NCBI GenBank assembly: GCA_022486625.1
Contig: JAKVKH010000027.1
Span: 1 to 48,618, forward strand
Length of the DNA: 48,618 nt
Direction of reading: 5' to 3'
From: Butyrivibrio sp.
GTDB taxonomy: Bacteria > Bacillota > Clostridia > Lachnospirales > Lachnospiraceae
This document shows, piece by piece, positions 1 through 48,618 of this stretch. Positions within the stretch are counted from its first letter, which is position 1. Each line of letters starts with the position of its first letter. The notes under the pieces were generated by a model. The model was not told the DNA's origin, did no database searches, and saw nothing but the letters and a program-made list of their open reading frames with translations. The translations under genes were made by a program, and so were the position numbers.

Positions 1-1
1 C

Positions 2-598
2 GGCGCCGGACAGAATCTTCTGAATCAGATTGTGGATGGACTGAGCAAGGCGACAACAGACATATCACAGACACAGAGTACTTTCCAGAGTGCGATGACG
101 CAGCAGACCGGGCAGACTGCAGACATGCAGTCAATTATCAGTCAGATTACAGATTACATGAAGGTACAGCTCAAACCCGATATGACTTCCATGGAATTGC
201 AGCTTCATCCGCAGAGCCTTGGTAATGTCAACGTGATCGTAACAGCGGGGAAAGATGGCGGAGTAGTTGCACAGTTCACCGCACAGAATGAAACGGTGAA
301 GGCAGCGCTGGAAAGTCAGGTTGCACAGCTCCAGCAGAGATTTGACGAACAGGGAATCAAGATTGATGCTGTTGAAGTTACAGTACAGAGCCATCAGTTC
401 GAACAGAATTTCCAGCAGAATGCACAGCAGCAGGCAGAGGCACAGAATGCGGGAAAAGGCAGTACAAGAACGGTTCACAGAATTAATCTGGGAGAAATGA
501 ACCAGGAAAGCGAAGGACTGGAAGATTTGGATGATGACAGCAGGCTTACCGCACAGATGATGGCAGTGAACGGGAATACCGTTGATTACACGGCCTGA
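2..598 (+). CDS. fliK: Flagellar hook-length control protein FliK, C-terminal part (5' truncated)
   Basis: The reading frame is open to the first base of the window, so the N-terminus lies upstream; a GTG at 32 is in frame but is unlikely to be the start. About 198 residues remain. They contain the FliK C-terminal (Flg_hook) domain, with the typical core LKPDMTSMELQLHPQSLGNV followed by a helix and a second strand. In the family this domain meets the FlhB cytoplasmic domain and switches export from rod/hook to filament substrates when the hook reaches length. The tail is rich in Gln and Asn. flgD follows after 15 bases, as is usual in Clostridia and Bacillus. The identification is secure; the true start cannot be seen. 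Confidence 0.9.
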   Translation, partial: GAGQNLLNQIVDGLSKATTDISQTQSTFQSAMTQQTGQTADMQSIISQITDYMKVQLKPDMTSMELQLHPQSLGNVNVIVTAGKDGGVVAQFTAQNETVKAALESQVAQLQQRFDEQGIKIDAVEVTVQSHQFEQNFQQNAQQQAEAQNAGKGSTRTVHRINLGEMNQESEGLEDLDDDSRLTAQMMAVNGNTVDYTA

Positions 599-613
599 GG
601 AAAGGAGAAAAGA

Positions 614-1333
614 ATGAGTGTCAGTGCAATAATAAAAGATGGCAAGGTTGTAAATGAAACAAGTTCAAGCAGTTCAAGCTCTTCTACAACAGGCAGCTCC
701 TCGGCAAGCTCCATTTCAGGTCAGAAAGATCAGTTCATGAAGCTGCTGGTTGCTCAGATGAAATATCAGGATCCGCTGGAGCCGACATCAAATACTGAAT
801 ATATTCAGCAGTATTCAACGTTTTCAGAACTGGAACAGATGCAGAACATGAGCCAGAATATGTCTCTTTCAAGAGCATCAGATATGGTTGGCAAGACCGT
901 AATCGTCAATACAACGAATGCCGATGGAACAACATCACAGGTGGAGGGCAAGGTTGATTATGTAACCTACAGCTCCGGTGCAGCATATGTAAACATCAAC
1001 GGTAACAGTTACAGTGCGGATAATGTGTCGGCAGTTGTGGACAGTACCTATAAGACACAGACAGATGCAGCGCAGGCGGTGATGGATGAAATTGACAAGC
1101 TGGGAAGTCTTCAGGAAATCACCTTAAGTGATGCAACGAGTATCAATAACATTGAAAAAGTATATGAAGGACTGGATTCCACAACAAAGAGCTATATCAA
1201 GAGTAATTATGTGACAGCACTGGAGCAGTATGTAGCCAGAATCAAGGAACTGCAGTCGGAAAAGAGCAGTTCTGACAGTACAGCCGCTTCGGATTCATCA
1301 ACATCATCAGCTACGGAAACATCTGCAACATAA
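614..1333 (+). CDS. flgD: Flagellar hook cap / scaffold protein FlgD
   Basis: FlgD caps the growing hook and guides FlgE polymerisation. The 239-residue protein starts with a short Ser-rich stretch (about residues 17-35). It then shows the conserved FlgD N-terminal motif around residues 38-75, including FMKLLVAQMKYQDPLEPTSN and the following FSELEQM. The C-terminal part is atypical: helical, Ser/Thr-rich and ending in a low-complexity tail, unlike the Ig/tudor fold of enteric FlgD. The start ATG has an AGGAAAGGAG ribosome binding site. It lies between fliK and the TIGR02530 gene, a normal hook-gene setting. Confidence 0.93.
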   Translation: MSVSAIIKDGKVVNETSSSSSSSSTTGSSSASSISGQKDQFMKLLVAQMKYQDPLEPTSNTEYIQQYSTFSELEQMQNMSQNMSLSRASDMVGKTVIVNTTNADGTTSQVEGKVDYVTYSSGAAYVNINGNSYSADNVSAVVDSTYKTQTDAAQAVMDEIDKLGSLQEITLSDATSINNIEKVYEGLDSTTKSYIKSNYVTALEQYVARIKELQSEKSSSDSTAASDSSTSSATETSAT

Positions 1334-1369
1334 AACAGCCTGAAGAAATTCTCACGGAGGAGAACGAAT

Positions 1370-1765
1370 ATGACAATACAGAATGGTCAGTTCCTTTCCA
1401 TCGGGCAGGTGCAGGACAGATATCTGAATGGTTCAGCACAGGTGCAGAAAGCACAGACAGGAGATACCGCTTCTTTTCAGCAGATTCTGGATCAGGTAAA
1501 TAGTTCACAGGAAACGGTGAAGTTCTCCAAGCATGCAGCCAATCGTCTGAATGACAGAAATATAGAACTGACGCAGGATCAGATGGACAGACTGAATCAG
1601 GGTACGATCCAGGCAGGTGAAAAGGGAATTAATGAATCACTGATTCTGGTGGATCAGCTGGCATTCATCGTAAATGTTCCGAACAATACGGTGGTAACAG
1701 CAATGGATCAGAAAGAACAGAGTAATCAGGTATTTACTAACATCGACGGAGCAGTCATCGCATGA
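1370..1765 (+). CDS. Flagellar operon protein of the TIGR02530 type
   Basis: This 131-residue protein has no signal peptide or membrane segment. Its centre, HAANRLNDRNIELTQDQMDR at about residues 54-73, is typical of the small flagellar operon family TIGR02530, which sits between flgD and flgE in many Gram-positive and spirochaete operons. The family has no established biochemical role; its position suggests work with the hook cap or hook subunit. An ACGGAGGAG ribosome binding site precedes the ATG. The family name is from recalled motif and gene order; a profile search was not possible. Confidence 0.8.
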   Translation: MTIQNGQFLSIGQVQDRYLNGSAQVQKAQTGDTASFQQILDQVNSSQETVKFSKHAANRLNDRNIELTQDQMDRLNQGTIQAGEKGINESLILVDQLAFIVNVPNNTVVTAMDQKEQSNQVFTNIDGAVIA

Positions 1766-1776
1766 CCGGACCAAAG

Positions 1777-1890
1777 TCAGCACATGTGCTGATCAGGGGG
1801 CCATGGAATTCCCGACTGACAGAAGGAATTCCACAAAATGAAATCCGTCCTCGTTTGCAGAACTTATGATAAGAGTTCTGTCACTGACAG
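1777..1890 (+). promoter_or_regulatory. Hairpin-rich leader upstream of flgE
   Basis: The 141-base gap before flgE holds several inverted repeats in a row. A perfect 16-base palindrome, TCAGCACATGTGCTGA, lies at 1777-1792. TGGAATTCC at 1804-1812 pairs with GGAATTCCA at 1825-1833 over a 12-base loop. CAGAACT at 1858-1864 pairs with AGTTCTG at 1874-1880. A short alternative pair, CTGTC 1878-1882 with GACAG 1886-1890, overlaps the third stem and ends at the ribosome binding site. None is followed by a T run, so they are not ordinary terminators. A role in hook-gene expression is inferred. Confidence 0.5.
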
Positions 1891-1906
1891 CAAGGAGGAC
1901 AAGTAT

Positions 1907-3469
1907 ATGTTAAGATCAATGTACGCCGGCGTTGCCGGACTTAAAACACACCAGACCAAGATGGACGTAATCGGTAATAATATTGCCAACGTCAATACGA
2001 CTTCATACAAGTCGCAGTCCATCTCCTTCAGTGATCTGATGTATCAGACAACGCAGAATGCATCAGGCGCCACGGCAACTACCGGTGGTGTCAATGCCAG
2101 ACAGATCGGTCTTGGTGCCAAGTCAGGTGCCATTTCCACAGCTATTTCCACACAGGGTGCCACACAGACAACGAATAACCCGTTTGACCTGATGATTACA
2201 GGGAAATCATTTTTTGTTGTCAATAACGGTACCTCGGATGAATATACCAGAGACGGTTCCTTTTATGTAGATGGTTCCGGCAATCTGGCCATGCAGTCTA
2301 CCGGTTATTATGTATATGGCTGGACGGCGCAGACCGACGCCACAACCGGTGTGACCAGCATCAATCAGAACAGCGGCCTTGGCAAACTTCAGGTGATGAG
2401 CAAGGAATTCATGACCTATGCACCGGAAGGAACAACAGCGGCAGTTATCAGCGGCAATATTGATGCCAAGGATGCCAATGTCACTTCGTCAGCAGGTAAG
2501 ACGGTAACGTTGGAGTTCTATGATAATCTTGGTTATCTGTATACCGCGGAGTTTACACTGAAGAATACTGCAAAGGATAACCAATATACACTGGCGCTTA
2601 CGGATGTTTTGGATTCTACAGGAAAAACAGTCGGAACGGATCAGCTTGGCAATATAAAACTGGGAGATTCTTATTCCATGGCATCAGGAACTTCTGTAAG
2701 TACTTACGATCCGGCGGGAAATGTTGTGTTTACCGGAACTGGAGCGGCTACGGTGACAAGTACGGGAACAGTTGATACGACCAATCTTGCAAATTTACAG
2801 AAGATATATGGTCAGTCGGATCTTAGTGCATATACGGATGATAAGTACAATATTTCAAAGGATGGAAGTATTACATTTTATAATGCAACAACGGACAAAA
2901 CAGTTACACTTAACTACAATCCGACAACGGGAAAAATATCTTCTCCGACAGCAAAAGTATCAATGGATTTCGTGAATGATGTGGGCTCAGGGCTAAAGGC
3001 GTTTACTGATATTGATATCGACCTTTCCACGACCACCAACCTGAACTCATCCGGAACTTCTACCATCCAGGCGTCCAAGGGTGATCTGAAGAATAATAAT
3101 ACCGGGCGTAAACTTGGTACCATGACCGGAATCACGGTTGCAACAGATGGCAAAATCAATGCCACTTACAGTAACGGCCAGACAAGACTTCTGGGACAGA
3201 TTGCAGTTGCAGAGTTTGCCAATGCATCAGGACTTGAGAAGGCAGGCGATAACCTGTACAGTTCGACACTGAACTCCGGAGATCCGACGGTTCAGGATGT
3301 AACGTCAGATGCGGGTTCCATTTCCACCGGCGTTCTGGAAATGAGTAACGTCGATCTGTCAAATGAGTTTACAAACATGATTACAGCACAGAGAGGTTTC
3401 CAGGCGAACAGCCGTATCATTACCGTATCCGATACACTGCTTGAGGAACTGACCAACCTTAAGCGATAA
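1907..3469 (+). CDS. flgE: Flagellar hook protein FlgE
   Basis: FlgE is the structural subunit of the hook. The protein has 520 residues from the ATG at 1907, chosen because it follows AAGGAGG at 1891-1897 and begins with the rod/hook N-terminus MLRSMYAGVAGLKTHQTKMD and GNNIANVNT. The frame stays open upstream to 1838, but those 23 residues look unlike the family. The C-terminus carries the paired helix motif with NEFTNMITAQRGFQANSR. The central region (about residues 190-370) is the variable surface domain, rich in Thr, Asn and Gly. It is the last gene before a strong terminator, so it ends the first transcription block. Confidence 0.96.
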   Translation: MLRSMYAGVAGLKTHQTKMDVIGNNIANVNTTSYKSQSISFSDLMYQTTQNASGATATTGGVNARQIGLGAKSGAISTAISTQGATQTTNNPFDLMITGKSFFVVNNGTSDEYTRDGSFYVDGSGNLAMQSTGYYVYGWTAQTDATTGVTSINQNSGLGKLQVMSKEFMTYAPEGTTAAVISGNIDAKDANVTSSAGKTVTLEFYDNLGYLYTAEFTLKNTAKDNQYTLALTDVLDSTGKTVGTDQLGNIKLGDSYSMASGTSVSTYDPAGNVVFTGTGAATVTSTGTVDTTNLANLQKIYGQSDLSAYTDDKYNISKDGSITFYNATTDKTVTLNYNPTTGKISSPTAKVSMDFVNDVGSGLKAFTDIDIDLSTTTNLNSSGTSTIQASKGDLKNNNTGRKLGTMTGITVATDGKINATYSNGQTRLLGQIAVAEFANASGLEKAGDNLYSSTLNSGDPTVQDVTSDAGSISTGVLEMSNVDLSNEFTNMITAQRGFQANSRIITVSDTLLEELTNLKR

Positions 3470-3498
3470 GGGGCAGAAGTAATTCAGAATGCATTTTT

Positions 3499-3540
3499 GG
3501 AGCCATACTTTCGGTATTCCCTGGGTATGGCTCCTTTTTT
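3499..3540 (+). terminator. Rho-independent terminator after flgE
   Basis: GGAGCCATAC at 3499-3508 pairs perfectly with GTATGGCTCC at 3525-3534, followed directly by a run of six T. It closes the fliK-flgD-flgE block and separates it from flbD-motAB. The following 265 bases up to flbD hold no gene, only the promoter and palindrome listed next. Confidence 0.9.
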
Positions 3541-3718
3541 ACGGAGATTGCAGAGTACCGGCAGAGCCATTTTGGGGTCAGTGTACCGGCAGAAAGTAAA
3601 GAAAAACGGATAAAAGATATGCAAATTGCATAAAAAGAGATGAAAATTTATCGAATTTACAGACAGAACGGCTGTTTAGGACATTTTTGAAAAAATGGTT
3701 AAAATAAATGCGACTCTT

Positions 3719-3746
3719 TTGTGAAAAAGCAACAGACAAATATAAT
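3719..3746 (+). promoter_or_regulatory. Predicted sigma-A-type promoter for flbD-motAB and downstream genes
   Basis: TTGTGA at 3719-3724 and a perfect TATAAT at 3741-3746 are 16 bases apart in an A/T-rich stretch. The site lies after the flgE terminator and about 60 bases before the flbD start. It would restart transcription for the rest of the flagellar operon. Prediction from sequence only; I could not find a convincing sigma-28 promoter in the gap. Confidence 0.5.
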
Positions 3747-3780
3747 GAAAAGTGATAAAATATGTTTTATAGATAATCTT

Positions 3781-3794
3781 GGCACAATTGTGCC
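3781..3794 (+). promoter_or_regulatory. Perfect palindrome touching the flbD ribosome binding site
   Basis: GGCACAATTGTGCC is a perfect 14-base palindrome. As RNA it can fold as a 5-bp GGCAC/GUGCC stem with an AAUU loop. The stem ends directly against the GGAGGG ribosome binding site at 3795-3800. It could act as a DNA operator or as a hairpin that tunes flbD translation; the sequence does not decide between these. Confidence 0.4.
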
Positions 3795-3805
3795 GGAGGG
3801 CAGAT

Positions 3806-3979
3806 ATGATTGAAGTGACCAAAATGGACGGGAAGAAGATTCTGTTGAATCCGAACCTCATGGAGACCGTAGAAGAAACGCCGGATACAGTGATTACGCT
3901 TACCACAGGGCGTAAACTGATTGTAAAAGAAGGCAGACAGGACATTCAGAACTTAGTAAAATCAATGATAATGAAATAG
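3806..3979 (+). CDS. flbD: FlbD/SwrD-family flagellar motor protein
   Basis: This 57-residue protein starts MIEVTKMDGKKILLNPNL and continues through ETPDTVITLTTGRKLIVKE, the hallmark of the FlbD/SwrD (YlzI) family. In Bacillus subtilis SwrD raises motor power through the MotAB stator, which fits its position here directly upstream of motA. The ATG at 3806 follows CGGAGGG; an in-frame start at 3779 lies inside the palindrome and has no ribosome binding site. No membrane segment is visible. Family assignment is firm; the stator role is transferred from Bacillus. Confidence 0.88.
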   Translation: MIEVTKMDGKKILLNPNLMETVEETPDTVITLTTGRKLIVKEGRQDIQNLVKSMIMK

Positions 3980-4009
3980 AATAATATAAGCTGAAGGGGA
4001 GGAAAAATC

Positions 4010-4825
4010 GTGGATCTTGCATCGATAATCGAACTGGTCGGCGGACTTACCGTAATGCTGATTGGTATCGCAACAAGTGGCGGTATCCAGACGATTACAA
4101 ACTTTATAGATATTCCTTCTGTATTTATCACATTCGGCGGAGCATTTGTCTGTGTACTCGGATTTAATTCCATGGAGGATTATGTTGCCGGACTTAAAAC
4201 GTTCAGCCTGATTTTTAAAGTACCGGATAACAACGTCGGTGGTATTGTCAAGCAGATTGTGGATCTGTCGAATACGGCTCGTAAAGAAGGACTTCTGGCA
4301 CTTGAAGAGGCTGCAGGGCAGATCGAAGATCCGTTTTTGAAGAAAGGTCTGCTACTGATTGTAGATGGCACGGAACCGGAACTGGTAAAGAGTATTATGG
4401 AAGCAGAGATTGATTCCATTGATGCACGTCATAAAGGACGTATCAAGGTGTGGGAGGATATCGGAAGTCAGGGCCCTGCCTGGGGTATGATCGGTACCCT
4501 GATCGGACTGGTTAACATGCTGAAGAACATGTCTGATTCGGCTTCGCTTGGACCGTCCATGGCAGTAGCTCTGATTACCACGTTTTATGGATCATTCCTT
4601 GCAAACTATCTTTGCGCGCCTGTGTCCAATAAGCTTAAAGGCCGTAACAGCGAAGAGTATATGGTAAAGAGTATCATGGTAGAGGGCATTCTGTCGATTC
4701 AGGCAGGAGAAAACCCGAGAGTTACAGAAGAAAAGCTGAAATCATTCATGTCACCACAGGATAAGACAGCATATGAGGCAGCAAATGGTGACGGAAGCAG
4801 CGGCGGCGAAGGTGGTGAAGGCTGA
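4010..4825 (+). CDS. motA: Flagellar motor stator protein MotA
   Basis: MotA forms, with MotB, the ion-conducting stator. The protein has 271 residues from a GTG start behind AGGGGAGG. Hydrophobic segments lie near residues 7-25, 33-52, about 155-173 and 185-203, giving the expected four helices, with the large cytoplasmic loop between the second and third. SQGPAWGMIGTLIGLVNML in the third helix carries the conserved Pro and Gly residues of the channel. The tail is Gly/Ser-rich. Its TGA overlaps the motB ATG by one base, so translation is probably coupled. Confidence 0.95.
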   Translation: MDLASIIELVGGLTVMLIGIATSGGIQTITNFIDIPSVFITFGGAFVCVLGFNSMEDYVAGLKTFSLIFKVPDNNVGGIVKQIVDLSNTARKEGLLALEEAAGQIEDPFLKKGLLLIVDGTEPELVKSIMEAEIDSIDARHKGRIKVWEDIGSQGPAWGMIGTLIGLVNMLKNMSDSASLGPSMAVALITTFYGSFLANYLCAPVSNKLKGRNSEEYMVKSIMVEGILSIQAGENPRVTEEKLKSFMSPQDKTAYEAANGDGSSGGEGGEG

Positions 4826-5640
4826 TGGGCAAACAGAAAGAGGATGCACCTGCACCTGGTGCGCCGGCGTGGACTGCAACCTTTGGCGATCTGATGAATC
4901 TGCTGCTTTGCTTCTTCGTATTACTTTACGCCATGTCTTCAGTTGATGCGGCAAAATTTGAACAGGTAGCGGCATCTTTTAGCACGGCCTTTGGTATTTT
5001 CAGCGGAGGTTCCAGCTCTTTTGGAACAGGTGCATTGATCGGAGACGGTGTATCACAGTTGACAGAGCTTGGAAATTATGTGAATTCCATGGGCCTTTCT
5101 ACGCAGGGAGATACCCAGAGCAATACCAATGCTTCCAGCAGTGCAGCACAGGAAGTGGAATCCCAGCAGATGGCGGCATCTGAATCTATGGCAGAGAACA
5201 TTCAGAAAGCCATGGAGGAAGCTAAGGTAGAAAATGATATTGAACTGAATTATACCAGTCAATATGTGCAGTTGACACTTCAGGGAGCAATTCTGTTCGA
5301 CTCAGGGAGCGTAGATATAAAGAAAGATGCATATCCGATTCTGGATAAGGTAGGTTCCATTCTGGAGACATTTGCAGGTGGAACAATTGAAATTGAAGGT
5401 CATACAGATAATGTTCCGATGTCGGGATCAAAATATTCCAATAATGATGAACTGAGTGACGGACGTGCGTTATCTGTTTTTTATTATCTGGTGGAGCATA
5501 CTTCATTGGATCCGGCCAACATCATGCATACAGGACGGGGCGAGTATGATCCTGTTGCGGACAATTCCTCACCCGAGGGAAGAGCCAAGAACAGGCGGGT
5601 AGAGATTCGGATTTATAACCCGCTCAGTGCACAATATTGA
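4825..5640 (+). CDS. motB: Flagellar motor stator protein MotB
   Basis: MotB anchors the stator to peptidoglycan and carries the ion-binding Asp. A single membrane helix (about residues 20-40) contains FGDLMNLLLCFFVLLYAM; Asp22 is the expected ion-carrying residue. Residues 150-265 form an OmpA-like peptidoglycan-binding domain, with EGHTDNVPM and ELSDGRALSVFYYL. A Ser/Gln-rich linker (about 90-125) joins the two. Length, 271 residues, is normal. Whether the ion is H+ or Na+ cannot be settled from this sequence alone. Confidence 0.95.
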   Translation: MGKQKEDAPAPGAPAWTATFGDLMNLLLCFFVLLYAMSSVDAAKFEQVAASFSTAFGIFSGGSSSFGTGALIGDGVSQLTELGNYVNSMGLSTQGDTQSNTNASSSAAQEVESQQMAASESMAENIQKAMEEAKVENDIELNYTSQYVQLTLQGAILFDSGSVDIKKDAYPILDKVGSILETFAGGTIEIEGHTDNVPMSGSKYSNNDELSDGRALSVFYYLVEHTSLDPANIMHTGRGEYDPVADNSSPEGRAKNRRVEIRIYNPLSAQY

Positions 5641-5659
5641 ACCATGGAGGTATTTGGTA

Positions 5660-6202
5660 ATGAAAAGAAATATGCTGTCCATCCTGATCCTTGCACTTCT
5701 GGTGGTCAATCTGGCGATGAATGCATTTATGTTGTTGTCCGTAATGACAACCAATAATAAAACTGCAAAGATCATATCTGACATATCGGCTGCACTGGAA
5801 CTGGAAGCAGGAGGAGCACAGAGTGATTCTTCAGGGTTTGGAAAAGAGAGCGGAGATATTTCCGTATCTCAGTCTGCATATTATGAACTTTCCGGCGATG
5901 ATGAGATGACAATTGCATTGAAAGTCGGGGCAGACGGAACACAGCATTATGCACTGGTGGATCTGGTATTGTCCATGGATACAACCAATGCAGATTATGC
6001 AACTTATGGAACAAGTGAGTCTCTGACAACACTTAAGGGCAAAATGAAGTCCGTTGTTCAGAATGTTGTCGGTGGATATACAATGGATGATGCAAAGAAC
6101 AATGAGGATGCCATTAAGAAGGAAATTCTGAAACAGCTGCAGTCGATGTATGGCTCAGACTTCATCTATGATGTATCATTCAGTAAGTTCTTATGTCAGT
6201 AA
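5660..6202 (+). CDS. fliL: Flagellar basal-body-associated protein FliL
   Basis: FliL is a single-pass membrane protein that surrounds the stator and supports torque. The ATG at 5660 is preferred because CATGGAGG lies nine bases upstream and MKRNMLSILILALLVVNLAM follows as the membrane anchor. The frame also opens upstream at 5627, overlapping motB, without a good site. The product has 180 residues, with an outer domain containing QHYALVDLVLSM and a C-terminal helix pair. The sequence is divergent, so the call rests partly on its place between motB and fliM. Confidence 0.85.
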   Translation: MKRNMLSILILALLVVNLAMNAFMLLSVMTTNNKTAKIISDISAALELEAGGAQSDSSGFGKESGDISVSQSAYYELSGDDEMTIALKVGADGTQHYALVDLVLSMDTTNADYATYGTSESLTTLKGKMKSVVQNVVGGYTMDDAKNNEDAIKKEILKQLQSMYGSDFIYDVSFSKFLCQ

Positions 6203-6217
6203 GAGAGGTGATCTTTT

Positions 6218-7198
6218 TTGAGTGAGGTACTGTCTCAGAACGAGATTGATAATCTGCTAGCAGCCCTCAGTACTGGCGAGCTGGATGTGGACCAGATGCA
6301 GAATGCGGATGACAAGAAGGTAAAGGATTATGATTTCCGTCGTCCTGCAAAGTTCTCTAAAGAGCATCTGCGTACACTGGAAATTATATATGAGCATTAT
6401 GGGCGGATTCTGTCAACGACATTACCTCTTTACCTGAGAAAAAATGTTACGATTACAGTGGCCAATTCGGAAACTGTTACCTATTCTGAATTCAGTAATG
6501 CACTTTCCAACCCGGTAATTCTTGGAATTGTAAATTTTCAACCGCTGCAGGGACAGATTATTCTGGAATTGCAGGCCAATATCGGGTTTTCATTTATTGA
6601 CCGTATGCTTGGAGGTGAAGGTACCAGCATTGACAGGCCGCGTCCATTTACGGATATCGAGATGCCGCTGATTGAAAAACTGGTGGGAATCTGTGTACAG
6701 CAGATGGTAGAACCGTGGGAGAATGTACTGGCAATTGATCCGCTGCTGGAGAGAATTGAGACTAATCCGCAGTTTGCGCAGGTAATTTCACCGACCGATA
6801 TGATCGCAATTGTTACACTCAATATCAAGATCGGCGATACGGAGGGACTGATGAATATCTGTCTGCCCTATTTTACATTGGAAAGCATTATGGATAAGCT
6901 CAATACCAAGTACTGGTTCTCCACAATGCAGAAGCATAATGATGAAAATTATGAAGATCATCTGGAATCACTGGTCAGAAGAGTAGATGTACCGATTAAG
7001 GCAATTTTAGGAAAATGTCAGGTATCTGTAAATGACTTTGTTCATTTGCAGCAGGGGGATATCATAAGGCTCGACAATCATGTAAATACGGAAATGCATG
7101 TTTATGTCGGAAATATCGATAAGTTTACGGCGATGCCGGGGACATCGAAAGATAAATACGCCGTCAGAGTAACGTCGGTGATTAGAGAGGAGGAATAG
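6218..7198 (+). CDS. fliM: Flagellar motor switch protein FliM
   Basis: FliM is the C-ring subunit that binds phosphorylated CheY and FliG. The 326-residue protein starts at a TTG behind GAGAGGTGATC. The N-terminal CheY-binding peptide LSQNEIDNLLAAL is at residues 5-17. The middle CheC-like domain (about 40-225) contains the FliG-binding MLGGEG loop, and the C-terminal SpoA domain (about 245-320) follows. Upstream fliL and downstream fliY are close-packed. The TTG start is supported by the fit of the conserved N-terminus. Confidence 0.96.
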   Translation: MSEVLSQNEIDNLLAALSTGELDVDQMQNADDKKVKDYDFRRPAKFSKEHLRTLEIIYEHYGRILSTTLPLYLRKNVTITVANSETVTYSEFSNALSNPVILGIVNFQPLQGQIILELQANIGFSFIDRMLGGEGTSIDRPRPFTDIEMPLIEKLVGICVQQMVEPWENVLAIDPLLERIETNPQFAQVISPTDMIAIVTLNIKIGDTEGLMNICLPYFTLESIMDKLNTKYWFSTMQKHNDENYEDHLESLVRRVDVPIKAILGKCQVSVNDFVHLQQGDIIRLDNHVNTEMHVYVGNIDKFTAMPGTSKDKYAVRVTSVIREEE

Positions 7199-7202
7199 GA
7201 GC

Positions 7203-8387
7203 ATGGACGGAATGCTATCGCAGGATGAAATTAACGCGCTCCTGAACGGTATGGATACATCCGGGACTCCGGCCGATGGAGGATCAGACGCTGGGGGGAG
7301 TCCCGCTGCATCTGAGGCGGGGGCTGCAGGAGAGATTGATGAATCGCTTCTGACAGATGTGGAAAGAGATGCAATCGGTGAAGTTGCCAATATCAGTATG
7401 GGATCTTCTGCAACAACACTGTATTCACTTGTTAATCAGAAAGTAAATATTACCACTCCTGTTGTAGAACTGGCCAATTGGGAATCTACAACAGTCAATT
7501 ATGAGAGACCCTGTGTTTTTATTCAGATCAAATATACGGTAGGTCTTGACGGAACTAATATCCTGATTTTAAAAGAACACGATGTCATGGTCATCACCGA
7601 TCTGATGATGGGCGGTGACGGGACCAATACAGAGGGAGAGATCGGGGAACTGCAGCTGTCAGCAATTTCAGAGGCAATGAACCAGATGATGGGTGCTTCT
7701 GCAACTTCACTTTCTACGATGATTGGAAAAAAGGTGGATATCAGCCCGCCACAGGCGACACTTCTGAATATGGTGACTCAGAATCCGTCAGAAATTGCTG
7801 AATTTCTGGCAGGTACTTTTGTGAAAATTTCCTTTAAGATGCAGATTGCCGATCTGGTAGATTCCATGCTGATGCAATTATACCCGATTGACTTTGCAAA
7901 GAGTTTGTACGATACTTTTATTACAAGCACCAAAGAAGATCAGTTGGCAGTTCCACCGCAGCCCGCTCCCGCGCCTTCACCACAACCGCAGCCGGCAGCG
8001 CAGCCGCAGATGATGGCGCAGCCGCAGATGATGGCGCAGCCGCAGGTGATGGCGCAGCCGCAGATGATGGCACAGCCGCAGATGATGCAGAGCATGAATG
8101 TGCAGCCGGCACAGTTCCAGACTTTCAGTCCGGATATGCAGACCATGGCGGCCGGAGAAAACATTGGGCTGATCAAGGATGTACCGCTTGAGGTAACCGT
8201 TGAGCTTGGCAGGACAGCTAAACCGATTTCTGATATACTGGATTTTGCTCCGGGAACCATCATTGAACTGGATAAGGTAGCAGGCGAGCCTGTTGACGTG
8301 CTCGTTAATGGTAAGTTTGTTGCAAAAGGTGAAGTAGTAGTTATTGAAGAGAGCTTTGGTGTACGTGTAACCGAAATCATTAAATAA
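7203..8387 (+). CDS. fliY: Flagellar motor switch phosphatase FliY (CheC-like plus FliN domain)
   Basis: FliY combines a C-ring FliN domain with a CheY-P phosphatase domain. An N-terminal CheY-binding peptide, MLSQDEINALLNGM, sits at residues 4-17. The CheC-like domain covers about 40-235 and keeps both phosphatase helices, seen as EVANISMG and SEAMNQMMG. A Pro/Gln/Met-rich linker (about 240-305) contains five near-identical six-residue units. The SpoA/FliN domain is at about 325-394, with VPLEVTVELGRTAKPISDIL. Length is 394 residues, near the family norm. It starts four bases after fliM and precedes cheY. Confidence 0.95.
   Translation: MDGMLSQDEINALLNGMDTSGTPADGGSDAGGSPAASEAGAAGEIDESLLTDVERDAIGEVANISMGSSATTLYSLVNQKVNITTPVVELANWESTTVNYERPCVFIQIKYTVGLDGTNILILKEHDVMVITDLMMGGDGTNTEGEIGELQLSAISEAMNQMMGASATSLSTMIGKKVDISPPQATLLNMVTQNPSEIAEFLAGTFVKISFKMQIADLVDSMLMQLYPIDFAKSLYDTFITSTKEDQLAVPPQPAPAPSPQPQPAAQPQMMAQPQMMAQPQVMAQPQMMAQPQMMQSMNVQPAQFQTFSPDMQTMAAGENIGLIKDVPLEVTVELGRTAKPISDILDFAPGTIIELDKVAGEPVDVLVNGKFVAKGEVVVIEESFGVRVTEIIK
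7998..8087 (+). repeat. Five tandem 18-bp repeats inside fliY
   Basis: The unit GCGCAGCCGCAGATGATG occurs five times head to tail at 7998-8087, with single-base changes in unit 3 (A to G) and unit 5 (G to A). Each unit encodes AQPQMM (AQPQVM in unit 3). Since 18 is a multiple of three, gain or loss of units would only change the length of the linker between the CheC-like and FliN domains. The GC content is higher than in the surrounding gene. Confidence 0.95.
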
Positions 8388-8403
8388 GAATGGAGAAAAG
8401 ACG

Positions 8404-8766
8404 ATGGCAAGAAATGTTTTGGTTTGTGATGATGCAGCATTTATGAGAATGATGATTAAGGACATTCTGACCAAGAACGGCTACAATATCGCAGGTGAAG
8501 CAGAAAACGGGATGAAGGCGGTAGAAAAGTACAATGAGCTCAAGCCCGATCTTGTTCTGATGGACATCACCATGCCTGAGATGGATGGTATTCAGGCACT
8601 GAAGAAGATAAAGGAAGGCGATCCCAAGGCAACTGTTATCATGTGCTCGGCAATGGGACAGCAGGCAATGGTAATTGAATCCATTCAGGCAGGTGCCCGT
8701 GACTTTATCGTAAAGCCTTTCCAGGCTGACCGTGTGCTTGAGGCTGTGAAAAAGGTTATCGGATAA
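8404..8766 (+). CDS. cheY: Chemotaxis response regulator CheY
   Basis: A stand-alone receiver domain of 120 residues with no output domain. Acidic pocket residues are Asp9 and Asp10, the phosphoacceptor is Asp54 in LVLMDITMPEMDG, the switch residue is Ser82 and the conserved lysine is Lys104 in VKPF. It is phosphorylated by CheA and acts on the FliM/FliY N-terminal peptides encoded just upstream. The stop codon overlaps the fliO start by one base. Confidence 0.97.
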   Translation: MARNVLVCDDAAFMRMMIKDILTKNGYNIAGEAENGMKAVEKYNELKPDLVLMDITMPEMDGIQALKKIKEGDPKATVIMCSAMGQQAMVIESIQAGARDFIVKPFQADRVLEAVKKVIG

Positions 8767-9128
8767 TGCTTACAGCAGATGCATTTGCACAGTTCTGTAC
8801 TGTGATATTTCTCTTCCTGATTGTACTGGCGCTGACTTACTTTGTAACAAAGTGGATCGCCGGATATCAGAAGGGTAGAAATATCGGAACCAATATAGAA
8901 GTGGTGGAAACATACAGGATCGCAGGAGCGAAGTATGTACAGATTCTTCGTGTCGGCGATACGTATGTTGCTGTTGCAGTGTGTAAAGATACGGTAACCA
9001 AACTGGCAGAGCTGTCTAAGGATGAGATTCATCAGATGGAGCAGACAGGTGGGAGCACGAAAAGTTTTCAGGAGGTCCTGGATCTCATGAAAAAGAAAAA
9101 TAAAAGTGGGACTGGCGACGGAAAATGA
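8766..9128 (+). CDS. fliO: Flagellar biosynthetic protein FliO
   Basis: FliO is a small membrane protein that helps assemble the FliP-FliQ-FliR export gate. One membrane helix spans about residues 10-30 (FLFLIVLALTYFVTKWI). A basic cytoplasmic domain follows, with the FliO-typical block IEVVETYRIAGAKYVQILRV. At 120 residues it is short but normal. It overlaps cheY by one base and fliP by four, so translation is coupled. Sequence conservation in this family is low; position supports the call. Confidence 0.88.
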   Translation: MLTADAFAQFCTVIFLFLIVLALTYFVTKWIAGYQKGRNIGTNIEVVETYRIAGAKYVQILRVGDTYVAVAVCKDTVTKLAELSKDEIHQMEQTGGSTKSFQEVLDLMKKKNKSGTGDGK

Positions 9129-10066
9129 AACGAACTCAGGGGAAAGACAACATTAAAAAGCTGAAGAGAAGAGCAATTATCAGTACCTTTCTGGCAGCGG
9201 CAATGTTGTCTTTTCTTTTTGTGGTTACACCTGTGACGGCAGGAGCCACAGAGAACGGTACTTATTCCGTAGATGATACCAGCACAACGGATCCCACAAC
9301 AGGGATCAGCTCCAATCTGACAGGAACGAATGAAAAAAGAACAAATGTGACACAGCCCGGCTCATCGAATTCTGCCGATGATCTGAAAAAGCTCAATATT
9401 GCCAATTCTGTTACCGTGACCTATGATAACGGCAATGGAAGCCTCAGCGGTGCACTTCGTATTCTGATTACACTGACGCTGATTTCACTTGCGCCGACGC
9501 TGATCATGATGATGACTTCTTTCACCAGAATTATCATTGTGCTTCATTTTACAAGAACTGCGTTGAATACACAGACAGTTCCGCCGAACCAGGTACTGAT
9601 CGGACTGGCTCTTTTTCTGACTTTCTTTATTATGCAGCCCACAATGACGCAGGTGTATAAGGAGGCAGTCGTTCCGTTTGAAGCGGGACAGCTGGATCAG
9701 CGGGAGGCTTATGAAACCGCAATGAAGCCGATCCGCAATTTCATGTACCCGCAGACACAGAAAAAAGATGTGATCCTGTTTATGGAGATCAGCGGGAAAA
9801 CCTGGGATGGCAAGCTGGACAGTATTCCGAATATGGTGCTGGTTCCCAGCTTTATTGTGAGTGAACTCAGAACAGCCTTTATTATCGGCTTCCTGATTTA
9901 CATACCGTTTATTGTGATTGATATGGTAGTGGCTTCTGTACTGATGAGCATGGGTATGATGATGCTTCCGCCGACGACAATTTCCATGCCGTTCAAGATT
10001 CTTCTGTTTATCCTGGCGGATGGATGGAACCTGATTATCGGAAGTCTTGTCAAGACTTTTTATTAG
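9125..10066 (+). CDS. fliP: Flagellar export gate protein FliP with long N-terminal extension
   Basis: FliP is the main subunit of the type III export gate. The family core starts near residue 105 and contains LRILITLTLISLAPTLIMMM, TSFTRIIIVLHFTR and the C-terminal membrane helices. Before it lies a cleavable-looking signal segment (about residues 18-42, ending VTAGATEN) and a Ser/Thr/Asn-rich stretch of about 60 residues. With 313 residues it is longer than the roughly 245 of enteric FliP; a signal sequence is known in the family, but the low-complexity extension is unusual. fliQ follows after 27 bases. Confidence 0.95.
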   Translation: MKRTQGKDNIKKLKRRAIISTFLAAAMLSFLFVVTPVTAGATENGTYSVDDTSTTDPTTGISSNLTGTNEKRTNVTQPGSSNSADDLKKLNIANSVTVTYDNGNGSLSGALRILITLTLISLAPTLIMMMTSFTRIIIVLHFTRTALNTQTVPPNQVLIGLALFLTFFIMQPTMTQVYKEAVVPFEAGQLDQREAYETAMKPIRNFMYPQTQKKDVILFMEISGKTWDGKLDSIPNMVLVPSFIVSELRTAFIIGFLIYIPFIVIDMVVASVLMSMGMMMLPPTTISMPFKILLFILADGWNLIIGSLVKTFY

Positions 10067-10093
10067 CAGAACTGCTGAAAGGGAGGTGCAGGG

Positions 10094-10363
10094 ATGACAG
10101 TTGGAGAGGTAACACAGATTACATCACAGGCACTGTATCTTGTCATTAAGGTATCAGCCCCGATTCTGCTGATATCACTTGCAGTCGGACTGATTGTATC
10201 CATATTTCAGACGGTTACATCAATTCAGGAGCAGACACTGACCTTTGTACCAAAGGTAATTCTGACATTTCTTGGGATCATTGTTCTGGGCAACTGGATG
10301 GCCACGAGTATTACGGAATATATGACAAAACTCTGGTCGGATTTCAGCCTGTACATACGGTAA
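10094..10363 (+). CDS. fliQ: Flagellar export gate protein FliQ
   Basis: FliQ forms four-copy hairpins around the FliP/FliR core. The 89-residue protein has two hydrophobic helices (about 15-39 and 52-72) and the family motif GLIVSIFQTVTSIQEQTLTF. An AGGGAGGTG site precedes the ATG. fliR begins three bases after its stop. Confidence 0.95.
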   Translation: MTVGEVTQITSQALYLVIKVSAPILLISLAVGLIVSIFQTVTSIQEQTLTFVPKVILTFLGIIVLGNWMATSITEYMTKLWSDFSLYIR

Positions 10364-10366
10364 GCT

Positions 10367-11146
10367 ATGATTGATTATACATTTACTTATGGCAATCTTG
10401 AATATTTTCTCCTGATACTGGTCAGGGTCACATGTTTTGTTTATGTGGCCCCGTTTTTCAGTGTAAGAGGGATACCCAACCGGGTGAAGGTCGGTTTCAG
10501 TATTTTTCTTTCTTTTCTTCTGTATGGAGTAGTAAAGAGAGACCCACTGACCTATAATACGGTGATTGGCTATACCATCATTGTACTTAAAGAGGCAGCG
10601 ACAGGTCTGTTGATCGGTTATGGTGCAATGATCTGTAATACGATTACATCTTTTGCCGGTGAAATTGTAGATATGCAGACCGGTCTTTCCATGGTAACGA
10701 TCTTTGATCCCAATTCCAATGATAATGTGACAATCACAGGCGCACTGTATCAGTATGTTATGATGGCAATGCTGGTTGTCAGCGGAATGTACCGCTTTAT
10801 TATCCGTGCACTGGTAGATTCGTTTCAGCTGATTCCTGTGAACGGCGCAGTATTTCATACGGACCGGATACTGCAGTCAATGCTGACATTCATGTCAGAT
10901 TATCTCATAATCGGATTCAGAATCTGTCTTCCGGTTTTTGTTGTCACCTTTATTCTGAATATGGTACTGGGCATACTGGCGAAGGTATCTCCGCAGCTGA
11001 ATATGTTTGCGGTAGGAATCGAGCTGAAAATTCTGGTGGGATTGAGTGTAATGTACCTTACCTGCAGTATGCTTTCCGGTGCTGCTGATTTTATTTTTCA
11101 GAATATGAAAACGCTGATGCAGGAATTTGCCAGAGGGATGGTCTGA
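10367..11146 (+). CDS. fliR: Flagellar export gate protein FliR
   Basis: FliR completes the FliP5-FliQ4-FliR1 gate. The 259-residue protein has about six hydrophobic helices and the family features RVTCFVYVAPFFSVRGIPNR near the N-terminus and GEIVDMQTGLSM in the middle. The start at 10367 lies three bases after fliQ with only a weak ribosome binding site (GTAAGC), so coupling to fliQ translation is likely. flhB starts one base after its stop. Confidence 0.94.
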   Translation: MIDYTFTYGNLEYFLLILVRVTCFVYVAPFFSVRGIPNRVKVGFSIFLSFLLYGVVKRDPLTYNTVIGYTIIVLKEAATGLLIGYGAMICNTITSFAGEIVDMQTGLSMVTIFDPNSNDNVTITGALYQYVMMAMLVVSGMYRFIIRALVDSFQLIPVNGAVFHTDRILQSMLTFMSDYLIIGFRICLPVFVVTFILNMVLGILAKVSPQLNMFAVGIELKILVGLSVMYLTCSMLSGAADFIFQNMKTLMQEFARGMV

Positions 11147-11147
11147 T

Positions 11148-12278
11148 TTGGAAGAAAAAAAGCGGCTCATAATTGAATATGATCTGCAGTTTTTTGCTAA
11201 GGAAGGCCCCGGAGGGGAGAAAACTGAGGAACCTACCGGCAAAAAGCTTGATGATGCCAGAAAAAAAGGACAGGTGGCAAAGAGCCGTGAAATTTCGATG
11301 GCTGTAGAGCTACTCGCTTTTTTTATATTGCTGAGAGTTTATGTAGATTCCATTGGTCAGCACTTTGAGAGCTTTTTTGCAACTGTTTATCAGCAGATCC
11401 CCAGTACGATTAAGATGGTGGGAGGTCAGGTACCGGAGGCTGCGATTCATGCGGTGGTCAGCAATATGCTGATGCAGACACTTACGATCATGATGCCGTT
11501 TCTGATTGCAGGTGTTGTGATTGCACTGATCTGCAATATTCTGCAGGTAGGGTTCAAGGTTGCGACAGAACCGCTCAGACCTAATTTCAGCAAGATGAAT
11601 CCGCTTCAGGGGATTCAGAAGCTTTTTTCCATGCAGTCTGTGTTTGAACTGCTGAAGTCAATTGCCAAGATTGTTTTGATCGGTTACGTGGTTTATTCGT
11701 ACTTTAAAAGTGAGAAGAGTTCCATTTATCTGTTATATGATATGTCTTTGCGTCAGGGAATTGCACTTATGGGAAATCTGACGATCAATATGGGAATTCG
11801 TGTGGCAGCGGTTTATATGATTATTGCGCTGGCAGACTTTATTTATCAGAAACGAAAATTTCATACGGATATGATGATGACCAAGCAGGAAGTTAAGGAT
11901 GAAATGAAGGAGTCAGAGGGAGATCCGCAGGTCAAGTCCAAGCAGAGACAGCGGATGAGAGAGGCTTCTCAGCGCAGAATGATGCAGGAACTTCCAAAAG
12001 CAGATGTGGTGATCACAAATCCTACGCATTATGCTGTAGCCATTCAATATGATCAGGAGAAGTATAATGCACCGATTGTTCTGGCCAAGGGAGCAGATTA
12101 TCTGGCTAAAAAAATCAAGGAGATTGCTAAGGAAAATGATGTCGAAATTGTAGAAAACAAGCCGCTTGCCAGAATGCTGTATGCCAATGTGGAGATCGGG
12201 GCGGTAATTCCACCGGAATTATATAAGGCGGTTGCCGAAGTACTGGCATTTGTTTATCATCTGAAGGGAAAAGTATAA
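11148..12278 (+). CDS. flhB: Flagellar export switch protein FlhB
   Basis: FlhB controls substrate specificity of the export apparatus. I chose the TTG at 11148 (376 residues) because AGAGGGATGG lies just upstream and the product starts near the conserved YDLQFFA-GEKTEEPT segment; a TTG at 11127 inside fliR is the alternative. Four membrane helices lie between about residues 35 and 215. The autocleavage motif NPTH is present in VVITNPTHYAVAIQYD, so self-cleavage between Asn and Pro is expected. It ends with the usual FlhBc domain. Confidence 0.94.
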   Translation: MEEKKRLIIEYDLQFFAKEGPGGEKTEEPTGKKLDDARKKGQVAKSREISMAVELLAFFILLRVYVDSIGQHFESFFATVYQQIPSTIKMVGGQVPEAAIHAVVSNMLMQTLTIMMPFLIAGVVIALICNILQVGFKVATEPLRPNFSKMNPLQGIQKLFSMQSVFELLKSIAKIVLIGYVVYSYFKSEKSSIYLLYDMSLRQGIALMGNLTINMGIRVAAVYMIIALADFIYQKRKFHTDMMMTKQEVKDEMKESEGDPQVKSKQRQRMREASQRRMMQELPKADVVITNPTHYAVAIQYDQEKYNAPIVLAKGADYLAKKIKEIAKENDVEIVENKPLARMLYANVEIGAVIPPELYKAVAEVLAFVYHLKGKV

Positions 12279-12347
12279 GGTGAAAGACATCCGTTTTTCT
12301 GCTATGATATATTTATAAAATTTTTTCAGGGAAGGAGGAAAAAAAGT

Positions 12348-14402
12348 ATGAACAGAAACAAGATCATCAACCGGATATATGATTATGGCGTTGCGTTATA
12401 TCTTGTTTCCGCAATTGTCATGCTGATTATCCCCATTCCGGCGCTTTTGATGGATGTGCTGCTGTCTTTTGATATGGCGCTTTCCTTTGCTATTCTGTTT
12501 ACAGCAATGTTTGTTACTGAAGTTCTGGATATGTCTTTTTTCCCTTCCATCCTGCTGTTTACCACAATTTTCAGAATTGCACTGAATGTATCTTCCACCA
12601 GACTGATTCTGACGACGGGAAATCCCGGACAGGTAATTGAAACATTCGGTAATTTCGTCGGCGGCGGTGATCTGATCGTCGGTATTATTGTTTATATCAT
12701 TATTATCATTGTACAGTTCGTTGTTATCAATAAAGGTTCTGAACGTGTGGCTGAAGTAACCGCAAGATTCACCCTTGACGCCATGCCCGGTAAACAGATG
12801 GCCATTGATGCGGATCTGAACACCGGAGCAATTGATGACAAGGAAGCCAGACGCAGACGTGAGAAGATTCAGGAGGAAGCAAGCTTCTTTGGCTCTATGG
12901 ATGGTGCTTCCAAGTATGTAAAGGGAGATGCAGCCGCTGGGCTGATCATTACAGGCGTCAACATTATCGGCGGTATTGCAATGGGTATGCTGCGGCAGGG
13001 TATGGATATCAATGCAGCCATGAACAAGTATACGATCCTGACCATCGGTGACGGACTTGTCAGTTCCATTCCTTCTCTCCTTATCTCTCTGGCAACAGGT
13101 ATTCTGGTTACCAAAGGCTCCAAGGAATCTGATTTTGGTCATGTGCTGATCAGTCAGCTGTTCGGAATGCCCAAAGTGCTGTATCTGGTAGGTACTGTAA
13201 TTGCGGCGCTTGGAATCATGACACCGCTTCCAACGGTGATCTATGTCGGCATCGGGATCTGTTTTATCGTCAGTGCGCGTGTTACACAGGGTACCATAGA
13301 GACAACAAAGGTACAGGAGGCTGCAACAACAGAAGAAACAAAGGCGGAAGAAATACGGCAGCCTGAGAATGTCAACAGCCTGCTGCAGGTGGATCCGATT
13401 GAACTTGAATTCGGTTATGGCATCATACCGCTTGCAGATGTCAATCAGGGAGGGGATCTTCTGGATCGTGTCGTCATGATCAGAAGGCAGGTCGCGCTGG
13501 AACTTGGTACTGTGGTGCCGATTATCCGTCTGCGTGATAATATTCAGCTGAATCCGAATCAGTATATTATCAAGATCAAGGGAATCCAGATCAGTGAAGG
13601 AGAGATTCTGTTTGATCATTATATGGCCATGAATCCCGGACATGTAGAGGATGAGATCACAGGTATTCCGACATTTGAACCGTCGTTCCATCTGCCGGCG
13701 ATCTGGATTACGGAGGGGCAGAGAGAACGTGCGGAGAGTCTTGGATATACGGTTGTTGATCCGCCGTCCATTATTGCAACCCATCTGACAGAAGTTATTC
13801 GTGAGCATATTTCGGAACTGCTGACCAGACAGGATGTGCAGAACCTTGTGAATAACCTGAAGGATAACAATCAGGCACTTGTGGATGAACTTGTACCCAA
13901 GCTGATGAGCCTTGGTGAAATCGAAAAAGTGCTTCAGAATCTGCTGAAGGAAGGTATTTCCATCAGAGATCTGGTGACGATATTTGAAACACTGGCAGAT
14001 TATGCGCCGACAACGCACGATACGGATATTCTGACGGAGTATGTGCGGCAGAGCCTTAAGAGAGCAATTTCCAACAAGTATTTTACTTCCGGGGAGACGA
14101 CCAGTGTGGTTACGCTTGATCCCAAACTGGAGCAGGACATTATGGGCAGTGTCAAACAGACGGAAACGGGTGCTTACCTGACTCTGGATCCGGACAGAAC
14201 GAAGGCCATTCTGAAATCAGTCGGTTCAGAGACCAGAAAGCTGGAAGACGCCGGAAAGAATCCGATTGTCATGACTTCGCCGATTGTCAGAATGTACTTT
14301 AAGCGTATGACAGAGGATTATTATAAAGATCTGATTGTAATTTCATATAATGAAGTGGAGCCGAACATAGAGCTACAGTCAGTCGGGATGGTGACAGCAT
14401 AA
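12348..14402 (+). CDS. flhA: Flagellar export gate protein FlhA
   Basis: FlhA is the nonameric export-gate protein that uses ion flow and receives chaperone-substrate complexes. Its 684 residues fit the family. About eight membrane helices occupy residues 15-310, with the FHIPEP signature loop including LDAMPGKQMAIDADLN around residues 145-165. The cytoplasmic domain begins near 340. A strong GGGAAGGAGG site precedes the ATG. The 69-base gap before it is A/T-rich but I see no clear promoter. flhF follows after one base. Confidence 0.96.
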   Translation: MNRNKIINRIYDYGVALYLVSAIVMLIIPIPALLMDVLLSFDMALSFAILFTAMFVTEVLDMSFFPSILLFTTIFRIALNVSSTRLILTTGNPGQVIETFGNFVGGGDLIVGIIVYIIIIIVQFVVINKGSERVAEVTARFTLDAMPGKQMAIDADLNTGAIDDKEARRRREKIQEEASFFGSMDGASKYVKGDAAAGLIITGVNIIGGIAMGMLRQGMDINAAMNKYTILTIGDGLVSSIPSLLISLATGILVTKGSKESDFGHVLISQLFGMPKVLYLVGTVIAALGIMTPLPTVIYVGIGICFIVSARVTQGTIETTKVQEAATTEETKAEEIRQPENVNSLLQVDPIELEFGYGIIPLADVNQGGDLLDRVVMIRRQVALELGTVVPIIRLRDNIQLNPNQYIIKIKGIQISEGEILFDHYMAMNPGHVEDEITGIPTFEPSFHLPAIWITEGQRERAESLGYTVVDPPSIIATHLTEVIREHISELLTRQDVQNLVNNLKDNNQALVDELVPKLMSLGEIEKVLQNLLKEGISIRDLVTIFETLADYAPTTHDTDILTEYVRQSLKRAISNKYFTSGETTSVVTLDPKLEQDIMGSVKQTETGAYLTLDPDRTKAILKSVGSETRKLEDAGKNPIVMTSPIVRMYFKRMTEDYYKDLIVISYNEVEPNIELQSVGMVTA

Positions 14403-14403
14403 G

Positions 14404-15714
14404 ATGATCATTAAAAAGTTTTTGGGGAAAACAGAAGAAGAGGCAACAGAAGCTGCGCGTAAAGAGCTTGGTTCGAATATTGTGATCATGAATGTCAGAC
14501 CGGTGAAAAGAACCGGGTTTCTGTCTTTCATGAAGCCGCAGAAGACTGAGGTCACGGTTGCACTTGAAGACGAGCATGAAGATGTCCAGCAGCAGCCGCA
14601 AGGCAGGGCGATCGTTATGCCTGCGTCCATATCTGCGCAGGAAAAAAAAGTGCTCCCGGCAGGGCAACAGCTGGCAAGAGCAACGGCAGAAGGGGTAATT
14701 CCGCCGCTTAAGGTCGGGCCGGATCCGGAAATAAAGGCGACTGCAACTACGCAGAATGAAAACAGCGTAATTGAAGAAAAACTGGACAATCTGCATTCAC
14801 TTCTGGAGCAGAACATGATCCGCCCGGAGCAGGAAAAAGAGAATGGAAGTACAGTACAGCCGAAGTCGGCACTTGAAAAACTCTCTGCGAAGCCGGAAAA
14901 GGAAAAGGCTTCGGATGAAATTCTTTCTTTCATCAAACTGTTGTATAATACATTGTTGGAAAATGAAGTGGATGAAAGGTATGCCAATGAGCTTACAGAT
15001 GAAGTGGAGAAGATCAGTAAGCCCAATATGCCGTTTGAATATGCACTGTCCAATGTATATCAGAAAATGGTGTTGAAATTCGGCAAGTCGGAGACAATTC
15101 AGCCGGCAGCAGATGGCCCGAAGGCAGAGATTTTCATCGGTCCCACAGGCGTTGGTAAGACGACTACGATTGCCAAGCTGGCGTCCATGCTGCACATCAT
15201 GAACAAAAAAAAGGTAGCACTTCTGACCATGGATACCTATAGGATTGCAGCGGCAGAGCAGCTGCGTACCTATGCATCCATTCTGGAAATTCCGTTCCGT
15301 GTCATTTATTCCGTGGAAGAGATGAAGCAGGCGGCAGAGGATTTTAAGGATTACGATTACCTGATGGTCGATACTGCAGGACATTCTCTTCATAACGAAG
15401 ATCAGAAAAAGAATATCAATGAATTTATTCATGTGCTTTCGGATGCCATGGAAAGCGATGTGTTTTTGGTACTCAGTGCGACAACGAAATACAGGGATTT
15501 GCTGGAAATTGCAGATTCTTATTCAGAGATTGTGAAATACAGACTTATTTTTACCAAAATGGATGAAACCGGTGCTGCGGGAAATCTTTATAATATCAGA
15601 ATGCATACAGGCGCACCGATGTCATATATCACAGACGGACAGAATGTGCCGGATGATATTGCGGTTTTTGATGCACAGCGTATTGTAAAAGGGCTTTTAG
15701 GCGGAAAAAAGTAA
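14404..15714 (+). CDS. flhF: Flagellar placement GTPase FlhF
   Basis: FlhF is an SRP-type GTPase that sets flagellar number and position. The 436 residues comprise a short conserved N-terminal segment (MIIKKFLGKTEEEATEAARK), a variable Ala/Pro/Glu-rich B region and an NG GTPase domain from about residue 175. Its P-loop is GPTGVGKTTTIAKLA, the G3 motif is DTAGHSLHNED and the G4 motif is TKMDE. flhG, its activator, follows after a 44-base gap. Confidence 0.95.
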   Translation: MIIKKFLGKTEEEATEAARKELGSNIVIMNVRPVKRTGFLSFMKPQKTEVTVALEDEHEDVQQQPQGRAIVMPASISAQEKKVLPAGQQLARATAEGVIPPLKVGPDPEIKATATTQNENSVIEEKLDNLHSLLEQNMIRPEQEKENGSTVQPKSALEKLSAKPEKEKASDEILSFIKLLYNTLLENEVDERYANELTDEVEKISKPNMPFEYALSNVYQKMVLKFGKSETIQPAADGPKAEIFIGPTGVGKTTTIAKLASMLHIMNKKKVALLTMDTYRIAAAEQLRTYASILEIPFRVIYSVEEMKQAAEDFKDYDYLMVDTAGHSLHNEDQKKNINEFIHVLSDAMESDVFLVLSATTKYRDLLEIADSYSEIVKYRLIFTKMDETGAAGNLYNIRMHTGAPMSYITDGQNVPDDIAVFDAQRIVKGLLGGKK

Positions 15715-15758
15715 TATGACCGGGTTCCTCCGGCCAGACTCTGAGGACATGGTGCTAT

Positions 15759-16658
15759 ATGGATCAGGCAGAACAGCTTAGAAATATTATTAAAAAAGAG
15801 AATACGCCGCAGCGTCCCAAGGCAAGAATCATTACGATTACAAGCGGTAAGGGCGGTGTCGGTAAATCAAATGTGGCAATCAATCTGGCGATTCAGTTTC
15901 GTAAAATGGGGCAGAAGGTTATTATTCTGGATGCCGATTTCGGACTGGCAAATATTGAGATCATGTTTGGCACAGTGCCGAAACATAATCTCTGTGATCT
16001 GATCTATCAGGGGAAAAACATCAAGGAAATTATTACCTGGGGACCAATGGGCGTCGGATTCATTTCCGGCGGTTCGGGAATCTCCGGAATGTATAATCTC
16101 AGCAGAGATTATCTGGTATATATTATTGTGAATCTTGCTGAACTTGATGCAATTGCCGATACCATTATTGTGGATACGGGAGCAGGAATTTCCAATGCGG
16201 TGATGGAATTTCTGGTGGCAAGCGGAGAAGTGATTCTGGTAACTACGCCGGAACCGACTTCCATTACGGATTCTTATTCGCTTTTGAAAGCATTGAATCA
16301 GTATCCGCGCTTTTCCAGAGAAAATACGGCAATCAAGGTGGTATCCAACAGGGTATCGTCCGCGGAAGAGGGAGAGCAGCTGTTTCATAAGCTTAATGCA
16401 GTAGTTGCAAGGTATTTGAAGCTCCCGCTGACCTATCTGGGTGCCATACCGCAGGACCAACTGCTGGCCAGAAGCGTAATGCAGCAGTCACCGGTTTCAC
16501 TGCAGTATCCGGCAGCCAGATCCGTTCATGCATTTGAAACGATTGCACAGGAACTGACTGGCAGAGAAGGAACTCCAGTTGTGCCGCCGAGAGGAATGGC
16601 AGCATTCTTTTCACATATCATTACAGGAAGAAAACTTGAAAAATCGCCACAGACGTGA
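15759..16658 (+). CDS. flhG: Flagellar number regulator FlhG (MinD-like ATPase, YlxH)
   Basis: FlhG is a MinD/ParA-type ATPase that activates FlhF. The 299-residue protein begins MDQAEQLRNIIKK, which contains the DQAxxLR activation motif known to stimulate the FlhF GTPase. The deviant Walker A motif SGKGGVGKSNVAINLA with its extra Lys is at about residues 29-44, and DADFGLANIEIMFG follows. True MinD (29924-30718) lacks the N-terminal motif, which separates the two paralogues in this window. Confidence 0.94.
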   Translation: MDQAEQLRNIIKKENTPQRPKARIITITSGKGGVGKSNVAINLAIQFRKMGQKVIILDADFGLANIEIMFGTVPKHNLCDLIYQGKNIKEIITWGPMGVGFISGGSGISGMYNLSRDYLVYIIVNLAELDAIADTIIVDTGAGISNAVMEFLVASGEVILVTTPEPTSITDSYSLLKALNQYPRFSRENTAIKVVSNRVSSAEEGEQLFHKLNAVVARYLKLPLTYLGAIPQDQLLARSVMQQSPVSLQYPAARSVHAFETIAQELTGREGTPVVPPRGMAAFFSHIITGRKLEKSPQT

Positions 16659-16666
16659 GGAAAAAA

Positions 16667-17386
16667 ATGTTGACGGATTATATCATACCGGGGAACAGAA
16701 TTGAAATAAAATCGAATGCGGATACCTGGCTTCAGCAAAATGAAGAGAACAGGTCCTATGTCAGTGAAATCTATGATGTCGTTTCGGAAGACCGGATTGA
16801 TGTCATGATGCCGATGGAGCAGGGCAAGCTGATTCTGCTTCCTGTGAATGGAGAATACAATATTGCGTTCTATTCTCAGAAGGGACTTTATCAGTGCAAT
16901 GCACGCGTGGCGGACAGATATCGCAGCAATAATATGTATATTCTCTCCATGGATCTGACCAGCAGTCTTCAGAAACTGCAGCGAAGAGAATATTTCAGAC
17001 TCAGCTGCGCAGTGGAAATGAAATCCAGACTCCTTACGGAGTATGAAAATATGGCACTTAAAAGTAATCCGGCTTTCGTACCGAATCCGAATGAAGAGAT
17101 GCACAAGGCTGTTATTGTGAATATCAGCGGCGGTGGTGTGAGGTTCGTATCTCCTGGCCGTTATGAAGCGGAAGATCGGATCTATGTTTCCTTTCCGCTG
17201 AAGCTTGCGGGCGGAGAACATGATTTTAAGGTAACTGGAAAGGTACTTCGGGTGCAACCGCTTGAAAACAGAGATGGGCTCTTTGAACATCGGGTACAGT
17301 TTCTGAAAATCAGTGATAGTGAGAGGGAGGATATTATTCACTACATATTTGAAGAAGAACGAAGGATCAGAAAAAAACAGGATTAA
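16667..17386 (+). CDS. PilZ-domain flagellar brake protein (YcgR/MotI-like)
   Basis: An N-terminal YcgR-like beta domain (about residues 1-100) is followed by a PilZ domain (about 103-230). The cyclic-di-GMP binding signature is visible as RREYFR plus the later NISGGGVRF. In related bacteria such proteins slow or disengage the motor when c-di-GMP is high, in Bacillus by acting on MotA. I chose the ATG at 16667 (239 residues) because GTGAGG sits seven bases upstream; a GTG at 16655 overlapping flhG is possible. Its place between flhG and cheB supports a motility role. Confidence 0.85.
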   Translation: MLTDYIIPGNRIEIKSNADTWLQQNEENRSYVSEIYDVVSEDRIDVMMPMEQGKLILLPVNGEYNIAFYSQKGLYQCNARVADRYRSNNMYILSMDLTSSLQKLQRREYFRLSCAVEMKSRLLTEYENMALKSNPAFVPNPNEEMHKAVIVNISGGGVRFVSPGRYEAEDRIYVSFPLKLAGGEHDFKVTGKVLRVQPLENRDGLFEHRVQFLKISDSEREDIIHYIFEEERRIRKKQD

Positions 17387-17436
17387 TAATCGAATAGAGA
17401 TAAATGACGGATAAACGTCAGAAAGCTGGGAAAAAT

Positions 17437-18507
17437 ATGAAAAAAATCTTGCTGGTTGATGACTCTGCACTCATGAGAAGCGTACTCAGTGATATTATTA
17501 ATGCAGATTCAAGATTTCACGTGGAAGACAGGGCGGCAGACGGAGTCGAAGCACTGGATATTCTGAAGCGAAAGACATATGACGCAGTAGTTCTGGACGT
17601 TAATATGCCACGGATGGATGGAATACAGTTGCTGCGTGAGCTGCAAAAGAACAGAATTGCTGTGAAAGTCATGATGGCCAGCACAGATACCACGGAAGGT
17701 GCGAAGGTTACACTGGATGCGCTGGAACTGGGAGCTATCGATTTCGTTCATAAACCTGACAGAGCTAGTGCCTGCAGAAATGAAGATTTTACAAGAGAAT
17801 TTATTGATACTCTTGCTGCGGTATGTGCGGGTCAGCTTCCGACAGTGACAAAGGCTTTTTCCATTACCGAGATTCAGGCATCAAGAAAGATGATACAGCT
17901 GGTGGAAAAACATTCGTCACAGGTAACAGGCAATAAGATTGTAGCGATTGCCAGTTCTACAGGAGGCCCAAGAGCACTGCAGTCAGTTATTCCCAAACTT
18001 CCCAAAAATCTGAAAGCACCAGTTGTACTGGTACAGCATATGCCGGTTGGCTTTACGGCATCTCTCGCTGAAAGACTTGACTCATTGAGTGAGATTCATG
18101 TCAAGGAGGCAGCCGAAGGAGATGTTCTGGAGGCTGGAACCGTCTATATTGCGAGAGGCGGTATTCACATGCACGTCAGATATTCCGGCGGCAGGCATAT
18201 GATTCATTTCGAAGACGGACCGAACAGAGAAGGAGTTAAACCCTGTGCGAACTTCATGTATGAATCACTTGCCGCAAGCGGATATGATGAAGTAGTATGT
18301 GTGGTTCTTACCGGAATGGGTGCTGACGGAACTGAAGGAATCGAGAATCTGAAGAAGCAGAAAAAGGTACATGTTATTTCTCAGGAAGCATCGTCCTGCA
18401 CCGTATATGGAATGCCCCGCGCAGTTGCGCAGGCAGGACTTTCAGATCAGGTTGTGAAGCTGGATGATGTGGCTCAGGAGATTATCATGAATGTTGGCGT
18501 CAGGTGA
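17437..18507 (+). CDS. cheB: Chemotaxis protein-glutamate methylesterase CheB
   Basis: CheB demethylates (and can deamidate) receptor glutamates when phosphorylated. The receiver domain (about residues 1-120) has the acidic pair in LLVDDSALMRS and the phosphoacceptor in VVLDVNMPRMDG. The methylesterase domain (about 165-350) has Ser in ASSTGGPRAL, His in QHMPVGFTASLAERL and Asp in GMGADGTEG, the expected catalytic triad. I prefer the start at 17437 (356 residues), which gives the usual N-terminus MKKILLVDD; an ATG at 17404 adds 11 residues. No cheR is found nearby. Confidence 0.95.
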   Translation: MKKILLVDDSALMRSVLSDIINADSRFHVEDRAADGVEALDILKRKTYDAVVLDVNMPRMDGIQLLRELQKNRIAVKVMMASTDTTEGAKVTLDALELGAIDFVHKPDRASACRNEDFTREFIDTLAAVCAGQLPTVTKAFSITEIQASRKMIQLVEKHSSQVTGNKIVAIASSTGGPRALQSVIPKLPKNLKAPVVLVQHMPVGFTASLAERLDSLSEIHVKEAAEGDVLEAGTVYIARGGIHMHVRYSGGRHMIHFEDGPNREGVKPCANFMYESLAASGYDEVVCVVLTGMGADGTEGIENLKKQKKVHVISQEASSCTVYGMPRAVAQAGLSDQVVKLDDVAQEIIMNVGVR

Positions 18508-18537
18508 TGGCGCAGCAAATAGTGGAGGTATAAGAGT

Positions 18538-20643
18538 ATGGATGTTTCTCAGTATCTTGGTGTCTTTCTGGATGAAGCAAAGGAACATATTCAGAGTCTG
18601 AACGACAATATCATGGCACTTGAACAGGATCCTACAAATGAGGACTGTATCAATGAGATCTTCAGAGCAGCACATTCCATGAAGGGAATGGCCGGCACAA
18701 TGGGATACAAGCGTATGCAGCAGCTGACTCACGACATGGAAGATGTCTTTTCCGATGTACGTGCGGGCTCTCTGAAAGTTGACAGTAATATGACAGATAC
18801 GCTGTTTCAGTGTCTGGATGCCGTACAGGCATATGTCGATAAGATTACAGAAACACAGGATGAAGGTACTGAAGATAATGCCCATCTGATTAAGGCGCTG
18901 GCAGACATCAGGGCCGGAAAGAGTGGTGCGGCTTCTTCGGAGCAGGCAGCAGAGGCGCCTAAGACAGCAGATGCTCCAAAAGCAGATGCAGCACCTGCGA
19001 CGGGAACATCATGGAAGGAGATCCGTCTGGAACCGTCAGTTCGTTCCACACTGGAGAGTGCGGCGGAAGAGGGCAAGAAGATCTATGGACTGACTGTTCA
19101 GATTCAGGACAGCTGTATTCTGAAAGCAGCACGTGCATTCCTTGTATTCAAGGGAATTGAAGATGTTGGTGAAATTGCGGTATCAGAACCTTCCACACAG
19201 GATATTGAGGATGAAAAGTTTGATTTCACCTTCAGCCTTGTGGTGATTACTGATGCTGATATGGACAAGGTTTCCGGCATTGCGAAGAATGTATCGGAGA
19301 TTGAATCAGTGGACATTGGAGAGTTTGACGTAAAGAATGCGAAGAGCACAGAAGATAAGGAAGATACGGCTCCGGCACCTGAAATCAGGGAAGCACCAAA
19401 GGCAGCTCCGGCGGTAACTTCTGCACCTGCAGCCAAAACTGCAGCAGCACCTGCAGCAGCGGGCGGTAAAAAGCCTGTCGGTAAGCCGGTAGTAAACAGA
19501 ACTGTCCGTGTAGATATTGATAAGCTGGATGTACTGATGAATCTTGTGAGTGAGTTGATCATCGCCAAGAATTCTCTGATCTCTGCCACAACATCTTCGG
19601 GTGCAACCAACAGTGCGGTTGATGAACAGATTGAATATCTTGAAAGTGTAACGACAAATCTTCATGAGTCTGTAATGAAGGTTCGAATGGTCCCTATTGA
19701 AAGTGTACTTCAGAAATTCCCGAGAATGATCCGTGATCTGAATAAGAGCCTTGGTAAAAAGATGGAACTGACCATGACCGGTGAAGATACAGAAATGGAT
19801 CGTACAGTTGTAGATGAAATCGGTGATCCTCTGATGCATTTGCTCAGGAACAGCGCCGACCATGGAATTGAACCTGCAGAGGTTCGTGCAGAACGCGGAA
19901 AACCGGAAGTAGGACAGATCTTCCTGCATGCATATCAGGATGGCAACAGTGTTGTCATTGAGGTTGGTGATGACGGCAATGGTATTGATGCAGAGGTTGT
20001 AAAGCAGAAGGCAATTGAGAAAGGTGTTGTGACACCGGAGCAGGCAGAAACAATGAGTGAGAAGCAGTGTATAGAGCTTCTGTTCCATCCGGGATTTTCA
20101 ACTGCCAAACAGGTTTCAGAAATTTCAGGACGAGGTGTTGGTCTTGATGTTGTAAAATCAAAGGTAGAGTCCTTAAGTGGTGAAGTGGATGTAAAAACAA
20201 AGCTGGGCGTCGGTTCCACATGGACCATCCGCCTGCCTCTGACACTGGCAATTATTCAGGCACTTATGGTAGTGATCGGCGGAGAGAAGTATGCAATTCC
20301 GCTGGATTCCATTCAGAGTATTGAAAATATTCCGCCGACAGATATCAAACTCGTATCCAATCGTGAAGTGATCAATCTCCGTGGCAATGTAACGAGACTG
20401 GTACGTATGAATGAAGCGCTGGATATTGAGAGCAAGAAGACAGCGGATGAAGATCTGGTTGTTGTTATTGTTAAAAAGGGTGAACAGCTGGTGGGTCTTG
20501 TCATTGATGAGCTCATGGGACAGCAGGAAATCGTAATCAAGCCTCTTGGAAAGTATATCAATAAATGTAAGTTCATCAGTGGTGCAACAATACTGGGTGA
20601 TGGAGAAATTGCCCTGATCCTTGATACCAACGCACTTGTCTGA
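18538..20643 (+). CDS. cheA: Chemotaxis histidine kinase CheA
   Basis: CheA receives receptor signals and phosphorylates CheY and CheB. The 701 residues show the expected domains: P1 (1-110) with phosphorylated His46 in IFRAAHSMKGMAGTMG; an Ala/Pro linker; a CheY-binding P2-like region (about 155-265); a second Ala/Pro linker; the dimerisation domain P3 (about 320-385); the ATPase P4 with LLRNSADHGIEP, GDDGNGID and GRGVGLDVVKSKVE; and a CheW-like P5 from about 565. It starts behind a TGGAGG site. Confidence 0.97.
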   Translation: MDVSQYLGVFLDEAKEHIQSLNDNIMALEQDPTNEDCINEIFRAAHSMKGMAGTMGYKRMQQLTHDMEDVFSDVRAGSLKVDSNMTDTLFQCLDAVQAYVDKITETQDEGTEDNAHLIKALADIRAGKSGAASSEQAAEAPKTADAPKADAAPATGTSWKEIRLEPSVRSTLESAAEEGKKIYGLTVQIQDSCILKAARAFLVFKGIEDVGEIAVSEPSTQDIEDEKFDFTFSLVVITDADMDKVSGIAKNVSEIESVDIGEFDVKNAKSTEDKEDTAPAPEIREAPKAAPAVTSAPAAKTAAAPAAAGGKKPVGKPVVNRTVRVDIDKLDVLMNLVSELIIAKNSLISATTSSGATNSAVDEQIEYLESVTTNLHESVMKVRMVPIESVLQKFPRMIRDLNKSLGKKMELTMTGEDTEMDRTVVDEIGDPLMHLLRNSADHGIEPAEVRAERGKPEVGQIFLHAYQDGNSVVIEVGDDGNGIDAEVVKQKAIEKGVVTPEQAETMSEKQCIELLFHPGFSTAKQVSEISGRGVGLDVVKSKVESLSGEVDVKTKLGVGSTWTIRLPLTLAIIQALMVVIGGEKYAIPLDSIQSIENIPPTDIKLVSNREVINLRGNVTRLVRMNEALDIESKKTADEDLVVVIVKKGEQLVGLVIDELMGQQEIVIKPLGKYINKCKFISGATILGDGEIALILDTNALV

Positions 20644-20699
20644 TGAGGAAGCTGTCAATCTGATACATTATGATTACTTTAAAGGAAGGGTGAACAGAT

Positions 20700-21188
20700 A
20701 TGAATGAGCTTAGAAATACACAGGATGCCGGTGAACTGATTCAGTATATTGTTATTAAACTGGGAGATGAGCAGTACGGCATAGATATCAAATACATTGA
20801 CAATATTGTCAGAATGCAGCAGATTACCAGAGTACCGAAAGTAGAACATTTTCTCAAAGGAGTAATCAATATCCGTGGTGAAATAGTTCCTGTCATGAGC
20901 CTGCGGCTGAAGATGGGAATCAAAGAAGATGAAATTACCTCCAAGAGCCGGATTATTATCTTAAGACTTGAAAGCGGTGACCTTATCGGCATTATTGTTG
21001 ATCAGGTCAATCAGGTGCTGACACTGAGCACAACGGATGTTGAAAAGGTGCGTTATGATGATAAGAATCAGAAGGCCGGCAACAGCTTTATCAGCGGAGT
21101 AGGCAAGTATGAAGGTGGACTTGTATCCATACTGGATCTTTCCACGTTGGAACTGGACACAAAAGACAAAAAGGATAAGAAAGACTGA
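20700..21188 (+). CDS. cheW: Chemotaxis coupling protein CheW
   Basis: CheW links chemoreceptors to CheA. The 162-residue protein is a single CheW/SH3-like domain with EQYGIDIKYIDNIVRM, VPKVEHFLKGVINIRGEIVP and a Lys/Asp-rich tail. The ribosome binding site is AAAGGAAGGG. It is the only cheW in the window; a CheV-type fusion is not present. Confidence 0.96.
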   Translation: MNELRNTQDAGELIQYIVIKLGDEQYGIDIKYIDNIVRMQQITRVPKVEHFLKGVINIRGEIVPVMSLRLKMGIKEDEITSKSRIIILRLESGDLIGIIVDQVNQVLTLSTTDVEKVRYDDKNQKAGNSFISGVGKYEGGLVSILDLSTLELDTKDKKDKKD

Positions 21189-21204
21189 TCAGGAGGAAAA
21201 ACCT

Positions 21205-21825
21205 GTGTCTGAAATGAATCTGGACGATCTGTCCAATCAATATTTTGATGTACTGAAGGAACTTGGAAATATCGGCGCCGGAAATGCGACAACAGCTCTT
21301 GCACAGATGCTCAACAGCAAGGTGGATATGTCTGTTCCTCAGGTAAGACTTCTGGAGTTTAAAGATGTTGGTGATCTTATGGGAGGTGCCGACCAGATTA
21401 TGGCCGGCATCTACTTAAGCGTTGAAGGGGACATTAATGGCAGCATTATGTTCCTGGTGGGAATACAGGAAGCAAGACATCTGGTCAATAAGCTGATGAT
21501 GCAGGACAGCGAGAGCCAGGAATTTACGGATATAGAGCTTTCTGCACTGAAAGAGGTAGGAAACATTATTACAGGTTCCTATCTTAATTCACTTTCTACC
21601 ATGACAAGTCTGAAGATGATTCCTTCCATTCCGTATGTAACGGTAGATATGGCCGGCGCGATTTTAAGTGTTCCTGCGATCGAGTTTGGAATGATGGGAG
21701 ATAAGATTCTGCTGATTGAAACGCAGTTTTTTGATGAGATCAAGCTGAGCGGCTATTTTATATTGCTGCCGGATCTGGAAGGCTATAAGAAGATACTGAC
21801 GTCACTGGGTATAAGCAATATATAA
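21205..21825 (+). CDS. cheC: CheY-P phosphatase CheC
   Basis: CheC removes phosphate from CheY and is stimulated by CheD. I use the GTG at 21205 because AGGAGG at 21191-21196 is ideally placed and the family N-terminus follows; the frame opens further upstream but only inside cheW. The 206 residues contain both active helices, ELGNIGAGNATTALAQML and LKEVGNIITGSYLNSLS, each with the Glu and Asn needed for catalysis. FliY shares this fold, so the cell has two CheY-P sinks. cheD follows, as in Bacillus. Confidence 0.94.
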   Translation: MSEMNLDDLSNQYFDVLKELGNIGAGNATTALAQMLNSKVDMSVPQVRLLEFKDVGDLMGGADQIMAGIYLSVEGDINGSIMFLVGIQEARHLVNKLMMQDSESQEFTDIELSALKEVGNIITGSYLNSLSTMTSLKMIPSIPYVTVDMAGAILSVPAIEFGMMGDKILLIETQFFDEIKLSGYFILLPDLEGYKKILTSLGISNI

Positions 21826-21853
21826 TCAGAGTTGATGATTGGAGCCATAAAAC

Positions 21854-22339
21854 ATGGGACAGATAATAAAGGTTGGCATGGCTGATCTGAATATTTGCGT
21901 CAGCCCTGACGGCATTACTACGTTAGGACTCGGCTCCTGCGTTGGCATAGCAATTCGCGACCCGGTTACCAAAATCGGGGGTCTTGCACATATTATGCTG
22001 CCTGATTCGCACGAAATCAGGAACAGCACGAATATACCAAAATTTGCGGATACAGGCATTAATGAACTGATCCGGCAGATTGTGGCAAAAGGTGCGGCGA
22101 GGGACAGGCTGGTAGCCAAAATTGCAGGTGGAGCGCAGATGTTTGCATTTCAGAACACAAATTCGAACATGCGTGTGGGTGACCGTAATGTTGCAGCAAC
22201 ACTGAAGACGCTCAAAGAACTGAATATCAGGGTTCTGGCACAGGATACCGGAGATTCTTATGGCAGAACGGTAATTTTTTATCCGGAGACCGGTGATTTT
22301 GTCATCAGGGCGGTAGGAAAGCCGGAGAAAGTAATATGA
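21854..22339 (+). CDS. cheD: Chemoreceptor glutamine deamidase CheD
   Basis: CheD deamidates receptor glutamines and regulates CheC. The 161-residue protein has the catalytic set Thr23, Cys29 and His46, seen in TTLGLGSCVGIAIRD and GGLAHIMLP, with the spacing known from Thermotoga CheD. IAGGAQMFAFQ is also typical. The stop overlaps the next gene by four bases (ATGA). Confidence 0.95.
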   Translation: MGQIIKVGMADLNICVSPDGITTLGLGSCVGIAIRDPVTKIGGLAHIMLPDSHEIRNSTNIPKFADTGINELIRQIVAKGAARDRLVAKIAGGAQMFAFQNTNSNMRVGDRNVAATLKTLKELNIRVLAQDTGDSYGRTVIFYPETGDFVIRAVGKPEKVI

Positions 22340-22704
22340 GCGGCGAAAAAGAAGATAAAAAAGGGAAAAAAGAAAAAAAGACAATCAAAGCAGTAAGAAA
22401 AAATGGCATCAGCAGTGGCAGTAGACTGATTGCTCCGATTGTCATGCTGTCGGCAACTGCGATTGTTGCAATTTATACCTATCTGCAGAAGTATCCGATC
22501 GGCAGATGGCTCGTAATTGTGCTGGGTACAATGGTGCTGTTTCTGATCATCGGTTTGATTCTTGAAAAGATGATTGAGCATTTTGAAAAAACAAATTTCG
22601 AGAAGGAAGAAGCGGAAAGAGCCGCGCAAGCGGAGTCTGAAGCACAGGATAAGGAACAGACCGGCACTGATGCCGGAAATAATCATCAGGCAGATCAGGG
22701 ATGA
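22336..22704 (+). CDS. Small membrane protein of the flagellar operon, function unknown
   Basis: The 122-residue protein has a very basic N-terminus (about 12 Lys in the first 25 residues), two hydrophobic helices (about 31-48 and 56-76) and a charged, Glu/Ala-rich C-terminal helix. Both ends should face the cytoplasm. It overlaps cheD by four bases and precedes the sigma factor gene, so it is made with the chemotaxis and sigma proteins. I do not recognise a named family. The codon use looks native. Confidence 0.75.
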   Translation: MSGEKEDKKGKKEKKTIKAVRKNGISSGSRLIAPIVMLSATAIVAIYTYLQKYPIGRWLVIVLGTMVLFLIIGLILEKMIEHFEKTNFEKEEAERAAQAESEAQDKEQTGTDAGNNHQADQG

Positions 22705-22737
22705 TCGCAGGGCTGATGAGTCTGGAGATAACCTGTT

Positions 22738-23508
22738 ATGGATGAAGCAGCCAGAAGTAAGTTATGGAAAGAATATGAGAAAGATAAATCTCCACAGATA
22801 CGTGAAAAGCTGATTCTTGAGTATGCACCGCTAGTGAAACTGGTGGCAGGCAGACTTTCCATGTATCTGGGTTTTAATGTGGAATATGATGATCTTGTCG
22901 GTTATGGTATTTTCGGATTGATCGATGCAATAGACAAGTTCGACATGATGAAGGATGTAAAGTTCGAAACTTACGCAAGTCTCAGAATCAGAGGGGCAAT
23001 TCTGGATCAGATCCGTAAAATGGACTGGATTCCGAGAACGGTCCGTGACAGACAGAAGAAAATTGATGCTGCAATTCATGAAATTGAGTCAGAGAGCGGC
23101 CATGTTGCTACAGATGCGGAAGTTGCAGCCAGAATGAAAATCTCAGAAGAAGAATATCTGAACTGGCAGAGCCAGATGAAGGTTACCAATGTGGTTTCCC
23201 TGAATGAATTTATGGAGCAGGGTAGTGATATTCCGGAAGATTCTTCCAGAAATGCCAGATTTGAAAAGCCGGAAGAGGTGGTAGAGAAGGCAGAACTGAA
23301 AAAGATGCTTTCAGAAGCGCTGGAGTTGTTGACGGAAAAAGAGCGGAAAGTGATCCTGCTTTATTATTATGAAGAACTGACACTGAGAGAAATCAGCAAT
23401 GTAATGGATGTTTCAGAGTCCAGAGTTTCACAGCTGCATACAAGAGCGCTGGTCAAAATGAAGCAGAAGATGGGCAGATACATGGGAATTCTGACAGAAA
23501 GAAACTGA
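22738..23508 (+). CDS. fliA: RNA polymerase sigma factor for flagellar genes FliA/SigD (sigma-28)
   Basis: This sigma factor directs late flagellar and chemotaxis transcription. The 256 residues show region 2 (YDDLVGYGIFGLIDAIDKFD and FETYASLRIRGAILDQIRK), region 3 and a region 4 helix-turn-helix with ERKVILLYYYEELTLREIS. The combination FETYASLRIRGAI and the DWIPR motif is typical of FliA/SigD rather than the sporulation sigma factors. The ribosome binding site is GGAG at 22723-22726. No flgM anti-sigma gene is seen nearby. Confidence 0.95.
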   Translation: MDEAARSKLWKEYEKDKSPQIREKLILEYAPLVKLVAGRLSMYLGFNVEYDDLVGYGIFGLIDAIDKFDMMKDVKFETYASLRIRGAILDQIRKMDWIPRTVRDRQKKIDAAIHEIESESGHVATDAEVAARMKISEEEYLNWQSQMKVTNVVSLNEFMEQGSDIPEDSSRNARFEKPEEVVEKAELKKMLSEALELLTEKERKVILLYYYEELTLREISNVMDVSESRVSQLHTRALVKMKQKMGRYMGILTERN

Positions 23509-23521
23509 AACGGAGAGCGCT

Positions 23522-25105
23522 ATGAACGGATATTTTCAACTGGTAACAACGCAGAAGGGAACTGGAATCAGAGTCTATGCACCAACGGAAGGGGGAGAGC
23601 CTCTTCGTGTGGAAGATACACTGGAATACCTGGATTTTCATAAAATGGAATATGATATTGTCTCAGTAAACAATGCAGTAAAAAGTGCAGATGGACAGGT
23701 TGTTCTTTTTACGACAAGTCAGCTGCGACCAGAACGGGAATCATACAGACTGGATATTTCTGATGACCGGATGCAGGCCACAGCATTTTTTTATGCACCA
23801 TCGGAAGGTGCAGAGCTGATGACGGTGGATGAGCTACTGAAGGATCTGATCTTTAAAAAGATCCGTGTTGGAATTCAGAAGGAAAATATCGAAGCTTTTT
23901 TTGCCAGAAGAGAATACTGCAAACCAGTTGTGGTGGCACAGGGAAAACCTCCAAGACAGGGGAAAGACGCTGTGGTGGAGTACCATTTTTCTTCAAATCT
24001 GCATGCCAGACCGACAATGAAAGAAGACGGCAGCGTAGATTATTTTCATCTGAATCTGATCAATCACTGTCATGAGGGAGATCTTCTGGCAACGCTGACA
24101 CCGGCGGATCTTGGTGAAGCAGGTCAGAGCATATATGGTGAAGTTGTAAAGCCACATGCAGTGAAGATCATGAATCTGCATTATGGTAAAAATGTGATTC
24201 TCAGTGAAGACAAACTTTCAATCAGTGCTGCAACGGATGGGCATGTCAGTCTGCAGGAAGGAAAGGTTGTCGTATCAAATGTACTGAGTATTCAGAATGT
24301 GGATGTTTCCACGGGAAATATTGAATATGACGGCAGTGTGGAAGTAGGCGGTGATGTTGCAGCTAATTTTTCCATTAAGGCGGGTGGGAACATACTGGTA
24401 AAGGGGAATGTGGAAGGTGCGCAGCTGGAAGCCGGTGCGGATGTGATTCTGGAGCGCGGAATCAATGGCATGGGCAGAGGCACAGTGCAGGCCGGTGGCA
24501 ATGTGGTTACCAAGTTTATTGAAAATGCCAGAATATCCGCGGGTGGATCTGTGACTGCAGAATCCATGATTCATGCGAATGTGGAGTCCGGAACAGAGAT
24601 TCATGTGGAAGGCAAAAAGGGTTTTATTGCCGGAGGACATGTAGTGGCAGCCGAAAAAATCGTGGCAAGAACACTGGGTTCAGAGATGGGTGCCAGCACA
24701 CAGATTGATGTCGGTGTGGATCCACAGACCAAAAATCATCTTCGGGATCTTCAGAAAGACGTGATGACCGCGAAGAAGACGTTGGATACCATAAAACCGA
24801 CGTTGGACAGCATCACACAGAAATTAAAAAACGGTGTGAAACTGACGCCTGATCAGGTAAAATATGCGCAGCAGTTACTGGAACTGAATAAAAAGCTTTC
24901 AACTGAAATTAATGATAAAATGGTAACAGTCACTGATCTTCAGAATAAACTTTCCGAAGCTCACAGCGCGGAAGTTGTGGTAATGGAGAATGCCTATCCG
25001 GGAACAACGGTATCTATCGGTGAATTATCCATGGTGATAAAGAAAACAGTGAAATACAGCCGCTTTGTTGTCAGAGACGGGGATGTGAAGCTTGCACCTA
25101 TCTGA
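23522..25105 (+). CDS. FapA/DUF342-family protein with beta-helix and coiled coil
   Basis: Three parts are visible in 527 residues: an N-terminal domain (about 1-165), a Gly-rich right-handed beta-helix (about 200-400) with repeated hexapeptide-like turns such as GGDVAANFSIKAGGNILVKG, and an Ala/Lys-rich coiled coil (about 405-480) before a final beta segment. This matches the DUF342/FapA family. Members are cytoplasmic and polymer-like; one in Vibrio affects cell-surface polarity and motility, and others lie beside flagellar genes, but no general function is known. It follows fliA after 13 bases and so belongs to the operon. Confidence 0.85.
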   Translation: MNGYFQLVTTQKGTGIRVYAPTEGGEPLRVEDTLEYLDFHKMEYDIVSVNNAVKSADGQVVLFTTSQLRPERESYRLDISDDRMQATAFFYAPSEGAELMTVDELLKDLIFKKIRVGIQKENIEAFFARREYCKPVVVAQGKPPRQGKDAVVEYHFSSNLHARPTMKEDGSVDYFHLNLINHCHEGDLLATLTPADLGEAGQSIYGEVVKPHAVKIMNLHYGKNVILSEDKLSISAATDGHVSLQEGKVVVSNVLSIQNVDVSTGNIEYDGSVEVGGDVAANFSIKAGGNILVKGNVEGAQLEAGADVILERGINGMGRGTVQAGGNVVTKFIENARISAGGSVTAESMIHANVESGTEIHVEGKKGFIAGGHVVAAEKIVARTLGSEMGASTQIDVGVDPQTKNHLRDLQKDVMTAKKTLDTIKPTLDSITQKLKNGVKLTPDQVKYAQQLLELNKKLSTEINDKMVTVTDLQNKLSEAHSAEVVVMENAYPGTTVSIGELSMVIKKTVKYSRFVVRDGDVKLAPI

Positions 25106-25140
25106 AACAGACGGAGCATTTTGCGGCAGGAGGTGATCGC

Positions 25141-25485
25141 ATGTCGATTAACCGGATTGATTTTCAGGGGGCACTTGCCAGAACGGCAGATTTCTCCACA
25201 ATCAAACAGAATGAAGACAATAAGGGGCAGGTTGATCAGACCAATTTCCAGACGCAGTTTTCAAAGGAAATTGATAACAAAAGCAATACGGTGACTGAAC
25301 CCAAAAATACGCAACAGCAACAGTTCAAGTTTGATGCCAGGGAAAAAGGCAAAAACGAGTACAGCGGTAATGGCGGAAAATCCAGAAATAAGGATACTTC
25401 AGAGAAGAAGGAAAACGGGATATTCGGGCCGGATGGAAAAAAAGTCAGTATGGACGGTACTTCAACTTTTGATTTTAAAATATAA
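25141..25485 (+). CDS. Small Gln/Asn/Lys-rich protein of the flagellar operon
   Basis: The 114-residue protein starts with a conserved-looking block, MSINRIDFQGALARTADF, followed by DQTNFQTQF. The rest is low in complexity (Gln, Asn, Lys, Gly) and ends in FDFKI. No signal or membrane segment is visible. It is probably largely unfolded. I recall similar small proteins beside DUF6115 genes in Clostridia flagellar operons, but no function. A good AGGAGGTG site precedes the start. Confidence 0.7.
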   Translation: MSINRIDFQGALARTADFSTIKQNEDNKGQVDQTNFQTQFSKEIDNKSNTVTEPKNTQQQQFKFDAREKGKNEYSGNGGKSRNKDTSEKKENGIFGPDGKKVSMDGTSTFDFKI

Positions 25486-25497
25486 GCAGGAGAAACA

Positions 25498-26328
25498 ATG
25501 AGTATAGCTGAAATATTGCTGATGATTGTCGGAGTTGTGGCAATTGTGACCGGATATCTGATCCCTGCTGGGCATGCTGCAGATTCACAGACAAAAGCAG
25601 TGACGGAACGGAATGTGCATGACATGGTAAGACGGAGCGTAGAAGATGCACAGGAAGAAATTCAAAGCCGGGTGGATGATACAATAGAATCGTCGCTCGC
25701 CAAGTCGGAACGTGGACTTGAACGAATTACAAATGAAAAGATCACGGCAATCAGTGAGTATGCGGATACGGTGCTGAATGATATTCACAAAAATCATGAT
25801 GAAGTGGTATTCATGTACGATATGCTCAATGATAAGCATAAAAGTCTGACGGATACGGTATCGGAAGTGACCAGACAGGCAGAACAGGCAAAACAGACCA
25901 TTCTGGATGCGGAGATCACGGCGAAGCAGGCAAAACTGGCAACGGATAAAATGAACGCGGATCAGTTCATACCACTTATACCGGATACGGCAGTCGGGGA
26001 TGCGGAAAATGAGCAACACGTGATCGGAAGCGCAGGCGCTGCGGCTGAAACGGAATCTGTACAGAACAGGGAACCGGAGAAAGAACCGGAAAAGGCGAAG
26101 GTAGTTCAGCTTTCAGAGGTTCAACGTAATGAAAGCAGGAAAAACAATGAAGAAGAACCTGACAGGGAGGCAGACACAGGGACGGATCCCGGTTCTCAGA
26201 ACAGACAGATTCTCGAGATGCATAAAGCAGGAAAATCCAATATGGTGATAGCGAGGGAACTTGGCCTGGGTATAGGAGAGGTCGGTCTGGTGATTGATCT
26301 GTCAAAAAAGCATAAAAAGGTAAGATAA
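25498..26328 (+). CDS. DUF6115-type membrane coiled-coil protein, possible SwrB counterpart
   Basis: An N-terminal membrane helix (about residues 4-24) is followed by a long charged coiled coil (about 40-155), an acidic variable segment, and a C-terminal helix-turn-helix-like motif ILEMHKAGKSNMVIARELGL with GIGEVGLVIDL. This is the DUF6115 layout. Bacillus subtilis SwrB has the same plan (membrane helix, coil, small C-terminal helical motif) and the same position after sigD and before rpsB; SwrB helps activate basal-body and export assembly. The parallel is my inference from layout and gene order, not from an alignment. Confidence 0.7.
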   Translation: MSIAEILLMIVGVVAIVTGYLIPAGHAADSQTKAVTERNVHDMVRRSVEDAQEEIQSRVDDTIESSLAKSERGLERITNEKITAISEYADTVLNDIHKNHDEVVFMYDMLNDKHKSLTDTVSEVTRQAEQAKQTILDAEITAKQAKLATDKMNADQFIPLIPDTAVGDAENEQHVIGSAGAAAETESVQNREPEKEPEKAKVVQLSEVQRNESRKNNEEEPDREADTGTDPGSQNRQILEMHKAGKSNMVIARELGLGIGEVGLVIDLSKKHKKVR

Positions 26329-26333
26329 ACAGA

Positions 26334-26972
26334 ATGAAACTTAAATATTATCTTCGAGGTCTTGGCATAGGGCTTATTATAGCGACAATTGTGATGGGAA
26401 TTCATTCAGGAAGCAGCTCATCCTCACCGTCTGATGCGGAAATCAGACAAAGAGCAGAGGCGCTGGGGATGATAGATGGAGCGATGCTTTCGGATCAGGC
26501 AGACGGAGGGAATGCAGGTGAATCGCACAAAGATGACGCTTCATCCGCTCAGACGGTGGATACGGCAGGAAAAGAAGTATCTGAAGAAAACAACAAAGGG
26601 CAGTCTGTATCAGCTGCATCTGCTTCAGAAATGGCTTCGGAAACGCAGACGCAGTCAGGAGCATCGGAATCTGCTTCAGAAAGTTCTGCGGTTTCTGCGG
26701 CTGGAGAAGACCGTTCACAGGTCGTATCCACAGGTAAAACGGCTGAAAGTACAGCTTCTGAAGAACCTTCGGAAACCAAAGTCGTGATTCCGGGCGGAGC
26801 AGGTTCAGACAGTGTATGCAGTACGCTTGAGAGTGCAGGGGTGATTGATTCAGGAAATACATTCAACCGTTACCTGATTGACAGGGGACTGGACAGAAAA
26901 ATCAAGTCGGGAACCAAGACAATTCCTGCAGGTGCAACGTATGAAGACATTGCATCCATCATAACCAGATGA
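26334..26972 (+). CDS. Membrane-anchored protein with MltG-like (LysM-like) C-terminal segment
   Basis: A membrane anchor (about residues 6-24) is followed by a Ser/Ala/Glu-rich spacer (about 60-150) and a compact C-terminal segment of about 60 residues. That segment, with VVIPGGAGSDSVCSTLESAG and ending TIPAGATYEDIASIITR, resembles the LysM-like domain at the N-terminus of endolytic transglycosylase MltG/YceG. The catalytic MltG domain is absent, so cell-wall binding is more likely than cutting. It is the last gene before the operon terminator. A role in anchoring flagella at the wall is speculation. Confidence 0.65.
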   Translation: MKLKYYLRGLGIGLIIATIVMGIHSGSSSSSPSDAEIRQRAEALGMIDGAMLSDQADGGNAGESHKDDASSAQTVDTAGKEVSEENNKGQSVSAASASEMASETQTQSGASESASESSAVSAAGEDRSQVVSTGKTAESTASEEPSETKVVIPGGAGSDSVCSTLESAGVIDSGNTFNRYLIDRGLDRKIKSGTKTIPAGATYEDIASIITR

Positions 26973-26977
26973 GTACG

Positions 26978-27019
26978 GATGACAGGCATGATCAGTAAAA
27001 AATGCTTGTCATCTTTTTT
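26978..27019 (+). terminator. Rho-independent terminator at the end of the flagellar operon
   Basis: GATGACAGGCAT at 26978-26989 pairs with ATGCTTGTCATC at 27002-27013 (one G-T pair), followed by six T. It starts six bases after the last flagellar gene. Confidence 0.9.
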
Positions 27020-27034
27020 ACTTTGTGATAATAT
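27006..27034 (+). promoter_or_regulatory. Predicted promoter for rpsB-tsf, overlapping the terminator
   Basis: TTGTCA at 27006-27011 lies inside the terminator stem. A -10 candidate, TAATAT at 27029-27034, is 17 bases on; GATAAT at 27027-27032 with an upstream TG (27024-27025) gives an alternative extended -10. A further TTGACA at 27069-27074 with a weak TATGTA at 27091-27096 is a second option. Sequence prediction only. Confidence 0.4.
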
Positions 27035-27059
27035 GGAAAAGCTGTGACAAAGGTCGCAG

Positions 27060-27076
27060 TCTGTCAAATTGACAGA
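27060..27076 (+). promoter_or_regulatory. 17-base inverted repeat in the rpsB upstream region
   Basis: TCTGTCAA-A-TTGACAGA is a perfect inverted repeat with 8-base arms and one central base. It either forms the first hairpin of the rpsB leader or, if the TTGACA within it is a -35 box, an operator covering that box. Confidence 0.4.
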
Positions 27077-27100
27077 ACATAGAAATCACGTATGTACCGT

Positions 27101-27180
27101 TCTGTTTCCGGTGTTGCACGAAGCGTGCAATCAAAACAGAGCTTACTGCAGAGGTAACGCCCTTTTGCAGACAGATAAGC
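27101..27180 (+). promoter_or_regulatory. Structured rpsB leader: two nested hairpins
   Basis: First element: TCTGTTT (27101-27107) pairs with AAACAGA (27134-27140) and encloses TTGCACG (27114-27120) paired with CGTGCAA (27124-27130). Second element, directly adjacent: GCTTA (27141-27145) pairs with TAAGC (27176-27180) and encloses CTGCA (27146-27150) paired with TGCAG (27166-27170). All arms are perfect. The second ends about 28 bases before the GGAGG site of rpsB. Ribosomal protein operons are often controlled through such leaders; binding of S2 here is inferred. No T run follows, so translational control fits better than attenuation. Confidence 0.55.
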
Positions 27181-27219
27181 CAAGGACATACGGAAGAAAA
27201 ACCACATGGAGGTAATATC

Positions 27220-27963
27220 ATGAGCGTTGTTAGTATGAAGCAGTTACTTGAAGCAGGTGTTCATTTCGGACATCAGACCAGAAGATGGAACCCTAAAATG
27301 GCTCCTTATATCTTCACAGAGAGAAATGGTATTCATATCATTGATCTTCAGAAGTCAGTTGTAAAGGTTGACGAAGCTTACAAAGCAGTTTTTGAAATTG
27401 CTGAGCAGGGCGGTACAATCCTTTTTGTTGGAACAAAGAAGCAGGCGCAGGATGCTGTTAAGACAGAAGCTGAGCGTTGCGGTATGTACTATGTAAATGA
27501 AAGATGGCTTGGCGGTATGCTGACCAACTTCAGAACCATCCAGAGCAGAATCGAGAGACTTAAGAAGATCGAGAAGATGCAGGAAGACGGAACATTTGAT
27601 GTTCTGCCGAAGAAGGAAGTAGCCGGACTCAAGAAGGAACTTGACAAACTGAGCAAGAACCTTGGCGGTATCAGAGACATGAAGAGAATTCCGGACGCAA
27701 TCTTTGTTGTAGATCCCAAGAAGGAAAGAATCTGCGTACAGGAAGCTCAGACACTTGGAATCACACTGATCGGTATCGGTGATACTAACTGTGATCCTGA
27801 AGAACTTGACTATATCATCCCTGGTAACGATGATGCAATCAGAGCCGTTAAACTGATCGTTGGCAAGATGGCAGATGCTGTAATCGAAGCTAAGCAGGGT
27901 GCTGAAGCTGCAACAGCTCAGGAAGAAGTTTCTGAAGAAGCAGAAGCAGTTGAAAACAACTAA
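27220..27963 (+). CDS. rpsB: 30S ribosomal protein S2
   Basis: S2 binds at the head-body junction of the small subunit together with S1/bS21-side elements. The 247-residue protein shows the family sequence, including [35 protein letters not shown] and the acidic C-terminal tail. ATGGAGG precedes the ATG at the right distance. tsf follows after 38 bases, the near-universal pairing. Confidence 0.98.
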
Positions 27964-28001
27964 TTGACGAATATTTCATTGATATAGAGAGGAACAGTAT
28001 A

Positions 28002-28955
28002 ATGGCTATCACAGCAGCAATGGTAAAAGAATTACGTGAGTCAACCGGTGCCGGCATGATGGAATGCAAAAAGGCACTGACTGAGACAGACGGAAATATG
28101 GACGAGGCAGTTGAGTTCCTGAGAAAGAACGGTCAGGCAAAGGCTGAGAAAAAGGCAAGCAGAATCGCAGCAGAAGGTCTTACAAGAATTGCTGTGAAGG
28201 ATGATAAGACAGCAGCAGTTGTTGAGGTTAATTCCGAGACAGATTTCGTTGCACAGAATGAAAAATTCCAGGCATTTGTTGAAGCAGTTGCAAAGCAGGC
28301 TGTTGACGGCGATGCAGCAGATATGGATGCATTCATGGCTGAGAAATGGGAGCAGAATTCTGAAGAAACAGTTCAGGAGGCTCTTGTGGAGATCACAGCA
28401 GTAATCAGCGAGAAGCTGAGCATCCGTCGTTTTGAGAAGATCACAGCATCCAATGGTATTGTTGTTCCTTATCTTCACGGTGCAGGCAGAATTGCAGTTC
28501 TTGTAGAAGCCGAGACTGATGTTGTCAATGATGACATCAAGGAAGCAATGAAGAATGTAGCAATGCAGGTTGCAGCTCTGAATCCGAAGTATGTTGATAT
28601 GAACGATGTTTCTGAAGAATACAGAAATCATGAGAAGGAAATTCTTCTTGCTCAGGCGCTGAACGAGAACAATGAACTTCCTGAAGACAAGAGAAAGCCG
28701 CAGCAGATCATTGAGAAGATGCTGATTGGCCGTCTGAACAAAGAGCTGAAGGAGATCTGCCTGAATGAGCAGGTTTATGTAAAGGCTGAAGATGGCAAGC
28801 AGACGGTAGCTCAGTATGTTGCTCAGGTTGCAAAGCAGAACAATGCAAATCTTTCTGTAAAGAGATTTGTTCGTTTTGAGACCGGTGAAGGTATTGAAAA
28901 GAAAAATGAAAACTTTGCAGAAGAAGTTGCAAAGCAGGCAGGAATGACAAAGTAA
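28002..28955 (+). CDS. tsf: Translation elongation factor Ts
   Basis: EF-Ts regenerates EF-Tu-GTP. The 317-residue protein has the N-terminal UBA-like helix set with RESTGAGMMECKKALTE and the EF-Tu contact motif SETDFVAQNEKF. Two dimerisation subdomains follow. Cotranscribed with rpsB and closed by the terminator at 28996. Confidence 0.98.
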   Translation: MAITAAMVKELRESTGAGMMECKKALTETDGNMDEAVEFLRKNGQAKAEKKASRIAAEGLTRIAVKDDKTAAVVEVNSETDFVAQNEKFQAFVEAVAKQAVDGDAADMDAFMAEKWEQNSEETVQEALVEITAVISEKLSIRRFEKITASNGIVVPYLHGAGRIAVLVEAETDVVNDDIKEAMKNVAMQVAALNPKYVDMNDVSEEYRNHEKEILLAQALNENNELPEDKRKPQQIIEKMLIGRLNKELKEICLNEQVYVKAEDGKQTVAQYVAQVAKQNNANLSVKRFVRFETGEGIEKKNENFAEEVAKQAGMTK

Positions 28956-28995
28956 TAAAATCGAAAGATACTTTGTGTTTCGGTTTAATTTCATG

Positions 28996-29032
28996 AAGAG
29001 GTTCCGGTTTTTGGCCGGAGCCTCTTTCTTTT
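28996..29032 (+). terminator. Rho-independent terminator after tsf
   Basis: AAGAGGTTCCGG at 28996-29007 pairs with CCGGAGCCTCTT at 29015-29026 (one wobble) and runs into TTTCTTTT. Confidence 0.88.
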
Positions 29033-29102
29033 ACAGGTAAAATGTTATAAGATAAATAAGTGTGATTTTTGAACTTATGAAGTAAAGGGAGCGTTTATTG
29101 GC

Positions 29103-29888
29103 ATGGAACCGGTAATGATTAAAGGTGTTAAGTCCGGAATCGTTCTTGTTCTGGATTCGGGGATTCCCTTTGAACAGCTGAAAGAGGATATCGTTCAGAA
29201 GTTTACGGAAGCATCGGCATTTCTTGGAAAGTCAAAAATGGGGCTTATGGTTCGGGGGCGCCTTCTGACAGAAGAACAGGAAGCGGAAGTCCTGAAAATT
29301 ATTGCAGCACATACGGATGTAGATATTGTATGTGTGATGAAAGAGGACGGAAGTCTGGATCAGACGTTTGAAAAATATGTGGCGCAGCGTAAAAAGGCAG
29401 GCAGCGATTTACCAGTGCATGCAGCACCTGCGGTATCACAGCCAGTGATATCGAGCGCGGGAACTGTACTAGGGCAGGCAGCAGTTCCATCATCAGGAAA
29501 TGCGCTGATTTATAAAGGAAATGTCAGGTCTGGTCAGTCGATTCGTTCTGAACACAGTCTGATTATTCTTGGAGATGTTAATCCTGGTGGAAATCTGGTT
29601 TCAGATGGAAGCATTTTTGTAATGGGTTCACTTCTTGGAAATGCATTTGCAGGAGCAACAGGGAATCAGGATGCATTTATCATGGCAAATGATTTTCATC
29701 CGCTGCAGGTAAGAATCTCTGATGCGATTGCAGTATCTCCGAATGAAGAAGGCGGGAGAAGCGGAAAGTTTCTGGGAAAACATAACCGCAATATTATCAG
29801 AGGGCCTGAGGTTGCTTATCTTGTTTCGGGTCAGATTGCAAGAAGTGCATATACGGATCAGTTTGTTAAGGAAAATCATTTTTTCTGA
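29103..29888 (+). CDS. minC: Septum site-determining protein MinC
   Basis: MinC blocks FtsZ assembly away from mid-cell. The 261 residues have an N-terminal FtsZ-inhibiting domain (about 1-100) and a C-terminal MinD-binding beta-helix domain (about 135-235), with YKGNVRSGQSIRSEHSLIIL and GDVNPGGNLVSDGSIFVMG. The Pro/Ala/Ser linker is about 30 residues. AAAGGGAG lies upstream. The AT-rich 70 bases between the tsf terminator and this gene probably hold the promoter, but no clear box stands out. Confidence 0.95.
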   Translation: MEPVMIKGVKSGIVLVLDSGIPFEQLKEDIVQKFTEASAFLGKSKMGLMVRGRLLTEEQEAEVLKIIAAHTDVDIVCVMKEDGSLDQTFEKYVAQRKKAGSDLPVHAAPAVSQPVISSAGTVLGQAAVPSSGNALIYKGNVRSGQSIRSEHSLIILGDVNPGGNLVSDGSIFVMGSLLGNAFAGATGNQDAFIMANDFHPLQVRISDAIAVSPNEEGGRSGKFLGKHNRNIIRGPEVAYLVSGQIARSAYTDQFVKENHFF

Positions 29889-29923
29889 AGATATTTTATA
29901 AACCATAATTGGAGGAAATCAGA

Positions 29924-30718
29924 ATGGGAGAAGTTATTGTAATCACATCAGGAAAGGGAGGCGTAGGAAAGACTACAACGACAGCTAATGTCGGAACAGG
30001 TCTTTCCATGCTGAATAAGAAAGTTGTACTGGTAGATACTGATATCGGACTGCGTAATCTGGATGTAGTCCTCGGTCTTGAAAATCGTATCGTGTACAAT
30101 CTGGTAGATATTGTGGAAGGAAACTGCAAATTAAAGCAGGCAATGATCAAGAACAAGGATAATGATAATCTGTATCTGATTGCAGCCGCACAGCAGAGAG
30201 ACAAGACCAGTGTAACACCGGAGCAGATGAAGAAGCTGACACAGGAACTTAAGGCAGAGTTCGATTATGTTATTATTGATTGCCCGGCAGGAATTGAGCA
30301 GGGATTTAAAAATGCAATTGCGGGTGCGGACAGAGCGATTATCGTTACAACACCTGAAGTATCTGCAGTAAGAGATGCAGACCGTATCATTGGTCTGCTG
30401 GAAGCAGATGAAATGAAACAGACACAGCTGGTTGTTAACAGACTTCGTCCGGATATGGTAAAACGGGGAGATATGATGTCAGCAGATGATGTGGTAGATG
30501 TTCTTCGCGTAGACCTGCTGGGCATTGTACCAGATGATGAAGATGTTGTTGTAGCTACCAACCGTGGCGAGCCGCTTGTCGGAGACAGCAAGTCTCTTGC
30601 AGGACAGGCATATATGAATGTCTGCCGCAGAATCACAGGAGAGCAGGTACCTTTCCTGGATCTGGAAGCAAAGAAGGGACTGTTCGGAACAATTGCCAGT
30701 GTATTCAAGAAGAAATAA
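29924..30718 (+). CDS. minD: Septum site-determining ATPase MinD
   Basis: MinD recruits MinC to the membrane. From the ATG at 29924, behind GGAGG at 29911-29915, the protein has 264 residues and begins MGEVIVITSGKGGVGKTTTT with the deviant Walker A motif. DTDIGLRNLDVVLGLENR follows. The C-terminus carries an amphipathic, Lys-rich membrane-targeting helix (KKGLFGTIASVFKKK). It is distinct from FlhG at 15759-16658. Confidence 0.97.
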   Translation: MGEVIVITSGKGGVGKTTTTANVGTGLSMLNKKVVLVDTDIGLRNLDVVLGLENRIVYNLVDIVEGNCKLKQAMIKNKDNDNLYLIAAAQQRDKTSVTPEQMKKLTQELKAEFDYVIIDCPAGIEQGFKNAIAGADRAIIVTTPEVSAVRDADRIIGLLEADEMKQTQLVVNRLRPDMVKRGDMMSADDVVDVLRVDLLGIVPDDEDVVVATNRGEPLVGDSKSLAGQAYMNVCRRITGEQVPFLDLEAKKGLFGTIASVFKKK

Positions 30719-30732
30719 AGGGGAGAAATGCG

Positions 30733-31011
30733 ATGAAACTGTCAGATATTTTTAAAAAGAAAAATTCAGGTGACGTTGCCAAAGATCGTCTGAAGATGGT
30801 TCTGGTATCTGATCGGTCCTCATGCTCTCCTGAAATCATGGATCGGATCAAGAACGATATCATTGAAGTGCTTTCAAAATATGCGGAGATCGATCAGGAT
30901 GGTCTGGACATTAAGATCACTGAGATGGAAACAGATGATAAGGGTACAAAATCTGTACCTGCGCTGTATGCGAATATTCCTATCCGCAATATGCATCACA
31001 CGGCAAAATAG
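30733..31011 (+). CDS. minE: Cell division topological specificity factor MinE
   Basis: MinE stimulates MinD ATPase and drives release from the membrane. The 92-residue protein has the N-terminal membrane and MinD-contact part (KDRLKMVLVSDRSSCSPEIM) and the C-terminal dimer domain (VLSKYAEIDQDGLDIKI). A minE with minC and minD points to an oscillating Min system, found in some Clostridia but not in Bacillus subtilis. Confidence 0.95.
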   Translation: MKLSDIFKKKNSGDVAKDRLKMVLVSDRSSCSPEIMDRIKNDIIEVLSKYAEIDQDGLDIKITEMETDDKGTKSVPALYANIPIRNMHHTAK

Positions 31012-31020
31012 AATTACAGG

Positions 31021-31051
31021 AGAGACAGCAGGCAGTCTGCTGTCTCTTTTT
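31021..31051 (+). terminator. Rho-independent terminator after minE
   Basis: AGAGACAGCAG at 31021-31031 pairs perfectly with CTGCTGTCTCT at 31037-31047 across a five-base loop and is followed by T residues. It starts nine bases after minE. Confidence 0.93.
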
Positions 31052-31082
31052 GAACATGGAGAGTTTGCAGAACCGTTTTTTA

Positions 31083-31107
31083 CCGAAAGAGCTTCAGCGT
31101 CTTTCGG
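31083..31107 (+). promoter_or_regulatory. Hairpin in front of the P-type ATPase gene
   Basis: CCGAAAGA at 31083-31090 pairs perfectly with TCTTTCGG at 31100-31107. The stem ends about six bases before the GAGGATG ribosome binding site. No T run follows. It could tune translation of the transporter; no known metal riboswitch pattern was recognised. Confidence 0.35.
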
Positions 31108-31125
31108 ACTGATGAGGATGATAAA

Positions 31126-33534
31126 ATGACAGGTTTGACTTCAGAACAGGCAAGAGAAGCAGCACGGCAGGGATATGCAAATGTTCAGGCCGATAATACA
31201 CAGAAAACAACAAAGGATATTCTGAAAGAAAACATTCTGACTTATTTCAATCTTATTTTTCTGATTCTGACCATATTACTGATCGTGGCAGGTTCGTTCA
31301 GAAGCCTTACATTTTTACCGGTGATTATTGCCAATATGCTGATCGGTATTTTTCAGGAACTGAGAGCCAAAAAGATTCTGGATCGTCTTTCTGTGCTGAA
31401 TGAACCAACGGTATGTGTACTCAGGGATGGTGAAGAGCGGATCTTAAAGACACAGGATGTGGTACTTGGAGATGTCATTGTACTCCGGGCAGGCAATCAG
31501 ATCTGTGCGGATGCAGTGGTGCTTGACGGTGAAGTGGCAGTTAATGAGGCACTTCTGACCGGTGAAGCTGATGAAATCACCAAAATGCGGGACGCAGAAC
31601 TTATGAGCGGAAGCTTTATTGTATCCGGAGAATGTCTTGCCAGACTGACCAGAGTGGGTGCAAATTCCTATATTTCCAGACTTACGCTGAAAGCAAAGAA
31701 AATGTCTTCAATTGAACAGTCGGAAATGATTCGCTCTATTAACAGACTTGTTATTGCGGCAGGCATTGCCATCATTCCGATTGGAATTACTCTGTTTGCA
31801 CAGGGAATGATACAGGGGAATTCTTTCAGTGAAAGTGTCACATCAATGGTGGCAGCAGTGATCGGAATGATTCCGGAAGGCCTGTATCTGCTGGTAAGCA
31901 TTGCACTTGCCATGAGCGCAGCCAGACTTGCGATGAACAAAATTATGCTGCATGACATGAAGAGCATTGAAACACTGGCGCGTGTAGATGTACTGTGCGT
32001 GGATAAAACGGGAACTATTACGGATAACAGTATGCTGGTGGCAGATGCAGTTCCGGCAGAGAATCTTTCCAAAGAAGAAAATGACAGAATCCGCAGACTG
32101 ATCGGTGACTATATCAATACACTTCCGGATGATAACATCACGATGAAGGCGCTGGAGGATTATTTCCAGACGGTTGGAAATAAAAAATGTATTTCCTATC
32201 TGCCCTTTTCTTCCAGATATAAATACAGCAGTGTTCAGTTTGAAAACGGAACCTATCTGATGGGGGCACCGGAGATCATTCTGCGTGATCAGTATGAGAG
32301 GTGGAAAGATCTGGTAAACGGGTATGCACAGAAAGGACTCAGAGTTCTGGTATTTGCTCAGTACAAAGCAAATGCACCGGAAAATTCAGAAGTAAAAGAG
32401 ACATCTGCAGAGTCAGTACCGGTGCCCAGACAGGGACTTTCCGGCGGCAGGGCTGTTCCGCTGATGTTTATTCTGCTGCAGAATCCGATTCGGGCAAATG
32501 CAGCGGAGACATTTGCCTATTTTGTTAAACAGGGTGTAGAAGTAAAGGTGATTTCCGGAGATAATCCGGTGACGGTTTCTGAAGTGGCGAGACGCGCCGG
32601 AATTCTGAATGCAGACCGGTATGTGGATGCAACAAAGCTTCGTGATGATGCGGATATCCGTGAGGCAGTCAGGGCATGTACAGTATTTGGAAGAGTAACA
32701 CCGGAACAGAAGCAGAAAATTATCAGGGCGATCAAACGGGATGGCAGGACAGTGGCGATGACCGGGGATGGCGTCAATGATATTCTGGCTATGAAGGATG
32801 CAGACTGTTCCGTTGCCATGGCGGCAGGATCGGATGCAGCAGTTCAGGCGGCACAGGTGGTGCTTCTGGATTCGGATTTTTCGCATATGCCGCAGATCGT
32901 TTCCGAAGGAAGACGTAATATCAATAACATTGAACGTTCTTCCACGCTGTTTCTTGTGAAAAATATTTTTTCACTTTTGCTGTCGGTTTTCGCCATCATT
33001 AATGTGTGGAATTATCCGCTTCAGCCTTCACAGATTTCACTGATCAGCATGTTTAATATTGGCATTCCGGCGTTTTTCCTCGCCATGGAACCCAATACAA
33101 AGAAAATTTCAGGAAGGTTTATGCTGAAAGTATTGCTGAAAGCCATGCCGGCGGCACTTACGGACTTTTTTGCCATTGCGGCACTGGTGGTGTTCGGAAG
33201 TACATTTGGTGTATCCGCATCAGATGTTTCTGTGGCAGCAACTTTCCTTCTGGCGATTGTCGGATTTATGATTCTGGCAAGAATCTGTATTCCAATCAAC
33301 AGATACAGAACAGGCGTCATGATTGGCTGCATTATCGGTCTGGCGTTTACGGCATATTTCTTCAGCAGTCTTTTTTCCATTACATATATTTCTACAGAGT
33401 GCATTATGCTGTTTGTCCTGTTTGCAATTGCGACAGAGCCATGTATGCGTTATCTGACGACGCTTTTCGAATATATTGAGGAAAAGGCACAACATTATCT
33501 GAAGAAAAAATACAGAGAAAAACAGAAGAACTGA
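31126..33534 (+). CDS. P-type cation-transporting ATPase, CtpE-like
   Basis: The 802-residue pump has all P-type ATPase landmarks: LLTGEADE in the actuator domain, the phosphorylated Asp293 in DKTGTITDNS, and TGDGVNDILAMKDADCS in the hinge. GMIPEGLYLL in membrane helix 4 resembles the P2-type ion site and the CtpE subgroup, for which calcium uptake has been reported in mycobacteria. The N-terminus has no heavy-metal CxxC domain, which argues against copper or zinc export. About ten membrane helices are visible. The substrate is inferred. It stands alone between a terminator and the CapA-like gene one base downstream. Confidence 0.88.
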   Translation: MTGLTSEQAREAARQGYANVQADNTQKTTKDILKENILTYFNLIFLILTILLIVAGSFRSLTFLPVIIANMLIGIFQELRAKKILDRLSVLNEPTVCVLRDGEERILKTQDVVLGDVIVLRAGNQICADAVVLDGEVAVNEALLTGEADEITKMRDAELMSGSFIVSGECLARLTRVGANSYISRLTLKAKKMSSIEQSEMIRSINRLVIAAGIAIIPIGITLFAQGMIQGNSFSESVTSMVAAVIGMIPEGLYLLVSIALAMSAARLAMNKIMLHDMKSIETLARVDVLCVDKTGTITDNSMLVADAVPAENLSKEENDRIRRLIGDYINTLPDDNITMKALEDYFQTVGNKKCISYLPFSSRYKYSSVQFENGTYLMGAPEIILRDQYERWKDLVNGYAQKGLRVLVFAQYKANAPENSEVKETSAESVPVPRQGLSGGRAVPLMFILLQNPIRANAAETFAYFVKQGVEVKVISGDNPVTVSEVARRAGILNADRYVDATKLRDDADIREAVRACTVFGRVTPEQKQKIIRAIKRDGRTVAMTGDGVNDILAMKDADCSVAMAAGSDAAVQAAQVVLLDSDFSHMPQIVSEGRRNINNIERSSTLFLVKNIFSLLLSVFAIINVWNYPLQPSQISLISMFNIGIPAFFLAMEPNTKKISGRFMLKVLLKAMPAALTDFFAIAALVVFGSTFGVSASDVSVAATFLLAIVGFMILARICIPINRYRTGVMIGCIIGLAFTAYFFSSLFSITYISTECIMLFVLFAIATEPCMRYLTTLFEYIEEKAQHYLKKKYREKQKN

Positions 33535-33553
33535 AATGAAAAAGGGAAAGATT

Positions 33554-34684
33554 ATGAGGGATAAGGGTATTCTGAAAATCTTTATGATGATACCGGCGTG
33601 TTTCCTGCTCAGTTTCTGCATGCAGACCTGCGTGCAGGCAAAGAGCACGGAAGCGGTACAGACGGCAGAAGCTGTCAGGGATGTTCCGGCAGGTGAAGAT
33701 CAGAAGATCACACTGGGATTTGCAGGGGATATCAATCTGGATGAGAACTGGGCGACTACGAAGTATATGGACCGGCAGAAGAACGGAATCAAAGACTGTT
33801 TTTCCGCAGATCTGATACAGCAGATGCAGCAGTTTGATCTTTTCATGCTGAACAATGAATTTACCTACAGCCGCAGAGGAACACCGTTAAATGGTAAGGC
33901 ATATACTTTCAGGGCAGATCCTTCAAGGGTCACGGATCTGAGTATTCTGGGAACGGATATTGTGCTTCTGGCGAATAATCACGTGTATGACTATGGCAGG
34001 GAAGCAATGCTGGATACTTTTGATACGTTGACGGCAGCGGGAATTCCTTTTGTGGGAGCCGGCAAAGATCTGAAGGAAGCATCGGCACCGGTTTATTTTA
34101 CCAGTAATGGATACCGGATTGCCTATGTGGCAGCATCCAGAGCGGAAAAATACAAGATGACGCCGCAGGCAACGGAAAGTGAGCCCGGAATACTGCGCTG
34201 TTATGATATGACGGTATTTCTGAATGAAATCCGGGAAGCGGCTTCACAGGCAGATTATGTTGTTGCAAGTGTGCACTGGGGAACCGAATACGATCATCAT
34301 GCATCAAAGCTTCAGCGAAAAATGGCGCAGCAAATGATTGATGCAGGGGCAGATGCCGTGATTGGGACACATCCGCATGTTCTGCAGGGAATGGAATATT
34401 ATAAGAAAAAGCCGATTATCTACAGCCTTGGAAATTTCTGGTTTAATGATAAAAATCTGTATACGGGAATGCTGGAACTGACTTTGGACGTACAGGAGAA
34501 GACAGGAGGGCCGCAGCTGATAAAAGTCAGGTTTATTCCCTGTACACAATATGATCTTGTTACAAAACAGGCGGAAAGCAGTAGCCTGAAACAGAAGATC
34601 CTGAATTCCGAGCAGAAGATATCTTTCGGGATTAAAATCGACAAAGACGGAACAGTACTCGATTCTGATGCATCTGATAAATAG
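33554..34684 (+). CDS. Secreted CapA-family (PGA_cap) metallophosphatase-like protein
   Basis: An N-terminal signal or anchor (about residues 5-30, FMMIPACFLLSFCMQTCVQA) is followed by the CapA/PgsA fold. Visible motifs are GFAGDINLDENW, LLANNHVYDYG, ASVHWGTEYDHH and VIGTHPHVLQGME, with the Asp, Asn and His residues of a metal-dependent phosphoesterase-like site. CapA members assist poly-gamma-glutamate synthesis or export, but no capB or capC lies here, so the substrate is unknown. I prefer the ATG at 33554, behind AAAGGGAAAG; an ATG at 33536 is possible. It follows the ATPase gene directly. Confidence 0.85.
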   Translation: MRDKGILKIFMMIPACFLLSFCMQTCVQAKSTEAVQTAEAVRDVPAGEDQKITLGFAGDINLDENWATTKYMDRQKNGIKDCFSADLIQQMQQFDLFMLNNEFTYSRRGTPLNGKAYTFRADPSRVTDLSILGTDIVLLANNHVYDYGREAMLDTFDTLTAAGIPFVGAGKDLKEASAPVYFTSNGYRIAYVAASRAEKYKMTPQATESEPGILRCYDMTVFLNEIREAASQADYVVASVHWGTEYDHHASKLQRKMAQQMIDAGADAVIGTHPHVLQGMEYYKKKPIIYSLGNFWFNDKNLYTGMLELTLDVQEKTGGPQLIKVRFIPCTQYDLVTKQAESSSLKQKILNSEQKISFGIKIDKDGTVLDSDASDK

Positions 34685-34703
34685 ATAAAAGCGAAAACAG
34701 CGG

Positions 34704-34732
34704 TTGACTTAATAAGTTTATAGAAATATAAT
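34704..34732 (+). promoter_or_regulatory. Strong predicted sigma-A promoter upstream of the hydrogenase operon
   Basis: TTGACT at 34704-34709 and TATAAT at 34727-34732 are exactly 17 bases apart in AT-rich DNA. The expected transcript start (about 34738-34740) coincides with the beginning of a 9-bp hairpin. It would drive the metal-sensor gene and the ech-hyp genes. Confidence 0.65.
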
Positions 34733-34740
34733 AATCTGTG

Positions 34741-34767
34741 GTACTTGAGTCGGTTCGGCTCAAGTAC
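34741..34767 (+). promoter_or_regulatory. Perfect 9-bp inverted repeat at the first promoter's start site
   Basis: GTACTTGAG at 34741-34749 pairs with CTCAAGTAC at 34759-34767 across a nine-base GC-rich centre. No T run follows, so a terminator for the upstream gene is unlikely. It may be an operator or a 5' protective hairpin. The known CsoR/RcnR pattern (a short G/C tract between TA-rich arms) is not matched. Confidence 0.45.
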
Positions 34768-34808
34768 TCGTTGCGTGTACACAAATATCACTTGATGTAT
34801 TTTATGCC

Positions 34809-34832
34809 CATTTGTGATATAATTAACAAATG
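34809..34832 (+). promoter_or_regulatory. Extended -10 promoter inside an inverted repeat, upstream of the metal sensor
   Basis: TGATATAAT at 34815-34823 is a perfect extended -10 element. It is enclosed by CATTTGT (34809-34815) and ACAAATG (34826-34832), a perfect 7-base inverted repeat. A protein bound there would block the promoter. TGATGTATT is also repeated directly at 34793-34801 and 34831-34839. No good -35 box lies at 17 bases; TTGATG at 34792-34797 is 20 away. Confidence 0.5.
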
Positions 34833-34885
34833 ATGTATTACTGACTGACAGATTTTATACTGGCAGATCAGCAGGGAGAGACACG

Positions 34886-35248
34886 ATGAAGCAGGAGCAT
34901 GGACACGTGCATGAACATGCAGACGAACATGCAGACGAACATGAACATATGCATGAACATGAGCACATGCAGGAACATCATCATGATCCGGAAGATATGA
35001 AATCAATTGTAAACCGACTGGCAAGGGCGATCGGACATCTGGAATCCGTTAAAAGAATGGTGGAAGATGACCGCGACTGTACGGAAGTACTGGTTCAGCT
35101 TGCGGCTGTTCGGTCTGCGATAAATAATTGCGGTAAGGAGATCCTGAAAGAGCACATCAGCCACTGCATCGTAGATGCAGTACAGCAGGGAGATGATGAG
35201 GCGATTAAGGAACTGAATGATGCAATTGATAAATTTATGAAGGCCTGA
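34886..35248 (+). CDS. CsoR/RcnR-family metal-sensing repressor with His-rich N-terminus
   Basis: The 120-residue protein joins a His-rich head (13 His among residues 5-33, also two Met and many acidic residues) to a CsoR-family four-helix domain (about 36-120) with ARAIGHLESVKRMVEDDRDC. Metal ligands are Cys65, His90 and Cys94; spacings of 25 and 4 match CsoR and the nickel sensor InrS. His33 lies 32 residues before Cys65, the same distance as the extra N-terminal His of InrS and RcnR, which favours nickel or cobalt over copper. It starts behind AGGGAGAG and precedes echA by 22 bases. Nickel-responsive control of the hydrogenase operon is inferred. Confidence 0.88.
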   Translation: MKQEHGHVHEHADEHADEHEHMHEHEHMQEHHHDPEDMKSIVNRLARAIGHLESVKRMVEDDRDCTEVLVQLAAVRSAINNCGKEILKEHISHCIVDAVQQGDDEAIKELNDAIDKFMKA

Positions 35249-35270
35249 GGGTCTGAAAGGGGTGTATAAC

Positions 35271-37199
35271 TTGCCTATTATTAATGTTGTGGAATTCCTA
35301 ATTGTATTCCCGTTCATCATGGCCGTGATTGTCGGTTTCATGAAAAAGGCAAATCATGCAAGAAGTGCTGTCGTAATCGGTGGTGGTTTTATCATCATGG
35401 CTGCATCAATTTATGTTGCAGTAAAAACACTGTGCGGCGCAGATCAGGGGGAACGTTTCCTGACAGAAACAAAAGGAGCGGATATCCTCATCATGGCAGG
35501 AGAAGCATTTCTGCTGTGTCTTGTTATTTTTCTGAGTATCAAATATAAGAAGTATTATTGTATTCTGCTGTCTGCAGCAGGAACACTCCCGATTCTGTGG
35601 ATGGATCTTTCCGGAAACGGAGTTGAGGGGCAGATGCATATCAGAGTGGATGCGCTTGCAGCCATTATGTATCTGATTGTTGGTGTGGTGGGTACATTGA
35701 TCTGTATGTATGCATGCGGATATATGAAGGACTACCATCATCATCATACAGATGTTCAGAATCGTTCCAGTTACTTTCTTGCAATGCTGTTTGTATTCCT
35801 GGGAGCAATGTTCGGTCTGATTTCATCTGATAATCTTTCATGGATTTTCTTCTTCTGGGAGATTACAAGTGTTGTATCCTTCCTGCTGATCGGATACACA
35901 AGAACACAGGAAGCAGTGAACAACTCCTTCCGTGCATTATGGATGAACCTTCTCGGCGATGTTGCATTTGCAGGCGGTATTCTGTTCTGTACGTTTGCAC
36001 TGCAGATCAGTAACTTAAGTCAGCTGACCGCACTGGATCAGAATGCAGTACCTATGGTTCTGGCGCCGGTTACCCTGTTTGCGTTTGCTGCACTGGTAAA
36101 GAGTGCACAGATGCCGTTCTCAAGATGGCTCCTGGGCGCCATGGTAGCTCCTACACCGAGCAGTGCGCTGCTGGATTCTGCAACAATGGTTAAGGTCGGC
36201 GTATACATGCTGCTGCGTCTGTCACCTCTGATGGCCGGTAATATCACCGGTATCATGGTAACTGTTGTCGGCGGATTCACCTTCTTTGCAACTTCCCTTC
36301 TGGCAATTTCCCAGAGCGATGGCAAAAAGGTGCTTGCATATTCTACAATTTCAAACCTTGGTCTGATTACAGCCTGTGCCGGTGTCGGTCAGCCTGAAGC
36401 AGTATGGGCAGGAACAATGCTGATGCTGTTCCACGCAGTATCGAAATCTCTGCTGTTCCAGACTGTCGGTGATATCGAGAACTGCATGGGCAGCCGTGAC
36501 ATTGAAGACATGCACGGTCTGATCATCAAACTGCCTCGTCTTGCATTTGTCATGATCATCGGTATCTGTGGTATGTTCATGGCTCCGTTCGGAATGCTGG
36601 TTGCCAAGTGGGCAGCACTTCGTTCCTTCGTAGACACAGACAGCGTATGGCTGGTTCTGTTCCTGGTATACGGCAGTGGCAGTACACTGTTCTACTGGGC
36701 AAAGTGGCTGGGCAAGATCTGCACAGTCATTCATCGGTCAGAAGCCATCAAGGATATTACACATAAGAGTGAATATATTTCCATTGTTCCGTTGACCACG
36801 ATGATTGTTGTAATGTGCTTTGCATTCCCGTGGATGTCAGATCACATGATTCAGCCGGTTCTGGAAGAGACGTTCAGCAGCAGCATCCCGAACGTTATCG
36901 GAGGGTCCGATGTTCTTGTTATGCTGATAATGCTGGCAATGCTTTTTATCGTACCGATCGGCAGCCGTGTGCTTGCAATCGGTAAGAAGAACAAGATGAC
37001 CATGGGTTATATTGCCGGTGTCAATACCGGTGATGACCGTCACTTCACTGACTCCTTCGGTCAGCCGAAAGCCGTTTATATGGCTAACTGGTATATGGAA
37101 GATTATTTCGGAGAGAAGAAGCTATTGTGGCCTGTAATCTGGGTTGCCGCAGTAATCGTGGTAATAATGCTGATTCTCGGTATCGGAGGTGCATTATGA
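35271..37199 (+). CDS. echA: Ech-type energy-converting hydrogenase membrane subunit A (NuoL-like)
   Basis: EchA is the antiporter-like membrane subunit thought to move ions in the Ech complex. About 642 residues start at the TTG at 35271 behind AAAGGGGTG; a GTG at 35262 overlaps that site and is less likely. Some fourteen or more hydrophobic helices are visible. The proton_antipo_M core contains FFFWEITSVVSFLLIGYTR (with the conserved Glu) and FSRWLLGAMVAPTPSSALLD. It is first in the ech gene order and overlaps echB by four bases. Confidence 0.93.
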   Translation: MPIINVVEFLIVFPFIMAVIVGFMKKANHARSAVVIGGGFIIMAASIYVAVKTLCGADQGERFLTETKGADILIMAGEAFLLCLVIFLSIKYKKYYCILLSAAGTLPILWMDLSGNGVEGQMHIRVDALAAIMYLIVGVVGTLICMYACGYMKDYHHHHTDVQNRSSYFLAMLFVFLGAMFGLISSDNLSWIFFFWEITSVVSFLLIGYTRTQEAVNNSFRALWMNLLGDVAFAGGILFCTFALQISNLSQLTALDQNAVPMVLAPVTLFAFAALVKSAQMPFSRWLLGAMVAPTPSSALLDSATMVKVGVYMLLRLSPLMAGNITGIMVTVVGGFTFFATSLLAISQSDGKKVLAYSTISNLGLITACAGVGQPEAVWAGTMLMLFHAVSKSLLFQTVGDIENCMGSRDIEDMHGLIIKLPRLAFVMIIGICGMFMAPFGMLVAKWAALRSFVDTDSVWLVLFLVYGSGSTLFYWAKWLGKICTVIHRSEAIKDITHKSEYISIVPLTTMIVVMCFAFPWMSDHMIQPVLEETFSSSIPNVIGGSDVLVMLIMLAMLFIVPIGSRVLAIGKKNKMTMGYIAGVNTGDDRHFTDSFGQPKAVYMANWYMEDYFGEKKLLWPVIWVAAVIVVIMLILGIGGAL

Positions 37200-38068
37200 T
37201 GACAGCTAATAATATTATTTTTGCAGTACTTTTCATTGTACTGGCACCGCTGATCGGTGGTTTCTTAGATGGTGTGGACAGAGTCTTTACTGCCAGAATG
37301 CAGGGAAGACAGGGCCCGCCTGTACTTCAGCCCTTTTATGATGTATATAAGCTGCTGCATAAGCAGACAACAGTTGTAAACAGTATCCAGATTCTGTTTA
37401 TCATCAGTTATACGATATTTACGATCTTTACCGGCTGCATTTTCTTTGCAGGCGGAGACCTTCTGCTGGTATTCTTCTCTTTGTCCATGGCAGAGGTAAT
37501 GCTGATTCTGGCTGCGTTTTCTACCAACGCTCCGTACAGCTATATGGGTACACAGCGTGAACTGGTGCAGATGATGTCCTATGAGCCGATGACACTGCTT
37601 CTTGCAATCGGATTTTATCTTGCAACTTCCAGCTTCAAGGTCGGACATATTGTTGAATCCGGTATTCCGGCGATCTGCCAGCTTCCAGGTATGTTTATCG
37701 CATTTATCTTTATCCTGATCATCAAACTGAGAAAGTCTCCGTTTGATATCAGTACTTCACATCACGCACATCAGGAAGTGGTGAAAGGTATCACAACGGA
37801 TATTTCCGGACAGAACCTTGCGCTGACAGAGATCACAGAATGGTATGACAACGTGCTGATGCTTGGTTTTGTGGCACTGTTCTTCATTACCAAGAATCCG
37901 GTCAGCTATGTATGGGCTGTCATTGCATGTCTGGTGGTTTACTTTATCGAGACACTGATTGATAATGTATTCCCTCGTGTGAAATATATGACAATGCTGG
38001 TATCCGCATGGGTTGTGACACTGGTATTTGCCGGTGTGAACATGTTGATTCTGTCGCTGATTAAATAA
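37196..38068 (+). CDS. echB: Ech-type hydrogenase membrane subunit B (NuoH-like)
   Basis: EchB is homologous to complex I NuoH and anchors the hydrophilic arm. The ATG at 37196 overlaps the echA stop as ATGA and follows GGAGGTG; the frame opens earlier only inside echA. The 290 residues have about eight membrane helices and the family motifs RMQGRQGPPVLQPFYDVYKL and RKSPFDISTSHHAHQE. A following Met codon is an equally possible start. Confidence 0.94.
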   Translation: MMTANNIIFAVLFIVLAPLIGGFLDGVDRVFTARMQGRQGPPVLQPFYDVYKLLHKQTTVVNSIQILFIISYTIFTIFTGCIFFAGGDLLLVFFSLSMAEVMLILAAFSTNAPYSYMGTQRELVQMMSYEPMTLLLAIGFYLATSSFKVGHIVESGIPAICQLPGMFIAFIFILIIKLRKSPFDISTSHHAHQEVVKGITTDISGQNLALTEITEWYDNVLMLGFVALFFITKNPVSYVWAVIACLVVYFIETLIDNVFPRVKYMTMLVSAWVVTLVFAGVNMLILSLIK

Positions 38069-38094
38069 TAAAAAAGAGAGGTACAGGCGAAACC

Positions 38095-38739
38095 ATGAAA
38101 ATTTCTAAATCCCCATGGGTGCTCCATTATGATGGATCCAGCTGCAATGGCTGTGATATTGAAGTACTGGCAGCGATGACACCTTTATATGATGTGGAAC
38201 GTTTTGGTATTATCAATACAGGAAATCCGAAGCATGCAGATATTCTGCTGCTGACAGGCGGTGTAAATGCACAGACAGCTCCCGTTGTCAGACAGCTCTA
38301 TAAGCAGATGCCTGATCCGAAGGTTGTCATTGCCTGCGGAATCTGTGCGTGTGACGGTGGTATTTTCAAAGAATGCTATAACATTCTCGGTGGTTCTGAC
38401 AAAGTAGTTCCGGTAGATGTATATGTACCGGGATGTGCAGTAAGACCGGAAGCATTGATTGAAGGTGTGGTCAAGGCACTTGGCATTCTGGATGAGAAGA
38501 GAGAAAAGATGAAACAGTCCATGAAGCAGGGCTATTGCACTGTAGATTATCATAAGATGGCTGTTCATATGACAGAAGATGATTATGATCCTGCAACGCA
38601 GTATGATGCAGTTCTGACAGAGGAAGCACTTCGTGAGCAGGCAGAAGCCAAGATCAAGGCAACTGCTAAACCGGCTCCGAAGCCGCCTGTTCAGGCAGCA
38701 GCGCCTGCAGCAAATGCACCGAAAGGAGGACAGGCCTGA
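38095..38739 (+). CDS. echC: Ech-type hydrogenase small subunit C (NuoB-like, [4Fe-4S])
   Basis: EchC is the electron-transferring small subunit next to the [NiFe] site. The [4Fe-4S] ligands are probably Cys17 and Cys20 (SSCNGCDIEVL), Cys81 (IACGICACDGG) and Cys114 (VPGCAVRPEAL). The core ends near residue 145. An added C-terminal part of about 70 residues follows, rich in Met/Tyr/Asp and finishing in an Ala/Pro/Lys tail (KPAPKPPVQAAAPAANAP); this is unusual for the family. The stop overlaps echD by one base (TGATG). Confidence 0.93.
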   Translation: MKISKSPWVLHYDGSSCNGCDIEVLAAMTPLYDVERFGIINTGNPKHADILLLTGGVNAQTAPVVRQLYKQMPDPKVVIACGICACDGGIFKECYNILGGSDKVVPVDVYVPGCAVRPEALIEGVVKALGILDEKREKMKQSMKQGYCTVDYHKMAVHMTEDDYDPATQYDAVLTEEALREQAEAKIKATAKPAPKPPVQAAAPAANAPKGGQA

Positions 38740-39071
38740 TGAATACAGAATATAAGGTTGTTGAGGCGGGTCATGTACTTGAGGAAATGCAGCAGCTTAG
38801 GGCTGACGGATATCACCTGATCCAGCAGTGTGCAACGAGAATTGATCATGGTTATGAACTGATTTACAGTTTCGGCAGAGAACTTGAAGCACAGAATCTG
38901 AAGATCACGCTGGATGAAGATTCTTCCATTTCGAGTATTACGAGCATTTTCCCATGTGCATTTGTATATGAGAATGAAATGCATGATTTATTCGGTGTGG
39001 ACATTAAAAATATTGTGCTTGATTATCATGGCAATCTTTATCGTACCGCAATCAAGACACCGTTTAAGTAA
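38739..39071 (+). CDS. echD: Ech-type hydrogenase subunit D (NuoC-like)
   Basis: EchD is the small NuoC-type subunit of the hydrophilic arm. Its 110 residues contain ELIYSFGRELEAQNL and the family signature FPCAFVYENEMHDLFGV. No cofactor ligands are seen, as expected. It sits between echC and echE in the standard gene order. Confidence 0.9.
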   Translation: MNTEYKVVEAGHVLEEMQQLRADGYHLIQQCATRIDHGYELIYSFGRELEAQNLKITLDEDSSISSITSIFPCAFVYENEMHDLFGVDIKNIVLDYHGNLYRTAIKTPFK

Positions 39072-39090
39072 CTAGTGGGAAGGAGTATAT

Positions 39091-40170
39091 ATGTCAAAAA
39101 GAAGTGTGATTCCGTTTGGACCACAGCATCCCGTACTGCCGGAACCGATTCATCTGGATCTGGTGATGGAGGACGAGAAGGTTGTAGAAGCAATCCCTTC
39201 CATCGGCTTTATTCACAGAGGCCTTGAGAAGCTGGTTGATAAAAAAGATTTCAATGAAATGGTTTATGTTGCAGAGCGTATCTGCGGTATCTGTTCATTA
39301 GGACATGGTCTTGGCTACAGTGAAGCAGTTGAGCATGTCATGGATATTGAGGTTCCGTCCCGTGCAAAATATATCCGTACCATTCTGTCAGAGATGAGCC
39401 GTATTCATTCTCATATTCTGTGGCTTGGTCTTCTGGCTGATGGATTTGGATTTGAAAGCCTTTACATGGAGAGCTGGAGACTTCGTGAGCAGGTTCTGGA
39501 TATGTTCGAGGAAGCAACCGGTGGCCGTGTTATTTTCTCAATCATGAAAATCGGTGGTATCCGTAAGGATATCAGCAATGAAATGCTCGCAGATTTCCAG
39601 AAGAGATTTGATAAGATGGAAGAGGAACTTAAGGATATTGCCAAGACGTTCCTTGATGATGTTGCAGTACAGTCCAGACTTCGTGATGTCGGATTTCTGA
39701 CAAAGCAGCAGGCAGAAGATCTTGGATGCTGCGGACCGTTCCTTCGTGCCAGCGGTGTAAAGAGAGATATCCGTTCTACCGGATATGAAGCATATGGTGA
39801 ACTGGATTTTGAACCCTGCTACAGTGAGATCGGTGACAGCTATGCACGTACAGAAGTTCGTATCAAGGAAATTTTCCAGGCATTTGATCTGATCCGTCAG
39901 GCAATTGCAAAAATTCCGGCAGGAGAGATTGATGTTCCGGTTAAGGGATTCCCGAATGGCGAATATCTTACCAGAATTGAGCAGCCTCGTGGAGAAGCAG
40001 TTTATTTTGTAAAGGCAAATGGAAGTAAGTTTATTGACCGTATGAGAGTCCGCACCCCCACCTTTGCAAATCTTGCAGGTCTGACAGAGACGCTTAAAGG
40101 CTGTGATCTTGCAGATGTTCCGATGCTGGTTCTTACGATTGATCCATGTATCAGCTGCACAGAGAGATAA
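39091..40170 (+). CDS. echE: Ech-type hydrogenase large subunit E ([NiFe] site, NuoD-like)
   Basis: EchE binds the [NiFe] centre where protons are reduced. The four Cys ligands are present: Cys65 and Cys68 in RICGICSLGHGLGY, and Cys353 and Cys356 in DPCISCTER. The 359-residue protein ends directly after that last motif, so there is no C-terminal peptide for a maturation protease to remove. All four ligands argue for a working hydrogenase rather than a complex I-type NuoD. GGGAAGGAG precedes the start. Confidence 0.96.
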   Translation: MSKRSVIPFGPQHPVLPEPIHLDLVMEDEKVVEAIPSIGFIHRGLEKLVDKKDFNEMVYVAERICGICSLGHGLGYSEAVEHVMDIEVPSRAKYIRTILSEMSRIHSHILWLGLLADGFGFESLYMESWRLREQVLDMFEEATGGRVIFSIMKIGGIRKDISNEMLADFQKRFDKMEEELKDIAKTFLDDVAVQSRLRDVGFLTKQQAEDLGCCGPFLRASGVKRDIRSTGYEAYGELDFEPCYSEIGDSYARTEVRIKEIFQAFDLIRQAIAKIPAGEIDVPVKGFPNGEYLTRIEQPRGEAVYFVKANGSKFIDRMRVRTPTFANLAGLTETLKGCDLADVPMLVLTIDPCISCTER

Positions 40171-40174
40171 GATG

Positions 40175-40223
40175 CTGTACCGGATTCGGTATCAGAGTTT
40201 CTAATTAAGCGGGATGTTTCCGC
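40175..40223 (+). promoter_or_regulatory. Two small hairpins between echE and echF
   Basis: The 69-base gap holds TACCG-GATT-CGGTA at 40178-40191, extended by CTG/CAG, and GCGG (40209-40212) with CCGC (40220-40223). The second is just upstream of an AAAGGAC ribosome binding site. Neither has a T run. They may adjust mRNA stability or echF translation. This is the largest gap inside the ech genes. Confidence 0.3.
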
Positions 40224-40239
40224 GATAAAAGGACAAATT

Positions 40240-40707
40240 ATGGCGATTATAAATTTTAATAAAACAGTACTTCATAATCTGATCTCCAAGCCTGCAACAA
40301 GACTTTATCCGTTTGAAGAGCGTGTTTATCCTGAGAGAACCAGAGGACATGTTGAAAATGACATGGATGTATGTGTACTTTGCGGATTATGCTCAATCAA
40401 GTGTCCGACACATGCAATTACAGTTGATAAGGCAGCAAAGACATGGTCGATCCGTCCGATGAGCTGCATTCAGTGCAGATGTTGTGTGGATAACTGCCCG
40501 AAGAAATGTCTGTCTATGGCACAGAAGTTTCAGGAGCCAGGACCGGAGAAGGTGACAAAGACTTTCCATCAGACAGAAAAGGCAATTGCAGCACAGGAAG
40601 CACTTATGAAGGCGGCAAAGGAAAGGGCTGCTGCTGCAGCTGCTGCAAAGGCGGCAGCCGCAGGAACAGCTACACCTGCAGCACCGGTGCAGAAACCGAC
40701 AGAGTAA
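40240..40707 (+). CDS. echF: Ech-type hydrogenase ferredoxin-like subunit F (NuoI-like, 2x[4Fe-4S])
   Basis: EchF brings electrons from ferredoxin to EchC. Two complete cluster motifs are seen: Cys45, 48, 51 and 55 (CVLCGLCSIKCP) and Cys76, 79, 82 and 86 (CIQCRCCVDNCP). The NuoI-like core ends near residue 115. A tail of about 40 residues follows, almost all Ala, Lys and Pro (AAAAAAAKAAAAGTATPAAP), similar in kind to the tail of EchC. It is 155 residues, slightly longer than usual because of that tail. Confidence 0.93.
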   Translation: MAIINFNKTVLHNLISKPATRLYPFEERVYPERTRGHVENDMDVCVLCGLCSIKCPTHAITVDKAAKTWSIRPMSCIQCRCCVDNCPKKCLSMAQKFQEPGPEKVTKTFHQTEKAIAAQEALMKAAKERAAAAAAAKAAAAGTATPAAPVQKPTE

Positions 40708-40718
40708 TGTGAGGGAGC

Positions 40719-43145
40719 ATGACTGCTGAAATTACAGTAACAGGTGCGGTACAGGGAATCGGGTATCGGCCATTTGTAGCAGAACTTGCAACTGAATATG
40801 GTTTGCATGGAAATGTGCGTAACAGCGGAGGAATCGTACGTATTCTTGCAGAAGGCAGTGAGTCGGTGATCTGTGCATTTACACAGAAGCTGAGAACTGC
40901 TTATCCTGCGGGAGCGATGGTCATCAGTGTTACTTGCAGAAAATGCAGTGAAGACCTGATAAAGTCAGATGCGTTTGCATCTGACTTTATTATTATTGAG
41001 AGCGAACAGGGAATTCTGTCAGAGGAACTCCCTGTATTTCCGCCTGATCTTGGAATCTGTGATGACTGTATGCGCGAAATGCAGGATCCGGCAGACAGGA
41101 GATATGAGTATCCCCTGATCAGTTGTGCTTCATGCGGACCCAGATACAGTATTCTGAAATCGCTTCCCTATGATCGGGAGGCGACAACCATGCAGCACTT
41201 TGAAATGTGCCCGACCTGCAGCATGGAATATGGAAAAGGCCGCAGGAGACATGCGCAGACAATTTCCTGCCATGACTGTGGCCCGCAGATTATTTTTGAA
41301 GGCCGAGTGGGAGAAAATACTGCAAAGGTGATCCGGCTGGAGAAGGCGGATGCTATGGCAGCTGCAATCAGAATTATTAAAGATGGCGGTATCATTGGCA
41401 TAAAGGGAATCGGTGGCTATCAGCTGGCTGCGACACCGTTTGCAGGAGAAACGGTGGACCGTCTCAGGAAGCTTAAAGGGCGTGAAAAAAAGCCGTTTGC
41501 GGTGATGTTTCCGGATCTGGAAACGGTCAGAACATATGCATCTGTTAGTACCGCGGAGCAGCGGTTACTGCAGTCATCTGCAAGGCCAATTGTACTTCTG
41601 CCTGCAAAACAGGAAGAGAATGTCCCGGTTTTTTCAGCAGAAACCTGTGGAGAAAGTAGGTTTATCGGTGCGTTTCTGCCTGCAACAGGCTTGCACAGGA
41701 TGATTCTGAAGGAAACGGGGCCACTAATTGTTACAAGTGCAAATAATTCAGGAGAACCGATGCTCGTTGCAGACGATGTTTTTCGTAATCGATACCTGAC
41801 AGAAACAGATGGCATGCTGTATCATGAGCGCCAGATTCTGACACCCCTGGATGATTCGGTGATGTTTTGCGTTTCTTCGGAAGATGGTGGATTCATGTCC
41901 TGTCTGATCCGCCGGGCGAGAGGATATGTTCCGCTTCCGGTGTTTTTGCAGACAGATTTGAAATCAACTGTTTTTGCGGCAGGGGGAGATCTGAAGGGTG
42001 CATTTGCACTTGGACGCGGTTCACGTATCATCTTGAGTCAGTTTCTGGGTGATATGGCGGATTATGGCGTTCAACAGAATTACAGGTCAGAACTGCAGCG
42101 TATGGAACGTATATTTGGAGCAGAGCCGCAGCGTGTTGTCTGTGATATGCATCCGGGTTATTATTCTTCAGCACTTGCAACAGAATATGCGAAGGAGCAT
42201 CATTTGCCTGCTCCGATGCGGATTCAGCACCATCATGCGCATATTGCATCAGTGATGGCAGAGCATGGCCTTACATCGTGCATCGGTGTTGCATTTGACG
42301 GAACTGGTTATGGAACCGATGGTCAGCTCTGGGGCGGAGAGTTCCTGCACTGCAGCCACAGCAGGATGCAGCGTATGGGACATCTGCAGTATGTCACTTT
42401 GTGTGGCGGTGATCGTGTATCTGCAGATGCACGGCTTGCGGCTGCCTGCTATGAATATGCATCAGAGGGGACAACCCTATACAGTGAACCTGATGAAAGT
42501 CGCAGACGCCTGACAGAAGCCGCACTTCAAAATCATATTAATACAATTCAGAGTTCAAGTATGGGACGATTGTTTGATGCAGCGGCCTGTGCACTGGAAA
42601 TCCGGAATGCCAATTCCTATGAGGGTGAATGTGCGATTGCGCTTGAAAATGCAGCCGCGTCTTATCTGCAGCAGAATCCCGGAGCGCTTACACGACTGAT
42701 TGAAGAAATCAGTGCAGTCAGTCAGACCGGCCAGACGCATGCGGACGCTCTGGAACATGAACCTTTCCTGCGTATCTTCAGGGAAGAAGCGGATGGCACG
42801 CTGCAGGCAGATCAGATTACTTTTTTGCAGGAGCTGCGGAGAAAGATGCAGTCCTGTAAAGGTATAGAAGCATCAGAATACAGAAATCTGCAGGGAAAGA
42901 TGGCGCTTGAGTTTCACACGGCGATTATCTGTACGACAGTACGGATGTGCGAAGAAATCAGAACACGTACAGGAGAAAATACCGTTGCCTTGAGCGGAGG
43001 GGTATTTGCCAACCGCATTCTTCTGCAAGGTTGCACAGGTTACTTACGAAAGAAAAAATTTATGGTATACTGTAATGAATCTGTTCCGTTTAATGATGGA
43101 GGAATCAGCCTGGGACAGGCGTTTCTGGCAGGAATGGATGACTGA
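40719..43145 (+). CDS. hypF: Carbamoyltransferase HypF ([NiFe] hydrogenase maturation)
   Basis: HypF makes the cyanide ligands' precursor by moving a carbamoyl group from carbamoyl phosphate to HypE. The 808 residues contain an acylphosphatase domain (1-90, VQGIGYRPFV), two zinc fingers (CDDCMREM with CASCGPRYS, then CPTCSMEY with CHDCGPQ), a YrdC-like domain (about 205-390, including SANNSGEPML) and a Kae1-like domain with IQHHHAHIASVMAEHG and ALSGGVFANRIL. It follows echF after 11 bases, which ties maturation to the hydrogenase genes. Confidence 0.96.
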   Translation: MTAEITVTGAVQGIGYRPFVAELATEYGLHGNVRNSGGIVRILAEGSESVICAFTQKLRTAYPAGAMVISVTCRKCSEDLIKSDAFASDFIIIESEQGILSEELPVFPPDLGICDDCMREMQDPADRRYEYPLISCASCGPRYSILKSLPYDREATTMQHFEMCPTCSMEYGKGRRRHAQTISCHDCGPQIIFEGRVGENTAKVIRLEKADAMAAAIRIIKDGGIIGIKGIGGYQLAATPFAGETVDRLRKLKGREKKPFAVMFPDLETVRTYASVSTAEQRLLQSSARPIVLLPAKQEENVPVFSAETCGESRFIGAFLPATGLHRMILKETGPLIVTSANNSGEPMLVADDVFRNRYLTETDGMLYHERQILTPLDDSVMFCVSSEDGGFMSCLIRRARGYVPLPVFLQTDLKSTVFAAGGDLKGAFALGRGSRIILSQFLGDMADYGVQQNYRSELQRMERIFGAEPQRVVCDMHPGYYSSALATEYAKEHHLPAPMRIQHHHAHIASVMAEHGLTSCIGVAFDGTGYGTDGQLWGGEFLHCSHSRMQRMGHLQYVTLCGGDRVSADARLAAACYEYASEGTTLYSEPDESRRRLTEAALQNHINTIQSSSMGRLFDAAACALEIRNANSYEGECAIALENAAASYLQQNPGALTRLIEEISAVSQTGQTHADALEHEPFLRIFREEADGTLQADQITFLQELRRKMQSCKGIEASEYRNLQGKMALEFHTAIICTTVRMCEEIRTRTGENTVALSGGVFANRILLQGCTGYLRKKKFMVYCNESVPFNDGGISLGQAFLAGMDD

Positions 43146-43174
43146 AAGATTTTTTGGAAAGGCAGGATTTTACG

Positions 43175-43393
43175 ATGTGTGTTGCATTACCCGGAAGAGT
43201 GGTCCGTGTAGACGGACATAGAGCTGAAGTTGATTTCAGCGGAAATACAGTAACGGCAGAAGCAGGACTGGTCAGAGTTAAACCCGGAGACAGGGTGCTG
43301 GTTCATGCAGGGTGCATTATCCAGACCATGACAGAGAAGGATGCAGACGAACTGGAGGAACTGTTCAGGGAGGTTGAAGATATCGATGTCTGA
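43175..43393 (+). CDS. hypC: Hydrogenase maturation chaperone HypC
   Basis: HypC holds iron with HypD during cofactor assembly and delivers it to the large subunit. The ATG at 43175 is chosen because it places the essential Cys at position 2 (MCVALPGRVV); the upstream frame would bury it. Seventy-two residues, OB-fold-like, ending in an acidic helix. It overlaps hypD by eight bases. Confidence 0.94.
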   Translation: MCVALPGRVVRVDGHRAEVDFSGNTVTAEAGLVRVKPGDRVLVHAGCIIQTMTEKDADELEELFREVEDIDV

Positions 43394-44429
43394 TTTTGAG
43401 AAGATCATCAGTTTCCTGAGGGAATATGACGGACCGGATGTGCGGCTGATGGAAGTCTGCGGAACGCATACAGGCGCAATTGCCCGAAATGGAATTCCTT
43501 CCATGCTTTCGCCGCATATTCATCTGATTTCAGGACCGGGATGTCCTGTCTGTGTGACTGTTACGGCAGTGATTGACCGTCTGGTTGAGCTGGCAGAGAA
43601 AGAGAATACGGTGGTTCTGACCTTCGGAGATCTGATCCGTGTGAAGGGAACTACAAAGAGCCTTGCGGATGCAAAGGCAGATGGCGGACACGTGGAAATG
43701 GTATATTCACCACTTGATACGGTCAGGATGGCACAGCAGGATCCGTCAAGAGAGTATGTGTTTGCAGCTATCGGTTTTGAAACGACAACACCGGTTTATG
43801 CAATGGTACTTCAGGAGGCGATTGAAAAAAATATTCATAATCTGAAACTTCTGACGTCACTCAAGACCATGCCGAATGTCATCCGCTGGGTCTGTGAGAA
43901 TGGCGGAAATATTGATGGTTTTATTGCACCGGGGCATGTATCTGTGATCACGGGAAGCCGTGCTTATGAGGAACTGTCACAGGAATTTCAGATTCCGTTT
44001 GTGGTCGCAGGTTTTGAAGGACCGCAGCTTTTGGCAACCATTTATGCACTGACCGGTATGAGAGGTCATGCAGGGGTCAGAAACCTGTACAGAGAGGCCG
44101 TTACACCGGAAGGAAATCCGGCTGCACAGGAAATGGTAAACCGTTATTTTGAGCCTTCTGATGCCTCCTGGAGAGGAATGGGAACGATTGCCGGTTCAGG
44201 GATGACCCTGAGGAAAGAATATGCGCAGTATGATGCCGGAAGCTACGGACTTGATGAAGATCATATGCCGGCTGGCTGCAGCTGTGCATCAGTATTGACG
44301 GGTAAAATTTCACCTGTGCAGTGTCCTCTTTTCGGCAGGAGCTGTACACCTGATAATGCCCATGGTGCCTGCATGGTTTCCACGGAGGGCAGCTGCTATA
44401 ACTATTTTATTTCCGGACGAAAGGATTGA
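43386..44429 (+). CDS. hypD: Hydrogenase maturation iron-sulfur protein HypD
   Basis: HypD is the [4Fe-4S] scaffold on which Fe(CN)2CO is built with HypC and HypE. Starting at the ATG at 43386 inside the end of hypC, behind GGAGG at about 43369, it has 347 residues. Conserved motifs are MEVCGTHTGAIARNGIPS, SGPGCPVCVT and, near the C-terminus, the cluster Cys residues in AGCSCASVLTG and SPVQCPLFGRSC. hypE follows within two bases. Confidence 0.95.
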   Translation: MSDFEKIISFLREYDGPDVRLMEVCGTHTGAIARNGIPSMLSPHIHLISGPGCPVCVTVTAVIDRLVELAEKENTVVLTFGDLIRVKGTTKSLADAKADGGHVEMVYSPLDTVRMAQQDPSREYVFAAIGFETTTPVYAMVLQEAIEKNIHNLKLLTSLKTMPNVIRWVCENGGNIDGFIAPGHVSVITGSRAYEELSQEFQIPFVVAGFEGPQLLATIYALTGMRGHAGVRNLYREAVTPEGNPAAQEMVNRYFEPSDASWRGMGTIAGSGMTLRKEYAQYDAGSYGLDEDHMPAGCSCASVLTGKISPVQCPLFGRSCTPDNAHGACMVSTEGSCYNYFISGRKD

Positions 44430-44431
44430 CG

Positions 44432-45433
44432 ATGAAGATAACAATGGCACACGGAAGCGGCGGAGAATCCACTTCTGAGCTGATCAGGCAGATATTTGCA
44501 AAGCATTTTCATAATGAAGTACTGGACCGGATGGAGGATTCGGCAATTGTACCTGGAAACGGCAGAATTGCGATGACAACGGACAGTTTTGTTGTCACAC
44601 CATATTTTTTTCCGGGCGGAGATATCGGAAGGCTGAGCGTATGCGGAACGGTAAATGATCTTCTGATGAGTGGCTCTGTTCCGAAATATCTGACCTGCGG
44701 ATGTATTCTGGAGGAAGGTATGGATATGGATGACCTGGACAGAATCATTGCATCCATGGCAGAAACGGCAAGAGAGGCCGGTGTAGAGATCATTACCGGA
44801 GATACCAAGGTTGTTGAAGCCAGAACCGGTAAGGGCGGCCTGATGATCAATACTGCAGGGGTCGGTTTTGCAAGAGATGGGGCGCAGTGCGAACCTTCAC
44901 AATGCGCAGATTCAGATGCCGTGATCCTTTCAGGTACTCTCGGAGAACATCATGCGGCCATTCTTGGAAGCCGTATGGGAATTCATAACAATATTGTTTC
45001 GGATGCTGCACCTCTTGTGGAGATGGTGAACGGACTGATGAATGCCGGAATTCACGTGCATGCGATGCGGGATGTGACGAGAGGCGGATTGGGAACAGTT
45101 CTTAATGAGTTTGCATCTGCTTCTGCCTGTTGTATGAATCTGCAGGAAAAAGATCTTCCGGTATCTGATCAGGTACGTGATTTCTGCGGAATTCTGGGAC
45201 TTGATCCGATGTATATGGGGAATGAAGGCAAGATGGTAGCAATTGTTCCCAAAGAGGAAGAAGAGGCGGCAGTAAAGATCATACGCGGAAGCAGATACGG
45301 AGAGAATGCGGCAGTGATCGGTCATGTGGAAAAAAACGCAGATACAACGCCTGCCGTTGTGCTTCATACACAGATCGGAGGCAGAAGAGTAATTGGATTA
45401 ATGTATGGAGAAGGTCTTCCAAGAATCTGCTAA
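44432..45433 (+). CDS. hypE: Hydrogenase maturation protein HypE (cyanide-forming dehydratase)
   Basis: HypE dehydrates the carbamoyl group on its C-terminal Cys to a cyano group. The 333-residue protein begins MKITMAHGSGGESTSELI (ATG at 44432; a TTG at 44426 is possible) and ends LPRIC with the required C-terminal cysteine. The ATP-binding AIRS fold shows MTTDSFVVTPYFFPGGDIG and RDVTRGGLGTVLNE. It is the last hyp gene; hypA and hypB do not follow. Confidence 0.96.
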   Translation: MKITMAHGSGGESTSELIRQIFAKHFHNEVLDRMEDSAIVPGNGRIAMTTDSFVVTPYFFPGGDIGRLSVCGTVNDLLMSGSVPKYLTCGCILEEGMDMDDLDRIIASMAETAREAGVEIITGDTKVVEARTGKGGLMINTAGVGFARDGAQCEPSQCADSDAVILSGTLGEHHAAILGSRMGIHNNIVSDAAPLVEMVNGLMNAGIHVHAMRDVTRGGLGTVLNEFASASACCMNLQEKDLPVSDQVRDFCGILGLDPMYMGNEGKMVAIVPKEEEEAAVKIIRGSRYGENAAVIGHVEKNADTTPAVVLHTQIGGRRVIGLMYGEGLPRIC

Positions 45434-45440
45434 AATATGT

Positions 45441-45460
45441 TATACTGTACTGTACAGTAC
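45441..45460 (+). promoter_or_regulatory. -10 box followed by a perfect 14-base palindrome, upstream of the mecA pair
   Basis: TATACT at 45441-45446 matches a -10 box in five of six positions. Directly after it, GTACTGTACAGTAC at 45447-45460 is a perfect palindrome covering the expected transcript start. No convincing -35 box lies 16-18 bases upstream, as would suit an activated or regulated promoter. The site begins eight bases after hypE. Confidence 0.45.
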
Positions 45461-45527
45461 GACTGAGTTATATGGGGTATCAGTGGCATTGTATCTGTAC
45501 AGGGGTAAGGAAAGAGGAATTGTCTGG

Positions 45528-45749
45528 ATGAGGGAAGTGGAATTATATCGTACAGCAGATGAGAAAAAGAAAGAACAGCTGCTTGATATGCTGATAAAGG
45601 AGAGAATCTCCTATCTTGAGAAGCAGGAAAAAATTCCGATTTTCAAGAGAAAAGAGTATGATGGCAGTCCGGTTATGTATATCATCTGTGTGGATGAAAT
45701 GCAGAAAGATTCTGCAGATGTTGTATTGAAGGGATTTGATGTTGCATGA
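45528..45749 (+). CDS. Small hypothetical protein coupled to mecA
   Basis: The likely product has 73 residues, from the ATG at 45528 behind AAAGAGG. The frame is open back to 45405, inside hypE, but that part looks non-coding. It is rich in Glu and Lys, with a helical start (EKKKEQLLDMLIKERISYLE) and a short beta-like end. No Cys pair, signal or membrane segment. It overlaps mecA by four bases (ATGA). I do not recognise a family; a partner or regulator of MecA is a guess. Confidence 0.6.
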   Translation: MREVELYRTADEKKKEQLLDMLIKERISYLEKQEKIPIFKRKEYDGSPVMYIICVDEMQKDSADVVLKGFDVA

Positions 45750-46612
45750 AGTTTACGAGAATTAATAAGGATACGGTTAACTGCATCATAACAGAAGATG
45801 ATCTGGATGAGCAGGGAATTAAGCTGGAAGATCTGTTTGAACGGAAAAAGGAAGCCATGGATTTCCTGCACGAAGTAGTGGAACGTGCATCGGAAGAAGT
45901 GGATTACAAACCGTCAGGATCTTATACGCCGATGCAGATTACCATATTGCCGGATCATTCCATCAGTCTTACACTGTCTGAAAATGCGACAGGTGCATTT
46001 GAAGAGATTATGAAAAATCTTACGGAGAAGCTGGGACTTCGTTTCCCGCAGGCTTTTCTGGAAGAACTCGGGGATGTACCGGAAGAGGAACGGATTCAGA
46101 AGCTTCAGGAGTATCTTGCAAATCTGAAGCAGTTTGCAGGATATATCAAGGATATGAAGCCGGGAGACGGACAGAGTATTCCTGTAAATGCGGCAGATGG
46201 GACAAAGGCGGTTTCTTCTGCGAAAAGACCGGGAAAACAGTCACAGGATATGCGGAAAAAAGCACTGGAAAGACTGCAGATGGAAGGATATGTATTTTCC
46301 TTTGACAGCATCCGGGAGGTGGTTACATTCTGCAGCCATGTAAGTGGTACGATTCGTTTTCAGAGTGTTCTGTATAAGGATCAGGAGCAGAACCGCTTTT
46401 ATCTTCATTTTCTTCGCGGAAGAGACAGTATGATTCATTTTGCGTCTGTCTTTACAATGGCGTATGAGTTTGGAAAATTTACAACAACGGGTCCTGTTGC
46501 GATTTCGCATATGCAGGAAACAATGGAATGTGTGATTGCAGAACGGGCAGTCAACAGACTGAGAAGGACAGCAGAGAGCAGACCGAAAGCGGTAAAGGCA
46601 TCGCTGACCTGA
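45746..46612 (+). CDS. mecA: Clp adaptor protein MecA
   Basis: MecA brings substrates to ClpC-ClpP. The N-terminal substrate-binding domain is seen in MKFTRINKDTVNCIITEDDL, and ERKKEAMDFLHEVVERASEE. A variable linker (about 95-170) leads to the ClpC-binding C-terminal domain (about 180-270), with FSFDSIREVVTFC and VFTMAYEFGKFTTTGPVAIS. At 288 residues it is longer than the roughly 220 of Bacillus MecA, mostly in the linker. It is coupled to the small gene before it. Confidence 0.88.
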   Translation: MKFTRINKDTVNCIITEDDLDEQGIKLEDLFERKKEAMDFLHEVVERASEEVDYKPSGSYTPMQITILPDHSISLTLSENATGAFEEIMKNLTEKLGLRFPQAFLEELGDVPEEERIQKLQEYLANLKQFAGYIKDMKPGDGQSIPVNAADGTKAVSSAKRPGKQSQDMRKKALERLQMEGYVFSFDSIREVVTFCSHVSGTIRFQSVLYKDQEQNRFYLHFLRGRDSMIHFASVFTMAYEFGKFTTTGPVAISHMQETMECVIAERAVNRLRRTAESRPKAVKASLT

Positions 46613-46628
46613 GCATACACATTGAAAG

Positions 46629-46688
46629 GAACCCGGTTCTCGGGTTCTGCAAAAAGAAGAACGGCTCTGGCTGGCCGTTCTTTTTCTT
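46629..46688 (+). terminator. Double hairpin and rho-independent terminator after mecA
   Basis: A first hairpin, GAACCCG (46629-46635) with CGGGTTC (46641-46647), is followed by AGAACGGC (46658-46665) with GCCGTTCT (46674-46681) and a T-rich tail (TTTTCTTT). The second is the terminator proper; it ends about four bases before the rluF ribosome binding site region. Confidence 0.88.
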
Positions 46689-46708
46689 TACAGGAGGATG
46701 ATTCCATT

Positions 46709-47464
46709 ATGGAGCATAACGACAGCAGTAAAAGACTGAATCAGTATATGGCTTCCTGTGGTATCTGTTCCCGCCGTGAAGCAGACCGGTATATTGAATC
46801 CGGGCGTGTACAGGTAAATGGGCTTCCTGCGCAGACGGGAATGAGAATCGGACTGCAGGATCATGTCGCTGTGGATGGAAAGGAAATTACTCCTGAAAAG
46901 GAAAAGGTTGTCCTGGCATATTATAAGCCGGCAGGAGTGGTATGCACGGAAAAGGATGCTCACGCGGAAAAGACGATTATCGAAGCACTTGATTATCCGA
47001 TACGGGTCACGTACGCAGGGAGACTGGATCAGGATTCAGATGGTCTGATGATTATGACCAATGATGGCGAACTGATTAATGAAATGATGCGCAGTGCTAA
47101 CCTGCACGAAAAAGAATATGAAGTACAGGTTGATCATCCGATTACACAGGCATTTCTGGAGCAAATGGCAAAAGGTGTATGGCTGGAAGAACTTCAGAGA
47201 ACTACCAGGCCGTGCCAGCTGACAAAAACAGGGAAGGATACGTTCCGGATCATTCTGACGCAGGGGCTGAACCGTCAGATCCGCAGAATGTGTCAGGCTG
47301 GAGGCTATGATGTATGCAGACTGACAAGAATACGGATCATGAATGTGAGTCTTGGGCAGCTTCAGAGCGGGCAGTACCGGCAGATCACCGGGCAGGAGCT
47401 GCAGACGCTTTATGCAGATTGCAACGGCAACAGGGGAGGAACAGGCATACATGGAAAAAGATGA
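46709..47464 (+). CDS. rluF: 23S rRNA pseudouridine synthase, RluF-like
   Basis: The enzyme turns a uridine in 23S rRNA into pseudouridine. An S4 RNA-binding domain (about residues 1-65, LNQYMASCGICSRREADRYI) precedes the synthase domain with the catalytic Asp in AGRLDQDSDGLMIMTND and the late motif QGLNRQIRRMCQAGGYDV. The HEKEYEV and RIRIMNVSL segments resemble RluF (U2604 in E. coli) more than RluB. The ATG at 46709 follows AGGAGG; the upstream open frame runs through the terminator. 251 residues. It overlaps ligA by 14 bases. Confidence 0.88.
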   Translation: MEHNDSSKRLNQYMASCGICSRREADRYIESGRVQVNGLPAQTGMRIGLQDHVAVDGKEITPEKEKVVLAYYKPAGVVCTEKDAHAEKTIIEALDYPIRVTYAGRLDQDSDGLMIMTNDGELINEMMRSANLHEKEYEVQVDHPITQAFLEQMAKGVWLEELQRTTRPCQLTKTGKDTFRIILTQGLNRQIRRMCQAGGYDVCRLTRIRIMNVSLGQLQSGQYRQITGQELQTLYADCNGNRGGTGIHGKR

Positions 47465-48618
47465 TAATGTTGCAGTAAAATACAGAGAGCTATGCGGGAA
47501 AATCCGGTATCATATGGACAGATACTACAATCAGGATGCACCGGAAATCAGCGATTATGAATATGATCAGCTGATGCTTGAACTCAAACAGCTTGAGAAA
47601 GAGCATCCGGAACTTGTGACAGGGGATTCTCCGACCAGGATCATCGGCGGTAACGCAAAGCGTAAAGCCGGTGTGATTGTTGAGCACGATGTACCCATGC
47701 TTTCCATTCAGGATGTTTTTTCAAAAGAAGATGTCCTGGAGTGGGTGCACGAAGTGCGCGCCATGCACCCTGATGTGAAATTTGATGTAGAGCATAAAAT
47801 CGATGGCCTGTCCATGAGCATCCGCTATGAAAATGGTGTTCTGAAAATGGCAGAAACGCGCGGAGATGGTCTTCTGGGAGAAGATGTTACAGCAAATGCA
47901 CTGGTGATTCCGGATATCGTTCAGAAGCTTCATACGGAATATCCGTATCTGGAGGTGCGGGGAGAAGTCTATATGAGTCATGAAGACTTTGACCGTACCA
48001 ATGAGAGACAGGAGATACAGGGCAAAAAAGTGTTTGCCAATCCCCGTAACTGTGCGGCAGGTACACTCAGACAGCTTGATAGTGCAATGGTGCGCGAGCG
48101 CGGACTATCCATGTTTGTTTTCAATATTCAGAAGGCAGATGATATGCTGATGCAGTCTCATTATGAAGGACTTACGAGGTTGCATGAAACGGAGAAAATG
48201 ACAACTGTTCCTTCGGTACTGTGTACCACGGATGAAGAAATTCTGGCACAGATTGATGCGATCGGAGAGATGCGCGGAGAACTCAGATATGATATTGATG
48301 GCGCAGTGATCAAAATTGACCAGATTGCATACCGGAATGATTTTCCGGCAGGCACCAAGTACAGTGCCGGTCATATCGCCTATAAATATCCGCCGGAAGA
48401 AAAAGAGGCAGTGATCACGGATATTGAGCTTTCGGTCGGAATGACGGGAAGGGTGAATCCGACTGCCGTCTTTACACCGGTACGCCTGTGTGGAACTACT
48501 GTTTCAAGAGCCACACTTCATAATCAGGATTTTATTGATAAGCTGGGAATCGGAATCGGTGAGACAGTGGTGGTATATAAGTCAGGAGAAATCATTCCCA
48601 AGATCAGGAGCGTTGTGA
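47451..48618 (+). CDS. ligA: NAD-dependent DNA ligase LigA (3' end cut by window)
   Basis: LigA seals nicks in DNA using NAD. The frame runs from the ATG at 47451 to the window end with no stop, about 389 residues. Domain Ia has YYNQDAPEISDYEYDQLM; the nucleotidyltransferase domain has the AMP-accepting Lys116 in EHKIDGLSMSIRYENG, TRGDGLLGEDVT, FANPRNCAAGTLRQLD and DIDGAVIKID; the OB domain has begun (MTGRVNPTAVFTPV). The zinc, HhH and BRCT parts should lie beyond the edge. GGGGAGG lies upstream inside rluF. Confidence 0.96.
   Translation, partial: MEKDDNVAVKYRELCGKIRYHMDRYYNQDAPEISDYEYDQLMLELKQLEKEHPELVTGDSPTRIIGGNAKRKAGVIVEHDVPMLSIQDVFSKEDVLEWVHEVRAMHPDVKFDVEHKIDGLSMSIRYENGVLKMAETRGDGLLGEDVTANALVIPDIVQKLHTEYPYLEVRGEVYMSHEDFDRTNERQEIQGKKVFANPRNCAAGTLRQLDSAMVRERGLSMFVFNIQKADDMLMQSHYEGLTRLHETEKMTTVPSVLCTTDEEILAQIDAIGEMRGELRYDIDGAVIKIDQIAYRNDFPAGTKYSAGHIAYKYPPEEKEAVITDIELSVGMTGRVNPTAVFTPVRLCGTTVSRATLHNQDFIDKLGIGIGETVVVYKSGEIIPKIRSVV

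Follow-up and report, generated by a model that had tools for sequence, protein, structure and literature searches.

The 48,618 nts of Butyrivibrio DNA analysed here (the window) encode a CsoR-family protein with a His-rich N-terminal tail, whose relatives in Lachnospiraceae form a subfamily that, judged by sequence, is distinct from copper CsoR. The protein is likely a nickel sensor and is predicted, with the confidence of an even bet, to bind a G-tract site at the −35 element of importer promoters when nickel is scarce and to activate them. No NikR is found in the 200 genomes of the family searched (NikR_C, 0/200, whereas 5 of 14 control genomes have it). A recurrent unnamed regulator together with a readable operator makes the control of nickel, which the hydrogenases and acetyl-CoA enzymes of these anaerobes need, testable with one protein and one promoter. 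A His-tailed CsoR-type regulator of nickel uptake in Lachnospiraceae is not described in the literature searched, which consisted mostly of titles and the openings of abstracts and covered subscription papers thinly.

Translation confirms the 13 His in the first 33 residues claimed by the first-pass annotation (positions 5, 7, 9, 11, 15, 19, 21, 23, 25, 27, 31, 32 and 33, of 16 His in the whole protein), as well as the CsoR-family core, which PF02583 covers over residues 38–116 at 98.4 bits (Pfam cut-off 22.8). An AlphaFold2 model has three helices, 35–60, 65–101 and 104–119, and pLDDT is below 50 for tail residues 1–29. With this model Foldseek returns members of the family, InrS (5fmn) first at E 2.4e-5 and copper CsoR 4m1p level with it at 2.5e-5. 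By sequence the best solved match is again InrS (E 6.8e-22), followed by 6ahx (6.5e-20) and 4m1p (6.3e-18), and the NCBIfam equivalog cut-offs for RcnR (40.8 bits against 138), FrmR (45.8 against 133) and RicR (59.2 against 175) are all missed. The Cys65-His90-Cys94 set is present as annotated, and His33 is 32 residues before Cys65, the spacing that the accessible part of PMC4235346 gives for His21 and Cys53 of InrS.

Table 1. Features of the csoR-ech-hyp region, with positions in the window
Feature	Positions	Strand	Basis
csoR-ech promoter: TTGACT, 17 bp, TATAAT	34704..34732	+	read from sequence
Leader hairpin: arms GTACTTGAG and CTCAAGTAC of an inverted repeat, immediately downstream of the −10	34741..34767	+	sequence, folding
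csoR: His-tailed CsoR-family (DUF156) protein, InrS-like, 120 aa	34886..35248	+	translation, PF02583, alignment, model, tree
His-rich tail, residues 1–33, 13 His, predicted disordered	34886..34984	+	translation and model
His33, candidate ligand at the W position	34982..34984	+	His at W in 52/55
Cys65 (X), with Asp64 just before it	35078..35080	+	Cys in 54/55, Asp in 54/55
His90 (Y) to Cys94 (Z)	35153..35167	+	each kept in 53/55
echA-F-type membrane hydrogenase genes	35262..40707	+	translations; NCBIfam
Hydrogenase large subunit, both CxxC pairs kept (RICGIC, DPCISC)	39091-40170	+	translation
hypF, hypC, hypD, hypE	40719..45433	+	HMM matches

Members of the subfamily are found in 52 of the 200 family genomes, that of the window included. 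Outside the window genome the 200 genomes give 55 strong matches (E ≤ 4.9e-24), and a weaker set starts at E 2.6e-21. The strong matches are carried by 54 fetched stretches, one of which (L066) has two copies, of which one was counted. Ligand counts are for 55 sequences, that of the window and one from each of the 54 loci. The weaker set provided the copper-type controls: 2 of 40 are without a CsoR match, which leaves 38, and 5 of these are not parsed by the ligand motif, which leaves 33. On these counts the ligand pattern, annotated as nickel-type, is indeed of the InrS type and conserved. At the W position His is present in 52 of the 55 and in none of the 33 controls, 32 of which have Arg; Cys at 65 is kept in 54, His at 90 in 53 and Cys at 94 in 53. 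The residue before the first Cys (the A position, Asp64 in the window protein, where copper CsoR has Tyr) is Asp in 54/55 and in 0/33 controls, all 33 of which have Tyr. At least six His stand in the 40 residues N-terminal to the fold in 47/55, as against 0/33 controls, which have 0–3. Glu109 stands opposite InrS Glu98 in the alignment by our own reading, and this B position is E or D in 44 of the 55. Two tail-less members, L088 and L090, lack ligands, both with Tyr in place of His90 and L090 with Phe in place of Cys65 as well, and are probably no longer sensors of the nickel-type kind.

In a tree of 99 rows, midpoint-rooted, with eight long branches (InrS among them) and an unsettled bootstrap, a branch with 97/98 support separates the strong set, InrS and 6ahx from 38 of the 39 copper-labelled rows with three copper-type PDB chains, control L133 being between. 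6ahx is titled copper-sensing, yet it groups with InrS, a caution that the ligand pattern does not prove the metal. According to what could be consulted of PMC7055735, metal choice is not settled by sequence likeness, and the available portion of PMC4235346 has InrS also binding copper and zinc tightly and keeping nickel without His21.

The genes beside the regulator differ too. A copper ATPase is within 450 bp in 31 of the 38 copper-type controls, on stretches somewhat shorter than those of the subfamily, and in 0 of 54 subfamily loci; homologues with the same tail beside copper pumps, which had been named as the finding that would speak against nickel, were not seen within this distance. (In L042 a copper ATPase is 5 kb off, beside that locus's own copper-type CsoR.) Genes for ech-hyp, CODH/ACS, lar or cbiMQ are nearby in 9/54 subfamily loci (L039, L043, L050, L053, L067, L072, L073, L086 and L087) and in 0/38 controls (p 0.009, with a weak, 30%, CooC-like match in L042 excluded). 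A search of the fetched stretches for marker proteins found no such marker near the other 45. Within the genus, where 46 of 61 sampled genomes have a strong match, echA is directly downstream, at 18–43 nts, in all 29 fetched loci, and in eight other genomes the regulator gene is 1.8–2.4 kb from cbiM. The linkage to nickel enzymes that had been annotated is supported for the genus and for part of the family loci, the nine above. HypD over its cut-off is present in 16 of 52 subfamily genomes, compared with 15 of 148 others (p 0.0013).

Among the best 80 of at least 576 named loci, a set biased towards Butyrivibrio and whose ech loci are mostly from that genus, EchA is nearby in 17, CODH in 3, CbiM in 1 and an NBP35-type ATPase in 11. 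Nine of these best 80 of at least 576 have a weak (23–26%) copper-ATPase match 1.1–1.5 kb upstream; it probably resembles the PEGL-type P-ATPase of the window, without CPC. In 10 of 54 family loci an NBP35/Mrp-type ATPase (PF10609) is on the same strand and at most 160 bp downstream; it is directly after the regulator in L042, L044, L049, L051, L057, L058, L060, L064, L074 and L075. An ATPase-type HypB of the Mrp/MinD family is mentioned in the accessible part of PMC7055735, and by analogy a role of this neighbour in metal insertion is possible. Checks by HMM covered 32 distinct neighbour proteins. Many neighbour names were assigned by eye and are provisional, as are those of LarE (below its Pfam cut-off) and LarB (matching only a general family).

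In the window itself, csoR precedes echA by the annotated 22 nts if TTG at 35271 is the start of echA and by 13 nts if it is GTG at 35262. The NCBIfam matches of the ech products are to complex I or hydrogenase subunits, most of them below equivalog cut-offs, and Ech is a name presumed from likeness. HypF scores 641 bits (cut-off 466.1) and HypC 52.4 (48), HypD matches PF01924 and HypE has AIRS domains. The reported absence of HypB holds for the window and fails for the genome, which has hypA-hypB on contig C35 at 6914–7942 (PF01155, PF02492); this HypB is without a His-rich N-terminus. The window genome (G000) has two hypA genes over the Pfam cut-off, C9:6783–7112 and C35:6920–7249, and the latter stands between an operator-like site and hypB. 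It also has a separate Tyr-type CsoR on C36, on a stretch that encodes a CPC-type ATPase. Two genes before csoR in the window is a P-type ATPase (PF00122, 31126–33534) with PEGL and no CPC, and the 114-aa ORF at 45405–45749, between hypE and mecA, is without a Pfam match.

The first-pass annotation had the regulator acting on 34700–34850. That region holds a good promoter and a hairpin, and no G-tract operator is seen in it (nor any run of four C or G at 34690–34885); cbiM, elsewhere in the genome, is the better-supported target. By eye, no G-tract is present before csoR-ech in the window leader, in the genus leaders or in the csoR-echA gaps of L039, L187 and L192. The −10 block TAGAAATATAAT is found again in many genus leaders. 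A hairpin just after the −10 is also present in 27 aligned genus leaders (from L098–L125; 27 of 30 were used, with L097, L118 and the window excluded), with at least three arm sequences and varied loop lengths. The palindrome was considered as an operator and rejected on the ground that its arm sequence and spacing differ between clades, which suits RNA better. RNAalifold on the MAFFT alignment of the leaders, however, gave 0 pairs, and when the longest helix of each of 28 folded leaders was compared with mononucleotide shuffles the signal was weak in many, that of the window included, so that the leader hairpin is only suggestive. Rfam gave no gathering-score match in the window and none in the nine loci searched; a sub-threshold match to sR5 (E 0.0035) in the csoR region was taken as chance.

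It is at the importer gene that the operator-like site is most regular. Directly against the −35 of cbiM, the gene for a nickel/cobalt importer, is a G-tract palindrome, AACCCCC-n-GGGGGCTTG, in 29/29 readable genus loci, the degenerate copy of the window genome among them (of 45 CbiM matches in the genus 30 were fetched, one of them, L251, with only 15 nts upstream), and a −10-like hexamer is 16–18 bp after the −35. These 29 comprise 14 from ech-type genomes, 8 with csoR near cbiM, 4 with csoR elsewhere and 3 without a subfamily match, the last being from drafts that are 60–84% complete. In several genera a C-tract/G-tract palindrome is just before the promoter between csoR and cbiM or CODH. 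Across the family CCCCCN{1,4}GGGGCTTG is present in 27 of 200 genomes, its reversed control in 2 of 200, and the site is carried by 17/52 subfamily genomes compared with 10/148 others (p 1.3e-5). Twenty-eight of these loci were read, the second sites of G049, G132, G133, G136 and G195 being left out. Directly after the site, 12 of the 17 site-bearing subfamily genomes encode part of an importer: CbiM in 6 (by likeness), a NikB-type permease in 3 (of which two pass the nickel cut-off of NCBIfam), a family-5 solute-binding protein in 2 and FecCD in 1. In G010, G090 and G136 a methyltransferase is next (followed in G010 by a lipoprotein gene, solute-binding by eye), and in G071 and G133 the gene after the site is of neither kind. 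Most sites in non-subfamily genomes are, by eye, outside promoters, an exception being that of G142, before CbiQ. Similar-looking methyltransferases are first after the site in L310, L312, L320 and L327, and in L312 the reading runs on into a domain of the AstE/AspA type. That these methyltransferase loci serve a nickel-chelator pathway is a guess.

Sites within about 400 bp of csoR, in counts that include some sites inside genes, are present in 8/54 family loci (2.2 expected from mononucleotide shuffles), in 17 of the best 80 of at least 576 named loci (4.9 expected) and in 9/38 copper controls (1.7 expected). The types differ, ..CCCCC..GGGGcTTG for the subfamily as against ATACCC..GGGTAT for the copper type. 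Copper-type sites come directly after TTGACA or TTGCAA in 7 of 14 listed cases; the −35 elements beside subfamily sites are poor by eye.

In the window genome the site before cbiM (C16:13510) reads AACCCCC-GCCCC-GGCTTC, the left half intact and the right broken, with TATAAT 16 bp after the −35. CCCCCN{1,5}GGGG has 0 matches in this genome, and AACCCCC-N5-GGCTT has one exact match in its 3.57 Mb, at cbiM. When as many as two mismatches are allowed, 47 matches are found forward and 47 in reverse, where the reversed control has 37 and 48. One of the two-mismatch matches, ATCCCCCGGACAGGGTT, runs into TTGACG-N17-TACAAT before hypA-hypB on C35 and overlaps the end of the upstream ORF. No comparable site was seen by eye at genus hypA promoters in 29 loci, most of which are of a hypA type unlike that of C35, so that the comparison is unfair. 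The putative G-tract importer regulon is thus only suggestive for the window genome, while for the genus and the subfamily it is well supported.

From all this we infer that nickel is the effector, that the protein binds DNA and activates where it might have repressed, and that its tail has a role. Metal-free protein would sit on the G-tract site against the −35 and turn nickel-importer promoters on. Nickel, held by His33, Cys65, His90 and Cys94, would cause the protein to leave DNA and import to drop, with the disordered tail probably buffering nickel beside the sensor site. As csoR is first in the ech-hyp row, the supply of sensor would track how much nickel enzyme needs filling; elsewhere the regulator is with cbiMQ, CODH/ACS or lar genes. 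The wider proposal, more tentative and rather more likely to fail than to hold, is that Lachnospiraceae make up for the missing NikR with an InrS-like protein that has a His tail and works in reverse, the metal-free form turning importers on at a G-tract that touches a weak −35 and nickel turning them off. With its gene inside ech-hyp, CODH/ACS and lar operons, one protein would gauge demand, buffer nickel and set import. If true, a positive role at import genes, little known for InrS, would extend to a bacterial family, and nickel supply would be tied to the Ech hydrogenase.

The most serious alternative, though an unlikely one, is a classical nickel-released repressor, whose metal-free form would repress importer and/or nickel-enzyme operons and be derepressed by nickel. 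InrS, RcnR and DmeR act so at export genes according to the part of PMC7055735 available, the site is near enough to the −35 for blocking, and some loci (e.g. L082, L230 and L233) have a G-tract site before csoR itself; a tetramer beside the −35 could also repress, by analogy with InrS, which represses nrsD. Such a protein would, however, let import rise with nickel, csoR-ech shows no site upstream, and the poor −35 elements suit activation. A metal-free activator released by nickel agrees better than a derepressor with a site placed upstream of a −35 that is poor by eye, with importers as targets and with NikR lacking. Doubtful to a greater degree is a cobalt or mixed cobalt/nickel sensor connected with CbiMQO and the supply of B12. 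Pfam has CbiM as its cobalt-uptake family, the protein may carry cobalt, and RcnR and DmeR sense both metals (PMC7055735, in the text to hand), but the regulator also has ech-hyp, CODH/ACS with CooC, and LarC as neighbours, nickel ABC permeases pass the NCBIfam cut-off in 2 site-bearing genomes, and the ligand set is InrS-like and not the HCHH of RcnR/DmeR.

That the protein chiefly stores nickel for the hydrogenase or serves it as a chaperone, and regulates little or nothing, would suit the 13-His tail, a place ahead of ech-hyp and co-transcribed with it, and the lack of a His-rich region in HypB; conservation of the sensor ligands and fold, and operator-like sites that track the subfamily across genomes, make it improbable. 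Least probable, and rejected on ligands and gene context, is an ordinary copper sensor with a His-rich tail. The Cys-His-Cys set is common to copper CsoR, and 6ahx has its copper-sensing title; against this are the change of Tyr to Asp in all but one of the 55, the lack of a copper ATPase within 450 bp in 54/54 loci and the separate Tyr-type CsoR on C36 with its CPC-type ATPase. The reading preferred here remains that of a probable nickel-released activator of import.

Several known systems share parts of such an arrangement. InrS of Synechocystis, a nickel sensor of the CsoR/RcnR family (PDB 5fmn), has 6 tail His as against the 13 here and is from another phylum; here the gene is inside nickel-enzyme or importer gene rows. 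Copper CsoR shares the PF02583 fold, the Cys-His-Cys core and G-tract type operators, but differs in its Tyr ahead of the Cys, the Arg at W, a low number of His, a copper ATPase beside it and an operator that is often between the −35 and −10. NikR would have the same role, that of controlling nickel import by nickel supply, if the proposal is true, and belongs to another protein family. RcnR and DmeR are of the same family and nickel-responsive (from the partial text of PMC7055735), and differ in their HCHH fingerprint, their operators and, for RcnR, the model score given above. His-rich HypB likewise has a His-rich N-terminal nickel store (PMC7055735, same partial text), and is a GTPase with no DNA-binding role; the HypB of the window genome is without such a region. 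Near the regulator in L067 and L087 are genes for LarC-like (nickel insertion) proteins that carry a very long stretch rich in His.
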